From contig NZ_JAQGEI010000025.1 of NCBI RefSeq assembly GCF_029017505.1, positions 1 through 64,000 of the forward strand: a stretch of 64,000 bases of DNA, written 5' to 3'. Below the pieces are notes generated by a model. The model had not been told where the DNA came from. It did no database searches and worked only from the letters and a program-made list of their open reading frames with translations. This stretch comes from Sedimenticola hydrogenitrophicus. GTDB taxonomy: Bacteria; Pseudomonadota; Gammaproteobacteria; Chromatiales; Chromatiaceae. Positions 1-64,000 of this stretch are shown one piece after another; position 1 is the first letter of the stretch; each line of letters begins with the position of its first letter. The translations under genes and the position numbers were made by a program.

Positions 1-63
1 TTGCCCCTACGGATGATTTCAATCGCGGGAGGTGATGCGGGGTGTTGTGGGTCCCGCCCGAAT

Positions 64-579
64 CTAGAGCGAGGAGGCGGCGCGAGCCGCCTGGTCGTAG
101 AGCCCCGACAGGGAGCGCAGCACCCGGGCCAGCTCGCCGATCTCCTGGTTGCCGGCGCCGAGGATACCGAGGGCGTCCACCAGGCAGTCCTCGCGGATCT
201 CCCGGTAGCGCAGGCAGAGCGCCTCGCCCCGCTCGCTGGTGGAGAAGAAGTTCTCCTTACCCTGCTTCTCGGTCTCGACCAAGCCCAGCTTGACCAGCTT
301 GCGCAGCGAGTAGGTGGCGGTGTGGGTATCCTCGATATTCAGGTTGAAACAGATATCCGCCACCTTCTTGGCCCGTCCGCGATGGTTGACGTTGTGCAGG
401 ATCAGGATATCGGTGGGATTGAGATCGGGCATGCCGCTGGCGGTCATGCAACGCTCGATCCAGCGGTTGAAGGCGTTGTTGGCGATGATCAGGCCATACT
501 CCAGTTCGCTCAGCTCCACACTCTTGTCCGAGACCAGATGGGAGGAGGAGACGATAGGTTGCTTCTTTTTTTCCGACAT
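64..579 (-). CDS. MarR-like winged-helix transcriptional regulator
   Basis: This 171-residue protein is predicted to bind DNA as a dimer. A winged-helix region spans about residues 50-125: a helical segment starting LNPTDILILH, a recognition-helix region around DTHTATYSLRKL, then a basic wing around VETEKQGKENFF. The N-terminal SEKKKQPIVSSSHL looks unstructured. The ATG at 579 begins a continuous, family-like sequence. Its position next to a LysE exporter and the TRAP/oxoprolinase operon makes local regulation possible, but nothing in the sequence proves it. The ligand is unknown. The family call is fairly secure; the target genes are not. Confidence 0.75.
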   Translation of the reverse strand: MSEKKKQPIVSSSHLVSDKSVELSELEYGLIIANNAFNRWIERCMTASGMPDLNPTDILILHNVNHRGRAKKVADICFNLNIEDTHTATYSLRKLVKLGLVETEKQGKENFFSTSERGEALCLRYREIREDCLVDALGILGAGNQEIGELARVLRSLSGLYDQAARAASSL

Positions 580-604
580 CTTGTGCTACCTGACGAGTTT
601 TATT

Positions 605-659
605 TAGCCGCGAGGAGTGGTGCAGGGACGCACCGCTTACGGACCTAAGGATGGAATGA
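605..659 (+). repeat. Dispersed repeat family, partial copy 1 (core only)
   Basis: This stretch carries the core shared with three other intergenic sites in the window: CGAGGAGTGGTGCAGGGA, then a GCACCG segment, then AAGGATGGAATG. The long inverted termini seen at 1398-1516 are missing, so this is a truncated copy. It lies between two convergent or independent genes and encodes nothing evident. Confidence 0.7.
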
Positions 660-711
660 ACGTCAATTGCTTGTTCCCGTTTTTGCCTGTGGTGGACCAA
701 ACCCCTGCCGA

Positions 712-1335
712 TCAACGCTCCGCGGTGAGAAGCAGCGAACCGAGGCCGACGAACAGCCCGCCGGTGATCCGGTTGAACCGCCCACTCCAGTCCGTGTTTT
801 GCAACCAGCCGCCGGAGCGGCTGGCCAGAAAGGCATACCCGAACAGGAAGGTGAACGAGAGCAGGCCGAAAGTAGCGGCCAACAGGGCGAACTGCGGCAG
901 CATGGCGGCCGTGGGCTCGACAAATTGCGGAAACAGGGCGGTGCAGAAGGCGATGGCCTTGGGATTGCTAACCGCCACCGTAAAGGCCTGGAAAAAGAGG
1001 TTTACCGGGCTGCGGGAGGCAACCGCCACCCCCTCCGCCGGGAAGCGCCCCAACCCGCTACGCCAGAGACGCACCCCCAGATAGATCAGATAGAGCCCCC
1101 CGGTCCACTTGACCAGCTGGAAAACGGTCTCCGAGGTGTGGAGCAGCGCCCCCAGCCCGATGGACGAGAGGGCCGCCAGCAGCACGATGCCAGTCACGTT
1201 GCCCAGGATGGCGATCAGGGTGCGCCGCATGCCCAGTGTGAGCGCGTTGGTGACCGCCAGCAGCACCGCCGGGCCGGGTGTTGCCGTGGCGATCAGCGCG
1301 ATCAGCAGAAAGGTCAGATAATCAGTTAATGCCAT
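712..1335 (-). CDS. LysE/RhtB family amino-acid exporter
   Basis: This is a 207-residue inner-membrane exporter of the LysE/RhtB superfamily, which expels amino acids or related metabolites. The N terminus MALTDYLTFLLIALIATATPGPAVLL has the family's first membrane helix and the conserved PGPA motif near residue 20. Further hydrophobic segments follow, including a GxxxGxxxG-like stretch near residues 45-60 and FGLLSFTFLFGYAFLA near residue 160. Its length matches the usual 200-215. It is transcribed towards the MarR-like gene and sits upstream of the oxoprolinase operon, which releases glutamate; a role in exporting excess amino acid is conceivable but unproven. Confidence 0.85.
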   Translation of the reverse strand: MALTDYLTFLLIALIATATPGPAVLLAVTNALTLGMRRTLIAILGNVTGIVLLAALSSIGLGALLHTSETVFQLVKWTGGLYLIYLGVRLWRSGLGRFPAEGVAVASRSPVNLFFQAFTVAVSNPKAIAFCTALFPQFVEPTAAMLPQFALLAATFGLLSFTFLFGYAFLASRSGGWLQNTDWSGRFNRITGGLFVGLGSLLLTAER

Positions 1336-1397
1336 GGATCGAATCCGCCTTGTCAGTTTGGGCTACAAACCACGATGCCCGGGGTAGAGTACCAAGT

Positions 1398-1516
1398 GTA
1401 GGATGCCGGTGAGGCACGAACCGCATCAAGCCGTACCGCGAGGAGTGGTGCAGGGATGCACCGTTTACGAACCTGAGGATGGAATGATGCGGTTCGCAAG
1501 CTCACCAGCATCCTAC
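1398..1516. repeat. Dispersed palindromic repeat, full copy 2 (119 bp)
   Basis: The element is bounded by imperfect inverted termini of about 31-32 bp. The left end begins GTAGGATGCCGGTGAGG and ends in ACCGCATCA; the right end is its near reverse complement and finishes in GCATCCTAC. Between them is the core CGAGGAGTGGTGCAGGGA plus CTGAGGATGGAATG. The same ends and core recur at 47505-47707 and 59289-59408, and the core alone at 605-659. No open reading frame is inside. It looks like a MITE or REP-like element. Confidence 0.85.
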
Positions 1517-1576
1517 ATCGCCGGCAAGCACCGTAGCCTGGATAAATTCGCTACTCCTCCATCGGGATACACCGAG

Positions 1577-5266
<3,690 letters not shown>

Positions 5267-5293
5267 GGACTAATCATTCCAATAAAAAATGGG

Positions 5294-6598
5294 TTAACCC
5301 CGGGTCATCATCGACGGCAGCCAGGTGGCGATCTGCGGAAACGCGGTCACCAGCACCACGGCCAGCACCAGCAGCAGAAAAAACGGCAGGGCGTAGACGG
5401 CGATACGCAGGATGTTGCGTCCGGTCAGCCCCTGCAGCACGAACAGGTTGAAACCGACCGGCGGGGTGATCTGCGACATCTCCACCACCAATACCAGGTA
5501 GATACCGAACCAGAGCAGATCGATCCCCGCCTGCTGCACCATCGGCAACACCACCGAGGTGGTCAGCACCACCACCGAAATACCATCGAGAAAGCAGCCC
5601 AGCAGGATAAAGAACAGGGTCAACACCGCGATCAGGCCGAGCGGACCGAGCCCCAGGGTGGCGATATACTCGGCCAGCGCCCGGGGGATGCCGGTAAAAC
5701 CCATGGCGATGGTGAGAAAGGCGGCACCGGCCAGGATAAAGGCGATCATGCAGCTGGTGCGGGTCGCCCCCATCAGGCTCGCCATGAAGGTTTGTCGGCT
5801 CAGGGTGCCGGTCAGCGCGGCGATGACCAGCGCCCCGAACACGCCGAACACCGCCGCCTCGGTGGCAGTGGCCACCCCGCCATAGATGGTGCCGAGCACG
5901 AACAGGATCAGCCCGATCACCGGAAACAGCGACAGCGAGGCGCGCAGTTTGCGGCGCAGCGGCACATCCGGTTCCGCCGGCGGCATGCGCTTGCGGTTGA
6001 AGGTCGCCCAGAGCATGGTGTAGCCCATGAACAGGAGGATCAGCAGCAGTCCCGGCAGGGCGCCGGCGATAAACAGCCGGGCGATGGAGACCTCGGCCGA
6101 GACGCCGTAGACGATCAGGATGATCGAAGGCGGGATCAGCAGTCCCAGGGTGCCGGAGCCGGCCAGGGTGCCGAGGGACATGCGCTCGTCGTAGCCGCGC
6201 TTCTCCAGTTCCGGCGCGGTCATGCGGCCGATGGTGGCGGCGGTGGCGGCAGAGGAGCCGGAGACCGCGGCAAAGATCCCGCAGCCGAGGATATTCACAT
6301 GCAGCAGGCGCCCCGGCAGGTGGTTGAGCCAGGGGGCCAGGCCGCTGAACAGGTCCTCCGACAGGCGGGTGCGGAACAGGATCTCGCCCATCCAGATGAA
6401 CAGCGGCAGGGCGGTCAGGCCCCAGCTGGCGGAGGCGCCCCAGGTGGTGGTGGCCATGATCAGCCCCATGTTGCCGGTATCGTTCAGCAGCAGCCCGACA
6501 AAGGCGATCAGGAACAGGGTAACGGCCACCCAGAGCCCGGCGGCCAACAGGCCGAACAGCAGCAGGGCCAGGAGCAGGGTCAGCAGCAGCGGATCCAT
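5294..6598 (-). CDS. dctM: TRAP transporter large permease (DctM type)
   Basis: This 434-residue integral membrane protein is the large subunit of a tripartite ATP-independent periplasmic transporter and forms the sodium-coupled transport path. It is hydrophobic throughout, with about 12 predicted helices, and shows the family's N-terminal hairpin plus the segment LGCGIFAAVSGSSAATAATIG near residue 105. The C-terminal half has GCFLDGISVVVLTTSVVLP and VVEMSQITPPVGFNLFV, both typical of DctM. The start ATG lies one base after the dctQ stop, so translation is probably coupled. The partners are dctQ and dctP just upstream. Confidence 0.95.
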   Translation of the reverse strand: MDPLLLTLLLALLLFGLLAAGLWVAVTLFLIAFVGLLLNDTGNMGLIMATTTWGASASWGLTALPLFIWMGEILFRTRLSEDLFSGLAPWLNHLPGRLLHVNILGCGIFAAVSGSSAATAATIGRMTAPELEKRGYDERMSLGTLAGSGTLGLLIPPSIILIVYGVSAEVSIARLFIAGALPGLLLILLFMGYTMLWATFNRKRMPPAEPDVPLRRKLRASLSLFPVIGLILFVLGTIYGGVATATEAAVFGVFGALVIAALTGTLSRQTFMASLMGATRTSCMIAFILAGAAFLTIAMGFTGIPRALAEYIATLGLGPLGLIAVLTLFFILLGCFLDGISVVVLTTSVVLPMVQQAGIDLLWFGIYLVLVVEMSQITPPVGFNLFVLQGLTGRNILRIAVYALPFFLLLVLAVVLVTAFPQIATWLPSMMTRG

Positions 6599-6599
6599 C

Positions 6600-7169
6600 T
6601 CACTCCCCCCCGCTGATCACCGAGATCTCGTCATGGCGCATATAGTGGGGCTCATCGCCGCGCAACAGCAGCACCCACTCATCCAGCAGCGCGATCTCCA
6701 GGATCAGCAGGCCCGCCGCCATGGGGGTCTGGGGGATCCACAGCGGCACCGGGATATAGCCCTGGCTCAGTTCGTCAAATTGGTAGGATTCGATCACCAG
6801 CAGCAGCGCCGACCAGGCGGCATAGCCCACCAGCAGCAGGCCCAGCAGCAGCACCGTGCCCTCGATCAGGCGGCGCGGCCCGCCGTGCAGGTGACTGATC
6901 AGCAGATTCACCCGGATATGCCCGCCGCTTCGCAGGGTGTAGGCGAGGGCCAGGAAACTGGCCGCCGCCAGCAGGAAGCCGGAGAAGTCCTCGGTGGAGG
7001 GGATCACCACCCCGAACCAGCGGCCGACGATCTGCGCCAGGATCAGCAGCGCCATGAGTACCAGGCAGAGGCCGGCGCCGGCGCCGGCGGTGAGATAGAG
7101 CCTGTCGAGCAGTCTGCGCATTAGCGAAGCCGGGGAACCGGCAAGGGCGAGGCCGGCTCCCCGCTCCAT
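6600..7169 (-). CDS. dctQ: TRAP transporter small permease (DctQ type)
   Basis: This is the 189-residue small membrane subunit that pairs with DctM. Four hydrophobic segments are visible: near AGAGAGLCLVLMALLILAQI, the stretch after STEDFSGFLLAAASFLALAY, TVLLLGLLLVGYAAWSALLL, and PMAAGLLILEIALL. I place the start at the ATG at 7169, which overlaps the dctP stop as TAATG; a longer reading frame extends into dctP but lacks a reason to be used. A second ATG at 7121 is also possible. The C terminus HYMRHDEISVISGGE is cytoplasmic and polar. Confidence 0.9.
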   Translation of the reverse strand: MERGAGLALAGSPASLMRRLLDRLYLTAGAGAGLCLVLMALLILAQIVGRWFGVVIPSTEDFSGFLLAAASFLALAYTLRSGGHIRVNLLISHLHGGPRRLIEGTVLLLGLLLVGYAAWSALLLVIESYQFDELSQGYIPVPLWIPQTPMAAGLLILEIALLDEWVLLLRGDEPHYMRHDEISVISGGE

Positions 7170-8146
7170 TACTGCATCGCCTTGAGGATTTCGGTGCCGG
7201 TGGCACCGGCCTCCTGGGCCCACTCGTCACTCATGACGCGGCCAATCTCCCGCAACTCGGACTTGAAGCGGTCGGCCGGGGAACTCACCTGCATCCCCTG
7301 CGCCTTCAGGGTGGCGGTCTTCTCCACGGTCTCGCTCTCGGCGATCTCCCAGCCGCGTGCCTCGGCCTTGGCGGCGGCCGCCAGCAGCGCATCCTGAACC
7401 GCCGCCGGCAGGCGCTTGAACGCCCGGGCGTTGACAAACACCATGTTCTTGGGGATCCACGCCTGGGTATCGGTGTAGTGGCCGACGAAATCCCACGCCT
7501 GGCTGCTCACCCCGGTGGTGGGCGAGGTCACCATGGCGTCGATAATACCGGTACTGAATGCCTGGGGGATCTCCGGGGTCTGTACCGTGGTGGGGGACGC
7601 CTTCAGCAGCACCGCCAGACGCGAGGTGGTGGGGCTGTAGGCGCGCATCTTCATGCCGGCGAAGTCCTCGACCGAAGCGACGGCCGACTTGGTATAGAAC
7701 CCCTGCGGCGGCCAGGGAATGGCGTAGAGCAGCATCAGGCCGTCCTTCGCCAGGCTCTTCTCCACGTGCGGGCGGCTGACCTGCCACAATTTTTTCGCAC
7801 TGGCGAAATCGCTGGCCAGAAACGGGATGTTGTCCACCTTGAACAGCGGATCCTGGTTGCCCAGCAGGGCCATCAGCATCTCGCCGATATTGACCTGGCC
7901 GCTGCGCACGGCGCGATGGATCTCGGGATGCTTGAACAGCGAGGCGCCGGAGTGGACGGTGATCACCAGCTCGCCATTGGTGGCGCTCTTCACATCCTCG
8001 GCAAACTGGCGAACATTCTGGGTGTGGTGTACCCCATCGCCGTAGGGGGTCGGCATGTCCCACGAGGTGGCGGCAGTGGCGGTGCCGGCAAACAGCGCCG
8101 AGCAGATCAGTGGGGCCAGCCATCGTTTCAAGAGAATCTTCTTCAC
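7169..8146 (-). CDS. dctP: TRAP transporter periplasmic substrate-binding protein (DctP type)
   Basis: This protein of about 325 residues captures the substrate in the periplasm. It has a clear signal peptide with likely cleavage after GTATA, giving a mature end ATSWDMPTPYGDGVHHT. The conserved DctP core is present: MKMRAYSPTTSRLAVL around residue 165 holds the arginine that normally contacts a substrate carboxylate, followed by EIPQAFSTGIIDAMVTSPTT. The GTG at 8146 is preferred because GGAGGAG sits six bases upstream; a TTG two codons earlier would be too close. Linkage to oplAH suggests a cyclic amide such as 5-oxoproline. DctP proteins binding pyroglutamate are known in Bordetella, but specificity here is inferred. 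Confidence 0.92.
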   Translation of the reverse strand: MKKILLKRWLAPLICSALFAGTATAATSWDMPTPYGDGVHHTQNVRQFAEDVKSATNGELVITVHSGASLFKHPEIHRAVRSGQVNIGEMLMALLGNQDPLFKVDNIPFLASDFASAKKLWQVSRPHVEKSLAKDGLMLLYAIPWPPQGFYTKSAVASVEDFAGMKMRAYSPTTSRLAVLLKASPTTVQTPEIPQAFSTGIIDAMVTSPTTGVSSQAWDFVGHYTDTQAWIPKNMVFVNARAFKRLPAAVQDALLAAAAKAEARGWEIAESETVEKTATLKAQGMQVSSPADRFKSELREIGRVMSDEWAQEAGATGTEILKAMQ

Positions 8147-8169
8147 GGGCAACTCCTCCTTTCCTTGAC

Positions 8170-8208
8170 ATTATAATTTCGTTTTGTTTGCGATTTATCG
8201 ATAAATCG
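8170..8208 (-). promoter_or_regulatory. Promoter and palindromic operator of the TRAP-oplAH operon
   Basis: On the minus strand a perfect -10 hexamer TATAAT occupies 8170-8175, just upstream of the dctP ribosome binding site. A perfect 18-bp palindrome, CGATTTATCGATAAATCG, lies at 8191-8208 and covers the place where the -35 hexamer would be. No good -35 sequence is visible. The arrangement suggests a dimeric regulator acting at the promoter. The regulator is unknown. Confidence 0.6.
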
Positions 8209-8332
8209 TACAGATAGACCTTAGTTAACGCGGAACCCGATGTCAAGGGCACCCTGTGAGCCGCCAAATTTTGGCCTTCCGCGCGTTTACCCATAAGATA
8301 GGCCTATTTCAGTAACAGAGATTCAGCTTGAT

Positions 8333-9088
8333 ATGAAAATCCCTGGGGTAACCCACCTGCTGCTCATCACCTGCCTGCTGCTGGCCAACATGGGCACGAC
8401 CCTGGCCGATACCATTAACATTGCGGTGGCCAGCAACTTCGCCGATCCCATCAAGGAGCTCACGGCCCGCTACACCGCGCGCAGTGGACAACGGATCAAC
8501 CTGGTATTCGGTTCCACCGGGAAACACTATGCCCAGATCAAAAACGGCGCCCCCTTCGCCGCCTTCTTCGCCGCCGACGAGTACCGCCCGGCACTGCTGG
8601 AACAGGAGGGGGTGGCCGTGCCGGGGAGCCGCTTCACCTATGCGGTGGGCCGGATCGTGCTGTGGAGTCCCAAGGCGGGACTGGTGGATTCACAGGGCAA
8701 GGTGCTGGAGGGGCAGGCGTTCCGCCACCTGGCCATCGCCAACCCGCGGCTGGCGCCCTACGGCAAGGCCGCCGAGCAGTTCCTGCAGAACCGGGGACTC
8801 TGGGAGGGCCTGCAGGGGCGCCTGGTGCGCGGCGAGAACATCGGCCAGACCTACCAGTTCATCAGAAGCGGCAACGCCGAACTGGGCCTGGTCGCCTACT
8901 CCCAGGTGAAAAGCCCCGGGCATCCGCCCGAAGGATCGCTGTGGGAGCCCCCCCCCGCCGAGTACGACCCGATCGCCCAGCAGGCGGTGCTGCTGCAGGA
9001 CCATCCGGTGGCCCGCGCCTTTCTCGACTACGTCAAAAGCCCCGAGGCCGTGGCGATTATTCGGGGCTTCGGTTACGCGATGCCTTAA
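8333..9088 (+). CDS. modA: Molybdate ABC transporter substrate-binding protein
   Basis: This 251-residue periplasmic protein belongs to the ModA family, which binds molybdate or tungstate for an ABC importer. A signal peptide runs to about residue 25 (TTLA before DTINIAVASNF). The ModA landmarks are present: VASNFADPIKELTARY, LVFGSTGKHYAQIKNGAPF around residues 55-75 with the oxyanion-contacting serine/threonine turn, AFFAADEYRP, and the C-terminal AFLDYVKSPEAVAIIRGFGY. No modB or modC follows; the next gene is a methyltransferase 182 bp on. The protein may serve permease and ATPase subunits encoded elsewhere. No molybdenum-cofactor riboswitch is apparent upstream. Confidence 0.9.
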   Translation: MKIPGVTHLLLITCLLLANMGTTLADTINIAVASNFADPIKELTARYTARSGQRINLVFGSTGKHYAQIKNGAPFAAFFAADEYRPALLEQEGVAVPGSRFTYAVGRIVLWSPKAGLVDSQGKVLEGQAFRHLAIANPRLAPYGKAAEQFLQNRGLWEGLQGRLVRGENIGQTYQFIRSGNAELGLVAYSQVKSPGHPPEGSLWEPPPAEYDPIAQQAVLLQDHPVARAFLDYVKSPEAVAIIRGFGYAMP

Positions 9089-9270
9089 CGCCAGGGTGGG
9101 GAAATTATCCCCGCTCACGTAGACAACGCGACGGGTGCGGCTATGCTCTACTCTTGGCGGCACGGTTCACCTCCGGCCGCGGGCGTAGCGAAGGGGATTC
9201 GGACTTTTCTGTTTAGCCTCCCCGTACGTCCTTGTGGATCAGCAACAAGAACGGATAAAGGGAGTTAGAC

Positions 9271-9945
9271 ATGAAGAGCATGCTGAGCGCATTGAAACGC
9301 CGTATACAACCCTTGATGACCACGAAGCAGGAACACCGTCACGCCATGGTGGGTCCTGCGGCGCTGTGGAAAATGAAACGCGATTTTCAGATCCGTTTCC
9401 TCCGGCAGATGGGGTTGGCCCCGGAGCACTACCTGCTCGACCTGGGCTGCGGCACACTGCGTGGTGGTATCCCCCTGATCGAATACCTCCAGCCCGGCCA
9501 CTACTTCGGCATCGAGGTTCGGGCCGAGGCCCTGGCCGAGGGGCGCAAGGAGTTGCAGGAGGCGGGACTGGAGGGAAAACAGCCGGTGCTGCTGCAATCG
9601 GATGACGTTTCACAACTGTCCGTCGAGCAACAGTTCGATTATGCCTGGGCATTCCCTGTGCTGATTCACATGCAGGATCCGATCCTCGATCAGACGCTCG
9701 GCTTCATTGCCCGGCGCCTGGCACCGGACGGCACCTTTTACGCCAATGTAAACATAGGTGAAGAGTATTCCGGCAGCTGGCAGGGCTTCCCGGTGGTTTC
9801 CAGAACCCTGGAGTTCTACCGCGAACAATGCGCCCGCCACGGCCTCGCCCTCGCCGATCTCGGACCCCTGAGAGAGCTCGGGCACATTTCGGGGGTCGAG
9901 GAGCAGGACATCCAGCGGATGCTGCGCATTACCCGGTCAGGCTGA
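9271..9945 (+). CDS. Class I SAM-dependent methyltransferase
   Basis: This 224-residue soluble protein has the Rossmann-type methyltransferase fold. Motif I is LLDLGCGTLRGG near residues 54-65, where S-adenosylmethionine binds. The acidic end of strand 2 is in YFGIEVRAEAL, and a later segment FDYAWAFPVLIHM fits motif IV. GGGAG precedes the ATG at 9271 with good spacing. The substrate cannot be told from the sequence. It stands alone between modA and a DUF4160/DUF2442 pair, with no sign of an operon. Confidence 0.85.
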   Translation: MKSMLSALKRRIQPLMTTKQEHRHAMVGPAALWKMKRDFQIRFLRQMGLAPEHYLLDLGCGTLRGGIPLIEYLQPGHYFGIEVRAEALAEGRKELQEAGLEGKQPVLLQSDDVSQLSVEQQFDYAWAFPVLIHMQDPILDQTLGFIARRLAPDGTFYANVNIGEEYSGSWQGFPVVSRTLEFYREQCARHGLALADLGPLRELGHISGVEEQDIQRMLRITRSG

Positions 9946-10032
9946 CCGCGCAGGAAAGTAGAAGACTGATGGACACGTTTTTGAACCCACAAGGTTATGT
10001 AATCACGGATTGAACACGGAACTATTTGAACT

Positions 10033-10269
10033 ATGCCAACAATTCTTCGGGTTGGACCCTACCGGTTCTATTTCTACAGCAATGAAAAAGGGGAAGCACC
10101 ACATGTTCATGTACAGCGAGAGCAGTTTCTTGCTAAATTCTGGTTGAGTCCAGTTGCACTGGCGGGTTCGAAAAGGTTTGCTTCGCATGAATTGCGAATA
10201 ATTCAGAAACATGTCGAACTGAACAGAGAAATATTCCTGGAGGCCTGGAATGAGCACATTGGCAGTTGA
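10033..10269 (+). CDS. DUF4160 domain protein
   Basis: This 78-residue protein matches the DUF4160 pattern: PTILRVGPYRFYFYSNEKGE followed by APHVHVQRE and the tail LRIIQKHVELNREIFLEAWNEH. Such proteins are almost always encoded directly before a DUF2442 protein, as here, and the pair is often listed as a candidate toxin-antitoxin or accessory module. Its reaction is unknown. The last 20 bases overlap the next gene. The codon use (AT-richer) differs from the GC-rich neighbours, which suggests acquisition by transfer. Confidence 0.8.
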   Translation: MPTILRVGPYRFYFYSNEKGEAPHVHVQREQFLAKFWLSPVALAGSKRFASHELRIIQKHVELNREIFLEAWNEHIGS

Positions 10270-10495
10270 GATACATCCGTTGGCCCAAAAGGTCGAGTTC
10301 ACAGATGATGATTTGGTTGTCTCCCTGGTAGATGGGCGAAAAGTAACTGTCCCATTGATATGGTTTCCTCGTTTATCGAATGCCTCGAAAAATCAGATAG
10401 AGAAATACGAAATTCTCGGAGATGGTGAGGGCATCCATTGGCCCGAAATAGATGAAGACCTAAGCGTGGCAGGGCTGCTGCGTGGTGCGCGTTAA
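10250..10495 (+). CDS. DUF2442 domain protein
   Basis: This 81-residue protein is the usual partner of DUF4160. The recognisable DUF2442 part is VEFTDDDLVVSLVDGRKVTVPLIWFPRL followed by the conserved ending GEGIHWPEIDEDLSVAGLLRG. The ATG at 10250 lies inside the preceding gene, after GGAGG with proper spacing, so the two are translationally coupled. Members resemble small DNA-binding or antitoxin-like proteins, but no activity is established here. Base composition is lower in GC than the flanking genes. Confidence 0.85.
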   Translation: MSTLAVEIHPLAQKVEFTDDDLVVSLVDGRKVTVPLIWFPRLSNASKNQIEKYEILGDGEGIHWPEIDEDLSVAGLLRGAR

Positions 10496-10571
10496 TCATC
10501 AATACATCTACGCTCAACCGGACCCACGCGAGACGGCTGCGCAACACCCCTGAACTCAGGATAGACCCCGG

Positions 10572-13500
10572 TCACAACCGCACCAACGCCACCGGGAAGG
10601 ATTGCAGCAGGGTCGCCACCGGCAGCACCGCCAGACCCTCCTGCAGCGCGACCTCAACCGGCTCGCCGGTCAGCAGGTTGCGGCCGCCCTCTCCCGCCAA
10701 ACGCTCCGGCAGCACAATCGAGCTATCCCCCCACACCCCGGACCCGAGGGGCAGATCCCCGGCCCCGGGGGCAAGCCGGCTGTACCAGCGCGGGGCGACG
10801 CTGATCAGACTGGTCTCCCCGGCATGGCGGGCGAACGCGCAGAGATGCTCCGCCGCGGCTCCACTCACCTCCAGCGGCATATACGCCCCCTCCTGATAAA
10901 CCGTCTTCCAGTGCAGGCGAATCCCCAGCAGCCGCCAGATCAGATAGAGTCGCGCACGGCCGTCGGCCAGGGAGTCCAGCAGTTGCCGCACACGCCCCGC
11001 CAGCTCGGCCTGGGGTACGGTGGTGTACCGTTCCAGTTCGGCCAGCAGGCGCTGACGCCGGGGGAAGTCCACCGGGCGGCGATTGTCGGGATCGACCAGG
11101 TTGAATTCCCATAGTTCGCTGCCCTGGAATAGGTCCGGCACCCCCGGCGAGGTCAGCTTGAGCAGCTGCTGCGACAGGGCGTTGAACATGCCCCAGCGCG
11201 CCACCTCCCGCTGGAACGGCAGAAATTCACTGAGGAAGAGATTGTTTTCACCGCTCTGCAACAGCCGCCGGATGAAGTGACAGAGGGCCTCCTCGTACTC
11301 CGGCACCGGATTGACCCAGCTGGTGTGCTGTTTGGCCTCGCGTACCGCCTTCAGCATATAGCGTTCGATACGCGCCACATAGGCTTCATGACCGGCAGCA
11401 TCCATCGACTGCAGCGGCCAGGTACCGAGCAGGGTCTGGTAGAGCAGATACTCGTCATTGTCGGACGGCGCCTTGCCCTGCTCCAGGCGGCGCTTGCGGT
11501 GGCGGTTGATCTGTTTCCAACGACGGCTCTGCTGCTGCCAGCGCTCGGGGATCTCGGACAGCACGTTGATGCGCATGCGTACATCCTCGCTGCGCTTGCT
11601 GTCATGGGTCGAGCTGTTCAGCATGGTATGCGGCCACTGCGCCAGACGCTGGGCATTTTCGGCATGGAACTCATGCAGCGGGACCGCGAAGTGCGCCGGA
11701 TCGCCGCCCACCTCATTGAGCGAGATCAGGCGATGATAGCGATAGAGCGCGGTGTCCTCCACCCCCTTCGCCATCACCGGGCTGGAGACCTGCTGGAAAT
11801 TCATCGCCAGCGCCGTCATCGCCGCGCAGGCACGCTCATCGGTGGCCGCGGCACTCTCCATCAACAGCACCGAGGCGATAAAATCGAATATGGTCACATC
11901 CAGCCCCCGGTTGGCCTTCTTGGCCAGGGCCACCGCCCACTCCACATAGCGGCGATCCAGGCTGCCGACCTGTCCCTGGCGGACGTAGGTGCGGTAGACC
12001 GGGAAGTGCGCGATCACCTCGATCAGGGCCAAACGCAGGTTGTTGTGGGTGTAATCCCGGGTGTGCGGACTGGACTCGCAGATACGGCTCAGCTGCCCCG
12101 CCAGCACATTGAGCTCGCTGGCCATGGCGTGTTCCATGGTATGGCGTTTGCCCCGGTACACCAGCTGGCTGAAATCGAGCGCCTCGTGGATGAACCGGCG
12201 ATAGGCACGGTTCAGCCCGCGTTCGCCCCGCGGATCGACCAGCAGGCGCGTCAGCAGATTGCAGAAGTCATAGCCGGTACTGCCCTGCACCGCCCAGTCG
12301 TCACGCAGGGGCTCGGAGCGGGCGAGGATCTTCTCCACCACCACGTAGAGCGCGGCGTCCCCTTCCAGGGCATCCAGACCCGCCCGCCGCTGCAGGCGGG
12401 CAAAATACTGGGCCGGATCATAGAGTCCATCGGGATGATCGATACGCAGGCCATCCAGCCGCCCGTCGGCAAGCAGGTCGAACACAAACCGGTGGGTCAT
12501 ATCGAAGACGCGGCGGTCTTCCATGCGCAGGGCGGCGAGATCGTTGATATCGAAGAAGCGACGATAATTGATCTCGTCGGAGGCGACATGCCAGTCCGCC
12601 AGCCGCCACGCCTGGGCATCGAGCAGCCGGTGCAACAGCTGGAACGAGTCTGGATCGCCCAGCCGTCCGTTGAAGTCGTTGACCGTCTCCTGCACCATCC
12701 CCGCGATCTCCGGGCTGCCGGCGGTCAGCTGCAGCAGGCGGTGCTTGAACAGGCCGGCATCCCGTTGCCTGTCCAGAATCGCCTCGCGCGCGCCGGTCTG
12801 CCGCGACGGCAGGTTTTCGAACGCCGTGATCAGGCTCCCCAGCTCCAGGTAATCGGGATGGTCGGGGCCCAGCAGACCGGACAGCAGGTCGAAACGGTGC
12901 CGCAACAGGCGCGGGTATTCGCCGGGATCGATCGGCAACCGGTGCTGGTGATACCAGACACTGAAGCTGCCGCCGCCGGCATCGAACTCCAGCTTCAGCT
13001 CCCCGCCCTCCAGGGCCATGCCATAGCGTTGCGCCAGGATCGGCAGCAGCACCTTGCCGTGCAGTTCGAGCTTCTTCGGCTGCCAGTCGATATCGAAAAA
13101 AGCGGCGAATACCGACGCCGGGCCGTGCTCCAGCACATCCAGCCACCAGGCATTGTCGGCCCCCATCACCCCCATGTGATTGGGCACCATATCCAGGATC
13201 TGCCCCATGCCATGGAACTTGAGCGAATTGCAGAAGACGGCAAACTCCTCCGCCGTGCCGATCTCCGGATTGAGGCTGTTGTGATCGATAATGTCATAGC
13301 CATGGCTGCTGCCGGAACGCGCCCGGAGATAGGGCGAGCAGTACACGTGGCTGATGCCGAGCCGCGCCAGATAGGGGATCAGCTCGGTCGCCTGCGGGAA
13401 GGTGAAGTCGCGACTGAACTGCAGCCGATAGGTGGACGTCGGCACGCGCGCCTGGCGGGGGACGAGCGGGGGACGCTGGAGCGGACGTTCCCGGCGTAGC

Positions 13501-15668
13501 GCCGCCGACAGCGAGAAGGGACGCGGGTCGCTGGCCCAACTCTCCAGGTGCAGCGGCAGCTTGCGCCGCCAGTTGGGGTGCTGGGTGGTGGTGGCGGGGA
13601 TATTGACCTGATCCGGCACCCCGAACAGATCCTCCAGCTGCACCATCAGCAACCGCGCCGGGCTGCGCGCGAGCAGGACGTATACCGCCTCGGCAAACGC
13701 TGCGCTCACCGCCGGCAGTGATATCGAATTGACCGTCACCCCCTCCGGCAGCAGCCCCTCCTGCTCCAGCAGCAACAACAGTTCGGCGCGTTCACGGGCG
13801 CGCTGGATAACCTGCCCATGACGTGCCTCGGCGGTGGCGAACAGCCCCAGCTCGCTGCGCCGCAGGATATCGCGCCCCTCCCAGTAACCGCTCAGGGTCG
13901 GCATGTCATGAGTGGCGAGCGCCGCCAGCGCCTGGGGCGGATAGTCGGCCGGCGGCAGCAGGTGGCCATCGGCCGTCTTGGCGTCGATCAGGACGCGGTA
14001 GGAGAGTACCTGCATCGCGGCCAGTGCACTGCGCACCTCCTGCGGGACGGTCCCCAGGTCCTCGCCGATAACCACGCACTGATTGCGTTGGCTCTCCAGC
14101 GCGAGGATGCCCAACAGGTCCGCGAAGGGATAAGCGACATAGGCACCCGCGGCGGGCGGCGAGCCGGCGGGCACCCAGTACTGGCGCATCAGCCCCATTA
14201 CATGATCGAGCCGCAGCGCCCCGGCGTGGCGCATGTTGTGGCGCAGGGTGGCGATGAAGGGGGCATAGGCCGCCTCGAACAGCCGCGACGGCACCAGCGG
14301 GGGCAGGCCCCAGTCCTGGCCCAGCTGATTGTGCAGTTCGGGCGGCGCGCCGACCCCGACGCCGATGGCATACAGCGCCTGGTTGGCCCACGACTCGGCG
14401 CCGCCGCCATCCACCGAGACGGCCAGATCGAGATAGATGCCCACCCCGAGTCCCAGCTCCATGGAACGCCAGCCGGCGGCGGCGAGTTGCAGGCCGGCCT
14501 GCCACTGCAGATAGCTGAAAAACTCGATGCGTTCACGATGCCGTGCGGCAAACTCCTGCACCTCCGGCGCCTGCGGTTGGCGATACGGCTCCGGCCACAC
14601 CGGCCAGCCCCACACCTCCGGGTCCTGTTGATGAAAATGTTCCTGCAGCGCCTCGAACAGGGTGTGGTGATAGAGCCGCTCCCCCTCGCGCTCCTGGAAG
14701 GCGCGAAACTGTGCCGCCCACTCGCTTCCCGGCTGCAGATGCTGCTCGCGGAAGTGGCGGTAGAGCAGCTCCAGGACCGGCAGTTTCAGCGCCGCCACCG
14801 CCGCGTAATCGACCAGTTCGGTCTCGCGCTGCGCCTGCAGGCGTAGCTGGAACTCGGCCGAGCCCACCAGCGCGCGGGCCGCCTCGCAGCCGCGGTACTC
14901 CGCGATCGCCTCGACATCGAGATAAAGCAGATTGAGGTAGAGGCGACTCGACGGGCTGTAGGGGCTGGCGTGTTCCGGGTTGTGGGGAAACAGGGCATGC
15001 AGCGGATTGACCCCGACGATATCCGCACCCCAGCCCGACCACTGCTCCAGCAACAGCCGCAGATCGGTGAAGTCACCGATCCCCCAGTTGCGTTCGGAAC
15101 GCAGGCCATAGAGCTGTAGCGCCGGCCCCCACAGACCGCCGGGGCGCTCCAGCGCGGCCGACAGGTAACAGTTGCCCGGCGCGACGATGAGGCTCTGGGA
15201 GGCGATCACCTCCCCACCGCGGACGATGGCCAGTTGGTGATAACCCGGCGGGGGCTGGAGCGGCAACGCCAGCTTCCAGGCGCTCGAAGGCCGGCCGTCC
15301 ACCTCGCGCCGCTGCAGGCGCGGCAATCGCGCCGGCTGGAACGGGTGGTCATGCTCCGTGCCGTCCTCCAGCCGCAGGCGGCAGATTAACTCGGCGCCGG
15401 CCTCGGCATCCGCCATCACCAGGCGTACCCAGGGGTCGGTTTCCCCCGTCACCCGCACCGGTTCGAGCAGGCGCCGCCAGGGGCGCAGCCGGCACTCATC
15501 GATCGCCGCCGCCAGGCCCGCCGCGCTGGCGACGTCAAAGCCCATGGCGCCGAGCAGGGCGCGGCGGGTAGCGTCGGAGGGCCGGTGGGTGCGTTGCCAG
15601 TTATCCACGTACTCCGGCACTATCCCCGCCAGCTCGCTCAGGGTGGCCAGCAGTTCAGCCTGGTTCAT
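10572..15668 (-). CDS. 4-alpha-glucanotransferase / malto-oligosyltrehalose synthase fusion (MalQ-TreY)
   Basis: This 1,698-residue protein joins two GH enzymes. Residues 1 to about 720 are an amylomaltase (GH77), which transfers alpha-1,4-glucan segments: ALRLDHVMGLMRQYWVP holds the nucleophile Asp, VVIGEDLGTVP the acid/base Glu, and LATHDMPTLSGYW the third acidic motif. From about residue 740 a GH13 malto-oligosyltrehalose synthase begins (VPTSTYRLQF), with LDGLRIDHPDGLYDP and VVEKIL as catalytic segments; it converts the reducing end of a maltodextrin to a trehalosyl unit. I start at the ATG at 15668, which overlaps the treZ end and follows GGAGGG; the frame upstream runs through a 12-bp repeat inside treZ and is spurious. 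TreZ next door releases trehalose from its product. Confidence 0.93.
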   Translation of the reverse strand: MNQAELLATLSELAGIVPEYVDNWQRTHRPSDATRRALLGAMGFDVASAAGLAAAIDECRLRPWRRLLEPVRVTGETDPWVRLVMADAEAGAELICRLRLEDGTEHDHPFQPARLPRLQRREVDGRPSSAWKLALPLQPPPGYHQLAIVRGGEVIASQSLIVAPGNCYLSAALERPGGLWGPALQLYGLRSERNWGIGDFTDLRLLLEQWSGWGADIVGVNPLHALFPHNPEHASPYSPSSRLYLNLLYLDVEAIAEYRGCEAARALVGSAEFQLRLQAQRETELVDYAAVAALKLPVLELLYRHFREQHLQPGSEWAAQFRAFQEREGERLYHHTLFEALQEHFHQQDPEVWGWPVWPEPYRQPQAPEVQEFAARHRERIEFFSYLQWQAGLQLAAAGWRSMELGLGVGIYLDLAVSVDGGGAESWANQALYAIGVGVGAPPELHNQLGQDWGLPPLVPSRLFEAAYAPFIATLRHNMRHAGALRLDHVMGLMRQYWVPAGSPPAAGAYVAYPFADLLGILALESQRNQCVVIGEDLGTVPQEVRSALAAMQVLSYRVLIDAKTADGHLLPPADYPPQALAALATHDMPTLSGYWEGRDILRRSELGLFATAEARHGQVIQRARERAELLLLLEQEGLLPEGVTVNSISLPAVSAAFAEAVYVLLARSPARLLMVQLEDLFGVPDQVNIPATTTQHPNWRRKLPLHLESWASDPRPFSLSAALRRERPLQRPPLVPRQARVPTSTYRLQFSRDFTFPQATELIPYLARLGISHVYCSPYLRARSGSSHGYDIIDHNSLNPEIGTAEEFAVFCNSLKFHGMGQILDMVPNHMGVMGADNAWWLDVLEHGPASVFAAFFDIDWQPKKLELHGKVLLPILAQRYGMALEGGELKLEFDAGGGSFSVWYHQHRLPIDPGEYPRLLRHRFDLLSGLLGPDHPDYLELGSLITAFENLPSRQTGAREAILDRQRDAGLFKHRLLQLTAGSPEIAGMVQETVNDFNGRLGDPDSFQLLHRLLDAQAWRLADWHVASDEINYRRFFDINDLAALRMEDRRVFDMTHRFVFDLLADGRLDGLRIDHPDGLYDPAQYFARLQRRAGLDALEGDAALYVVVEKILARSEPLRDDWAVQGSTGYDFCNLLTRLLVDPRGERGLNRAYRRFIHEALDFSQLVYRGKRHTMEHAMASELNVLAGQLSRICESSPHTRDYTHNNLRLALIEVIAHFPVYRTYVRQGQVGSLDRRYVEWAVALAKKANRGLDVTIFDFIASVLLMESAAATDERACAAMTALAMNFQQVSSPVMAKGVEDTALYRYHRLISLNEVGGDPAHFAVPLHEFHAENAQRLAQWPHTMLNSSTHDSKRSEDVRMRINVLSEIPERWQQQSRRWKQINRHRKRRLEQGKAPSDNDEYLLYQTLLGTWPLQSMDAAGHEAYVARIERYMLKAVREAKQHTSWVNPVPEYEEALCHFIRRLLQSGENNLFLSEFLPFQREVARWGMFNALSQQLLKLTSPGVPDLFQGSELWEFNLVDPDNRRPVDFPRRQRLLAELERYTTVPQAELAGRVRQLLDSLADGRARLYLIWRLLGIRLHWKTVYQEGAYMPLEVSGAAAEHLCAFARHAGETSLISVAPRWYSRLAPGAGDLPLGSGVWGDSSIVLPERLAGEGGRNLLTGEPVEVALQEGLAVLPVATLLQSFPVALVRL

Positions 15669-17544
15669 CAGCACCCTCCAGATACCAGGCCACCGAACAG
15701 CCGGGCAGTCTCCCCGCCGCCAAATCCGCCGCCAAATCCGCCGCCAGATCCTCCGGCGGCCCGGCCGGACCGGCAAACAGCAACCGGCCCCGGGGCGGTC
15801 CGGCCACCGTCACCGTGGCACTCCCCAGGTTGGCCATGACACTGAGGCGGGAGCCGTCCCCGAGCCGCCAGGAGACCTCCAGTGCCGCCTCGCCCAGCAC
15901 CTCGAACCAGCTGCCGCGCGCCCCCGGCAGACGCGGCACAATGACCTGCTGGCGCAACGCCAGCAGCCGCCGGTACAGGGCCAGCCGGTCGCGCGACGGC
16001 GGGCTCTCCAGGGCGGACCAATCGAGCCGCGCCAGTTCGAAGGTCTGTTCGGCGCAGGGATCGGGAATGGTGGCGCGCACCGCCGGGTCGCGAAAGCGGC
16101 TGAAGCCGGCGAACTCCTTGCGCCGTCCCTCGGTCACCGCCGCGGCCAGACCGGGCTCGAACTGGCAGAAAAAGGGGAAGGGTTCACGCGCCCCCCACTC
16201 CTCGCCCATGAACAGCAGCGGCGGTGGCGGAGCCGGCAAAAGCAGCGCCGTCGCCGCCGCCAGCGCCTCGGCCCCGGCCAGGGTGGTCAGGCGCTCGCCG
16301 AAGGCGCGGTTGCCGATCTGGTCATGATTCTGCAGAAACGAGACAAAGGCGCTGGGCGGCAGGTGGGCGCTGGGCTCGCCGCGGCGCGCGCCGTGGCGGT
16401 AGCCGGAGACCTCGCCCTGATAGGCGAAACCCTCGCTCAGGCAACGGCCCAGGTGGGCCGTGGCGTGCTCCCGGTAATCGGCATAGTAGCCATCCTGCTC
16501 ACCGGTCAGCAGCACATGACAGGCGTGGTGCAGGTCATCATTCCACTGGGCATCGTAGCAGTGGGCACCCGCGTCCCGACGTTCCAGATAGCGGACCGCA
16601 TTGTGGTCATTCTCCAGCACCAGGTGGATGTGCCGCTCGCGTCCCAGCGTGGTCCGCACCACCTGGGCCAACTCCTCCAGGATGTCGGGCCGGCTGTCGT
16701 CGATGATGGCGTGCACCGCGTCCAGCCGCAGCCCGTCGAGATGGAACTCTTCCAGCCAGTAGAGGGCGTTGTGGATATAGAAGTCGCGCACCGTGCGGCT
16801 CATCTCGCCGTCGAAGTTGATCGCCGCGCCCCAGGGGGTGTGGTGGCGCTGGCTGAAGAATGGCGGCGCATAGAGGTGCAGGTAATTGCCCTCCGGACCG
16901 AAGTGATTGTAGACCACGTCGAGGAGCACCATCAGCCCGCGTTGATGGGCCGCCTGAATCAGCCGCTTGAGGTCGTCGGGGGTGCCGTAGCCGGCATGCG
17001 GGGCGAACGGCAGGGCACCGTCGTAACCCCAGTTGCGGTGGCCGGGAAATTGCGCCAGCGGCATCAGCTCGATCGCGGTGATGCCGAGCTCCAGCAGATG
17101 GTCCAGCCGCTGCATGACGCCGGCAAAGGTCCCCTGCGGGGTGAACGTCCCGACATGCAGTTCGTAGATGACCGCCTCGTGCCACGGTCGCCCGCACCAC
17201 CCGCCGTCCTGCCAGGCAAAGGCGCCGGGGTCGACCACCACGCTGGGGCCGTGCACGCCGTCGGGATTGCCGCGCGATGCCGGGTCGGGGACGCAGAGGC
17301 CGTCACCGATCTCGTAACAGTAACGGCTACCCGCCGGGACGGCGTCACACACCCGTTCGAACCAGCCCCCGGGCAACGCCGTCATGGGTTGCGGCGGTGC
17401 CTCACCGAGCCGCAGCAGCACCCCCGGCAGCGCCGGCGCCCACAGGCGAAAGCGCACCCCGCCCGGTTCCGTGAGCTGGGCGCCGAAGGGCATGCGATGC
17501 CCGCGCCGGGTGCCGGCCGGCGTAGGGGTGGCGGCTGAAGCCAT
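15655..17544 (-). CDS. treZ: Malto-oligosyltrehalose trehalohydrolase
   Basis: This 629-residue GH13 enzyme cleaves trehalose from the trehalosyl end made by TreY. After an N-terminal beta domain (MPFGAQLTEPGGVRFRLWAP) come the catalytic barrel motifs: LLDVVYNHFGPEGNYL, LDGLRLDAVHAIIDDS with the nucleophile Asp, LVLENDHNAV with the acid/base Glu, and SFLQNHDQIGNRAFG. The ATG at 17544 is preferred over an earlier one because AGGGAG lies about eight bases upstream. The last 14 bases overlap the MalQ-TreY start. A 12-bp repeat near the 3' end encodes three DLAA units. It sits in the middle of the trehalose operon. Confidence 0.94.
   Translation of the reverse strand: MASAATPTPAGTRRGHRMPFGAQLTEPGGVRFRLWAPALPGVLLRLGEAPPQPMTALPGGWFERVCDAVPAGSRYCYEIGDGLCVPDPASRGNPDGVHGPSVVVDPGAFAWQDGGWCGRPWHEAVIYELHVGTFTPQGTFAGVMQRLDHLLELGITAIELMPLAQFPGHRNWGYDGALPFAPHAGYGTPDDLKRLIQAAHQRGLMVLLDVVYNHFGPEGNYLHLYAPPFFSQRHHTPWGAAINFDGEMSRTVRDFYIHNALYWLEEFHLDGLRLDAVHAIIDDSRPDILEELAQVVRTTLGRERHIHLVLENDHNAVRYLERRDAGAHCYDAQWNDDLHHACHVLLTGEQDGYYADYREHATAHLGRCLSEGFAYQGEVSGYRHGARRGEPSAHLPPSAFVSFLQNHDQIGNRAFGERLTTLAGAEALAAATALLLPAPPPPLLFMGEEWGAREPFPFFCQFEPGLAAAVTEGRRKEFAGFSRFRDPAVRATIPDPCAEQTFELARLDWSALESPPSRDRLALYRRLLALRQQVIVPRLPGARGSWFEVLGEAALEVSWRLGDGSRLSVMANLGSATVTVAGPPRGRLLFAGPAGPPEDLAADLAADLAAGRLPGCSVAWYLEGADEPG
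15716..15751. repeat. Three tandem 12-bp repeats inside treZ
   Basis: The unit GCCGCCAAATCC occurs three times in a row, the last with one change (AGATCC). It is in frame in treZ and encodes DLAADLAADLAA in the minus direction. The unit length is a multiple of three, so copy number changes keep the frame. Confidence 0.9.
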
Positions 17545-17587
17545 GGTGGGCACTCCCTGTTGCAGTGGCGGTGGGCGGTGCGCTCGG

Positions 17588-20893
<3,306 letters not shown>

Positions 20894-21211
20894 CGGTAGC
20901 GTCCATTCGCATCTCCCTGAAAGTTCTGGTCGTTACACCCCCGCTCCGCACCGTCGGGTGCGGGGTATGATGGCGGGCATGACTGCTTCAGCCCGCTGGT
21001 GAAGGCTGGGTGGCGGCGCCTGATACCGGTGCCGGTAGCAGCCGCGCACACCCTCGGGGCAGTCGATGGTCACGGTGAACGGGATGGAATCGGTAGCGGT
21101 ATACGACGCCGTTACGCAACCCCCGGTCATCCCTAACAACGGTTTGAGTATAGATGCCCGGTGCTGGATCTTGAAGCCGGCGGATGAAGGGCGGCAAAGC
21201 AATGCGCCAAT
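20894..21211. other. Intergenic region between LysE exporter and treS
   Basis: This stretch of about 318 bp has no convincing gene. Short reading frames on both strands have no family-like sequence and no good ribosome binding site. A GC-rich hairpin, CCGCACC-GTC-GGGTGCGG, lies near 20945-20963, where it could affect the 5' leader of the treS transcript. The treS promoter should be in this stretch, but I cannot pick it out with confidence. Confidence 0.5.
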
Positions 21212-21856
21212 TCAACGCTCCGTCAGCAGCAGCTTCAGCGCCAGTCCGGCGAACACCACGCCACTCAGGCGGTTGAGAATCAACCCTCCCCGGCCCTTGC
21301 GCAGGAAACCGCCGATGCGTCCCGCGGCCAGGCTGATCAGACCGAACACCAGCAGGGCACTGGCCATGAACAGCAGGCCAAGGATAACGATCTGCAGGGT
21401 GACGCTGCCCTGTACTGGACCGAGCGCCGGATCGAGCACTGGGCTGACAAACTGCGGCAGGAAGGCGAGGAAGAACAGCGACACCTTGGGATTCATGATG
21501 TTCATCAGCACCCCGCGCAGATAGAGCCGGCGATAACCGTCGCCGCTAGCGCGCGCGCCGAGTGTCTCGGCCGGTGCGCGGAACACCTGCCAGGCGAGCC
21601 AGGCGAGATAGAGGGCGCCGCCGATCTTGAGCAGCGAGAACGCCAGCGCCGACTCCTGGATGAACACCGCCACACCGAGCGCCACCGCGCCGGTATGCAC
21701 CACCAGGCCGGTGCAGAGGCCGAGGGTGGTGACCACGCCGGCCAGTGGACCGCGGGCGATGGAGATGGTCAGCACGAACAGGTTGTCCGGCCCCGGCGAC
21801 AGGGCCAACAGCACCGCGGAGGTGACGAACAGCAGCAGGGTGGCGGTTTCAAACAT
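21212..21856 (-). CDS. LysE/RhtB family amino-acid exporter
   Basis: This 214-residue inner-membrane protein is a second LysE-family exporter. The first helix FETATLLLFVTSAVLLALSPGPDNLFVL carries the PGPDN motif that marks RhtB-like members. It continues with GLCTGLVVHTGAVALGVAVF and ALYLAWLAWQVF, then a loop and FLAFLPQFVSP, a conserved segment near residue 130, and two further helices. The start is the ATG at 21856. It differs clearly from the exporter at 712-1335, so this is not a recent duplication. Substrate unknown; homoserine/threonine-type compounds are typical for the family. Confidence 0.87.
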   Translation of the reverse strand: MFETATLLLFVTSAVLLALSPGPDNLFVLTISIARGPLAGVVTTLGLCTGLVVHTGAVALGVAVFIQESALAFSLLKIGGALYLAWLAWQVFRAPAETLGARASGDGYRRLYLRGVLMNIMNPKVSLFFLAFLPQFVSPVLDPALGPVQGSVTLQIVILGLLFMASALLVFGLISLAAGRIGGFLRKGRGGLILNRLSGVVFAGLALKLLLTER

Positions 21857-21937
21857 GGCGGATCCTCGATTGAGCCACGATCATAGCATGGCAGCTACAC
21901 GGCGACGATGCCCATTCAGGCCAGGCGGGAACAGGAC

Positions 21938-23167
21938 TCACCACTTCAGCCCGATCATCAGGTCCATCACGTTGGTGCCGGTGGGGCCGGTCTGGATCAG
22001 ATCACCGCTGGCCTCAAGGAAGCGGCCGGAATCGGCTTGGGCCAGGCAGACCTCGGGATCGATACCCAGCGCCCGGTTACCGCGTCCCACGCTGCCGCCG
22101 TCGACCAGGGCTCCGGCATCCTCGCCCGGCCCGTCGCCGCCGTCGGTGCCGGCGGCCAGGAAACAGAGGTCCCGGCGACCGGAGATCTGGGTGGCCACTA
22201 CCAGCGCCAGATGCTGGTTACGCCCGCCCTGGCCGGGATGCTCCGGCAGCCGGATGGTGGGTTCGCCACCCCAGATATAGAGACCGGGCCAGGTATCGCG
22301 CAACTCATAGCCGAGGCGGCGGCCGAGCACCTCCACATCACCCCCCAGATGGGCCCGGTTCAGGGTCACGGCATAACCCAGCTCCCGTGCCTTGGCGGCG
22401 GCGGCCTCACGGGCATCCGCCAGCGAGGCGACGACGCTGATGCGGATATTATCCGGCGGTGTCTCGGCGGGCGCCGGTGCGGTCGGCAGCAGGGCCCGCA
22501 GCCAGTCGGGCAGTGACAGATCATCCAGGGTGTCGGGGCGCTGGGTCGCCACCAGCAACCCCGAGCCGATCACCCCGGGATCGTCCCCCGGCACATCCGA
22601 GATCAGCAACACCCGGGCCGGCCGCCCCTGCAGCAGCGGGATCAGGCCACCCCCCTTGATCTGCGAGAGGGCCTTGCGCACCCGGTTCATGGCATCGATC
22701 GGCAGGCCGCTCCCCAGCAGCCAGCGGTTGACCCGCTGCAGGCTCTCCAGGTCGATGCCGTCGCGGAGCCGTTCCACCAGCCCCGAGGTACCGCCCGAGA
22801 TCAGAAACAGCAGGCGGCGATCGCCGGGCCGTGTGCGGATGAACTCCAGCAGCGCATCGCCGGCCTGCAGGCTGCGCGCGTCGGGCACCGGGTGCCCCCC
22901 CTCGACACAGCGCAGCCCGCGGGCGCCCAGCAGCGGCGCATCGAGATGCCCCGGCTTGGAGATCACCAGGCCGTCCACCACCCGCTCCCCCAATGCCTCC
23001 AGGGCGCCCAGGGCCATCGACTGGGCCGCCTTGCCCAGGGCGATGAGCGAGACCGGTCCCACCACTTCTTGCAGCGGATCCCGCACACAGGTACGCCCCT
23101 CGACGCGCGCAAGCGCCGCCTGAAAAATCGTCAGCAGGTCCCGGCGTGCGCCCGCCCTGTCCGGCAT
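21938..23167 (-). CDS. Glycerate 2-kinase (MOFRL family)
   Basis: This protein of about 409 residues belongs to the GckA/TtuD glycerate kinase family, which phosphorylates glycerate to 2-phosphoglycerate. N-terminal landmarks are VSLIALGKAAQSMALGA, VISKPGHL and VEGGHPVPDARSLQAGDALL; the central ATP-binding region has LFLISGGTSGLVE and LISDVPGDDPGVIGSG. The C-terminal MOFRL domain shows IWGGEPTIRLPEHPGQGGRNQHLAL and AAGTDGGDGPGEDAGALVDG. I start at the ATG at 23167, after AGGAG with seven bases spacing; a longer frame runs into the promoter region of the divergent channel gene and has no family similarity. It may act in glyoxylate, serine or tartrate metabolism. Confidence 0.92.
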   Translation of the reverse strand: MPDRAGARRDLLTIFQAALARVEGRTCVRDPLQEVVGPVSLIALGKAAQSMALGALEALGERVVDGLVISKPGHLDAPLLGARGLRCVEGGHPVPDARSLQAGDALLEFIRTRPGDRRLLFLISGGTSGLVERLRDGIDLESLQRVNRWLLGSGLPIDAMNRVRKALSQIKGGGLIPLLQGRPARVLLISDVPGDDPGVIGSGLLVATQRPDTLDDLSLPDWLRALLPTAPAPAETPPDNIRISVVASLADAREAAAAKARELGYAVTLNRAHLGGDVEVLGRRLGYELRDTWPGLYIWGGEPTIRLPEHPGQGGRNQHLALVVATQISGRRDLCFLAAGTDGGDGPGEDAGALVDGGSVGRGNRALGIDPEVCLAQADSGRFLEASGDLIQTGPTGTNVMDLMIGLKW

Positions 23168-23288
23168 GATGTGACTCCTGTTATGCAGTGGCTCTATATC
23201 AGTATAAACACAGGGCCATTCTAGCCTCGTCAACCAGATATGGTAAGCTGGAGTCCATCGCTGGCCTGAACACCGCTGGGGAACACTC

Positions 23289-24260
23289 TTGGAAAGCATA
23301 CAGATACGCCGCCATTTCAGTCGCAATATCCTGATTCGCATGATCATCCTGGGCGCCATCGGCGCCGGCGTGCTGTTCTGGAAACTCGATTTCATTATTG
23401 AAATCTACTTCCGCGACCAGCTCACCCCCACCGGCCTGATCATCAACGGCGCCATCCTCGCCCTGTTCACCCTCGGGCTGTTCAGGATCATCGGCATACT
23501 GGTCAGTTACGGGCTGGAAGAGCGGGCGGTGGTGCAGTTCATGGCCAACCTGCGGGACAAGGTCGACCCGCTCTACGAGGTCGCCGAACAGCGCATTATC
23601 GCGCGCCGCTACCGTACCCTGGAGGCGCTGCACAAGGCCAACACCCCGATCAATCACAACGCCCTGGCCACCACCCTGGTAGCGTCGGAAAGCACCCGCA
23701 ACAGTCTGCCGAAGTTCGTCAACAACACGCTGATCCTGAGCGGCGTGTTCGGCACCATCGTGTCGCTCTCCATCGCCCTGATCGGCGCCTCCGACCTGCT
23801 CGCCTCGGCAGTCAACGTCAACGGCATGGGACTGGTCATCCACGGCATGTCCACCGCGCTCTCGACCACCATCACCGCCATCGTCTGCTATATCTTCTTC
23901 GGCTATTTCTACATGAAGCTGACCGATGTGCAGACCAACCTGGTAAGCGGGGTGGAGCAGATCACCGCCGCCCACCTGATGCCGCGCTTCCAGATCCAGA
24001 CCGAGAGCGTGCTGTTTGAGTTCAGCGGACTGATCCGCTCGCTGCAGAGCCTGATCAGCAAGATGGAGGGGTCCCAGGTCTCGTTCCAGAACCTGGCCCA
24101 GGAGATGCAGCTCTCCCAGGGTAATATCCAGGCGCTCGAGCAATCCATCAGCCGGGCGATGCAACAGGCCTATGAGGAGCGCATCCAGCCCATCACCCGG
24201 GAGATGGAGGACATCAAGCGGCTGCTCAGGGACGGCTTCCGGCTGCACGAGGACATATGA
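23289..24260 (+). CDS. MotA/TolQ/ExbB-type proton channel protein
   Basis: This 323-residue inner-membrane protein resembles the channel subunit of proton-driven stators. Four helices can be seen: about residues 14-34, 46-68, 146-170 (TLILSGVFGTIVSLSIALIG) and 184-208 (GMSTALSTTITAIVCYIFFG). The last two match the MotA/ExbB core that lines the ion path. The first two helices are followed by a cytoplasmic loop of about 75 residues, and a helical, coiled-coil-prone tail runs from about 245 to the end. The likely start is a TTG at 23289 preceded by GGGGAA; a later ATG inside helix 1 would truncate it. It overlaps the MotB-like gene by ATGA, so the two form one unit. Confidence 0.82.
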   Translation: MESIQIRRHFSRNILIRMIILGAIGAGVLFWKLDFIIEIYFRDQLTPTGLIINGAILALFTLGLFRIIGILVSYGLEERAVVQFMANLRDKVDPLYEVAEQRIIARRYRTLEALHKANTPINHNALATTLVASESTRNSLPKFVNNTLILSGVFGTIVSLSIALIGASDLLASAVNVNGMGLVIHGMSTALSTTITAIVCYIFFGYFYMKLTDVQTNLVSGVEQITAAHLMPRFQIQTESVLFEFSGLIRSLQSLISKMEGSQVSFQNLAQEMQLSQGNIQALEQSISRAMQQAYEERIQPITREMEDIKRLLRDGFRLHEDI

Positions 24261-25330
24261 ACTCCGACAACAGCTTTGTCGATCTGCGGCTGAACCGCCA
24301 GGAGGGCCAGAACCAGGATAGCTTCTGGCCCTCCTTCACCGACATCATGACCGTGATCGTGATGATCTTCGTCATCGCCATGGTGGTCCTGTTGCTACGC
24401 AATATCGAGCTGGTCAATCAGCTGCGCGCCACCATGGAGGCGGAACGTGCCGCGGTGGAGCTGGCCAAGGCCACCGGCGAGGAGAAGGAGAGCCTGGCGC
24501 TGAAGCTGTTCGCGGCGGAAAACGACCTCTCCATGCTGCGCATGCGCCTGATGCAGCTGGAGGAGCAGCGCACGGAACAGGCCGGCACCATCGACACCCA
24601 GCATCGCGGCATCGTCCAGCTGCAGGCGGAAAACGAGTCGCTGCAACTGCTGCGCGACCAGCTCAACGCGGAGAATTTCACCCTCACCCAGCAGCTGAAG
24701 AAGCGGGACGCGCTGATCCAGCAGCAGCAACAGAACCTGGAGGATCTGCAGCAGACCCTGCTCGCGGCGCAACAACAGTTGAGCCGGTTCCAGGAGGAGA
24801 TCGCCTCCGCCCACTCGGCGCTGAATACGCTGGAGCAGAACTACGTCGCGGTGCAGGAGCAGCTGGCCCGGTTGCAGCAACGCTACAGCAGCCAGTCGGG
24901 TGAACTGCTGGCGGCCCGGGTCGCCGAGCGTGAGAGCGGCCGGCAACTGCAGACCCTGCAATCCGATTTCCAACAGCTCAAGGTCAAGTACGACAAACTG
25001 ATCCGGCCGGCCCGTTCACCCGCCGGACGCTACCTGGTGGAGGTACGCTACACCAAGCCGGACAACCGCATCCTGGTCGAATACCAGACCCAGCAGCAGC
25101 CGGGCTACCGGTCCGTCTCCCAGGAGCAGTTGGAGACGGTGCTCGCCGGGCTCAAGGAGCAGCAGGCCAATGGACTCTATATCAAGGTAATCTTCCCGGA
25201 GAACAGCGGGCTCACCTTCACCGAGGCGTGGGGCCTGACCTCCCATCTGCACGGCAGCTACGACTACTATTTCCAGGGCGGCGGCCCCGAACTGGTCCCG
25301 GTCCTGCCCACCCCCGACCAGGGTGAATGA
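24257..25330 (+). CDS. MotB-like single-pass protein with coiled coil, partner of the channel protein
   Basis: This 357-residue protein has the topology of MotB/ExbD-type stator subunits. A short cytoplasmic N terminus leads into FWPSFTDIMTVIVMIFVIAMVVLLL (about residues 23-47); Asp29 sits where MotB carries its proton-binding Asp. Residues about 50-245 are a long glutamine- and leucine-rich coiled coil. The C-terminal 100 residues (from RYLVEVRYTKPDNRIL) form a compact domain, but the OmpA-type peptidoglycan-binding signature is not apparent. Its start overlaps the channel stop codon. What this complex would drive is unknown; no flagellar, Tol or TonB genes are nearby. Confidence 0.8.
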   Translation: MNSDNSFVDLRLNRQEGQNQDSFWPSFTDIMTVIVMIFVIAMVVLLLRNIELVNQLRATMEAERAAVELAKATGEEKESLALKLFAAENDLSMLRMRLMQLEEQRTEQAGTIDTQHRGIVQLQAENESLQLLRDQLNAENFTLTQQLKKRDALIQQQQQNLEDLQQTLLAAQQQLSRFQEEIASAHSALNTLEQNYVAVQEQLARLQQRYSSQSGELLAARVAERESGRQLQTLQSDFQQLKVKYDKLIRPARSPAGRYLVEVRYTKPDNRILVEYQTQQQPGYRSVSQEQLETVLAGLKEQQANGLYIKVIFPENSGLTFTEAWGLTSHLHGSYDYYFQGGGPELVPVLPTPDQGE

Positions 25331-25462
25331 GCGTCGCAGCGGATGCCTCCGGGGATGGCCCCGGAACTTCGCTCGCCGCTTCACTTGATTCTGGCCTTGG
25401 TCCGGGGTTTTGTTGTTATACTCGAAGCCGAACGCCCATTATAACTATAAGCCGGTCCGAAT

Positions 25463-26452
25463 ATGCCAATACCCGTCATCATCTGTGACGACTCAAGCTT
25501 TGCCAGAAAACAGGTCACGCGCGCCCTGCCGTCCGGCTGGGACGTGGACCTGACATTCTGCGCCAACGGCCGGGAAGCGGTCGCGGCGATCGAGGCCGGC
25601 CAGGGGGACATCCTGCTGCTCGACCTGACCATGCCGGTGATGGACGGCTTCGAGGTGCTGGAGTACATCCGTAAACAGGATCTGCCCACGCTGCCCATCG
25701 TCATCTCCGGCGACATCCAGCCGGAGAGCTACAAACGGGTCATGGCGCTCGGCGCGGTCGCCTTTATCAAGAAGCCGGTGGACCCCGCCGAACTGACCCG
25801 GGTACTGGATGAGTTCGGGGTATTGGGTATCCTGACGGAGCAGGAGCTGCAGGCCACGGGCCAGGTCACCTTCACCGAGTGGGTGCAGGAGATCACCAAT
25901 GTGGCCATGGGACGGGCGGCGGACCTGCTGGTGCGGGTGGTCAATGAGAAAGTGGAGCTGACCATCCCCCACGTCAGCCTGCTGGAACGGGGCGAACTGG
26001 AGATGACCCTGAACGCCACCGCCCATGGCGACAGCTTCTCCTGCATCACCCAGGGATTCATCGGCGGCGGCATCTCCGGCGAGAATCTGCTGCTGTTCCA
26101 CGACACCGATATCCGCCATGTCGCCGAACTCCTCAACTTCGATCTCAACCACCTGGAAACCTCCAGCGAGATCGAACTCTACATGGATATTGCCAACGTG
26201 CTGGTCGGCGCCTTCCTCAAGGGCTTCGCCGAGCAGCTGGATATCTGTTTCAGCCAGGGGCATCCCCGCATCACCATCCACAGCCAGGACAGCGCCGTGA
26301 TCCTTGCCAACCACCAGGGACACGAGCGGATACTGACCATAGAGGTCAACTATGTGATCGGGGACAATCAGATCCGCTGTAATCAACTGGTGCTGATCAC
26401 ACCGGAATCCATTGCCGCGCTGAAGCTGCGCTCGGGCGAGGAGATTGGCTGA
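25463..26452 (+). CDS. Response regulator with C-terminal CheX/CheC-like phosphatase domain
   Basis: This 329-residue protein has an N-terminal receiver (about 1-120) with the acidic pair CDD, phosphoacceptor Asp in DILLLDLTMPVMDG, the threonine/serine position in IVISGD, and Lys in FIKKPVDP. The rest (about 140-325) resembles CheX/CheC phosphatases: one ExxN motif in FTEWVQEITNVAMGRA and a second copy in LYMDIANVLVGAFLKGF, where Asp replaces Glu. In CheC-like enzymes these residues dephosphorylate CheY, so this protein could dephosphorylate its own or a partner receiver. It lies 132 bp after the MotB-like gene and two bases before a PAS-GGDEF gene. No cognate histidine kinase is in the window. 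Confidence 0.87.
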   Translation: MPIPVIICDDSSFARKQVTRALPSGWDVDLTFCANGREAVAAIEAGQGDILLLDLTMPVMDGFEVLEYIRKQDLPTLPIVISGDIQPESYKRVMALGAVAFIKKPVDPAELTRVLDEFGVLGILTEQELQATGQVTFTEWVQEITNVAMGRAADLLVRVVNEKVELTIPHVSLLERGELEMTLNATAHGDSFSCITQGFIGGGISGENLLLFHDTDIRHVAELLNFDLNHLETSSEIELYMDIANVLVGAFLKGFAEQLDICFSQGHPRITIHSQDSAVILANHQGHERILTIEVNYVIGDNQIRCNQLVLITPESIAALKLRSGEEIG

Positions 26453-26454
26453 TC

Positions 26455-27417
26455 ATGGGTTCGCTCAACGACGATATTTCAGAGATGCACCTGCTGTTGG
26501 GGATCATCCACAATGTGGATGTGGGCCTGGTGGTGCTCGACCGCGACTACCGGATCAAGATCTGGAACCATTTCATGTGGAACCACAGCGGCATCCACCC
26601 CTTTACCCTGACCGACAAGAACCTGTTCGAGGAGTTTCCGGAGCTGCCGGTCAAGTGGTTGCAGAAAAAGCTGGATACGGTATTCCTGCTCAACAACCGG
26701 GCGTTCTCCTCCTGGCAGCAGCGCCCCTATATCGTCCGTTTCAACAGCTATAACCCGATCACCGGCCGTTCGGACACCATGTTTCAGAACATGACCATCT
26801 TCCCACTGACCGGTATCTCGGGTGAGGTGGAGCATGTCTGCCTAATGCTGTACGACGCCACCGATGCCGCCCTGGACGAGCGGGCGCTGCAGTCGGCCAA
26901 TGAAGAGCTGGACCGGTTGGGACGCACCGACGGCCTGACCGGCCTGTACAACCGCCGCGCCTGGGAGCACCACCTGGAGAATGAATTCAAGCGTTTTCCG
27001 CGTAGCGGCAAACCGCGCACCCTGGTGATGTTCGATATCGACCACTTCAAGAAGGTGAACGACACCTACGGCCACCAGGCCGGCGATGAGGTGATCCGCA
27101 TCACCTCGGCCCTGCTGCAGGAGACCAAGCGGGAGATCGACATCGCCGGTCGTTACGGCGGTGAGGAGTTCTGCGTCATCCTGCTGGATACCGACTGCCA
27201 GGGCGGCAGGATCTTCGCGGAGCGTCTGCGCCACGCAGTGGAGACGACCCGGGTGAATTACGACGGCCAGGAGATCCGCTTCCGCATCAGCCTGGGAGTG
27301 GCCGAGATCCGTGAGGACTTAGCCAACCACAGCGTATGGCTGGAACAGGCGGACAAGGCGCTCTACCAGTCCAAGGAGGGCGGCCGAAACCGCACCACGC
27401 TCTACACGGCGGAGTAA
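26455..27417 (+). CDS. PAS-GGDEF diguanylate cyclase
   Basis: This 320-residue protein is predicted to make cyclic di-GMP. Residues about 10-135 form a PAS-like sensory domain (VDVGLVVLDRDYRIKIWNHF is the family's strand-turn pattern). The GGDEF domain spans about 150-318, beginning RTDGLTGLYNRRAWEHHL, with MFDIDHFKKVNDTYGHQAGDEV and the active-site loop RYGGEEFCVIL. An inhibitory RxxD (REID) sits five residues before GGEEF, so product feedback is expected. It follows the receiver-CheX gene by two bases and is probably co-translated, which places cyclic di-GMP output downstream of that regulator. No membrane segment is seen. Confidence 0.93.
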   Translation: MGSLNDDISEMHLLLGIIHNVDVGLVVLDRDYRIKIWNHFMWNHSGIHPFTLTDKNLFEEFPELPVKWLQKKLDTVFLLNNRAFSSWQQRPYIVRFNSYNPITGRSDTMFQNMTIFPLTGISGEVEHVCLMLYDATDAALDERALQSANEELDRLGRTDGLTGLYNRRAWEHHLENEFKRFPRSGKPRTLVMFDIDHFKKVNDTYGHQAGDEVIRITSALLQETKREIDIAGRYGGEEFCVILLDTDCQGGRIFAERLRHAVETTRVNYDGQEIRFRISLGVAEIREDLANHSVWLEQADKALYQSKEGGRNRTTLYTAE

Positions 27418-27494
27418 GGACCATCCGGCGGGCACGGCCCGGCTACGGCTGGTGCCGAAGCAATGCGGGAACGGCAAGACCGCCCATATCCGAA

Positions 27495-27524
27495 CCACGG
27501 ATCCACACGGATGGACACAGATGG
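27495..27524 (+). repeat. CCACGGAT-type repeat, left copy
   Basis: The unit reads CCACGGATCCACACGGATGG and continues with ACACAGATGG. The reverse complement of a very similar unit occurs at 27751-27783. Internally it repeats the motif ACACGGAT. Confidence 0.7.
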
Positions 27525-27582
27525 GTTCACCCTGCCGGGCACATGCATGCCCCTGCCCGACCAACTGCCTACCGGGGCTTCC

Positions 27583-27750
27583 CTAGGAGCCTGTCGGATT
27601 TAACACTAACCTACTGCGGAAAAGCCGAATTTGGCCATATTTTCCGATCTTTCTCGTTAAATAGGTCCACTATTCGCCTCGAAAGATCAAAAAATCTGGC
27701 TCAAATCGGCTTTCCCTCGCTACGGTCGGTCAAACCCGACAGGCTCCTAG
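27583..27750. mobile_element. MITE-like hairpin element (168 bp)
   Basis: The element has 19-bp inverted termini with one mismatch: CTAGGAGCCTGTCGGATTT at the left and its near reverse complement at the right. The inner arms are also imperfectly complementary (AAAGCCGA...GATCTTTC against GAAAGATC...TCGGCTTT), so almost the whole element can fold into one long stem. There is no reading frame. It is AT-richer than the surrounding DNA. Non-autonomous transposition by an element elsewhere in the genome is the likely origin. Confidence 0.8.
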
Positions 27751-27783
27751 CCAAAATCCGTGTGTATCCGTGTCCATCCGTGG
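27751..27783 (-). repeat. CCACGGAT-type repeat, right copy (inverted)
   Basis: This is the reverse-oriented partner of 27495-27524; it ends in GTGTCCATCCGTGG and starts immediately after the MITE-like element. The two copies face each other. Confidence 0.7.
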
Positions 27784-27870
27784 TGCTTCCTAAGCCATAG
27801 GGGATCCCGTAGGCACCGTGATTTGTTGGATTGTCCCGGCAGGCACGGCCCGCCCCATGGAAATACCGAC

Positions 27871-28566
27871 TTATCCCGCCCGGGATTCGCCCGGTCTGGA
27901 CGCCACCTTGTCGCGCAGATAGACCGGCGCGGCCAGCTCCGCCGCCACCGACTCGCCACGGGCAAAACCGGCCGTACCCAGCAGCGCCACGTCGTGGGCA
28001 CTGCAGAGCAGATCCGCATTCACCTCCCCGACCGCGTCACCCAGCCGCTGGTCCAACAGATCCCGGTAGCTACCCCAACCGGCCCCGACACCCTGCCAGC
28101 CGCCACCGTCCGGCAAGGTCACCCGGTCGGGCGCGCACACCTCATCGGCCACCCGGGCCGAAACCAGGCCCTGGGCATCCACTTCATAGGCACCCCAGTA
28201 GACCTCCCGCATGCGCGCGTCGTAGGCCGGCAGCAGACGCCGCCAACCCAGCTCGCGGAAGCCCCGCTGCGCCAGAGCGGCCAGGGTGGATACCGGGACC
28301 ACCGGCAGATCGGCGGCGAAGGCGGCGCCCTGCGCCACACCCACCGCTATGCGCACCCCGGTGAAGGCGCCGGGCCCGCGGCCGAAGGCGATGGCATCCA
28401 GCGCCGCGAGTGTCACCCCGGCCTCGGCCAGCAGCTCATCCAGCATCGGCAATATCAGTTGACTGTGCATGCGCGGTTGCACCTGGTAACGCTCGATGAC
28501 GTTCCCGTCGATCAACAACGCGGCGGAACAGGCTTCAGTGGCGGTTTCCAGGGCAAGTATCTTCAT
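27871..28566 (-). CDS. tsaB: tRNA threonylcarbamoyladenosine biosynthesis protein TsaB
   Basis: This 231-residue protein is the ASKHA-fold partner that binds TsaD and TsaE in making the t6A modification on tRNAs decoding ANN codons. It starts MKILALETATEACSAALLIDG, the family's N-terminal signature, followed by HSQLILPMLDELLAEAGV and the conserved AIAFGRGPGAFTGVRIAVGVAQGAA around residues 62-87. The C-terminal half is variable, as usual for TsaB. Length agrees with the family. It is monocistronic here. Confidence 0.96.
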   Translation of the reverse strand: MKILALETATEACSAALLIDGNVIERYQVQPRMHSQLILPMLDELLAEAGVTLAALDAIAFGRGPGAFTGVRIAVGVAQGAAFAADLPVVPVSTLAALAQRGFRELGWRRLLPAYDARMREVYWGAYEVDAQGLVSARVADEVCAPDRVTLPDGGGWQGVGAGWGSYRDLLDQRLGDAVGEVNADLLCSAHDVALLGTAGFARGESVAAELAAPVYLRDKVASRPGESRAG

Positions 28567-28931
28567 GGCGACCGATTGTAGCCCAGCTCCTGTCGAAAGT
28601 GGCTTTTTTTGCTGACCGCGCCACCCGGATCATGCATCCATTCCACCACTCGACACAGTGACTCCAGCCCCCCGCTGCCTGCTATGCTTAATTTATAACC
28701 ACTTGGACAGTACCGCTGACTTTGGCGTTGCTGCGGAGCGGGTCGCTGACGCTACCGTCCCTTATCAGGTTCCTAGCGACCCTTCCCCGGTCCCGCCCGC
28801 GCCCCGGCTACGGGTGTGGCCGGCAATTATCGCACACGTCCTGTGTGGCGCCGGGTAGGGTTTACCGTGTGATGCCCGGAATACCATTCGACCAAGAGCG
28901 ACTCCCCGCTACGAGCGGTACCGACACGACG
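28567..28931. other. Intergenic region between tsaB and the nicotinate phosphoribosyltransferase gene
   Basis: These 365 bp between two divergent genes should hold both promoters. A plausible plus-strand -10 (TATGCT) lies at about 28682-28687, but its -35 is unclear. If translation of the next gene begins at the in-frame ATG at 28872, the region shortens to about 305 bp. I see no RNA gene or repeat. Confidence 0.45.
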
Positions 28932-30269
28932 ATGCCAGGCCAGGGGCTCGCCCTGTTCACGGATCTCTACGAGCTGACCATGCTTCAGGCCTACCTCGAG
29001 GAGGGCCTGACCGAACCGGCGGTTTTCAGTCTGTCCGTACGCCGCCTCCCGGCACGCCGCAACTACCTGCTCGCCTGCGGCATGGACAGCGTGATCGGGT
29101 ATCTGCAGCAGCTGCGTTTCCGCGACGACGATCTCGCCTATCTCGCCTCGCTCCAACTGTTCAGCGACCGGTTCTTGTCCTGGCTCGGCGCATTCCGCTT
29201 CAGCGGGGAGATGCAAGCCGTTCCCGAGGGCACACCGGTGTTCGCCAATGAACCCATACTCGAGGTTTCGGCACCGCTGCCGGAGGCGCAACTCATCGAG
29301 ACGCTGATCATGAACCAGGTGCACCTGCAGACCGTGCTGGCCTCCAAGGCGGCCCGGGTGGTGGCCGCGGCGCAGGGGCGGCCGGTGATCGATTTCGGCG
29401 CCCGGCGCATGCATGGCCTCGATGCCGCGCTGAAGGCCGCCCGGGCGTTTTATATCGGCGGGGTCACGGCGACGTCGAATGTATTGGCCGGCAAGCACTA
29501 CGCTATCCCGGTCGCCGGCACCATGGCGCACAGCTACGTGCAGGCGCACGAGGACGAGGCGGCGGCATTCCGCGCATTCGCGCGACTCTATCCGCAAACC
29601 ATACTGCTGGTGGACACCTACGATACGCTGGCCGGCGTGGGCAAGGTCATCGAGCTGGCCCAGGCGCCCGGCAACGACTTCCAGGTGCGCGGGGTGCGGC
29701 TCGACTCCGGCGATCTCGCGCAGCTCGCCGGCGCGGCGCGGCACCTGCTCGACGCTGCCGGTTTGCAGCGGGTCGAGATCTTCGCCAGCGGCGGGCTCGA
29801 CGAGGAAGCCATTGCCGGCCTGCTGGCGTCCGGCGCCCCCATCGACGGCTTCGGGGTGGGCACCCACATGGGCGTCTCCAGCGATGCCCCCGATCTGGAT
29901 ATCGCCTACAAGCTGTGCGAGTACGCGGGCGAAGGGCGCTTGAAGCTCTCCTCGGGAAAGCCGGTGCTGCCGGGACCCAAACAGGTTTTCCGGGTGCTGG
30001 AAGGCGAACGCGCCGTGCGCGACATCATCGCACGCCGCGACGAGCACTGTCCTGGATCCGCGCTGCTGGAACCGGTAATGCGCAATGGCACCCGGGTCTC
30101 GACGACCCGGCCGCTGGCCCAGATCCGCGCCTATGCGCGTGCGCAGATAGAGCGCCTGCCCGCCGCCGTGCGGGCGAACACGCCCGCCACCCCGCCCTAT
30201 CCGGTGACGGTGAGCGCGGAACTGTCGCGGTTCCAACACCACGTCAGGGATAAAGTGGCGCATTTATGA
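28932..30269 (+). CDS. pncB: Nicotinate phosphoribosyltransferase
   Basis: This enzyme of about 445 residues joins nicotinate and PRPP to give nicotinate mononucleotide in NAD salvage. The N terminus ALFTDLYELTMLQAYLEEG is diagnostic. Other conserved parts are NEPILEVSAPLPEAQLIETLI, DFGARRMHGLDAALKAARAF, GTMAHSYVQAHEDEAAAF, and VRLDSGDLAQLAGAAR, where the phosphoribosyl group binds. I choose the ATG at 28932 because family members begin a few residues before the TDLYELTM motif; an in-frame ATG at 28872 has a GGGTAGGG upstream and cannot be excluded. The nicotinamidase gene follows 21 bp later, giving a two-step salvage operon. Confidence 0.94.
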   Translation: MPGQGLALFTDLYELTMLQAYLEEGLTEPAVFSLSVRRLPARRNYLLACGMDSVIGYLQQLRFRDDDLAYLASLQLFSDRFLSWLGAFRFSGEMQAVPEGTPVFANEPILEVSAPLPEAQLIETLIMNQVHLQTVLASKAARVVAAAQGRPVIDFGARRMHGLDAALKAARAFYIGGVTATSNVLAGKHYAIPVAGTMAHSYVQAHEDEAAAFRAFARLYPQTILLVDTYDTLAGVGKVIELAQAPGNDFQVRGVRLDSGDLAQLAGAARHLLDAAGLQRVEIFASGGLDEEAIAGLLASGAPIDGFGVGTHMGVSSDAPDLDIAYKLCEYAGEGRLKLSSGKPVLPGPKQVFRVLEGERAVRDIIARRDEHCPGSALLEPVMRNGTRVSTTRPLAQIRAYARAQIERLPAAVRANTPATPPYPVTVSAELSRFQHHVRDKVAHL

Positions 30270-30290
30270 CCAGGCAACTGGAGGCGCAAC

Positions 30291-30878
30291 ATGGATCACA
30301 TCGAAGAGTTACTGCAACCGGGGGATGGCCTGCTTCTGGTGGATGTCCAGAATGATTTCTGCCCCGGGGGTGCGCTTCCGATCAGCGGCGGTGACGGGAT
30401 CGTCCCCCTGCTCAATCACTGGATTGCCGCGGCTAGCGCCAGGGGGGTGCCGATCTATGCCTCGCGTGACTGGCACCCGGCCGGCCACATCAGCTTCCAG
30501 GAGCAAGGCGGACCCTGGCCGGTGCATTGCCTGCAGGACACGCCGGGGGCGATGTTCCATCCCGACCTGCAACTGCCGGGGTCCGTGGTAAAGGTCACCA
30601 AGGGCGTACGCTTCGACCATGACCAGAACTCCGCGCTCGACGCAACCGGGCTGGAGGTCCGGCTGCGCCGCGATGGGGTCAGGCGGTTGTGGATCGGCGG
30701 GCTGGCCGAGGACGTCTGCGTGCGGGCCAGCGTGCTCGACGCCCTGCAGGCGGGTTTTGCGGTCGTGCTGATCGGTGACGGCACACGCCCGGTGACCTGG
30801 GAGAATGGCGTCAAGGCACGCCGGGAGATGCAGGACGCCGGTGCCGAGGTGCACATCACGGGACCAACCGGTCGGTGA
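30291..30878 (+). CDS. pncA: Nicotinamidase (isochorismatase fold)
   Basis: This 195-residue enzyme hydrolyses nicotinamide to nicotinate and ammonia. The catalytic triad is visible: Asp in LLLVDVQNDFCPGG (about residue 18), Lys in VVKVTKGVRFD (about 102), and Cys in GGLAEDVCVRASVLDAL (about 146). The metal site is in SRDWHPAGHISF, with Asp and two His. GGAGG precedes the ATG. It directly follows the nicotinate phosphoribosyltransferase gene, so its product is the next enzyme's substrate. Confidence 0.95.
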   Translation: MDHIEELLQPGDGLLLVDVQNDFCPGGALPISGGDGIVPLLNHWIAAASARGVPIYASRDWHPAGHISFQEQGGPWPVHCLQDTPGAMFHPDLQLPGSVVKVTKGVRFDHDQNSALDATGLEVRLRRDGVRRLWIGGLAEDVCVRASVLDALQAGFAVVLIGDGTRPVTWENGVKARREMQDAGAEVHITGPTGR

Positions 30879-31007
30879 TGCCGCGGGTACGCGATGCCGC
30901 GATCGCGAGCCAGGTCCGGCCTGTGGGCGAAGGGCGCGTTTCATCGGCGCCTGGAATATTTTCCGCCTACAATTGGGGATAGATTCATTCCGAGTAGGGA
31001 GCCCGTT

Positions 31008-31400
31008 ATGTACTTTGGCAAGAAATATGAAACCGCGCGGCCAGGGGGGAGTGTCGCCGACGAGCGCCGGGCGATCCTGCGCCGCCACCTGATCTATTAC
31101 CTGCGGGTATGGGACACCGCAACGGACCAGCTGCTCGGGCATATCGTGGATATCAACACCGACGGCCTGATGCTGATCAGCGAGAAACCGATCGAAACCG
31201 GCAAGCCGTTCGACCTGGAGATCCGCTGTCAGGGCATCGCGGGCGCACCGGAGACGATCCGCTTTGCCGCGGTCAGCCGCTGGAGCAACAACGACGTCAA
31301 CAGCGCCTTCTACGATACCGGCTTCCAGCTGGTCGATCCCTCGGAAGAGATCCTGGAACCGATCCGCCAGATGATCCGCCAGTACGGCTTCGGCGACTGA
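31008..31400 (+). CDS. PilZ domain protein (probable cyclic di-GMP receptor)
   Basis: This 130-residue protein is a stand-alone PilZ domain. The arginine-rich switch region (DERRAILRRHLIYYLRVWD) precedes the beta barrel, and the second motif appears as VDINTDGLMLIS, close to the DxSxxG consensus but with Asn in the Ser/Ala position. TAGGGAG lies before the ATG at 31008; an earlier frame start lacks such a site. It may sense the product of the two GGDEF proteins in this window, though no physical link is shown. Its effect is unknown. Confidence 0.85.
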   Translation: MYFGKKYETARPGGSVADERRAILRRHLIYYLRVWDTATDQLLGHIVDINTDGLMLISEKPIETGKPFDLEIRCQGIAGAPETIRFAAVSRWSNNDVNSAFYDTGFQLVDPSEEILEPIRQMIRQYGFGD

Positions 31401-31495
31401 GTCGCGGCGCATCCAATCAGCCATTCCCCAATGGCGGGCCGCGCCCGCCGCCACGTTACCCCGTACAGGCACGGCGCCCACGGAGCGCCCAAGGT

Positions 31496-33454
31496 CTATT
31501 TGGTTTCATCCGCGGTTGCTTCTCCATGCTCCGCATCCGGCCCGGCCTGAAAAAACCGCACCACATCCTCCAGCTCCCGGGTGCGCGCCATCGGCGGCAT
31601 GCTCTCCAGGAACAGGTGACCGTAGCCCTTCTTCAGCAGGCGCGGATCGCAGATCACCAGCACCCCGCGATCGGTCTCGTCGCGGATCAGCCGCCCCGCC
31701 CCCTGCTTCAGGGCAATCGCCGCCTGCGGGACCTGAAACTCCATAAACGGATTCCCGCCCTGCCTGCGCAGGGCATCGATCCGCGCCTGCAGCACCGGAT
31801 CGCCCGGGGAGGCGAACGGCAGCTTGTCGATAATGACGCAGGAGAGCGCATCCCCGCGCACATCCACCCCTTCCCAGAAGCTGGCGGTACCCAGCAGCAC
31901 CGCATTGCCCAGTTGGCGAAAACGGGCCAGCAGCTCCCCCTTCGGCATACTCCCCTGTACCAGCAGCGGGTAGTCGAGCCGCTCCGCCAGGCAGTCGGCC
32001 GCCTCGCGCAGCGCCCGGTGGCTGGTGAACAGGATAAAGGCGCGCCCCTCGCTGGCCTGGATCACCGGCACCGCCACCTCCAGCACCGCCTGGGTGTAGT
32101 GCGGCTCGCGCGGTTGGGGCATACCCCGGGGGACGTACCAGAGCGCCTGGTGTTGATAGTCGAACGGGCTGTCCCAGCAGGCGGTGCGCGCCTCGCTCAG
32201 ACCCAGTTGGCGCTGAAAGTGGTCAAAACGCCCGCCCACCGCCAGGGTGGCCGAGGTGAAGATCCAGCTGCCGGGATGGCTGGCCATGCGCGCCTGGAAC
32301 AGGGCGGAGATGTCCAGCGGGGTGCGATTGAGACGGAAACTCTGACTATAGGTCTCGAACCAGCGGATGTATTCCCCCTGCGCCTCGTCCTCGCGGGTCA
32401 GCTCATCGAGACATTGGCGGATCGCCTTGCAGCGGGTGAGGCAGCTGTCCAGCCCCTTGCCACGCCCTTCGACCAGCTGCAGCAGCTCGATCATCTTGGC
32501 CAGCGCCCCATCCAGCTGATCCAGGGCGCGCAGGATCTGGCGATCGGCGGCGATCTCCGTCCAGGGGCCGCGACGCAACTCCAGGCCGAACAGCAGGCGC
32601 AGGTCGCGCACCCCTTTGGCCAGTTGCGCCGACTGCTCCGGCACCGCCTTGATATCCCCCGCCTCGCGCTGGTACTCGGTATCGATATCGCGACACAGAT
32701 CCAGCAGCTGGCGGCCGCTGATCCCGGAACCGAAGAAGTTGCCCGCCACCTCGGGGAGCTGATGCGCCTCGTCCACCACGAAGCAGTCCGCGCCCGGCAG
32801 CAGCTCGCCGAAACCGCCCTCCTTGAGGGCAAAATCGGCACACAACAGGTGGTGATTGATCACCACCAGATCCGCCTCCTGGGCTCGCCGCCGCGCCTCC
32901 ACCAAATGGCAGGCGCTGTAGTCACCGCACTCCGCCCCCAGGCAGTTCTCCGTGGTGGAGGTGACCAGCGGCCAGATACGGGCATCTTCCGGAATATCGG
33001 TGAGTTCGGCGACATCGCCGCTGCGGGTGCGCCCCGACCAGCGCTGTACCTGCATCAGTTGATCCACCATCTCGCGGCTGTTGAGCCGCCCCTCCAGCAG
33101 GGTCATCTCCATGCGGTGGATACAGAGATAGTTGGCGCGGCCCTTGAGCAGGGCCACATCGACCGGCACCGCCAGGGCCTGGCGGACCCGGGGCAGGTCG
33201 CGGTGAAACAGCTGATCCTGCAGATTCTTGGTGCCGGTGGAGATGATCACCTTCTGCCCCGAGAGCAGGGCCGGGACCAGGTAGGCATAGGTCTTGCCGG
33301 TGCCGGTGCCGGCCTCGCTGATCAGCACCTCACCCCGGGTCATGGCCTCCATGACCGCCACCGCCATCGCCTCCTGCTGGGGACGGTAGGTAAACCCCTC
33401 CACGCAGTTGGCCAGCAGGCCGTCGGGACCCAGGATTTCGCTGATTTCAGACAT
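31496..33454 (-). CDS. DinG/YoaA-family ATP-dependent DNA helicase
   Basis: This 652-residue XPD-like superfamily 2 helicase unwinds DNA 5' to 3'. Walker A is SEAGTGTGKTYAYLVP near residue 45 and Walker B is CFVVDEAHQLPEV near residue 225. Cysteines of the expected [4Fe-4S] cluster are seen in NYLCIHR and in ENCLGAECGDYSACHLVEA. The C-terminal motor has FILFTSHRALREA, LLGTASFWEGVDVRGDAL and QGAGRLIRDETDRGVL. Length and sequence favour YoaA over DinG proper; YoaA works with the clamp-loader subunit chi in damage tolerance in E. coli. The small protein gene upstream lies only 8 bp away. Confidence 0.92.
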   Translation of the reverse strand: MSEISEILGPDGLLANCVEGFTYRPQQEAMAVAVMEAMTRGEVLISEAGTGTGKTYAYLVPALLSGQKVIISTGTKNLQDQLFHRDLPRVRQALAVPVDVALLKGRANYLCIHRMEMTLLEGRLNSREMVDQLMQVQRWSGRTRSGDVAELTDIPEDARIWPLVTSTTENCLGAECGDYSACHLVEARRRAQEADLVVINHHLLCADFALKEGGFGELLPGADCFVVDEAHQLPEVAGNFFGSGISGRQLLDLCRDIDTEYQREAGDIKAVPEQSAQLAKGVRDLRLLFGLELRRGPWTEIAADRQILRALDQLDGALAKMIELLQLVEGRGKGLDSCLTRCKAIRQCLDELTREDEAQGEYIRWFETYSQSFRLNRTPLDISALFQARMASHPGSWIFTSATLAVGGRFDHFQRQLGLSEARTACWDSPFDYQHQALWYVPRGMPQPREPHYTQAVLEVAVPVIQASEGRAFILFTSHRALREAADCLAERLDYPLLVQGSMPKGELLARFRQLGNAVLLGTASFWEGVDVRGDALSCVIIDKLPFASPGDPVLQARIDALRRQGGNPFMEFQVPQAAIALKQGAGRLIRDETDRGVLVICDPRLLKKGYGHLFLESMPPMARTRELEDVVRFFQAGPDAEHGEATADETK

Positions 33455-33462
33455 GATGTGGT

Positions 33463-33930
33463 TTAATCGTTGTGGTCGCGGGACCAGGCCAGCCGGCCGA
33501 TGATCTTGAACCGGGCCACCGAGAGTGCGCCGCGCTTGGCCCGGCCGCTGCTGGATTTGTCCATGAATTCGAACAGTTCCTCGCGCTCCGCCTCGTAGAT
33601 CTCATATGGTTCATACTCCTCATCCATGAGCACCAGCACCACACAGTCCCAGGGCTGGTCCGCCTTGATCTGGCCGATGCGCTGGCCGGTCTTGCTCTCA
33701 TCGAATATGGTCCGGCTCTTGATCTGGATACGCCGGCCATCGCGCGCCGGATCGAGCGCATCGTAACCCCCGACCGCGGCATCGACCGGGGTCAGATGCA
33801 GCAGCCGGATGGCGTCATGCAGGGCGATCTCGTTGCTGATGCCGGGCAAAGGCTTACCCATGGCCCGCCGATACTCCGCTGCGAGCTGGCGTGCCTGGCC
33901 GATCAATTTGTCAGCGGCATAGAGGCTCAT
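33463..33930 (-). CDS. Conserved hypothetical protein, possibly nuclease-like
   Basis: This 155-residue protein is not confidently placed in a named family. Its middle reads NEIALHDAIRLLHLTP, GYDALDPARDGRRIQIKSRTIFD, DCVVLVLMDEEYEPYEIYEA. The pattern of an N-terminal helix, an Asp, and then QIKSR on the next strand recalls PD-(D/E)xK restriction-nuclease folds, but I infer this from spacing alone. A non-enzymatic DUF6998-like relative is equally possible. It sits 8 bp before the helicase gene on the same strand, so both are probably co-transcribed, which would fit a DNA-related role. Confidence 0.55.
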   Translation of the reverse strand: MSLYAADKLIGQARQLAAEYRRAMGKPLPGISNEIALHDAIRLLHLTPVDAAVGGYDALDPARDGRRIQIKSRTIFDESKTGQRIGQIKADQPWDCVVLVLMDEEYEPYEIYEAEREELFEFMDKSSSGRAKRGALSVARFKIIGRLAWSRDHND

Positions 33931-34042
33931 GCCGATAAATCTCCCCGGATATCAATGGCTTTCAGCGGGATTGTATCCTAAACCGTTGGCGACTGCCGCA
34001 TCCTCGATCGGGCATCAGGCAAAAACATCCGCACTCGGAGAC

Positions 34043-34582
34043 TCACTGCAGCCTCCGCGCCTTGCGCTCGGCCACCTTGGCACCGGAAACATCCCCCGCG
34101 GCGCGGCGCGCCCGGGCAATCAGCTGCCAGCCGTCCCGTTTCAAGGCCACATCGCCACCTGCCAGGGTGAGGGATTTGTTGGCCAGATCGGCGGCCAGGA
34201 GATGGCGGCCCTGGGTCAGGCGCAGGCTGGCCAGCCGGTACCAGAGATGGGCGTTGCGCGGCTCGATACGCAGCGCCCGCTCGATGGTGCCGACCGCCCC
34301 GTTCAGGTCATCGGTCCGCTCCTGTTCCAGCGCGGTCTTCAGCAACGCGCCCACCGCCCTGCTATGCAGCGGGGTGAGGGGAATGGCCGGTGCCGGTTCA
34401 TAGGCGGTGATCTGTATCCCTCGCTCCTCGGCCGGCGTCACCACGGCCGCATTGTCCGGCACGCTGGAGACGGGAGCCGGTTGGCGTTGTCCGGCGGAAT
34501 CCAGCGGGCGCTGCGGGGCCGTGTAGCAACCGGCCAGCAGCAGCCCCGGTAACAGCAGTGCCGTATATCTTTTCCAGTTCAT
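34043..34582 (-). CDS. TPR-repeat lipoprotein
   Basis: This 179-residue protein has a lipoprotein signal, MNWKRYTALLLPGLLLAGC, with lipobox LLAGC, so it is probably anchored in the outer membrane (the residue after Cys is Tyr, not the Asp retention signal). After a proline-rich linker, residues about 95-170 form tetratricopeptide repeats (AVGTIERALRIEPRNAHLWYRLASLRL and GRHLLAADLANKSLTL). Its ATG overlaps the PBP1B stop as ATGA, so it is translationally coupled to that synthase. By analogy with LpoB-type or CpoB activators it might help PBP1B, but it lacks similarity I can recognise to either. Confidence 0.8.
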   Translation of the reverse strand: MNWKRYTALLLPGLLLAGCYTAPQRPLDSAGQRQPAPVSSVPDNAAVVTPAEERGIQITAYEPAPAIPLTPLHSRAVGALLKTALEQERTDDLNGAVGTIERALRIEPRNAHLWYRLASLRLTQGRHLLAADLANKSLTLAGGDVALKRDGWQLIARARRAAGDVSGAKVAERKARRLQ

Positions 34583-36933
34583 TCAAAAAAACTCCGAAAC
34601 AGACGCCGGATCGAGGTCCCCGGCCGGCCCGCGCAGGCGGCGGTGACCGTGGGCGCCGAACCGGCGATAAAAGGATACTGCAGCGCATCCGCGCACCCTT
34701 CGTCGGCCCTGAAGCCGGAGCCCGGATCAATCCACACCGTCTCCACCGAATCGGGCCTCAGCAGGGAGAGCGGCAACGGATGCATACGCCGCATCATATC
34801 ACCCCAGACCTGCAGCGCACCCGCCGCCCCGGTCAAACCTGCCGGCTGGTTGTCGTCACGCCCGACCCAGACCACGGCCACCTTGTCGCCGCTGAAGCCG
34901 GCAAACCAGCTGTCGCGCAACTCATCGGTGGTGCCGGTCTTGCCGGCGATGTTCAGCGAACTGTCGAGATAGCTGGCCAGCCCGCGCCCGGTGCCGCTGC
35001 GCACCACCTCCTGCAGATTGCGGTTGAGCAGGTAGACCGGGGCGGCGTCCACCGCCTGGCGCACCGTCAGGGGATAGCGCTGCAACGGCTGGCCGCTGCT
35101 CGACTGAACCCCGCGAATCGCCCGCAGGGGCGAATAGAAACCGCCGGCGGCGAAGGTCTGGTAGAGCTGGGCGACCTCCAGCGGCGACAGGGAGAGCGAG
35201 CCCAGCAACATCGCCGGGACGCGGTTGACCGGCCGGCTGATGCCCAGCCGCTCCAGCAGGTCGGCGACCGTCCCCAAACCGAGATCCATGCCGAGCCGGA
35301 CCGTCGCCAGGTTGTAGGATTTGGCCAGGGCCAGATGCAGCGGCACCTGCCCATGGAAACTGCGATCGTAATTTTCCGGGACCCAACGCTCGCCTTCCCG
35401 GCCGGCGATACTCAGGGGGCCATCATCCAGCCGGGTCACCAGATTGTAGCGGTCGGACTGCTGCAGCGCCGCCAGATAGACCACGGGCTTGACCAGTGAC
35501 CCGATCGGCCGGACCGCATCCAGGGCACGGTTGAAACCGGCATAGCGGGCACTCCGTCCCCCCACCAGGGCTCGCACCTCGCCGCTCTCGCCGTCCACCA
35601 GCACCGCCGCGCTCTCCAGTTTTCCGCCAGGCAGGCCGTGCTGCTTCTCCAGGGTGCCCAGGCGCGCCGCCACGGCGGTTTCGACCAGCTGCTGTGCCCA
35701 GGGGTCGAGCGTGGTGAAGATGCGCAACCCCTCCGAGGTGAGATCCTCCTCCCGATAGTCCCGGTGCAGCTGCCGCCTGACCAGATCCATGAAGGCCGGA
35801 TAACTGCCCCGGCCGTCGCCTTTCTGCTGCACCCCCAGCGGTCGCCGTTGTGCGGCGGCGGCCTGCTTGGCGGTGATCACCCCCTGCTCCTGCATCACCC
35901 TGAGTACCAGGTCGCGGCGCTCCTTGGCGCGTTGCGGATGGCGCCTGGGATCGTAATAGGAGGGGCCACGCACCTGGGCCACCAGCAACGCCAGTTGCGA
36001 CAGATCCAGCTCCTGCAGGCTGCGGTTGAAGTAGAAGTGACTGGCCAGGCCGAAGCCATGAATGGCCCGCCCGCCATCCTGGCCCAGGTAGATCTCGTTG
36101 GCGTAGGCAGCGAGGATATCCTCCTTGTCGTAATGGGCCTCCAGCAGCAATGCCATGGCGGCCTCGTTCAGCTTGCGCCAGAGGCTGCGCTCCCGGGTCA
36201 GGTAGAAATTCTTCACCAGCTGTTGGGTCAGGGTGCTCCCCCCCTGCACCACCCCACCGGCGCGCAGGTTGGCCCAGATCGCCCGGGCGATGGCCCGGGG
36301 ATCGACTCCATGGTGCTGATAGAAGGTACGGTCTTCCATCACGATCAGCGCCTGCACCAGCGGGTCGGGCAGCTCCTGGCGCTGTACCAGGACCCGGTCC
36401 TCGTTGTGTGCCGGATAGATGCTGCCGATCTCGGGCGCCTCCAGCCGTACCAGGGCCAGCTCCCCGCCGCTCACCTCGGCCAGTCGCTCGATCTGTTCTC
36501 CCGCAAAGCGGATGTCCAGGAAGCGTCCCGGCTCCTGACTGTCCCAGAAACGGAAATCACGCGCCCTGATCAGGAAGCGCCCGGCGTTGCGCGACCAGCT
36601 GGCCGCCAGTTTGGGGTAGGGAACCTGCCGATAGCCCATACGCTGCAGCTCAGCCACCAGCTGATCCGGGGTGACCGGCGCCCCCGGGTAGAGCTCCAGC
36701 GGCCGCCCGTACACCCGCGCGGGGACGGCCCAGCGCTTGCCCTCGAACTTGACCCTGACGGTGCGATCCAGATAGATCAGGTAGGCCCCCAGCACCAGGG
36801 AAAAGAGGAAGCCGAGGGCCAGCAGCCGAGCGATCCAGCGCCGGGCCAGACCTGTCGAACGGCGCTTCCGGCGGCCGGAGGTGGTTTTTCGTTTGGCGGG
36901 GGTGCGGGAACGTTTTTTGGGTGTTTTGGCCAT
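34579..36933 (-). CDS. mrcB: Penicillin-binding protein 1B, bifunctional peptidoglycan synthase
   Basis: This 784-residue class A PBP polymerises glycan strands and cross-links peptides. It has a basic cytoplasmic tail, a membrane anchor near residues 30-55, a UB2H-like domain (VYGRPLELYPGAPVTPDQL), and a GT51 domain with EDRTFYQHHGVDPRAIARAI and QGGSTLTQQLVKNFYL. The transpeptidase domain shows the active Ser in VRPIGSLVKPVVYL, SYN in LAKSYNLATV, and AGKTGTTDELRDSWFAGF. The UB2H region marks PBP1B instead of PBP1A. The next gene, a TPR lipoprotein, overlaps its stop by four bases. Confidence 0.96.
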   Translation of the reverse strand: MAKTPKKRSRTPAKRKTTSGRRKRRSTGLARRWIARLLALGFLFSLVLGAYLIYLDRTVRVKFEGKRWAVPARVYGRPLELYPGAPVTPDQLVAELQRMGYRQVPYPKLAASWSRNAGRFLIRARDFRFWDSQEPGRFLDIRFAGEQIERLAEVSGGELALVRLEAPEIGSIYPAHNEDRVLVQRQELPDPLVQALIVMEDRTFYQHHGVDPRAIARAIWANLRAGGVVQGGSTLTQQLVKNFYLTRERSLWRKLNEAAMALLLEAHYDKEDILAAYANEIYLGQDGGRAIHGFGLASHFYFNRSLQELDLSQLALLVAQVRGPSYYDPRRHPQRAKERRDLVLRVMQEQGVITAKQAAAAQRRPLGVQQKGDGRGSYPAFMDLVRRQLHRDYREEDLTSEGLRIFTTLDPWAQQLVETAVAARLGTLEKQHGLPGGKLESAAVLVDGESGEVRALVGGRSARYAGFNRALDAVRPIGSLVKPVVYLAALQQSDRYNLVTRLDDGPLSIAGREGERWVPENYDRSFHGQVPLHLALAKSYNLATVRLGMDLGLGTVADLLERLGISRPVNRVPAMLLGSLSLSPLEVAQLYQTFAAGGFYSPLRAIRGVQSSSGQPLQRYPLTVRQAVDAAPVYLLNRNLQEVVRSGTGRGLASYLDSSLNIAGKTGTTDELRDSWFAGFSGDKVAVVWVGRDDNQPAGLTGAAGALQVWGDMMRRMHPLPLSLLRPDSVETVWIDPGSGFRADEGCADALQYPFIAGSAPTVTAACAGRPGTSIRRLFRSFFE

Positions 36934-37001
36934 CGGCTGCTAGTTGGATACTCGTACTGTGTCGTGGGGCCTGCCGGTGCGGCCGGCGGCGAAGTTGGTG
37001 G

Positions 37002-37754
37002 CTACAGTTTGTCGGCCAACGGGAACAGCTGCAGCCGCTGGGCAATCCGGTCGTGCAGCGTATTCACCCAGGGCGGGGCATGTTCCGCCGGCGGACGTGA
37101 TCTGAAGCGGTAATCCCGGGGTGTGATCAGTACCGACACATTCTCCTCGCCGATCATCGCGGTCAGCACAAACAGCTCCTCGGCGGCACTGTTGCCCATC
37201 GCCAGGCAGCCGGTGGATACCTGCCCGCCGTGAATAAAGATATCCCCGCCCAGGTTGCGCCGGCCATCGAGCTCCGCCTGCCGACGGTCATAGGCGTTGG
37301 GATAATCCAGTTTCAACGAAAGGTGGTAGGCACTGTTGGGGTTTAAAAGTTCAATCCGGTACTCCCCTTCCGGTACCTGCCGGTCACCCTCCCTGAGCTT
37401 CGGGCCGGTGCGACCGCTCATCGCCTTCACCCGGTAGTCCTTGATGTGTTGCCAGGGGCCGTCGTTCATTGCCCACAGCTCCATCAGCCGGGTATCCTTG
37501 AAGGCCACCAGCGCGACCCGCTGCGGAGGCCAGTCGACATCGGCGAATTGAAATCTTGGCTGCAACCGCGCCTCCACCTTGTCGCTGTAGTGGGACAGCA
37601 CATCCGCTACCGTACGGGGCGCCGCAGCCGCCATAGCCGGCATCTGCAGAAGAGACAGCAGGCCGACCATGAGGATTCCGATCTGCCGTAAAAATACGCT
37701 CCCCGGAACAGCCGGGGGTGATTGCTGAAATACCTGAACGCTCATGCCCTGCAT
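37002..37754 (-). CDS. L,D-transpeptidase family (YkuD) periplasmic protein
   Basis: This protein of about 250 residues has a YkuD-type catalytic motif, IFIHGGQVSTGCLAMGN (His, Ser-x-Gly-Cys), with Cys as nucleophile; such enzymes make or remove 3-3 crosslinks or attach lipoproteins. It resembles the YafK/DpaA-like group (RVALVAFKDTRLMELWA, VPEGEYRIELLNPNSAYHLSL). An N-terminal hydrophobic stretch ending PAMAAAAPRT is a likely signal sequence. The start is uncertain: ATGs at 37754 and 37745 both give a sensible signal peptide. It lies 68 bp upstream of mrcB on the same strand, so cell-wall genes are grouped here. Confidence 0.88.
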   Translation of the reverse strand: MQGMSVQVFQQSPPAVPGSVFLRQIGILMVGLLSLLQMPAMAAAAPRTVADVLSHYSDKVEARLQPRFQFADVDWPPQRVALVAFKDTRLMELWAMNDGPWQHIKDYRVKAMSGRTGPKLREGDRQVPEGEYRIELLNPNSAYHLSLKLDYPNAYDRRQAELDGRRNLGGDIFIHGGQVSTGCLAMGNSAAEELFVLTAMIGEENVSVLITPRDYRFRSRPPAEHAPPWVNTLHDRIAQRLQLFPLADKL

Positions 37755-37960
37755 ATCTACACTATCCCGTCGCAAAATGAAACCGCGGGACCCGGCCGCT
37801 CCTCCCGCCCGGCCTCGGGGTCCGTGCAGATTGGACACTCCGCGTCGGCCGGGCGTTGCGCAGTCACTAAAATCTGCGATCAAACGCACAACGCGGACGC
37901 CGCCACCGACTAAAATATCAGCAATGTCATCAGGGACGAGAATCAGAGGGGCAACATGGC

Positions 37961-38383
37961 ATGTGGGTGATTATTCCGGGCATACCGCTCAGCACTTCCC
38001 AGAGCGAACTGCGGCAGTTTCTCAACCGACGGCTCAAACGCAAAGGCTGGCTCGGACTCTCCATCAGGCGGCGGAACCGGCTGAAAAGCTACTCGATTCT
38101 CAGGATGACCGACCAGTTGACCGGGAGCGTGGAGTGTCACGGCCTGGCCGAACTGGAGACCGCCGGGCGGGACGAAGAGACCTTGCGGAACCTGAACGGC
38201 CATCAGCTGCATGGCCGGCCGGTGGCGGCCCGCAAGTACTATCATCGGTCGACCAAGGCACACCGGGAGGCCCACATGGAGGAGCGGGAGAGCCCATCCG
38301 GGCGACCGGAGCGCCGCCGTCCTGGCCTGCATATCGAGATGCTGGGACCGGGGCCGGTCGATTCACTGTTGCAGCGTCGCTGA
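37961..38383 (+). CDS. Small basic protein, RRM-like
   Basis: This 140-residue protein has an N-terminal segment, WVIIPGIPLSTSQSELRQFL, and a later one, LRNLNGHQLHGRPVAARKYYHRS, that match the first strand-helix and the RNP-type end of an RNA-recognition motif. The C-terminal part is rich in Arg, Glu and Pro and looks disordered. AGAGGGG lies before the ATG at 37961. It is divergent from the L,D-transpeptidase. I cannot name the gene; RNA binding is inferred from pattern only. Confidence 0.55.
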   Translation: MWVIIPGIPLSTSQSELRQFLNRRLKRKGWLGLSIRRRNRLKSYSILRMTDQLTGSVECHGLAELETAGRDEETLRNLNGHQLHGRPVAARKYYHRSTKAHREAHMEERESPSGRPERRRPGLHIEMLGPGPVDSLLQRR

Positions 38384-38577
38384 ATCCCTCCGAACCGGTT
38401 CGGGTCCGGGCGCCGCGGGATGCCGCAAATAAATACGAATAAGGTTACTGGACTATCCGGTTAAGTAACGCAGCCACTACATGTTGTGGTCATGTTAGTC
38501 ACCCCCGCCTTACCAATTGTATCGATGGGTTGATGGGTTACGTCGTCCCTCCTCCACCCATCCTGCTCGCTACCCAC

Positions 38578-39084
38578 TCAATCGCTCGACGACGACGACT
38601 TCAGCTCCTCTTCGAACGCCTTGACCACGTCCCGGAACTTGACCCTGTTCTCCTCGTTCAGGTTCATCAGGGCGCGGTGCGCCTCCAGCAGCAACCGGCC
38701 GTTTGCCGGGCCGCCACTCTCCAGCGCATGGATCTCGTCCGGCTCGTCCCAGGCCGCGACCGGCTCATCGACTATGGTGAACACATCATCGAAACCCACC
38801 GCCGCCAGCAGTTCATTGATATCGGGCTGGCTTGATATCAGGGTCACTTTCGGCAACTTGGCCTTCTGCATCGCCCTGGCCAGCCGGGCCAGTATGCCCA
38901 GATTGGTGCTGTCGATACTCTCCGCCCGGGTCAGGTCAACGACAAAGCCGTGGATATTCGGCTGCTGCAGCAGTTGCTGGAGATAGCGGTCCAGCGCCAC
39001 ACAGAGCGTGTGCCGGACATCGCCGCGATAATAAAGGACTTCCACCCCATTGTGCGATCCATGCAGTATTTGGCCATTACCCAT
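38578..39084 (-). CDS. STAS-domain anti-anti-sigma-like protein
   Basis: This protein of about 168 residues has a STAS domain (residues about 10-115): GVEVLYYRGDVRHTLC, then FVVDLTRAESIDSTNLGILARL, where the Ser of DST is the usual phosphorylation site, and VTLISSQPDINELLAAVGFDDVF. The C-terminal 50 residues are acidic and helical and end in a serine run. The ATG at 39084 overlaps the end of the receiver-PP2C gene by 8 bp and has GAGAG upstream, so the pair is coupled. Such proteins are dephosphorylated by the PP2C partner and bind an anti-sigma kinase; this matches the RssB-RssC and HsbR-HsbA arrangement of pseudomonads. No kinase gene is present here. Confidence 0.87.
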   Translation of the reverse strand: MGNGQILHGSHNGVEVLYYRGDVRHTLCVALDRYLQQLLQQPNIHGFVVDLTRAESIDSTNLGILARLARAMQKAKLPKVTLISSQPDINELLAAVGFDDVFTIVDEPVAAWDEPDEIHALESGGPANGRLLLEAHRALMNLNEENRVKFRDVVKAFEEELKSSSSSD

Positions 39085-40264
39085 CTCTCTCACCACGCCC
39101 GATAGATAAAAACGCGATATCGTCCGGTATCTCATCGAGCCTTTCAATATCGAACCGCTCCACCAGCTCCTCTATGGTCGGCGTCCCTCGGGTGACCATC
39201 TGCAACAGCCACTCGGTTCGCCGGCGCGCCGAGTCCCGGGGAAACAGCTCCAGGATACCGTCCGAGATCATCAGAAACTGTTGCACCGATTGAAAATCGA
39301 TCTGATGCTGGGTATAGATTGAATCCTCGAACAGACCCACCGGCTTGTCGTGAAGGGTCAGGGTACTGATCTTTTCGCCATCGAACAGGATCGGGTAGGG
39401 GAATTGGCCACCGGAGCAGAAGCGCAGCCGGTGCTCCCGAACATCCAGCACACCATAAAAGATGGTCAGATATTTTTCGATCGGTGACTGGTAGATTGCC
39501 CGGTTCAGATGATCCAGCATCTCCTGGGGCTGGCGTATCACTTCATCCTGGGAACGCTGGAAGGCATCCAGGTGCTTTTCAAACAGCGTCTTCAACATCA
39601 CGGTGACAAAGGCGGAAGCGGCGCCATGCCCGGAGATATCGGCAATATAAAAACCCACTTCGTAGTTGCCGATGGGAAAATAGTCGACAAAGTCGCCGCT
39701 CAACAACAGCGAGGGGAAGAGCTTGCGCCGGAACAGGTAATCACCGAATTGCGCCTCGGGGGGCGGCAGCAGACTGGACTGCAGGGCGCGCGCCGCCTCT
39801 TCGTCCTCGCGTAACTGACCCAGGGCGATGGAGAGTTCCTGATTGAGGGCCTCCAGGTGTTTCTGGTGATCCCGGTTCTCCTTGATTAAACGCGCCCGGT
39901 TCAGGGCGCGCTCGATCGCCGTATCCAGGATCTGAAAATCCACAATCGGCTTGGTGATGTAATCCCAGGCGCCCCGCTTTAACGCCTGGATGGCGTCACT
40001 CACCTGGTTGGCGCCCGACACTATGATGATGGGGGTGTCGGGCGAGAGTTCAGCCAGGGTTGAGAGCACATCCAGCCCATCGATGCCGGGCAGCCGCAGG
40101 TCACACAGAACCAGATCCGGCTTGGCCCGGTTGAACATCTCAATCCCTTCGACACCGTTGGTCGCCTCAAGAAAACCGTACTCCAAATCCTCCAGATGCG
40201 CCACCAGGCTGCGTCGAACCGCTGTCTCATCCTCGATGGTTAATATTTTTACTGCCTGATCCAT
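39077..40264 (-). CDS. Response regulator with PP2C (SpoIIE-type) phosphatase domain
   Basis: This protein of about 395 residues has an N-terminal receiver: IEDE for the acidic pair, DLVLCDLRLPGIDG with the phosphoacceptor Asp near 55, IIVSG, and YITKP. A helical linker (about 120-185) leads to a PP2C domain with GDFVDYFPIG, YIADISGHGAASAFVTVML, and FLMISDGILELF; the metal-binding Asps are kept, so it should be active. It resembles pseudomonad RssB and HsbR, not E. coli RssB, which lacks a working phosphatase. The ATG at 40264 follows GGAA. The STAS target is encoded directly downstream. Confidence 0.9.
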   Translation of the reverse strand: MDQAVKILTIEDETAVRRSLVAHLEDLEYGFLEATNGVEGIEMFNRAKPDLVLCDLRLPGIDGLDVLSTLAELSPDTPIIIVSGANQVSDAIQALKRGAWDYITKPIVDFQILDTAIERALNRARLIKENRDHQKHLEALNQELSIALGQLREDEEAARALQSSLLPPPEAQFGDYLFRRKLFPSLLLSGDFVDYFPIGNYEVGFYIADISGHGAASAFVTVMLKTLFEKHLDAFQRSQDEVIRQPQEMLDHLNRAIYQSPIEKYLTIFYGVLDVREHRLRFCSGGQFPYPILFDGEKISTLTLHDKPVGLFEDSIYTQHQIDFQSVQQFLMISDGILELFPRDSARRRTEWLLQMVTRGTPTIEELVERFDIERLDEIPDDIAFLSIGRGERDG

Positions 40265-40375
40265 TACAGTTCCAGGGATTGTTCTTCTCTCTCGCCAACG
40301 CATTATGCTTGTGTTTTAGTTTAGACAGCATCGAAGGCGGGAGGGAAGTTTTCTTTAGCCCCGGAACGGCAGGGA

Positions 40376-40639
40376 TCAACGTCTGGTCACCCGGTCATCC
40401 CAGAACGGACGCCTGGCCTCCCGTTCTGCCTCCAGCCGGCTGATGCCGATATCCTTGAGCATGCCGTCACTCAGGGTCTGCAGCAGATAACGCTCCCGGG
40501 AGAGCATGCGCCAGCGGTGTAAACGGTCGATCAGCTCGCGCATCAGCCAACCCAGGGTCAGCTTCCGCCGTGTGCTGATGGCCGCCCGCGGGGCAACGGC
40601 TGTGGAAAATGGCTGGCTGAGTGAAATCGTCTGTTTCAT
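40376..40639 (-). CDS. DUF1127 domain small protein
   Basis: This 87-residue basic protein ends in a DUF1127 domain: LIDRLHRWRMLSRERYLLQTLSDGMLKDIGISRLEAEREA, with the tail PFWDD typical of gammaproteobacterial members. Some DUF1127 proteins bind RNA or influence phosphate and carbon metabolism in alphaproteobacteria, but this role is not transferable with certainty. AGGAGG before the ATG at 40639 fixes the start. It is monocistronic, 111 bp upstream of the receiver-PP2C gene on the same strand. Confidence 0.88.
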   Translation of the reverse strand: MKQTISLSQPFSTAVAPRAAISTRRKLTLGWLMRELIDRLHRWRMLSRERYLLQTLSDGMLKDIGISRLEAEREARRPFWDDRVTRR

Positions 40640-40764
40640 AACGCCTCCTGATCGGGTTGTTCGGTCCAATTCATGACCGGTTGCAGAAAGTCTGGAGCCG
40701 TGCTAAACATTATTCAAACGAATAGTTTTGATGTAATACATCAACGCAGATGATGGGTTTGACC

Positions 40765-41637
40765 ATGACGTCGATACTGGACAATGAACTGCTGCGCACC
40801 TTTGTCGCCATCGCCGATGCCGGTGGCTTTACCCGCGCCGCCGAGATGGTGCACCGCTCCCAGTCGGCGGTAAGCATGCAGATGAAAAAGCTCGAGGAGA
40901 TGGTCGGCCGGCCGCTGTTCGAGAAGGTGGGCCGGGGCATGGTGCTGACCCCGGACGGCGAGGTGCTGCTCAACTATGCCCGGCGCATCCTGCGCCTGCA
41001 CGAGGAGGCGGTCTCCACCCTGCAGCAACCGGACATGGTGGGGAGCGTGCGCATCGGCATTCCGGATGACTATGTGGCGGCCTTCATCCCGCGCATCATG
41101 GCCCGCTTCGCCAAGGCCTACCCGATGGTCCAGGTCGAGGTGATCTGCAACGGCAGCGAGCACCTGACCAAGTCGGTCAAGGCCGGGGAGATCGACCTGG
41201 CGATCGTCACGGCGGTGCCGGGCAGCATGGAGGGCGAGATCCTGCGCCGCGAGTCCACCGTCTGGGCCACTTCGAGACACCACTTTATCCATGAAGCGGA
41301 TCCGCTGCCGCTGGTATTGTTCCAGCCCGGCTGCATTTTCCGCCACTGGGCGATGAAGGCACTGGACAAGAGCGGCCGGCCCTACCGGGTGGCCTATTCC
41401 AGTCCCAGCATCACCGGCATCGAGGCGATCGTCGGCTGCGGACTGGGGGTGACAGTGCTGGTGGGCAGCATCGTCAACGAGAACATGCGCATACTGACCA
41501 GCGCCGAAGGATTCCCGGATCTGCCGGAGTCGGCCATCACCCTGCTGCGCTCCAAGGTCTCCGCCGCGCCCGCCATCAACTGCCTGGCGGAGTACATTTT
41601 CGAGGGATTCCGGGACAACCAGGCCAGCGCGGCCTGA
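40765..41637 (+). CDS. LysR-family transcriptional regulator
   Basis: This 290-residue regulator has a winged-helix domain at residues 1-62: LLRTFVAIADAGGFTRAAEMVHRSQSAVSMQMKKLEEMVGRPLF. The remainder is the two-lobed effector domain, with VRIGIPDDYVAAFIPRIMARF after the linker helix. I place the start at the ATG at 40765, two codons into a cluster of possible starts; ATGs at 40750 and 40753 are close. Family members usually control a divergent gene, here the DUF1127 gene, but none of the neighbours is an obvious metabolic target. Ligand unknown. Confidence 0.9.
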   Translation: MTSILDNELLRTFVAIADAGGFTRAAEMVHRSQSAVSMQMKKLEEMVGRPLFEKVGRGMVLTPDGEVLLNYARRILRLHEEAVSTLQQPDMVGSVRIGIPDDYVAAFIPRIMARFAKAYPMVQVEVICNGSEHLTKSVKAGEIDLAIVTAVPGSMEGEILRRESTVWATSRHHFIHEADPLPLVLFQPGCIFRHWAMKALDKSGRPYRVAYSSPSITGIEAIVGCGLGVTVLVGSIVNENMRILTSAEGFPDLPESAITLLRSKVSAAPAINCLAEYIFEGFRDNQASAA

Positions 41638-41684
41638 CCGACCGGTGATAGAATCGGGTCCGTATCAACCGCTGGAGTCGTCAG

Positions 41685-42305
41685 ATGTTTACCGGGATCG
41701 TCCAGGGGACCGCCGAGGTGGTCGCCATCGAGGAGAAACCACAGTTTCGTAGCCACACCCTGCGCCTGCCGCCGGAGCGGCTCGCCGGCCTGGAGCCTGG
41801 GGCCTCGGTGGCCAACAACGGCTGCTGCCTGACGGTCACCCGAATCGACGGCGACCGGGTCTCGTTCGACCTGATGCAGGAGACCCTGCGGGTCACCAAC
41901 CTGGGGCTGCTGAAGCCGGGCGACCGGGTCAATATTGAACGGGCGGCGCGCTTCGGCGACGAGATCGGCGGGCATGCCATGTCCGGACATATCCTCTGCA
42001 TGGCGCCGATTACCCGGATCATCCGCAGCGAAAACAACCGCCAGGTCTGGTTCCGGCTGCCGGCGGAGTATCGCCGCTATCTCTTCACCAAGGGCTACAT
42101 CGGCATCGACGGCATCAGCCTGACCATCGGCGAGGTGGACGGTGGCGACTTCTGCGTCAACCTGATTCCCGAGACGCTGGAACGGACCAATCTGGGGTTT
42201 CGCGAGGAACAGGAGCTGGTCAATATCGAGATCGATCCCCAGACCCAGGCGATCGTGGATACGGTGGAGCGGGTGCTGGCCGATCAGGCCGGAAAAAACG
42301 ACTGA
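41685..42305 (+). CDS. ribE: Riboflavin synthase
   Basis: This 206-residue enzyme dismutates two molecules of 6,7-dimethyl-8-ribityllumazine into riboflavin and its pyrimidine precursor. It has the two lumazine-binding repeats (about 1-97 and 98-195), starting [17 protein letters not shown] and [15 protein letters not shown]; conserved pieces are [33 protein letters not shown] and the tail [18 protein letters not shown]. It closely follows the E. coli enzyme. Only 47 bp separate it from the LysR gene, leaving no room for an FMN riboswitch. No other riboflavin gene is in the window. Confidence 0.96.
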
Positions 42306-42899
42306 TCAGCCGCCGGCCATCAGCTCCCCGACCCGCTGCTGCAACAGCGGGATCACCTCCGCCTCGAACCAGGGATTCTGGCTCAGCCAGCGATTGTTGC
42401 GCGGACTCGGGTGGGGCAGCGGCAGCAGCGCGGGCCAGTAGTCCCGCCAGTGCCGTACTGTCTCAGTCAGATTGGTCTTGCGATCCGTTCCCAGGTGCCA
42501 GGCCTGGGCATACTGGCCGATGGCCAGCACCAGCCGGATACGCGGCAACTGCGCCAGCAACTGCTCACGCCACTGCGGGGCGCACTCGGGACGCGGCGGC
42601 AGATCGCCGCTTTTGCCGGTGCCCGGATAGCAGAAGCCCATCGGCAGGATGGCCACCCGGCTCACATCGTAAAACTGTTCCCGATCCAGCCCCATCCAGC
42701 TTCGCAGCCGATCCCCGCTGGGGTCATTGAATGGAATGCCGGTCTCGTGCACGCGCCGCCCCGGGGCCTGTCCGGCCACCAGGATCAGCGCCCGGGGATC
42801 GGCGCGGAATACGGGATTCGGACCCAGCGGCAGGTGCTCGGCACAGAGCGTGCAGTCGCTGACCTGTTGTATGAGATTGCTGAAACACTGCTTGGACAT
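42306..42899 (-). CDS. Uracil-DNA glycosylase family protein
   Basis: This protein of about 197 residues belongs to the uracil-DNA glycosylase superfamily. The substrate-loop motif is LVAGQAPGRRVHETGIPFNDPSG and the C-terminal motif is LPHPSPRNNRWLSQNP, corresponding to motif I and the HPSP loop. An N-terminal CTLC pair could ligate metal, but the four cysteines of family 4 iron-sulfur UDGs are not complete. The ATG at 42899 is chosen because the earlier part of the frame has no similarity to the family. It is convergent with riboflavin synthase and almost abuts it. Confidence 0.85.
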   Translation of the reverse strand: MSKQCFSNLIQQVSDCTLCAEHLPLGPNPVFRADPRALILVAGQAPGRRVHETGIPFNDPSGDRLRSWMGLDREQFYDVSRVAILPMGFCYPGTGKSGDLPPRPECAPQWREQLLAQLPRIRLVLAIGQYAQAWHLGTDRKTNLTETVRHWRDYWPALLPLPHPSPRNNRWLSQNPWFEAEVIPLLQQRVGELMAGG

Positions 42900-43036
42900 G
42901 CCGCGGGTCTCCACCAGGAAGTACCCGTCGACGATAACAACTGGGCGGGGAAATGTGTAGTGACGAGGGGACGCCAACGAAAAACCACCGATGCCAATCC
43001 CCTCATCCCCCGTTGAATGCGCTTTGAAACAGCGCG

Positions 43037-43510
43037 TCACACCCCGATCACCGCCGCCTTGTTGGCCCCGGCAATATTGGCCTGGAAGATCGCCTTGTGC
43101 ACATCACCCAGACTCAGCATGCCCTGCAGCACACCCCCTTCGGCCACCGGAATACGGCGGAACTTGTGCCGCACCATGGTAGTGGCGGCCTGCAGGATGT
43201 GCTGATTGGGTGACACGGTGATCACATCGGTGGACATCAGATCGGCCACCTTGAGGTTCACCACATCCTTGTACTTGTCCATCATGCCGGAGTAATCCCC
43301 GGCGCCCAGCCCATCCGCCATCATATCTTCCAGGGTCGGAAACAGGCGATGGAACACATCCTTCTCGGCAATAAAGCCGACCATCTTCTCGCCCTCCATC
43401 ACCGGCAGACCGCTGTAGCGATAGAGGCACATCAGCGACACCACTTCCAGCAGACCGGTTTCAGATGTCACCGTCCGTGGGGACTTGGTCATTATCTCTT
43501 TAACCTGCAT
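43037..43510 (-). CDS. Tandem CBS-domain protein
   Basis: This 157-residue protein consists of two CBS domains that bind adenosine nucleotides. The first opens MQVKEIMTKSPRTVTSETGLLEV with VMEGEKMVGFIAEKDVFHRL; the second has VADLMSTDVITVSPNQHILQAA and IPVAEGGVLQGMLSLGDVHKAI. GGAGG nine bases before the ATG at 43510 fixes the start. No enzyme or channel domain is attached, so it probably acts as a nucleotide-sensing regulator of another protein. The partner is not known. Confidence 0.9.
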   Translation of the reverse strand: MQVKEIMTKSPRTVTSETGLLEVVSLMCLYRYSGLPVMEGEKMVGFIAEKDVFHRLFPTLEDMMADGLGAGDYSGMMDKYKDVVNLKVADLMSTDVITVSPNQHILQAATTMVRHKFRRIPVAEGGVLQGMLSLGDVHKAIFQANIAGANKAAVIGV

Positions 43511-43905
43511 AGCTTCATCCTCCAAGATTTGGCACAACGTCAGTCGAATAGTGCAACCAGGCCCGGTAGATCACTACTCTAATTATTATTCATTGCCGAC
43601 AGTGGCGTACTATGGTCAACACAACATGTGAAATGATAATAGCCGATCCGCCAAACTGTCTCACCCGCAACCGAACCGTGGTAGCGCCTAGTATTCGCTG
43701 ATTTTTCACCTCCTTGTCCACCGGTTTATCCTTATGCAGGCATAAACAGGGACGCGCCACAATTTATCCTGATACTCTAATATTGTGCGTACAACAAACA
43801 CGACATGAGAATCGGCCGCGCTCCTGGCGCGTCCGCACACATCTCCGGACGCAGGGATTGAATGGCCCGACGTCGCCATTCGTTGCTGACAAGAATGACT
43901 AATAA
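43511..43905. other. Intergenic region between the CBS and hydrolase genes
   Basis: These 395 bp between divergent genes contain no gene I can support. The short frames on both strands lack family-like sequence. The region is moderately AT-rich with stretches such as CTCTAATTATTATTC near 43579 that may belong to the CBS-gene promoter. No clear terminator, repeat or RNA is visible. Confidence 0.5.
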
Positions 43906-44781
43906 ATGACCTATGCAATTGCCGTTGCCATCACCCTGGCACTCCTGACCAGCCTGCTCCTGGCCGCCCTGCACCTGGGTTTTCGGGCACCCCGCATCCG
44001 CGAGCGGAGGACACCCGCTGACCTCGGTCTGGCCTATGAATCCGTACCTATTCCGACGGTTTCGGGAAAACGTCTCTTTGCCTGGCTACTCCCGGTTGCG
44101 GGAGCCGACAGCAGTATCATCATCCTGCATGGCTGGGGCGGCAATGCCGAGTTGATGCTGCCCCTGGCGTTACCATTCCATGCGGCCGGAATAAACGTGC
44201 TGTTGCTCGATGCGCGTAATCATGGCAACAGCGACGCCGACACCTTCTCCTCCCTGCCCCGCTTTGCCGAAGATATGGAGCATGCCATCGATTGGCTGCG
44301 GCGCGAGCATCCCGGGCGCACCCAAAGGCTGGCGCTGCTGGGGCACTCCGTCGGTGCGGGTGCCGTGCTGCTGGCGGCCTCACGGCGCAACGATATTGAC
44401 GCCGCCATCAGCCTGTCGGCCTTCGCCCATCCGCAATGGATGATGCAACGCTACCTGCGGCGGTTTCACCTGCCCGGGCCAATCATGGCCTTCATCCTGA
44501 ACTATGTGCAATGGATTATCGGACATCGCTTCAGCGACATCGCGCCCATCAGCACGGTGTGCCGCATCGCCTGTCCCATTCTGCTGGTGCATGGTCGAGC
44601 GGATAGCACCGTACCCGTGGAAGACGCGAGGGCGATCGTGCAGGGTTGTCCCGAGGCCCATCTGACCCTGCTCGAAATCGACCAGGCTGAACACGATTCG
44701 GTCGACCAGATCGAGCAACACGGTCACGAATTGGTGCGCTTTCTACAGCGGCAGGGATTCGCGACCCTGCCGCCGCGCTAG
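43906..44781 (+). CDS. Alpha/beta hydrolase, membrane-anchored
   Basis: This 291-residue protein has an N-terminal hydrophobic segment (residues 1-25) that could anchor it or act as a signal. The alpha/beta hydrolase fold follows: IIILHGWGGNAELMLPL with the oxyanion-hole HGW, DARNHGNSD, the nucleophile elbow LLGHSVGAGAVLLA (Ser about 148), PILLVHGRADSTVPVEDA with the acidic residue, and the His in DQAEHDSV. It resembles BAAT/YqkD-like hydrolases. No Shine-Dalgarno sequence is evident before the ATG. Substrate unknown. Confidence 0.87.
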   Translation: MTYAIAVAITLALLTSLLLAALHLGFRAPRIRERRTPADLGLAYESVPIPTVSGKRLFAWLLPVAGADSSIIILHGWGGNAELMLPLALPFHAAGINVLLLDARNHGNSDADTFSSLPRFAEDMEHAIDWLRREHPGRTQRLALLGHSVGAGAVLLAASRRNDIDAAISLSAFAHPQWMMQRYLRRFHLPGPIMAFILNYVQWIIGHRFSDIAPISTVCRIACPILLVHGRADSTVPVEDARAIVQGCPEAHLTLLEIDQAEHDSVDQIEQHGHELVRFLQRQGFATLPPR

Positions 44782-44975
44782 TCGATGGCAGGGGCACAGC
44801 CCGCCTCACTTTCAGTTGTCGTCGTTATCGGGGAGGCGTGCAAAACCCCTCAAGCCAAGCGATCGAAGCACATGAATGGAGGACATTTTGCTGGCGGGAG
44901 ATAAAGTCCGTTACTACACTGAACCTGTGTGGCGGACCGATGGGTCCTGAAAAATAATCAACGGAGGAGATAACA

Positions 44976-45620
44976 ATGCAACGCAAAACCATTGCACTGC
45001 TGCTTGGAATCGGCGCCCTTTGCGGATCATTCCCGCTGGCCGCGGAACAGCGCCCGATGGGCTTTTTCGTCACCAGCGTCGGCATGGGCGATGGCGCCAA
45101 CCTGGGCGGTCTGGCCGGCGCCGACGCCCACTGCCAGAAGCTGGCCAGCGCCGCCGGTGCCGGCGAGCGGGAGTGGCGCGCCTATCTCAGTACCGAGGAG
45201 AAGGACAAGCGCGGCATTTTTGCCCGGGAGCGAATCGGCAACGGCCCCTGGTACAACGCCCGCGGCATGCTGATCGGCGCCAATCTCACCGACCTGCACC
45301 TGTACAACAACAAGATCACCCTGGAGACGGCACTGGATGAGAACGGCAACCGGATCAAGGGCCGTTACGACAAGCCCAACGAGCATGACATCCTGACCGG
45401 GACCCAGGATGACGGCACCGCCTACTTCCCGGACGAGGCCGACCATACCTGCAACAACTGGACCAGCAATAGCGAGGGCAGCGCCCAGGTGGGGCACCAT
45501 GACCGGCATGGTGGCGGCAACACCTCCTGGAGCTCGGCCCATCCGACGCGCGGCTGCGGCAAGGATGACCTGCCGAAGACCGGCGGCAACGGTTACTTCT
45601 ACTGCTTCGCCGCCGACTGA
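44976..45620 (+). CDS. Secreted protein of unknown function, DUF1554/lectin-like
   Basis: This 214-residue protein has a signal peptide (KTIALLLGIGALCGSFPLAAEQ, cleavage near AAE) and is therefore probably periplasmic or secreted. The mature domain starts GFFVTSVGMGDGANLGGLAGADAHCQ, a pattern also found in DUF1554 and collagen-endostatin-like or lectin-like bacterial proteins. Four cysteines (in ADAHCQ, DHTCNN, TRGCGK and YFYCFA) suggest two disulfides. GGAGGAG sits before the ATG at 44976. Its last 22 bases overlap, tail to tail, the next gene on the other strand. Function unknown. Confidence 0.75.
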   Translation: MQRKTIALLLGIGALCGSFPLAAEQRPMGFFVTSVGMGDGANLGGLAGADAHCQKLASAAGAGEREWRAYLSTEEKDKRGIFARERIGNGPWYNARGMLIGANLTDLHLYNNKITLETALDENGNRIKGRYDKPNEHDILTGTQDDGTAYFPDEADHTCNNWTSNSEGSAQVGHHDRHGGGNTSWSSAHPTRGCGKDDLPKTGGNGYFYCFAAD

Positions 45621-46213
45621 TCCGAAGACTGACCCGAGACATCGCCGGGGCCGGCTGACGCCGGCGGTGCCTGGGGGATCTTACAGAAACCCTGCGGCGG
45701 GACGTCCAGGGCGCTGTTGAACTTGCTGGACATATTCTGGAACGCGATCAGGCCGGTCAGTTCGACAATCCCATCCTCGTCAAGAAAGCCCTTCAACCGC
45801 TGCATCAACTCATCGCTCACCTGCCGATCCGAACAGGTCATCGCCTCGGCATATTCGAGCGCCACCCTCTCCCGCTCATCGAACAGGTCGCTCTCACGCC
45901 ACTGGTCGAGCGCCACCACTTTGTCAAACGAACCGGCGCGCCGGGCCAGGGTCGCCGAATTGATATCGACACAGAATTTACACCAGTTGATCTGGGATAC
46001 CCGGACCGTCACCAGGGAGCGAAGCGCTGGATCCACCAGGGAACCCTTGCGATCCAGCGCCCCATAGAGCATCGCCACGGTGGCGAACAACCTGGGCACC
46101 CTGGCCCAGAGCAGGCCGGGGTTGAGGACTTCCCCGTACTTTCTTTTCTGGTTCCAGAAAAAAGGTCGCAATATCCAGGGATAGGCATTTAATGGCTTAG
46201 TCGATATTCTCAT
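45599..46213 (-). CDS. Carboxymuconolactone decarboxylase (AhpD-like) family protein
   Basis: This protein of about 204 residues has the AhpD/CMD fold. The signature is LRSLVTVRVSQINWCKFCVDINSATLARRAG near residues 65-95, with the redox CxxC (WCKFC) and a following histidine position taken by Asn, then ERVALEYAEAMTCSDRQV. Such proteins act as peroxidases or reductases of peroxides, or as decarboxylases. The C-terminal 30 residues are Pro/Ser-rich and overlap the preceding secreted-protein gene on the other strand by 22 bp. The ATG at 46213 is preferred to an earlier frame start. The exact reaction is not known. Confidence 0.82.
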   Translation of the reverse strand: MRISTKPLNAYPWILRPFFWNQKRKYGEVLNPGLLWARVPRLFATVAMLYGALDRKGSLVDPALRSLVTVRVSQINWCKFCVDINSATLARRAGSFDKVVALDQWRESDLFDERERVALEYAEAMTCSDRQVSDELMQRLKGFLDEDGIVELTGLIAFQNMSSKFNSALDVPPQGFCKIPQAPPASAGPGDVSGQSSDQSAAKQ

Positions 46214-46468
46214 TATTGATACTCTTGCAGTCTGTTGGACGTAACGCAACCGGAGGTCGCTGGGCGGAGTATTGGACATCCGCGGCACGACCGCGTTGCG
46301 CATATCGAATTCAGTCTCGATTTGTTACGATCTCCCTGAACCTGACAAGGAGCGACGAGCCCGATCGGGCTTACCCGTTTTAGGGGGCTTGAGGCGGGTG
46401 CCGACCGGCCCGGCGGTTGTTGCAAAACCACCCTTGATCATGAGAAATCGGATACCCTGCAGACACCG

Positions 46469-47419
46469 ATGAATAAAGCTCCCAATCACCCCCCCACGCC
46501 CCCGGATGAATCGCTCCGGGAATTACAGGCGAAAGCAGACCGCTTCGACAGGTTCACCAGCAATGTCCCGGCGATGCTGTACGACTACATCATCGATCCG
46601 CAGGGTGTCAGTCACTGCCTCTACTGTAGCGCCTATTCGCTCGAACTGCTCGGTGTCCCGCCCGCGGAGTTCGTCGAGGACATGAGCAAGTTCTGGGACA
46701 TGGTCCACTCGGAAGATCTGCCCGATTTCCAGCGGGCCGACCAGGAGGCCAACCGGGAGTCCGACCTGTTCCTCATGGATGTGCGGGCGATTTTGCCTTG
46801 CGGCGGTGAAAAATGGATCCGTATTTCATCCAAGCGCAATCCACCGGTCGGTGACCAGCCCGCCATCTGGTCAGGTTACATGATCGATATCAGCGACACC
46901 AAAAAACTGGAAAGGATGCTGCAGGAGCAGGCCAGCCACGACTTTTTGACCGGCCTCGGCAACCGTCACTATTTCCATAGATATTTCCAGTCGGAGCTGA
47001 TGCGCAAGGAGCGCTACCCGAGCCACAGCGTGGTGCTGCTGCTTGACCTGGATCACTTCAAGGCGATCAATGACCATTTCGGCCATGATGCCGGTGACTA
47101 TGTCCTGAAAGCGGTCTCGGAACTGGTTCGGGAGCAGTTGCGCGCCATTGATATCGTTGCCCGCTGGGGCGGCGAGGAGTTCTGTATTCTGCTGCCGGAG
47201 ACCGCACAGGCAGCGGCGCGCGCTGTGGCGGAACGCATTCGCGCCACCGTGGAACAGCACCAGTTCAACTACCAGGGACTGCGGATAAGGGTCAGCACCA
47301 GTATCGGAATGACCGCCTTGACCGCGCGTGACGAGCGCGTTGAAGAGGTGGTCCGCCGCGCCGATCAGGCCCTGTACCAAGCCAAGCGGGACGGCAGAAA
47401 CCGCGTCGCCTGCTGCTAA
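46469..47419 (+). CDS. PAS-GGDEF diguanylate cyclase
   Basis: This 316-residue protein makes cyclic di-GMP. A PAS domain (about residues 30-145) with a PAC-like end, SKRNPPVGDQPAIWSGYMIDIS, leads into GGDEF (about 155-315): DFLTGLGNRHYFHRYF, LLLDLDHFKAINDHFGHDAGD, RWGGEEFCILLPET. RxxD (RAID) stands five residues before GGEEF, so the inhibitory I-site is kept. No membrane segment is seen. It is monocistronic and divergent from the CMD-family gene. It is not a close duplicate of the cyclase at 26455-27417. Confidence 0.93.
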   Translation: MNKAPNHPPTPPDESLRELQAKADRFDRFTSNVPAMLYDYIIDPQGVSHCLYCSAYSLELLGVPPAEFVEDMSKFWDMVHSEDLPDFQRADQEANRESDLFLMDVRAILPCGGEKWIRISSKRNPPVGDQPAIWSGYMIDISDTKKLERMLQEQASHDFLTGLGNRHYFHRYFQSELMRKERYPSHSVVLLLDLDHFKAINDHFGHDAGDYVLKAVSELVREQLRAIDIVARWGGEEFCILLPETAQAAARAVAERIRATVEQHQFNYQGLRIRVSTSIGMTALTARDERVEEVVRRADQALYQAKRDGRNRVACC

Positions 47420-47440
47420 CCGGCCATGGCCCCGCCACGG

Positions 47441-47458
47441 TTTTTTGGCGCCAAAAAA
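47441..47458. terminator. Possible bidirectional terminator
   Basis: TTTTTTGGCGCCAAAAAA is a perfect palindrome located 22 bp after the GGDEF stop codon. The stem is short in GC pairs, so terminator function is plausible but weak. Confidence 0.45.
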
Positions 47459-47504
47459 TAATCCCTGATTACCCATCCAGTTCAGCCGTCATCAGGGGCA
47501 ACCT

Positions 47505-47707
47505 TAGCCGCGAGGAGTGGTGCAAGAGGAGTGGTACAGGGATGTACCGATAACGGAGCCGAGGATGCAATGCACCGTTTACCGATCTAAGGATGGAACA
47601 AACCCAAATGAACACGAACAGACCCATTGCGTAGGGATGCCGGTGAGCTTGTGAACCGCATCATTTATCCGATGATTGATGCGGTTCGTGCCTCACCGGC
47701 ATCCTAC
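47505..47707. repeat. Dispersed palindromic repeat, rearranged copy 3
   Basis: The core (CGAGGAGTGG, partly duplicated as GAGGAGTGGTACAGG) occupies 47510-47600. It is followed at 47631-47707 by the two inverted termini placed next to each other: GTAGGGATGCCGGTGAGC then, after about a dozen bases, the reverse half ending GGCATCCTAC. In copies 2 and 4 the core lies between the termini, so this copy is rearranged. Confidence 0.8.
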
Positions 47708-47928
47708 TTCTCCGGACACCCGGCAAACCGCTTATAGTCAATGGTTACTTAGCAAACCGCCAGCCCTGGGCTGAACTATACTCTTTTCGCGTTGGCGCTG
47801 TGGCACAGGAGGAGCGGTGACAGCCGGCCGAATGGAAAGCAGGCAGACGACAGGGAAGTGGCCATTGTTGGGTACCGACCGACTGCGACCTCAAACCGGA
47901 ATCAATCAACGAATAGAGGGAGGCTGAG

Positions 47929-48543
47929 ATGGCAAACTGGCAGATCGAAGGACAATACATGGAAACCTGCAACTGCAATTTTATTTGCCCCTGCATTGGC
48001 ACCAACCTGACGGCACAGCCCACCGAGGGCGACTGCAAGGCGGCAATCGCCATGCGGATCGACCAGGGGCAGAAAGACGGAATAAAGTTGGACGGCCTGG
48101 CATTCATCGTACTGATGCGCTCTCCGGGCCCGATGATTGAAGGGAACATCAAGGTTGGCCTCATTATTGACGAGAATGCCGATGAGGCGCAGAGCAATGC
48201 CATCACCGGGATCGCCTCGGGTGAGGCGGGCGGCCCCATGGCGGCCCTGGCACCGCTGGTCAGCGAGATCGCCGGCATCGAGAAACGACCAATACGCTTC
48301 GAGATGGAAGGCATGGATCGCCACGTCACCGCCGGGGAACTGATTGACCAGGCCCTCAGCGGCATACCCAGCGCGGTCAAGGAGGGCGATACGCTGTACC
48401 TGGAGAACGTGGCCCATCCCGTCTCATCCAGGCTCGCCCTGGCCCAAGCCACCCACAGCCGCTTCCACGCCTTCGGCATCGACTGGGAGGACAGCAGCGG
48501 GCTGCGCAACGGCCATTTCGCGCCCTTCTCCTGGGCTTCCTGA
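47929..48543 (+). CDS. DUF1326 domain protein
   Basis: This 204-residue protein matches DUF1326: WQIEGQYMETCNCNFICPC at the start with a cysteine cluster, followed by TEGDCKAAIAMRIDQGQKDGIKLDGLAFIVL and a C-terminal HSRFHAFGIDWEDSSGLRNGHFAPFSW. The CNCxxxCPC pattern suggests metal or redox use. It has no signal peptide. It is followed 24 bp later by a DUF2182 gene, its regular neighbour. GAGGGAGG precedes the ATG. The activity is unknown. Confidence 0.88.
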   Translation: MANWQIEGQYMETCNCNFICPCIGTNLTAQPTEGDCKAAIAMRIDQGQKDGIKLDGLAFIVLMRSPGPMIEGNIKVGLIIDENADEAQSNAITGIASGEAGGPMAALAPLVSEIAGIEKRPIRFEMEGMDRHVTAGELIDQALSGIPSAVKEGDTLYLENVAHPVSSRLALAQATHSRFHAFGIDWEDSSGLRNGHFAPFSWAS

Positions 48544-48566
48544 CCCAGGCACCGGCAACTTCGTCG

Positions 48567-49364
48567 ATGGCCAGTCCAGGGCTTGGTACTACCCGGCGTG
48601 ACCGCCGGCTGATCCTCGCCAGCCTGTTGTCCCTGACGTTGCTGGCGTGGCTCTACCTGTGGATCGACGCCGGACCGATGGCGCCGATGTCCGCACCCGG
48701 CGACGGCATGGAAGCCGACGCCATGGCGGCGGATGCGGGTACCGTGCCTTGGCACGCGGGGGTACTGCTGCTCACCTTTCTCATGTGGGCGGTGATGATG
48801 GTGGGCATGATGCTACCCAGCGCAACACCGGCCATTCTGCTCTACGGCCGGCTGGCACGAAACCGTCAAACAACCTCCCCGCTGCCCTCGGCCTGGGTTT
48901 TCAGTGCCGGCTATCTTGCGATCTGGTCGCTGTTCAGCCTGGGCGCCACGCTGCTGCAGGCGACGTTCGAGAGCGGACGCCTGCTGAGTCCGATGCTGGC
49001 ATCGACCAGCGTCTGGTTCAGCGCGGCACTGCTCATACTTGCGGGACTCTACCAGTGGTTGCCCCTGAAGCGCGCCTGTCTCGATAAATGCCGCAGCCCC
49101 CTGGCCCTGTTTCTCATGCACTGGCGCCCGGGCAGCCTGGGCGCCTTCCGCATGGGAATGGAGCATGGCCTCTACTGTGTCGGTTGTTGCTGGGCTTTGA
49201 TGTTGTTGCTATTCGTCGCCGGTGTCATGAACCTGCTGTGGGTGGCACTGATTGCCGGCTTCGTGCTGGTCGAAAAGCTGCTGCCACCGGGACGACTTAT
49301 CGGTCACCTGGCTGGTATCGGACTACTGTTGACCGGTGCCGGCATGCTCGTCTCCAGCTTCTGA
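48567..49364 (+). CDS. DUF2182 integral membrane protein
   Basis: This 265-residue protein (predicted metal-binding membrane protein family) has about six to seven helices. Family marks are FLMWAVMMVGMMLPSATPAILLY, rich in Met, the CLDKCRSPLALF pair, and GMEHGLYCVGCCWALMLLLF. The Met/Cys/His-rich motifs point to a soft metal such as copper, but no transport has been shown for this protein. A stretch between helices 1 and 2 is Met- and Ala-rich and periplasmic. It almost certainly forms an operon with the DUF1326 gene upstream. Confidence 0.88.
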   Translation: MASPGLGTTRRDRRLILASLLSLTLLAWLYLWIDAGPMAPMSAPGDGMEADAMAADAGTVPWHAGVLLLTFLMWAVMMVGMMLPSATPAILLYGRLARNRQTTSPLPSAWVFSAGYLAIWSLFSLGATLLQATFESGRLLSPMLASTSVWFSAALLILAGLYQWLPLKRACLDKCRSPLALFLMHWRPGSLGAFRMGMEHGLYCVGCCWALMLLLFVAGVMNLLWVALIAGFVLVEKLLPPGRLIGHLAGIGLLLTGAGMLVSSF

Positions 49365-49431
49365 TCAAGCTATTGGGTGGCCGTATTAGCGGGGCATGTC
49401 CAAGTCCGACTGCATGTGATTTTATGTGTTT

Positions 49432-49713
49432 TCACGCAGCCGACAGGCGCTTCACCTGCAATTCGCTCCGATGTTGCTCGGCTTGCCAAAGATCGTATTG
49501 TGTTTGCTGATTCAGCCAGCTTTCGAAGGAAGTATTAAACGCAATAGATAGGCGAACCGCCATTTCTGGGCTAATACCTGATTTTCCATTAATAATGCTT
49601 GAAAGCATTTTGCGACTGACGCCGAGCCCCTTCGCCGCCTCAGTTACAGATAGCCCGAGCGGCCCAATGCAAAGCGCTTTGATGATTTCACCGGGATGCG
49701 GAGAGCTGTGCAT
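49432..49713 (-). CDS. higA: HigA-family antitoxin
   Basis: This 93-residue protein has a Xre-type helix-turn-helix: [54 protein letters not shown], then [15 protein letters not shown], which is the HigA/VapI pattern. In a working module the HigB toxin gene precedes it; here only a broken C-terminal half of higB remains at 49744-49863. The antitoxin frame itself is intact with ATG at 49713. It may persist as an orphan repressor or protect against related toxins. Confidence 0.9.
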
Positions 49714-49743
49714 TAATATGCTAAAGCCTCAAAGATAATCTTC

Positions 49744-49863
49744 CTAATCAACGACCTCTGCGTGTACTCCATTGAAACGAAATGTCACACGCCAGCTGCC
49801 GCTCACCCTTACTGACCAGGTTTCTTGGCGATTCCTCGTAAGTTGATGTAGGAACCATCCGGG
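49744..49863 (-). pseudogene. Remnant of higB toxin gene (3' half)
   Basis: Reading the minus strand from 49863, 39 codons give PGWFLHQLTRNRQE, TWSVRVSGSWRVTFRF and NGVHAEVVD, then TAG at 49744-49746, followed in frame by EDYL. This matches the C-terminal half of HigB/GraT toxins, whose usual ending is VDYxDYH; a TAC-to-TAG change would explain the stop. An in-frame TGA lies just upstream of the CCC codon at 49863 and no start codon or N-terminal half is present. Its position directly before higA is where higB belongs. Confidence 0.82.
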
Positions 49864-49914
49864 AAGTCACAGGGGGAAACCGTGGTCTGTCCCGAATGGC
49901 ACCGAATGGCACTC

Positions 49915-50006
49915 GAATGGCACTTACTTAAGGCGAATTGCAGGATTTTCGTCATTCCGGCCTGCGCCGGGAAGACGGTGTTTCTTGGCTTAAGTAAGTG
50001 CCATTC
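49915..50006. mobile_element. MITE/REP-like element (92 bp)
   Basis: Perfect 18-bp inverted termini, GAATGGCACTTACTTAAG at 49915-49932 and its reverse complement at 49989-50006, flank a 56-bp centre containing a GCCTGCGCCGGG segment. The flanks also repeat GGTCTGTCCC in direct orientation (about 49884-49893 and 50008-50017), and short partial copies of GAATGGCAC lie just to the left. No frame inside. It lies next to the decayed higB. Confidence 0.75.
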
Positions 50007-50079
50007 TGGTCTGTCCCCAGTTGTTCGTGCCCGGTTGCTCGTGTTCGCGTTTTCAATCGCCTTTTATGAATACACCACA

Positions 50080-51030
50080 CTACTCGAGCGGGATGTGCTT
50101 TCCGTTGGCAGCAAGCCAGCTATCAAATGAAAGCAACTCGGGATTCAAAGATCGCGATAGCTCGGGATTACGACTGGTGAGAAATTCTTCACCAAGTATC
50201 GCTTGGTACTGGAACATATTGCCGAGATCCTCTGCACCGGGGAAACCCATGGCGCGGTAGTCATCGAACGGAACATCGTAAAAATTCACGCGCTGACCAA
50301 GCGCAGTTGTGAACTTCGCCGCCATCTCTGCACCGGACAGGATCTCACCGGCAATACCAACGCGTTGTCTAACCATGTCGGTGCCGCGGCGAAACACGCC
50401 ATAGGCACACTTGCCAATATCCTCAGCGGCGATACCGGGCAGTTTGACACCACCGAGAGGCATCGCCAGCACCATGTTGCCGTCATCACCCTTCCTTGGT
50501 CCCATACCAAAATAGATGAAGTTCTCCCAATAGAAGGCCGCCATCAGGAATGTTGTCGGTGCCGCTTCCGACTCGAACACATGGTCTACTGCGCCTTTGC
50601 CATCAAAATGCGGTACCTTGTACTCACCCTGTAATGTTGGCAGTCGATTATCATCCAGCGGTATGCGCAACCTGGTGTCTTCCAGCGTCGACCAGATAAC
50701 ATGCTCAACTCCCGCCTGTTTCGTGGCTCGTGCCATTGCGGTTGCCTGTTCACCTTCTTTCCTTGCCGAAAAATGTTCCCAGAAATTCGTGACACAGAAC
50801 GCACCGTAGACACCGGCAAAAGCTTTTTCCAGGCTGTCCTGGTCATCCATGTCGGCCACCACCACATCGGCGCCAGCATCGGCTAACCTCCTGGCCATAT
50901 CAGAGTCCGGTTTACGCGTGATCGCACGCACAGCAAACTCTGATCCATTATCCGCCAGGATCGCACGCGCCAGGCCGCCACCTTGAGCACCCGTTGCACC
51001 CATTACTGCTATGATTTTTTTCTCAGCCAT
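50080..51030 (-). CDS. NmrA-like NAD(P)-binding protein
   Basis: This 316-residue protein has the Rossmann start MAEKKIIAVMGATGAQGGGLARAIL, with GATGAQGG as the dinucleotide-binding turn, and continues VRAITRKPDS, where the basic residues after strand 2 favour NADP(H). The pattern matches the NmrA/HSCARG branch of atypical short-chain dehydrogenases; these sense redox state and often lack the catalytic Tyr-x-x-x-Lys. No such catalytic motif stands out. Base composition is lower in GC than most of the window and it is flanked by mobile remnants, so it may be acquired. Confidence 0.85.
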   Translation of the reverse strand: MAEKKIIAVMGATGAQGGGLARAILADNGSEFAVRAITRKPDSDMARRLADAGADVVVADMDDQDSLEKAFAGVYGAFCVTNFWEHFSARKEGEQATAMARATKQAGVEHVIWSTLEDTRLRIPLDDNRLPTLQGEYKVPHFDGKGAVDHVFESEAAPTTFLMAAFYWENFIYFGMGPRKGDDGNMVLAMPLGGVKLPGIAAEDIGKCAYGVFRRGTDMVRQRVGIAGEILSGAEMAAKFTTALGQRVNFYDVPFDDYRAMGFPGAEDLGNMFQYQAILGEEFLTSRNPELSRSLNPELLSFDSWLAANGKHIPLE

Positions 51031-51198
51031 GTTGACCTCCGGATGTCATATGTCTAAGAATTTATGGTCTGTGGAGACGATAAATCACCGACCGATCTCT
51101 GAAAGAGTATAGTCACTCCGCATACCTTAAACAATAATAAAATGGTGTTGGCTCTATTGATCGGATCGTCTGCTTTCGCCCTTAATCTGACATAAGAA

Positions 51199-51216
51199 AC
51201 CCCGCCGCAGCGGGGT
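51199..51216. terminator. Stem-loop, possible terminator
   Basis: ACCCCGCCGCAGCGGGGT forms a seven-base-pair GC-rich stem with a four-base loop. On the minus strand it is followed by TTTCTT. It lies between the NmrA gene promoter and the group II intron remnant; which transcript it ends is unclear. Confidence 0.5.
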
Positions 51217-51254
51217 CTATTTAACTGCTTGAATATTTGGGATATTTGGGATAT

Positions 51255-51790
51255 TTGGGGTCAGCAGCGGCTTGGCAATGCCGCACATTCTAGCGGGTGA
51301 GACTCCCGCCCGGGTAAGCGCTAGCCACGTGCCCGGTATCGAGCCTTGCAGCCGTAGCGGTAACGGTACGGTTGATGCGTAGGTACGAAAGCAGGCGAGG
51401 TGCAAAGGTAACGGGCTGAGCCGACCCTGAAGGCGCAAAGCCCCGAGAAAATCAAATGGAGAGTGCCGACGGGTTTGACCCTCTGGCAGGCAACAACCCA
51501 CCGGGCGGTACGGCGAGTCTGGTGGGTACTCCCCGGGGTTCCAAGGCCGCGTCGAGCCTGACACTGAGAATGTGCGGTAACCAAGGAGATCCAGTCATCG
51601 GCGCGCAAGGAGGGGCGCACCCGTGGACAAGTGTAAAAACGAGGAAGCGGGCGGTGAAGGCTGGAAGTCGGAGCCACCCATAGTAACGATGAACCCTGGT
51701 AATGCGGTAGGTGGTACGCCCGAGGGAATCGCACCCCGTTTGTCTTCCCGCACTCCCCCACCGGGCCAGTCTACCAGCGCCAAATAATCG
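51255..51790 (+). mobile_element. Truncated group II intron (5' portion, reverse transcriptase missing)
   Basis: The sequence has the recurring 5' and domain I text of bacterial group II introns: GGGTAAGCGCTAGCC, GCGTAGGTACGAAAGCAGG, GGGCTGAGCCGACCCTGAAG, GGTACGGCGAGTCTGGTGGG, CCCCGGGGTTCCAAGGCCGC and GAGAATGTGCGG. A GTG-started frame at 51623-51787 (54 codons, beginning VDKCKNEEAGGEGWKSEPP) is placed where the intron-encoded protein starts, but it stops before any reverse-transcriptase motif. No YADD box, domain V hairpin or 3' end is found before VapC. The exact 5' boundary is uncertain. Confidence 0.78.
51623..51787 (+). pseudogene. N-terminal fragment of intron-encoded protein
   Basis: This 54-codon frame begins with GTG and carries VDKCKNEEAGGEGWK, then IVTMNPGNAVGGTPEGIA, and ends at TAA. 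It has none of the reverse-transcriptase or maturase motifs. It is best read as the start of the truncated intron protein or as a non-coding extension of the intron RNA. Confidence 0.5.
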
Positions 51791-51937
51791 CTCAATGAAT
51801 GTTGTCCTGGCTTCCCTGGTTTCTCTGCTTGGTTTCCGTGTCCGTGCTGGTTTCCGGTGCTGGTTTCCGGTGGGATATCATTCCGCCGGGACGACAGCCC
51901 CTGGTCAATGGACCGACGGCGCCCCGCCAGCAGCCCG
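51791..51937. other. Short non-coding remnant between intron and vapC
   Basis: This stretch contains small direct repeats (TGGTTTCCGTG, TGGTTTCCGGT twice) and no gene. It may be the junction created when the intron was truncated. Confidence 0.4.
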
Positions 51938-52321
51938 TTATGTGCTCTTTGCCTTTGTGAAGTACTTGACGTTTGGCAGCCCTTTAAAGTCATTATCCTG
52001 CGTCCAAAGTGTTGCACGATATTTTTTGGCGGTTGCGAAAATAATACTGTCGGCCAACGGCAGCTTATGAAGCACACCAAAGTTTGCAGCATCTATCGCG
52101 AGCTCTGAGTCGAGCGAAACTACTCTGCCTTCTTTCATGTGAGCGATCGCGGTCAATGCAGACTCATCATCGCGCTGGCGGAGTATATTTTTGAATACTT
52201 CTGTAATCGTGATGCTCGGCACCAATAACTTGTCTGTGGCTTCAATTGCCTCGGCAAATAGAGAGGCATTCTTGTCACCCGCGAAGAATGACAACCAGGC
52301 GGATGAGTCCACAACGTTCAT
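51938..52321 (-). CDS. vapC: VapC-type PIN-domain ribonuclease toxin
   Basis: This 127-residue protein is a PIN-domain toxin. It begins MNVVDSSAWLSFFAGD with the first catalytic Asp (residue 5); the second acidic residue is in PSITITEVFKNIL, and the C-terminal acids lie in LPLADSIIFATAKKYRATLWTQDNDF. Such toxins cleave tRNA or rRNA and are inhibited by VapB. The ATG at 52321 overlaps the vapB stop by four bases. All active-site residues look intact, unlike the nearby HigB. Confidence 0.93.
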   Translation of the reverse strand: MNVVDSSAWLSFFAGDKNASLFAEAIEATDKLLVPSITITEVFKNILRQRDDESALTAIAHMKEGRVVSLDSELAIDAANFGVLHKLPLADSIIFATAKKYRATLWTQDNDFKGLPNVKYFTKAKST

Positions 52322-52524
52322 ACGCGATCTTCATCCCTTGCAACGTCCGTGTCTATCCCTTTCAGAAAACCCTTCATTTCACGCATTGGCTTGAGGGGTA
52401 TCAGCTCTATCCGGTTCTGATAGGTCAAAATCTGGACCTTCTGACCGGACACAATACCCATGGAATCCCGAATCTCTTTAGGAATAACTATCTGATACTT
52501 GGGTGATACAGTTACAGCGGTCAT
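52318..52524 (-). CDS. vapB: VapB-type antitoxin (AbrB/SpoVT fold)
   Basis: This protein of about 68 residues begins MTAVTVSPKYQIVIPKEIRDSMGIVSGQKVQIL, a swapped-hairpin AbrB DNA-binding domain, followed by a toxin-binding tail ending GIDTDVARDEDRV. The ATG at 52524 is chosen because the AbrB fold starts there. It precedes vapC with ATGA overlap. A long inverted repeat upstream at 52538-52574 is the likely autoregulatory operator. Confidence 0.92.
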   Translation of the reverse strand: MTAVTVSPKYQIVIPKEIRDSMGIVSGQKVQILTYQNRIELIPLKPMREMKGFLKGIDTDVARDEDRV

Positions 52525-52537
52525 AAGACGATCCCTC

Positions 52538-52574
52538 ATCGATAGAAGTATTGTATTACAATATACCTATCGAT
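52538..52574. promoter_or_regulatory. Probable vapBC operator
   Basis: Outer half-sites ATCGATAG (52538-52545) and CTATCGAT (52567-52574) are perfect inverted repeats. They enclose TTGTATTACAA at 52551-52561, also palindromic. The dyad lies 14 to 50 bases upstream of the vapB ATG, the usual place for VapB-VapC autorepression. Confidence 0.65.
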
Positions 52575-52749
52575 AAGGGTGATCAAGCAGATCGATCAAG
52601 GATCAAGACCTGACCCTATCAGGTCGCTATCAGGTCGCAGATCCCTAAATGGCGCTTCCCTGCGCCATTCTTCAAACAACACGGCCGTTACCCGGGCGCT
52701 CCACAGAGGTGGTGGCAGACGGCTAATCCAGCTTTACCGGATTGCGGCA

Positions 52750-53073
52750 TCAGATAGCCAACAGGATCATCTCCCCTTCCAGGCGTACCGGGTAACTTTT
52801 GGCACAGCCCACGTCGGGGGCGACCGCCTGGCCGTTTTCCAGTTCGATCACCCAGTTGTGCAGCGGACAGGTGACGCGGTGGCCGTGCAGGATACCCTCG
52901 GAGAGGGGACCCTGTTTGTGCGGGCAGCGGTTGGAGAGGGCAAACACACGGTCATCCGCCGCACGGAAGATGGCGATCTCATCCGATGCGGTGCGGACCA
53001 CGCGGGAACCCAGTTTGGGTATCTCGTCCAGGTTGCCGATCTCCACCCACTTTTCACTCAGTACTGCGGACAT
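52750..53073 (-). CDS. nirD: Nitrite reductase small subunit, Rieske type
   Basis: This 107-residue protein is the small subunit of assimilatory NAD(P)H nitrite reductase. Unlike E. coli NirD, it keeps both Rieske ligand pairs: CPH and CPLH, separated as C-x-H-x16-C-x-x-H, so it should bind a [2Fe-2S] cluster. It starts one base after the nirB stop, which indicates coupled translation. The start is ATG at 53073. Confidence 0.92.
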   Translation of the reverse strand: MSAVLSEKWVEIGNLDEIPKLGSRVVRTASDEIAIFRAADDRVFALSNRCPHKQGPLSEGILHGHRVTCPLHNWVIELENGQAVAPDVGCAKSYPVRLEGEMILLAI

Positions 53074-53074
53074 A

Positions 53075-55513
53075 TCACTCTCCTATCTGTTTTATCGGGG
53101 TGAACTCGTGGGCCTCGGCCCCCTTGGCGCGCGCGGTCCAGGGATCGTGCTGCGCCACCTCCTGGGATTCCAGGAAGCGGGCATACAGTGCCTTTCTGCC
53201 GCGCACATCTTCAACAATACGTTTTTTGATATCGGAGAGGCCGACCCGCTCGATCCAGGGCGCGGTGCGCTCCAGATAGCGCGCCTCTTCCCGGTAGAGC
53301 TGGATGAAGGCGGCGCAGTGCTCCATCACTTCTTCCTCGGTGGTGACACGGCAGAGGACATCGGTGGCGCGTACCTTGACGCCGCCGTTGCCGCCGATAT
53401 GCAGCTCGTAACCGGAGTCGACACAGACCACGCCGAAATCCTTGATCGTGGCCTCGGCGCAGTTGCGCGGACAGCCGGAGACCGCCATCTTGAATTTGTG
53501 CGGCATCCAGGAGGCCCAGGTCATCTCCTCCAGCTTGATGCCGAGTCCGGTGGAGTCCTGGGTACCGAAGCGGCACCAGGTGGAGCCGACACAGGTCTTG
53601 ACCGTGCGTAGCGCCTTGCCGTAGGCGTGGCCGGAGAGCATGCCCCGCTCGGTGAGGAACGCCCACATGGCCGGCAGGTCCTCCTTCTTCACCCCCAGCA
53701 TGTTGATGCGCTGGCCGCCGGTCAGATTGACTTCGCCGACATTGAATTTATCCGCCGCGTCGGCGATGGCGCGCAATTCATCGGGCGTCGTCCTGCCGCC
53801 CAGGATGCGAGGGATTACCGAGAAGGTGCCGTCTTTCTGGATATTTCCGTGCACCCGCTCATTGACGAAACGGGACTGGGCGTCATCCTGCGCCTTGCCC
53901 GGCCAGGCCGAGATCAGGTAATAGTTGATAGCCGGGCGACAGACGTGACAACCGTCCGGGGTACGCCAATCCATCTTGTCGAATACCGCCTGCTTGTCGA
54001 TCAGTTCATACTCACGGATGGTGGAGCGCACCTGGTCGTGGGTGAAGTCGGTACAGGCGCAGATCGGCTTGGCCTCCGGCGCCGAATAGTCGCCGCCCAG
54101 GGTGTTGGCAAGGATCTGTTCCACCAGGCCGATGCAGGATCCGCAGGAGGCGCCGGCCTTGGTGTGGGCCTTCACGTCGTCCACGGTGAACAGTCCCTCG
54201 CTGGTGATCGCCTTGACGATATCGCCCTTGCAGACGCCGTTGCAGTCGCACACCTGCGCCTCGTCGCCCATGGCCGAGGCCTTGGACTGGCCGCCGTGAC
54301 CAGAGCTGCCGAGATGCGCCGCCTCGCCGAACAGCAGGCTCTCGCGCATGTCGGAGATATCGGTACCCTCGCGCATCAGCTGGAAGTACCAGGCGCCGTC
54401 CACGGTATTGCCGTAGAGCACCGCACCACTGATGCGGTTGTCCTTGATCACCAGTTTCTTGTAGGTACCGCCGGCCTGATCCTGGAACACGATCTCTTCG
54501 GTCTGCTCGTCACCGTGAAAATCACCGGCGGAGAACAGCTCGATGCCGGTCACCTTGAGTTTGGTGGAGGTGACCGAGCCTTCATAGCGCCCGTAACCCA
54601 GTTCGGCGAGGTGGTTGGCACACACCTTGGCCTGTTCGAACAGCGGTGCCACCAGGCCGTAGCAGGTGTCACGGTGCTGCACGCATTCGCCCAAGGCATA
54701 GATGCGCGGATCGTAGGTCTGCATGGTGTCGTTCACCACCACACCACGCTCGCAATAGAGCCCGGCCTGTTTGGCCAGTTCGATATTGGGACGGATGCCC
54801 ACCGCCATCACCACCAGGTCGGCCTTGACCTCAGAGCCATCCTTGAAACGCACGCCGGTAACCCGCTCCTCGCCCAGGATCGCATCGGTCTGCGCGCCCA
54901 TCAGGAAGTGCATGCCGTTCTCTTCCAGCGAACGTTTCAACATGGCGCCTGCCGCGGCATCGAGCTGGCGTTCCATCAGGGTCTCCATGAGATGGACCAC
55001 CGAGACCTCCATGCCCTGCTTGATCAGGCCATTGGCGGCCTCCAGTCCGAGCAGGCCGCCGCCGATGACCACGGCGCGTTTGTACTGGCGCGATGCCGCC
55101 AGCATCTGCTCCACATCATGGATATCGCGGAAGCTGATGACGCCTTCCAGGTTCGCACCCGGGACGGGAATAATAAAAGGAGAGGAACCGGTGGCCAGCA
55201 GCAGCCGGTCATACGCGGCCTCCGTGCCATCGGCCGCGAGCACCTTGCGCTTGACCCGGTTGATCTCCACCACCGGCGAACCGGCATGCAGGGTGATGTC
55301 GTGCTGCTGGTACCACTCCCGTTTGTTCAGGACGATCTCATCAAACTTCTTCTCTCCCGCCAGCACCGGCGAGAGCAGAATCCGGTTATAGTTCGGGTGA
55401 GGCTCGGAACCGAACACCGTGATCTCGTATTTGTCCGGCTCCAGCTTGAGCAGCTCCTCCAGGGTGCGCACGCCCGCCATGCCGTTTCCTATCAATACCA
55501 ATCGTTCTTTCAT
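53075..55513 (-). CDS. nirB: Nitrite reductase [NAD(P)H] large subunit
   Basis: This 812-residue cytoplasmic enzyme reduces nitrite to ammonium. The N-terminal FAD/NAD(P)H part opens with LVLIGNGMAGVRTLEELLKL and has AVVIGGGLLGLEAANGLI. A BFD-like [2Fe-2S] domain follows around residue 425 (CDCNGVCKGDIV, then CGSCIGLVEQIL), and a second similar segment lies near 490-540. The C-terminal siroheme/[4Fe-4S] domain carries TCVGSTWCRFG and SGCPRNCAEA. Its expression probably starts at the sigma-54 promoter at 55569-55584. nirD follows at once. Confidence 0.96.
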   Translation of the reverse strand: MKERLVLIGNGMAGVRTLEELLKLEPDKYEITVFGSEPHPNYNRILLSPVLAGEKKFDEIVLNKREWYQQHDITLHAGSPVVEINRVKRKVLAADGTEAAYDRLLLATGSSPFIIPVPGANLEGVISFRDIHDVEQMLAASRQYKRAVVIGGGLLGLEAANGLIKQGMEVSVVHLMETLMERQLDAAAGAMLKRSLEENGMHFLMGAQTDAILGEERVTGVRFKDGSEVKADLVVMAVGIRPNIELAKQAGLYCERGVVVNDTMQTYDPRIYALGECVQHRDTCYGLVAPLFEQAKVCANHLAELGYGRYEGSVTSTKLKVTGIELFSAGDFHGDEQTEEIVFQDQAGGTYKKLVIKDNRISGAVLYGNTVDGAWYFQLMREGTDISDMRESLLFGEAAHLGSSGHGGQSKASAMGDEAQVCDCNGVCKGDIVKAITSEGLFTVDDVKAHTKAGASCGSCIGLVEQILANTLGGDYSAPEAKPICACTDFTHDQVRSTIREYELIDKQAVFDKMDWRTPDGCHVCRPAINYYLISAWPGKAQDDAQSRFVNERVHGNIQKDGTFSVIPRILGGRTTPDELRAIADAADKFNVGEVNLTGGQRINMLGVKKEDLPAMWAFLTERGMLSGHAYGKALRTVKTCVGSTWCRFGTQDSTGLGIKLEEMTWASWMPHKFKMAVSGCPRNCAEATIKDFGVVCVDSGYELHIGGNGGVKVRATDVLCRVTTEEEVMEHCAAFIQLYREEARYLERTAPWIERVGLSDIKKRIVEDVRGRKALYARFLESQEVAQHDPWTARAKGAEAHEFTPIKQIGE

Positions 55514-55568
55514 ATTTTGCCTCTTAACGCATCGGTTGGATCAACCGTCAAATCCTTGATCCCCTGTC

Positions 55569-55584
55569 TGCAACCGCTATGCCA
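55569..55584 (-). promoter_or_regulatory. Sigma-54 promoter of nirBD
   Basis: On the minus strand TGGCATAGCGGTTGCA matches the -24/-12 consensus TGGCAC-N5-TTGCA with a single mismatch. Transcription would begin near 55558, about 45 bases before the nirB ATG. Confidence 0.72.
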
Positions 55585-55752
55585 ACTTGCGGGGAGTGCG
55601 TTAACGGCGCCGTTTTACCGGCAAAGGCGGGATTTTATCCCACCTGGAGATGATTCAATCTGGTGCCGAAAATGGGTTGTGTGCACTGAAATATGGCAGC
55701 CAAAAACGGCCGGGCAAAAAATGACCAGAAACCGGGCAAGGGATTTTTTACT

Positions 55753-55769
55753 TGCACTTTTCGAGTGCG
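55753..55769. promoter_or_regulatory. NtrC-type enhancer dyad
   Basis: TGCACTTTTCGAGTGCG has the GCAC-N7-GTGC form of NtrC sites. Its centre is about 98 bases upstream of the expected narK start and about 203 from the nirB start. A degenerate relative, TGCACTGAAATATGGCA, is at 55682-55698. The two could serve both promoters. Confidence 0.55.
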
Positions 55770-55776
55770 CGAATCG

Positions 55777-55790
55777 TTGACACATCTCAA
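55777..55790. promoter_or_regulatory. FNR/Anr-like half-site pair
   Basis: TTGACACATCTCAA contains TTGA-N6-TCAA, the core of an FNR box. A TATATT -10-like hexamer at 55811-55816 is at the distance expected for an FNR-activated promoter. It competes with the sigma-54 reading and may be coincidental. Confidence 0.4.
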
Positions 55791-55832
55791 TAATTCTAGT
55801 TTTTTGCATTTATATTCAATAACTTATAGATT

Positions 55833-55848
55833 TGGCACGGGCAATGCT
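55833..55848 (+). promoter_or_regulatory. Sigma-54 promoter of narK
   Basis: TGGCACGGGCAATGCT matches TGGCAC-N5-TTGCW with one mismatch in the -12 half, keeping the GG and GC pairs at the required spacing. Transcription would begin near 55859, about 28 bases before the narK ATG. Confidence 0.68.
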
Positions 55849-55886
55849 ATAGACAGGCCAACACTGTTAATCCCCGGAGCATCCCG

Positions 55887-57353
55887 ATGTCAGAAAGCAA
55901 GTTAAACCTCTTTTCCTTCAGCGGTAAGGTCCGCACATTGCATCTCACCTGGTTCGCCTTTTTCCTCTCCTTTATGGTCTGGTTCAATCACGCCCCGTTG
56001 CTGGCGTCGATCCAGCAGACCCTGGGGCTCACCGCCCAGGAGGTGAAGGCGCTGCTGATTCTGAACGTCGCCCTGACCATCCCGGCACGCATCATTATCG
56101 GCATGCTGGTGGATAAGCTGGGACCGCGCATCGTCTACTCCGCCCTGCTGTTCATCTCCAGTTTTATCTGTTTCGCCTTTGCGCTGGCCGATTCGTTCGT
56201 GACCCTGGCGATCAGCCGCTTCCTGCTGGGTTTTGTCGGCGCTGGATTTGTCATCGGCATCCGCATGATCGGCGAGTGGTTCCCCGCCCGCCAGGTGGGG
56301 CTGGCCGAAGGGATCTACGGCGGCTGGGGCAATTTCGGCTCGGCGGCCGCGGCCCTGGCGCTGCCCACCATCGCCTTGCTGTACGGTGGCGATGAAGGCT
56401 GGCGCTATGCGATTGCCAGCACCGGTGTCATCACCCTGGTCTACGCGTTCATCTACTACAAACTGGCGCGCAACACACCCAAGGGTTCGACCTATTTCAA
56501 ACCAAAGAAAACCGGCGCCATGGAAGTCACCAGCAGGGGCGACTTCTTCTTCTACCTGCTGATGAACATCCCCATGTATGCCGCGCTGGCGCTACTGGCA
56601 TGGAAACTGAGCCCGTCCAATCTCGGCCTGCTGAACGACACGGTCAGTTATCTCATCTATGCCGGGCTGGTGCTGCTCTATCTCTACCAGGCCTCACAGG
56701 TGTGGCGCATCAACAGCCATGTGTTCAAGGAGGCCGTGCCCGAGCTCCACCGCTATAAATTCAAACAGGTGGCGATCCTGGATGTAGCCTATCTGGTCAC
56801 CTTCGGCTCCGAGCTGGCCGTGGTCTCCATGCTGCCGCTGTTCTTCAAGGAGACCTTCGATCTCTCCCTGGTACAGGCCGGGCTGCTCGCCTCCGGTTTC
56901 GCCTTCATGAACCTGCTGGCCCGGCCCATCGGCGGGCTGTTCAGCGACCGCTTCGGGCGCAAAAAATCCCTGACTTTCCTGATCGGCGGACTGGCGGTCG
57001 GCTATCTGGTGCTGAGCAGCATCACCTCCGCATGGCCCATCGCCCTGGCGGTACTCGCCACCATGGCCTGCTCGTTCTTCGTACAGGCGGGCGAGGGCGC
57101 GGTGTTCGCCATCGTGCCGCTGGTCAAGCGGCGCATGACCGGTCAGGTGGCCGGGATGGCGGGCGCCTATGGTAATGTAGGGGCGGTGCTGTTCCTGACG
57201 GTGTTCTCGTTCGTCACGCCGCAGTTGTTCTTCCTGGTGATTGCCGGTGCCGCGGTGATCACGCTGGCGGCGGTACAGCTCCTGGACGAGCCGGAAGGCC
57301 AGACCGCCGAGGTGATGCCGGACGGCACGGTGCAGATGATCGACGTCGGCTGA
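55887..57353 (+). CDS. narK: Nitrate/nitrite transporter, NarK/NasA-type MFS protein
   Basis: This 488-residue major facilitator protein has about 12 helices. Nitrate-transporter signatures are the N-terminal [80 protein letters not shown] (helix 4-5) and [25 protein letters not shown] (helix 10-11), with the Arg residues that bind nitrate in the two Gly-rich signatures. GGAG precedes the ATG. It is divergent from nirBD and followed by the PP2C-kinase gene. In this setting assimilatory uptake is likely, but nitrite export cannot be ruled out. Confidence 0.95.
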
Positions 57354-57455
57354 CCACCCGGCCGCGCCCGATTCGACCGCCATCGCGGATCGGATCGGGC
57401 GCGCGCCACCGCGGTGGCGAATCGCAGCCCCGATTGATGAAGCTCAGGAGTCCCG

Positions 57456-59165
57456 ATGCCGAGCACACTTGAAATCGATTACGCCTGCTGCACCGAGGCT
57501 GGTGCCAAGTCGCCGAACGCGGATGCGGCGGACGCCCGCATCCCGGCGGACGACCTGCTGTTGAGCAAGGGTGTGGCGGCGGTCATCGCCGATGGCATGA
57601 GCAGCAGCGAGGGAGGCCACGAGGCGAGCCAGATCTGTGTCACCGGCTTTCTCAACGACTACTTCAGCACCCCCGAATCCTGGAGCGTCAAGACCTCCGC
57701 CAGCAAGATCCTCGGCGCCCTGAACACCTGGCTCTGCGGCCAGGGCCAGAGCCGCTACGATTCACCCAAGGGGATGGTGACGACACTCAGCGTGGCGGTC
57801 GTCCGCTCCACCACCGCCCATCTGTTCCATGTCGGCGACAGCCGCATCTATCTCTATCGCGAACAGCGGTTGGAACAGCTGACCCAGGATCACCGGGTCT
57901 GGGTCTCCAAGGACCAGGACCTGCTCTCCCGGGCCATGGGCATCGACAGCCACCTGGAGATCGACTACCGCTCCATCGCCCTCAATCCGGACGACCTGTT
58001 GCTCTTCTCCACCGACGGCGTGCACGATTTCCTCACCGACCGGCAGTTGCAGAAGCTGCTCCGGGAACACCGGGGCAATCTGCAGCAGGCGGCCAAGGCG
58101 ATCACCACCAGCGCCCTGGAGCAGGGCAGCAGCGACAACGTCACCTGCCAGCTGCTGCGGGTGATCTCACTGCCCGACGAACAGATGGACGACATCCTGC
58201 AGCGCGTGGCGGAACTGCCGTTTCCGCCCAATCTGCTGCCCGGCATGAACATCGACGGTTATGAGATTGTGCGCGAGATTCACGCCAGCAAACGCAGCGA
58301 AGTCTATCTCGCAATCAACGGCGAGACCGGTGAGCAGGTGGCGTTGAAGACCCCCTCGGTCAACTACAATGACGACGCGGAATTTCTCAACGGCTTTCTC
58401 AACGAGGAGTGGATCGGCCGCCGCATCAACAATCCCCATGTACTCAAGGTGCACCCGCCGGGGCGCCGGCGCTTCCTCTATCACATCACCGAATACCTGG
58501 AGGGGCAGACCCTGCGCCAGCGCATGGATGACCTGGGCCGGATGGACCTGGAACAGATGCGCGACTGCCTGAGCCAGATCGTCAGCGGTCTGCGCGCATT
58601 CCACCGCATGGAGATGGTGCATCAGGACCTGAAGCCGGACAATATACTGATCAACAAGAACGGCGTGCTGAAGATCATCGATTTCGGTTCGACCCGGATC
58701 GCCGGGGTGCAGGAGTTGAATAACACCCCCCCCGAGGTGCCGCTGGGCACCATCAACTACACCGCCCCCGAATATCTGGAGGGCAGCCCGGGGAGCCCCC
58801 GTTCCGACATCTTCTCGCTCGGCGTCATCGCCTATGAGATGCTCACCGGCACCCTGCCCTATGGCGACCACGAGCAGCCGCTGCCGGCCCGCAAACTGCG
58901 CTATCGCTCTGCCCGGGAACACAATCCCGCCATCCCCGCCTGGATCGATGGCGCCCTGCGCAAGGCGACCCATCCGCTGCCGGAGAAACGCTACGAAGTG
59001 CTCTCCGAGTTCCTGCAGGACATGACCCGGCCGAATCCGCAACTGATCAGCGAGCTACCCAAGCCGCTACTGGAGCGCCACCCGCTGGCGTTCTGGAAGA
59101 CCCTCGCCGCGCTGCTGGTGATCGCCAACCTCGCCACCCTGCTGCTGTGGCTCGGCGGCCGATAG
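57456..59165 (+). CDS. Bifunctional PP2C phosphatase / Ser-Thr protein kinase
   Basis: This 569-residue protein joins an N-terminal PP2C phosphatase (about 1-235; AVIADGMSSSEGGHEASQ, LFHVGDSRIYLYREQ, LLLFSTDGVHDFL) to a eukaryotic-type kinase (about 260-520; VYLAINGETGEQVALKTP, MVHQDLKPDNILINKNGVLKIIDFGSTRI, YTAPEYLEG, SDIFSLGVIAYEML). A C-terminal membrane helix, LAALLVIANLATLLLWLGG, anchors it with both domains in the cytoplasm. All catalytic residues are present. It follows narK, and such genes are regular neighbours of nitrate-assimilation genes in proteobacteria. Its target is not known. Confidence 0.93.
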   Translation: MPSTLEIDYACCTEAGAKSPNADAADARIPADDLLLSKGVAAVIADGMSSSEGGHEASQICVTGFLNDYFSTPESWSVKTSASKILGALNTWLCGQGQSRYDSPKGMVTTLSVAVVRSTTAHLFHVGDSRIYLYREQRLEQLTQDHRVWVSKDQDLLSRAMGIDSHLEIDYRSIALNPDDLLLFSTDGVHDFLTDRQLQKLLREHRGNLQQAAKAITTSALEQGSSDNVTCQLLRVISLPDEQMDDILQRVAELPFPPNLLPGMNIDGYEIVREIHASKRSEVYLAINGETGEQVALKTPSVNYNDDAEFLNGFLNEEWIGRRINNPHVLKVHPPGRRRFLYHITEYLEGQTLRQRMDDLGRMDLEQMRDCLSQIVSGLRAFHRMEMVHQDLKPDNILINKNGVLKIIDFGSTRIAGVQELNNTPPEVPLGTINYTAPEYLEGSPGSPRSDIFSLGVIAYEMLTGTLPYGDHEQPLPARKLRYRSAREHNPAIPAWIDGALRKATHPLPEKRYEVLSEFLQDMTRPNPQLISELPKPLLERHPLAFWKTLAALLVIANLATLLLWLGGR

Positions 59166-59487
59166 ACAAGTGCCGGAAGCTGGCCAATAATGGTACCCGC
59201 AGCGTAACTACTCACCCGCATATGCGTTCCCGCGCGGAACGTGGGAACGAGAGGCTCAAAACAGGCTCAACGGGAAACGAAACCGGCTGTAGGGTGCCGG
59301 TGAGCCTGCGAACCGCACCATTCCATCCTCAGGTCCGTAAACGGTGCATACCTGCACCACTCCTCGCGGTTAGGGTTGATGCGGTTCGTGTTACTCACCA
59401 CGTCCTACTTGGCAGCGAGGCGTCGCCAGACAAATTTATAAAAGGAGCCGGATACCGGCCAGACACCCGTAAACGGAGGAATAACTC
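59166..59487. other. Intergenic region with repeat copy 4
   Basis: Apart from the dispersed repeat at 59289-59408 and the GGAGGAAT ribosome binding site before 59488, these 322 bp show nothing I can name. GCGTTCCCGCGCGGAACG near 59224 is a perfect GC-rich inverted repeat that may act as a stem-loop. Confidence 0.6.
59289..59408. repeat. Dispersed palindromic repeat, full copy 4 (120 bp)
   Basis: Termini begin GTAGGGTGCCGGTGAGCC and end CACCACGTCCTAC with about 30 bp of imperfect inverted symmetry. The core is in the opposite orientation to copy 2 (CATTCCATCCTCAGGTCC, then CACCACTCCTCGCGG). Length is nearly identical to copy 2. No frame is inside. Confidence 0.83.
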
Positions 59488-60504
59488 ATGCATAACCGCT
59501 TTCTTGCCGTCATCTGGCTCATCTGCTGTGCGCTGTTCAGCCTGCAGGCCGCCGCCCAGCAGGGCAAACTCACCGGCGGCGCCCAGATCCAACACCCCGA
59601 CTGGTTCAAGAACAGTTTCCTGGACATTGCCAGCGACGTGGACGAGGCCGCCGCGGCGGGCAGGCACGTAATCCTGTTCATGTACCTGAACGAATGTCCC
59701 TACTGTGCCAGGATGGCCGATGAGAACTTCGCCAACGCCCCCTACACCCCCTTCATCCGGGAGAATTTCGACGTTATCGAAATCAACATCAGGGGCGATC
59801 GGGAGGTCGCCTTCGATGCCGAAACCAGCGTCACCGAGAAGGAGTTGGCGCGGCTGCTCAAGGTGCGCTACACCCCCACCATCCTGTTCCTCAACAAGGA
59901 GAACCAGACCGTCCTGCGGCTGAACGGCTACCGTTCGGTCCCCGCCTTCAAACACGCCCTCGACTATGTACAGCAACAGGCGTACCTGAACACCAGCCTG
60001 AGCCGTTTCATCGAACAGCGGCAGGACACGCCGGTCTACCGCTTCCGTGATCACCCGATGCTGCGGCAGATCAGCGACCTGCAGTCGGCGGCCGAGCGGC
60101 CGTTGGCGGTGCTGTTCGAGGACCGCAGTTGCGATGCCTGCGACGACCTGCATGATGGCCATCTGCGAGACCCGAAGACCCTGAAGATCCTGGAGAACTT
60201 CACCCTGGTGCGGCTGGACGCCAACGCCGACGACCCGATCGTCGACCCGACGGGAAACCCGTCCACGCCCCGGGCCTTCGCCGAACAGCTGGGACTGACT
60301 TACCGGCCCGGGATCGTGCTGTTCGATCGGGGCAAGGAGATCAGCCGTATCGATGGCCTGCTCTACAGCTACCATTTCCAGGAGATGCTGCGCTACGTCG
60401 GAGAACGCCATTACGAGCAGTACCCGAACAGTTTCTATGACTATCTCAACGTACGCACGGCGGAGATCCTGGAGAGCGGCAAGAACATCGACCTGTCGAA
60501 GTAG
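59488..60504 (+). CDS. Periplasmic protein with two thioredoxin-like domains
   Basis: This 338-residue protein has a signal peptide (RFLAVIWLICCALFSLQAAA) and two thioredoxin-like halves. The first (about 30-165) has NECPYCARM, a CxxC redox pair, and the cis-proline region VRYTPTILFLNKENQTVLRL. The second (about 190-320) has RSCDACDDLH with another CxxC and LTYRPGIVLFDRGKEISRI. It resembles SoxW/DsbD-gamma-like reductases that deliver electrons in the periplasm. GGAGGAAT precedes the ATG. No Sox or cytochrome c maturation genes lie nearby, so its partner is unknown. Confidence 0.87.
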   Translation: MHNRFLAVIWLICCALFSLQAAAQQGKLTGGAQIQHPDWFKNSFLDIASDVDEAAAAGRHVILFMYLNECPYCARMADENFANAPYTPFIRENFDVIEINIRGDREVAFDAETSVTEKELARLLKVRYTPTILFLNKENQTVLRLNGYRSVPAFKHALDYVQQQAYLNTSLSRFIEQRQDTPVYRFRDHPMLRQISDLQSAAERPLAVLFEDRSCDACDDLHDGHLRDPKTLKILENFTLVRLDANADDPIVDPTGNPSTPRAFAEQLGLTYRPGIVLFDRGKEISRIDGLLYSYHFQEMLRYVGERHYEQYPNSFYDYLNVRTAEILESGKNIDLSK

Positions 60505-60911
60505 CCCTGTAGGGGCAACCCCCCGTGGTTGCCCGAGAACACAGCACATACCACCGTCGATGGACTTCGCGGCATAAGTCCATCCCTGGACGTAACTACT
60601 CTCCCGGTCTGCAAGTGATTGGCCTGGCTTGTTGGCCGATCTTGATGGCGCCTCGAATTCGGCCCCTTTTTCAGATTCAAGCCTGCCCTTGTCTGAGCGA
60701 AGCGAGTTTGGGCAGGCGCTGAAAATGGGGCCGGATTTGAGGAAACAAGCCATCGTGTGAGGCCGCTCCTGGGCATCCCTGCCCCCGCGGCATTAGTGAA
60801 TCCATTCACGTCGCCGGCAAGGAAGGTCTATCACCCCGTGAGTAATTACCCCTGTACAAAAAAGGGCAGCCTTGAGGCTGCCCAATTGGGGAGTGTATCT
60901 TGCGGATCGCG
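60505..60911. other. Intergenic region between thioredoxin-like gene and boxB
   Basis: No gene is supported in these 407 bp, where the two flanking genes converge. It contains the boxB terminator at 60858-60883. The rest has no recognisable repeat or RNA. Confidence 0.55.
60858..60883 (-). terminator. Intrinsic terminator of the box operon
   Basis: On the minus strand GGGCAGCC-TCAA-GGCTGCCC forms an eight-base-pair stem (60864-60883) followed by a run of six T. It lies 28 bp after the boxB stop codon and ends the boxC-boxB transcript. Confidence 0.85.
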
Positions 60912-62378
60912 TCAGTTCAGGGCGACGTACTCGAAATCGCCCGGCTTCTTGTCGATGCCCTGCTTGGGCGAGGCGATCCAGTCGGCGTACCTGCCTTTTT
61001 CGGTCACCGGCTTCATCAGGCTCAGCAGGTAGTCCTCGTCGGCCTGGGTGGGTAGCCACTGGTCGCGCCGGGCCTGCCACGCTTCGGCACCGAGCAGGTT
61101 GCCCTCGGGATCCACATGCACCTCGCAGAACTCGCCCACCCGGCGGTTGAACGCCTTGTGCGGCACCGTGATCTCGAAATCCACCCCGCTGCCCTCGAAC
61201 ACCTTGTTCCAACGCTTGACGCCGGCGGTGGCATCGGCGATGTAGTCGTCCAGTAGACGCGCATTGATAGCATTCAGGGCCGGTTCCTCAACCTCTTTCA
61301 GCTCACCATCCAGATAGCGCAATACCGGGTAGGTGTCGTGAAGCAACTGGTGGTCGTCTTCCAGGCGGTCTTCGCGGTAGCGCCCCTTGATACCGGCGTT
61401 GAAGGCGTTGGCGGCGTTGGTGGAGACCTCGGCACCGAACAGGTCCAGGGTCACCGAGAAGTGGAAGTTGACCTTGCGCTGCAGGGTCGGCAGGTCCACC
61501 ACGCCGAGGGCGCGCACCGCCTCGACCTCGTTGGGATCGCTGATGCCGGCCTGCTGCATCTTTTCCAGCGTGCGGCGGATGGTCCGCGCCACGCCCGACT
61601 CACCGACGAACATATGATGCGCCTCCTCGGTGAGCATGAAGCGGCAGGTGCGGGCCAGCGGATCGAACCCGGACTGGGCCAGGGACTCCAGCTGCATCTT
61701 GCCGTCTCGGTCGGTGAAGAAGGTGAACATGAAAAACGACAGCCAGTCCGGGGTCCTCTCGTTGAAGGCGCCGAGGATGCGCGGCTTGTCCTGGTCGCCG
61801 GAGCGACGGTTGAGCAGCGCCTCGGCCTCCTCGCGGCCATCCTTGCCGAAATACTTCTGCAACAGGTAGGCCATGGCCCAGAGGTGGCGCCCCTCTTCCA
61901 CGTTGACCTGGAACAGGTTGCGCAGGTCGTAGAGCGACGGGCAGGTCTTGCCCAGGTAGCGCTGCTGCTCCACCGAGGCGGGCTCGGTATCGCCCTGGAT
62001 CACGATCAGCCGCTTGAGCATGGCGCGGTACTCGCCCGGCACCTCCTGCCAGGCGGGCTCGCCCTTGTGCTTGCCGAACGGGATCACCCGTCCCTCCTCC
62101 TTCGACGCCAGCAGGATGCCCCAGCGGTACTCCGGCATCTTCACGTAGTCGAATACCGCCCAGCCCTTGGGATCGGCGCCGACCGCGGTGCGCAGGTAGA
62201 CCTCCGCCTCCTGGAAGCCGTCCGGACCCATGCTCTTCCACCAGTCGATGAACTCCGGCTGCCACTTCTCCATGGCACGCTGCAGGCGGCGATCCTCCGA
62301 CAGGTTGACATTGTTGGGGATCTTGTCCGCGTAGTTGACTTCGATGGTCGGGGTCATTTCCGTGGTCTGTTCGCTCAT
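60912..62378 (-). CDS. boxB: Benzoyl-CoA 2,3-epoxidase subunit BoxB
   Basis: This protein of about 488 residues is the di-iron oxygenase component that, with reductase BoxA, converts benzoyl-CoA to its 2,3-epoxide. The di-iron ligand region shows LTEEAHHMFVGESG near residue 240 and VNVEEGRHLWAMAYLLQ near 160, both with the EExxH-type arrangement. The start DKIPNNVNLSEDRRLQRAMEKWQPEF is the family N terminus. The ATG at 62378 is chosen because it starts the family-like sequence; AGGGTG is upstream. boxC precedes it by 4 bp. boxA and benzoate-CoA ligase should lie beyond the window. Confidence 0.96.
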   Translation of the reverse strand: MSEQTTEMTPTIEVNYADKIPNNVNLSEDRRLQRAMEKWQPEFIDWWKSMGPDGFQEAEVYLRTAVGADPKGWAVFDYVKMPEYRWGILLASKEEGRVIPFGKHKGEPAWQEVPGEYRAMLKRLIVIQGDTEPASVEQQRYLGKTCPSLYDLRNLFQVNVEEGRHLWAMAYLLQKYFGKDGREEAEALLNRRSGDQDKPRILGAFNERTPDWLSFFMFTFFTDRDGKMQLESLAQSGFDPLARTCRFMLTEEAHHMFVGESGVARTIRRTLEKMQQAGISDPNEVEAVRALGVVDLPTLQRKVNFHFSVTLDLFGAEVSTNAANAFNAGIKGRYREDRLEDDHQLLHDTYPVLRYLDGELKEVEEPALNAINARLLDDYIADATAGVKRWNKVFEGSGVDFEITVPHKAFNRRVGEFCEVHVDPEGNLLGAEAWQARRDQWLPTQADEDYLLSLMKPVTEKGRYADWIASPKQGIDKKPGDFEYVALN

Positions 62379-62382
62379 TGTG

Positions 62383-64000
62383 TTACACCCTTTTGTGATC
62401 ATAATGTGGACGTTCGCCGCTGCCGAAACACTTCAGTGCACCCTGTTCGCCGACCGCGTTGGGTCGCTGGAATATCCAGTTCTGCCAGGCGCTCAGGCGG
62501 CCGAATATCTTGGTCTCCATGGTCTCCGGTCCGGCGAAGCGCAGGTTTGCCTCCATCCCGGTCAGCGCGTCCGGCGAGTAGCTGGCGCGCTCCTCCAGCA
62601 GGAAGCGGATATCGTCTTGCCAGTCGATGTCATCCAGGGCGAAGGTGACCAGCCCGGCCGCGGCCGCAGCCTGCGCCGCCAGCGGCTCGCCGATCAGTGA
62701 TTTCGCCCGCTCCAGGCTCTCCGGCTCGCCCAGGAAGCGGGTCTCCAGGCGCGACAGCCCGTTGCCCATGGGCAGGGGACCGAAGTTGAATGCGGAGAGG
62801 CGGATCTCCGGGGCCGGCCGGTCGTCCCCCTCGAACTGCCCCTCCAGCATGTAGCCGCGGTCGACCGCGAACAGGAGCTCGGCCAGGAAGCCGCTGAAAC
62901 AGCTGCCCGGCTCGACGAAGGCGAAGGTGCTGCGCGAGGTGTAGTCGATCCGCTTCAGGGTGCGCTTCAGGTAGAGCGTCACCTCGCGGATGAACCAGTC
63001 GTCCCGGTGCTGCAACAGGAACGTCTCGTAGGCGGCCACCCGCGCGGCATCCCCCCGGGTCTTGAAGATCAGGGTACCGGTCTCCGGCTCGTTGGTGCGC
63101 AGATGCAGCAGGGCATTATCCAGCTCCCGGACCAGGGCCAGGGGCCAGAAGTCACAGCCCTGCCGCTTGGCCTCCGCCAGCTCCGCGGGCGGTGCCCCGT
63201 CCGGTCCCTTCAGGGTCAGGGTGGCCACCCGGGCGTGCCGGTCCACCACCAGTTCCAGGTGGTCGTAGTGCAGCTGGGTCTCGTCACCGCCGATCCGCAG
63301 CGGGGTCAGTTCGATGCCCGGATCGTGGTCCGGCCGGTCGGAGCCGCCGGCCATCTGCCGGGCCCGTTCTGCCACCGCCTCCTGGAACTTGGAGGAGACC
63401 ACCACCTCATCCACCAGCCGCCAATCGACCGCCCGCTGCCCCTTCACCCCCTCTTCGATGGTGCAGAAGACATCGGCCAGGTCGCGGCGCATCTTGCGTT
63501 TGTCCACCAGCCGGGTCAGGCCACCGGTCCCCGGAAGCACAGCCAGCAGTGGCACCTCGGGCAGCGACACCGAGGCGTTGCCGTCGTCTATCAGCATGAT
63601 GTGATCGGCCGCCAGGGCCAGCTCGTAGCCGCCGCCCGCCGCGGTGCCGGTCACCGCGCACAGGTAGCGCTGGCCGGAGAACTCGCTGGCGTCCTCGATG
63701 CTGTTGCGGGTCTCATTGGTGAACTTGCAGAAGTTGACCTTGTGCACGTGGCTGGAGCTGCCGAGCATGCGGATATTGGCCCCGGCGCAGAAGGCGGTCG
63801 GCTTGGCCGACTCCAGGATCACCACCTTTACCTCGGGATGCTCGAAGCGCAGCCGCTGCACAGCGTCATACAGCTCGATATCCACCCCCAGGTCATAGGA
63901 GTTGAGCTTCAGCTCATAGCCCGGCACCAGTCCGCCATCCTCCCGGACGTTCATCCTGAGCCGCGCGACCGGCCCCTCAAAAACCAGCTGCCAATGCCGG
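62383..64000 (-). CDS. boxC: Benzoyl-CoA-dihydrodiol lyase BoxC (partial, 5' end cut by window edge)
   Basis: This crotonase-superfamily enzyme opens 2,3-epoxybenzoyl-CoA to 3,4-didehydroadipyl-CoA semialdehyde and formate. The reading frame stays open through the window end at 64000: the codons beyond the ATG at 63954 give RHWQLVFEGPVARLRM, which matches the conserved BoxC N-terminal part, so that ATG is internal. Visible features include LNSYDLGVDIELYDAVQRLRFEHPEV, FCAGANIRMLGSSSHVHKVNFCKFTNETRN and AAGGGYELALAADHIMLID. About 538 residues are seen; roughly 15-20 more are expected. boxB follows directly. Confidence 0.96.
   Translation of the reverse strand, partial: RHWQLVFEGPVARLRMNVREDGGLVPGYELKLNSYDLGVDIELYDAVQRLRFEHPEVKVVILESAKPTAFCAGANIRMLGSSSHVHKVNFCKFTNETRNSIEDASEFSGQRYLCAVTGTAAGGGYELALAADHIMLIDDGNASVSLPEVPLLAVLPGTGGLTRLVDKRKMRRDLADVFCTIEEGVKGQRAVDWRLVDEVVVSSKFQEAVAERARQMAGGSDRPDHDPGIELTPLRIGGDETQLHYDHLELVVDRHARVATLTLKGPDGAPPAELAEAKRQGCDFWPLALVRELDNALLHLRTNEPETGTLIFKTRGDAARVAAYETFLLQHRDDWFIREVTLYLKRTLKRIDYTSRSTFAFVEPGSCFSGFLAELLFAVDRGYMLEGQFEGDDRPAPEIRLSAFNFGPLPMGNGLSRLETRFLGEPESLERAKSLIGEPLAAQAAAAAGLVTFALDDIDWQDDIRFLLEERASYSPDALTGMEANLRFAGPETMETKIFGRLSAWQNWIFQRPNAVGEQGALKCFGSGERPHYDHKRV

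Follow-up and report, generated by a model that had tools for sequence, protein, structure and literature searches.

The four genes A–D of Sedimenticola hydrogenitrophicus are probably two independent units lying side by side, a motor family (A–B) and a signalling pair (C–D), and A–B are best read as ion-driven motors of an uncharacterised family, whose shaft is one continuous coiled coil. The genes lie in the window, by which we mean the whole 64,000-nucleotide stretch of DNA that was analysed, on contig 25 of a 5.13 Mb genome (Table 1). All four are real genes and were found where the original prediction had placed them and on the same strand, with A and B overlapping by 4 bp and gaps of 132 bp between B and C and 2 bp between C and D. 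The description of A–B as a proton-channel or motor-like pair that has no known partner and stands apart from the Tol, Ton, flagellar and Zorya genes also held, as Tol, TonB, flagellar and Zorya partners are all absent near the locus, and separate MotA/TolQ/ExbB and ExbD genes are found elsewhere in the genome. To our knowledge, only a small number of ion-driven envelope motors have been described, and there is debate over how they transfer work to the cell wall or the outer membrane. We found no description of A–B or C–D in the open-access literature we searched, and the word coiled-coil does not occur in a 2025 survey of MotAB proteins (PMC12505986).

Table 1. Positions in the window of genes A–D and of the features discussed in the text.
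Feature	Position	Strand	Comment
Gene A, MotA/TolQ/ExbB-superfamily channel subunit	23289..24260	+	323 aa, TTG start
Gene B, MotB/ExbD-like partner of A	24257..25330	+	One TM helix, rod, C-terminal domain
Codon of the B ion-site Asp29	24341..24343	+	D in 138/139 B proteins
B coiled-coil rod (limits approximate)	24425..25003	+	Length heptad-locked across the family
B segment modelled, with conserved C-terminal domain	24968..25327	+	PAR ... YIK..P..SGL..EAW ... YDYY
Conserved T-tract and extended -10 element TGTTATACT	25408..25422	+	-10 hexamer 25417-25422
Gene C, receiver and CheC/CheX-family phosphatase domain	25463..26452	+	Asp54, EITN at 143
Gene D, PAS-GGDEF diguanylate cyclase	26455..27417	+	GGEEF at 235, RxxD I-site at 226

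Homologs of A were identified in 94 of 195 genomes of the order (E ≤ 1e-3), 93 of which are full members of the family (the 94th, in G142, is a weak hit to a different channel), with one member per genome. A is present in all sampled Sedimenticola, some genera have it in each of the genomes sampled, and it was found in none of the plasmid and phage records; B was found in about 50 of 370 genomes of the class and in a further 19 genomes of the phylum outside it. A lies immediately 5' of B in 90 of the 93 loci, with the two genes overlapping by at least 4 bp in 45 pairs and the majority of the remainder no more than 60 bp apart, while the other neighbours are variable (neighbourhood counts are based on simple ORF calling in partly fragmented assemblies, and taxonomic statements beyond named loci on kinship labels). 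The genes downstream include those for HDOD, CobW, Slp, MFS and cytochrome c proteins, and we found no fixed partner gene in the neighbourhoods examined. In 32 of 88 loci the gene after B is on the opposite strand, as would be expected of a finished two-gene operon. A–B is a stand-alone two-gene unit across the Gammaproteobacteria and beyond.

The C–D pair has a distribution of its own. Full-length relatives of C occur in 10 of the 195 genomes of the order (three genera), about two dozen of the 276 genomes of the class also have one, and in all 20 loci examined a relative of D follows C directly. Eighteen of these 20 loci have no A–B, and A or B is present only at the two from Sedimenticola. 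Six genomes outside Sedimenticola (G103, G166, G225, G274, G333 and G430) carry both pairs at separate places, which either are not on the same contig or are separated by hundreds of kilobases. The two pairs are thus conserved independently of each other, and they are in contact only in Sedimenticola.

This bears on the original prediction that the four genes form a single proton-driven envelope device under cyclic di-GMP control, as when the co-occurrence of all four families was checked the two pairs were found to occur mostly apart, and we reject the four-gene unit on synteny. We consider such a device very unlikely even if it is confined to Sedimenticola, where gene order and strand are constant in the complete loci. 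A gene with a CheX-type domain follows B in only seven of 93 loci, the window and L037–L042, all from Sedimenticola. GGDEF genes are found within seven genes of A–B in 11 loci, the seven from Sedimenticola and also L055 (a REC-GGDEF gene, upstream), L060, L077 and L078 (an FHA-GGDEF gene), and these last four could be taken as support for one device, but no GGDEF gene was found nearby in the class-level A–B loci L124–L172. Our analysis therefore corrects a plausible yet unsupported tie of A–B to cyclic di-GMP control, while a regulatory link between the two pairs may exist inside Sedimenticola.

The gap between B and C also speaks against a single device, as a promoter-like block lies ahead of C. 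The gap has diverged in seven Sedimenticola genomes except for the block TTTT(G/A)TTGTTATACT some 40 bp before C, which is invariant in the seven aligned loci and includes the extended -10 element TGnTATACT, with TATACT at -46 or -47 in eight of nine Sedimenticola loci. A simple promoter scan of the gap, which demands a -35 hexamer, made no call. We regard the TGTTATACT element as the probable promoter of C–D and suggest that the conserved block favours separate transcription of this pair, though we restrict the promoter claim to Sedimenticola because in other genera the region shortly before C was found to lack TGTTATACT. We note that a terminator-like stem is marked at 25387-25409, though such stems are not commoner here than expected by chance.

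The identification of A as MotA/ExbB-like was supported by profile comparison. Its match to Pfam MotA_ExbB is below threshold (18.4 bits against a cut-off of 22.9), but profile–profile alignment with TolQ/ExbB using hhalign over the TM3–TM4 core was significant (E 3.2e-5), and the part that aligns is the invariant core of the family (GVFGTI...GA... and HGMSTALSTTxTAI). A has four hydrophobic segments in a 19-residue Kyte–Doolittle scan, and the predicted model of the protein was poor (mean pLDDT 50). In 133 of 134 sequences the tail of A has GFRL or GFRI at its end (residues 313-319 of the A protein in the window, at about 24225-24245), and this near-invariant end is likely to be a docking site for a partner.

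B was likewise found to be MotB-like. It has a single TM helix (residues 22-56 by hydropathy) with the ion-site Asp29 in FWPSFTDIM, and an Asp is found at this position in all but one of the B proteins with a readable N-terminus (Table 1). The exception, the relative in L087 (8907-9992, +), has Gly at the ion site (FWPSFTGIM) but is otherwise conserved, and it may belong to an inactive or altered motor. The best matches to B are the N-termini of ZorB and MotB, including ZorB of the solved structures 8VVN and 8VVI as well as ZorB models, and the domain search marked a coiled coil in B and gave no match to an OmpA-like peptidoglycan-binding domain. AlphaFold2 modelling of the C-terminal domain from a 22-sequence alignment gave block-mean pLDDT values of about 64–82 in the core and a predicted order of strand-strand-strand-helix-strand-helix-strand, which is the order of elements in ExbD and TolR. 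The domain thus has a predicted ExbD/TolR-like secondary-structure order, and it should be noted that a profile comparison with the ExbD proteins of relatives using hhalign was not significant (P ~0.2).

Between the TM helix and this domain lies the rod. In the window 222 residues separate Asp29 from the conserved P-A-R motif, and among 138 sequences this span varies between 166 and 572. Of the 30 distinct rod lengths, 20 fall in one class modulo 7 and eight in a second class differing from it by 3 or 4. The periodicity signal was seen at 7 and 14 only and was flat at other moduli. With the rod left out of the alignment behind the tree, parsimony gave 59 changes in length. Whole multiples of 7 account for 40 of them (binomial P ~1e-20), and of the remaining 19, 17 are 3 or 4 modulo 7, the size that produces a stutter in a coiled coil. 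Hydrophobic residues in the rod are most frequent at two positions of the heptad, spaced four and three apart, and the tail of A, used as a control, has 10 lengths with no periodicity. These heptad steps and the flat control are strong evidence that the rod is a single uninterrupted coiled coil from the TM helix to the C-terminal domain and that its register is under selection. The rod looks to have evolved almost only by steps which keep both ends in the same rotational phase.

Beyond the membrane the rod would be about 30 nm long here (at 0.15 nm per residue), which suffices to reach the outer membrane. The relatives of B in L168, L079, L084 and others have rods of more than 400 residues which would be at least 60 nm long if straight, and as this is longer than the usual periplasm, the rod is less likely to be a simple straight strut there. 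The series of variable length and constant phase is a natural one for tests of shaft mechanics.

Our best reading of A–B is that they form a motor of the MotA/TolQ/ExbB type at the inner membrane, in which two B chains would pair, with several A subunits, five by analogy, arranged around their TM helices and protons carried by their Asp29 residues. Past the membrane the two B chains would form a continuous parallel coiled coil that ends in a small domain, probably gripping peptidoglycan or an outer-membrane component, and ion flow would drive movement along the shaft, either by torsion or by pulling. We infer a 5:2 assembly by analogy, as well as rotation, the use of protons, a dimeric rod, a periplasmic target and a physiological role for A–B. 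It is possible, and we propose it only tentatively, that A–B are a new family of rotary ion-driven motors in which a phase-locked coiled coil acts as a drive shaft and carries torque across the periplasm. The length of the rod would then be tuned in each lineage, while the motor helix and the terminal domain would stay in the same rotational register. Heptad locking is not proof of rotation, because any continuous coiled coil must change length in heptad steps.

The near-invariant end of the A tail and the phase-locked rod of B would also fit a pair that senses the envelope and is not an output motor, with the rod relaying force or distance to the cytoplasmic A tail (GFRL), the cell wall or outer membrane as the source of the signal, and ion flow gated by it. 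Sensing of the wall in such a way has been proposed for ZorAB (PMC11890865), which lends this possibility some support, but a conserved cytoplasmic partner gene was not found in the neighbourhoods and we think a sensor rather unlikely. The GFRL tail and the C-terminal domain of B are concrete handles for finding partners of A–B.

The motor we favour shares features with several known systems. A aligns with TolQ and ExbB across TM3–TM4, and B, like TolR and ExbD, has one TM helix with an Asp and a similar predicted order of C-terminal elements, but differs in having a coiled coil of some 140–550 residues between the TM helix and the C-terminal domain; the tail of A with its near-invariant end is a further difference, as is the lack of a nearby TolA/TonB, Pal or TolB partner. 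Membership of the Tol or Ton systems was rejected because the neighbours vary and no TolA/TonB-type partner was recognised. The long periplasmic shaft of the B-type subunit recalls GldLM, the motor of type IX secretion and gliding, where the shaft is thought to transmit mechanical energy to the outer membrane (PMC9389320). In contrast to B, in which the shaft is predicted to be a coiled coil of variable length, that of GldM consists of folded domains and is about 18 nm long, and A–B are found in Proteobacteria without GldK/N.

ZorAB is also a two-gene motor, and the ZorB-like N-terminus of B and the cytoplasmic tail of A raise the question of whether A–B might be a Zorya-like anti-phage motor whose effectors were lost or never present. 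We consider this highly improbable, as some genera have the pair in all of their sampled genomes, A is in none of the plasmid and phage records and has no PADLOC match, B lacks an OmpA/Pal-like peptidoglycan domain, and the long element is in B rather than in a ZorA-type tail. Membership of Zorya itself was rejected as the effector genes ZorC/D or ZorE were not found among the annotated neighbours.

MotAB and PomAB belong to the same superfamily and share the position of the Asp, and most of the A-carrying genomes of the order have flagellin, so that an additional flagellar stator might be considered. However, no flagellin match was found in 14 of the 93 carriers, several of them at least 99% complete, and A–B is therefore not simply a flagellar stator. 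B also lacks the OmpA-type domain and the genome has separate MotA-type genes, and we regard a role as a stator as extremely doubtful.

In L046 (5347-12363, +) and similar loci among L044–L059 from uncultured Gammaproteobacteria, A–B lie inside a conserved run of genes (DUF2244, HemW-like radical SAM, 2OG-Fe(II) oxygenase, A, B, an unknown gene, MlaC, glutaredoxin and TerB). This gene order is not general among A–B loci, though the closeness to MlaC, a lipid-transport protein, may point to a function in the envelope.

The labels given originally to C and D were largely retained. The receiver of C was borne out, with its phosphorylation-site position given in Table 1, but profile scores place the phosphatase domain closer to CheC than to CheX (NCBIfam CheC 1.3e-10 against Pfam CheX 1.5e-5, the latter below the cut-off). 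The ExxN catalytic motif is found in 14 of 15 relatives of C scanned, and D is a PAS-GGDEF protein carrying the GG(D/E)EF active-site motif that an active diguanylate cyclase would require. Domains and catalytic motifs are those of CheC/CheX/FliY phosphatases and PAS-GGDEF cyclases, but C differs from these phosphatases in having a receiver fused to the phosphatase domain and in always being paired with a cyclase. From this conserved pairing we infer that the receiver-phosphatase and the cyclase would cooperate in a phosphorylation-to-cyclic di-GMP output, in which the phosphorylation state of C, partly set by its own phosphatase domain, would govern D or the output of D. A PilZ-domain protein, of a family of cyclic di-GMP receptors, is encoded at 30894-31400 (+) of the window, about 3.5 kb downstream of D, and related genes lie nearby in other Sedimenticola loci too.
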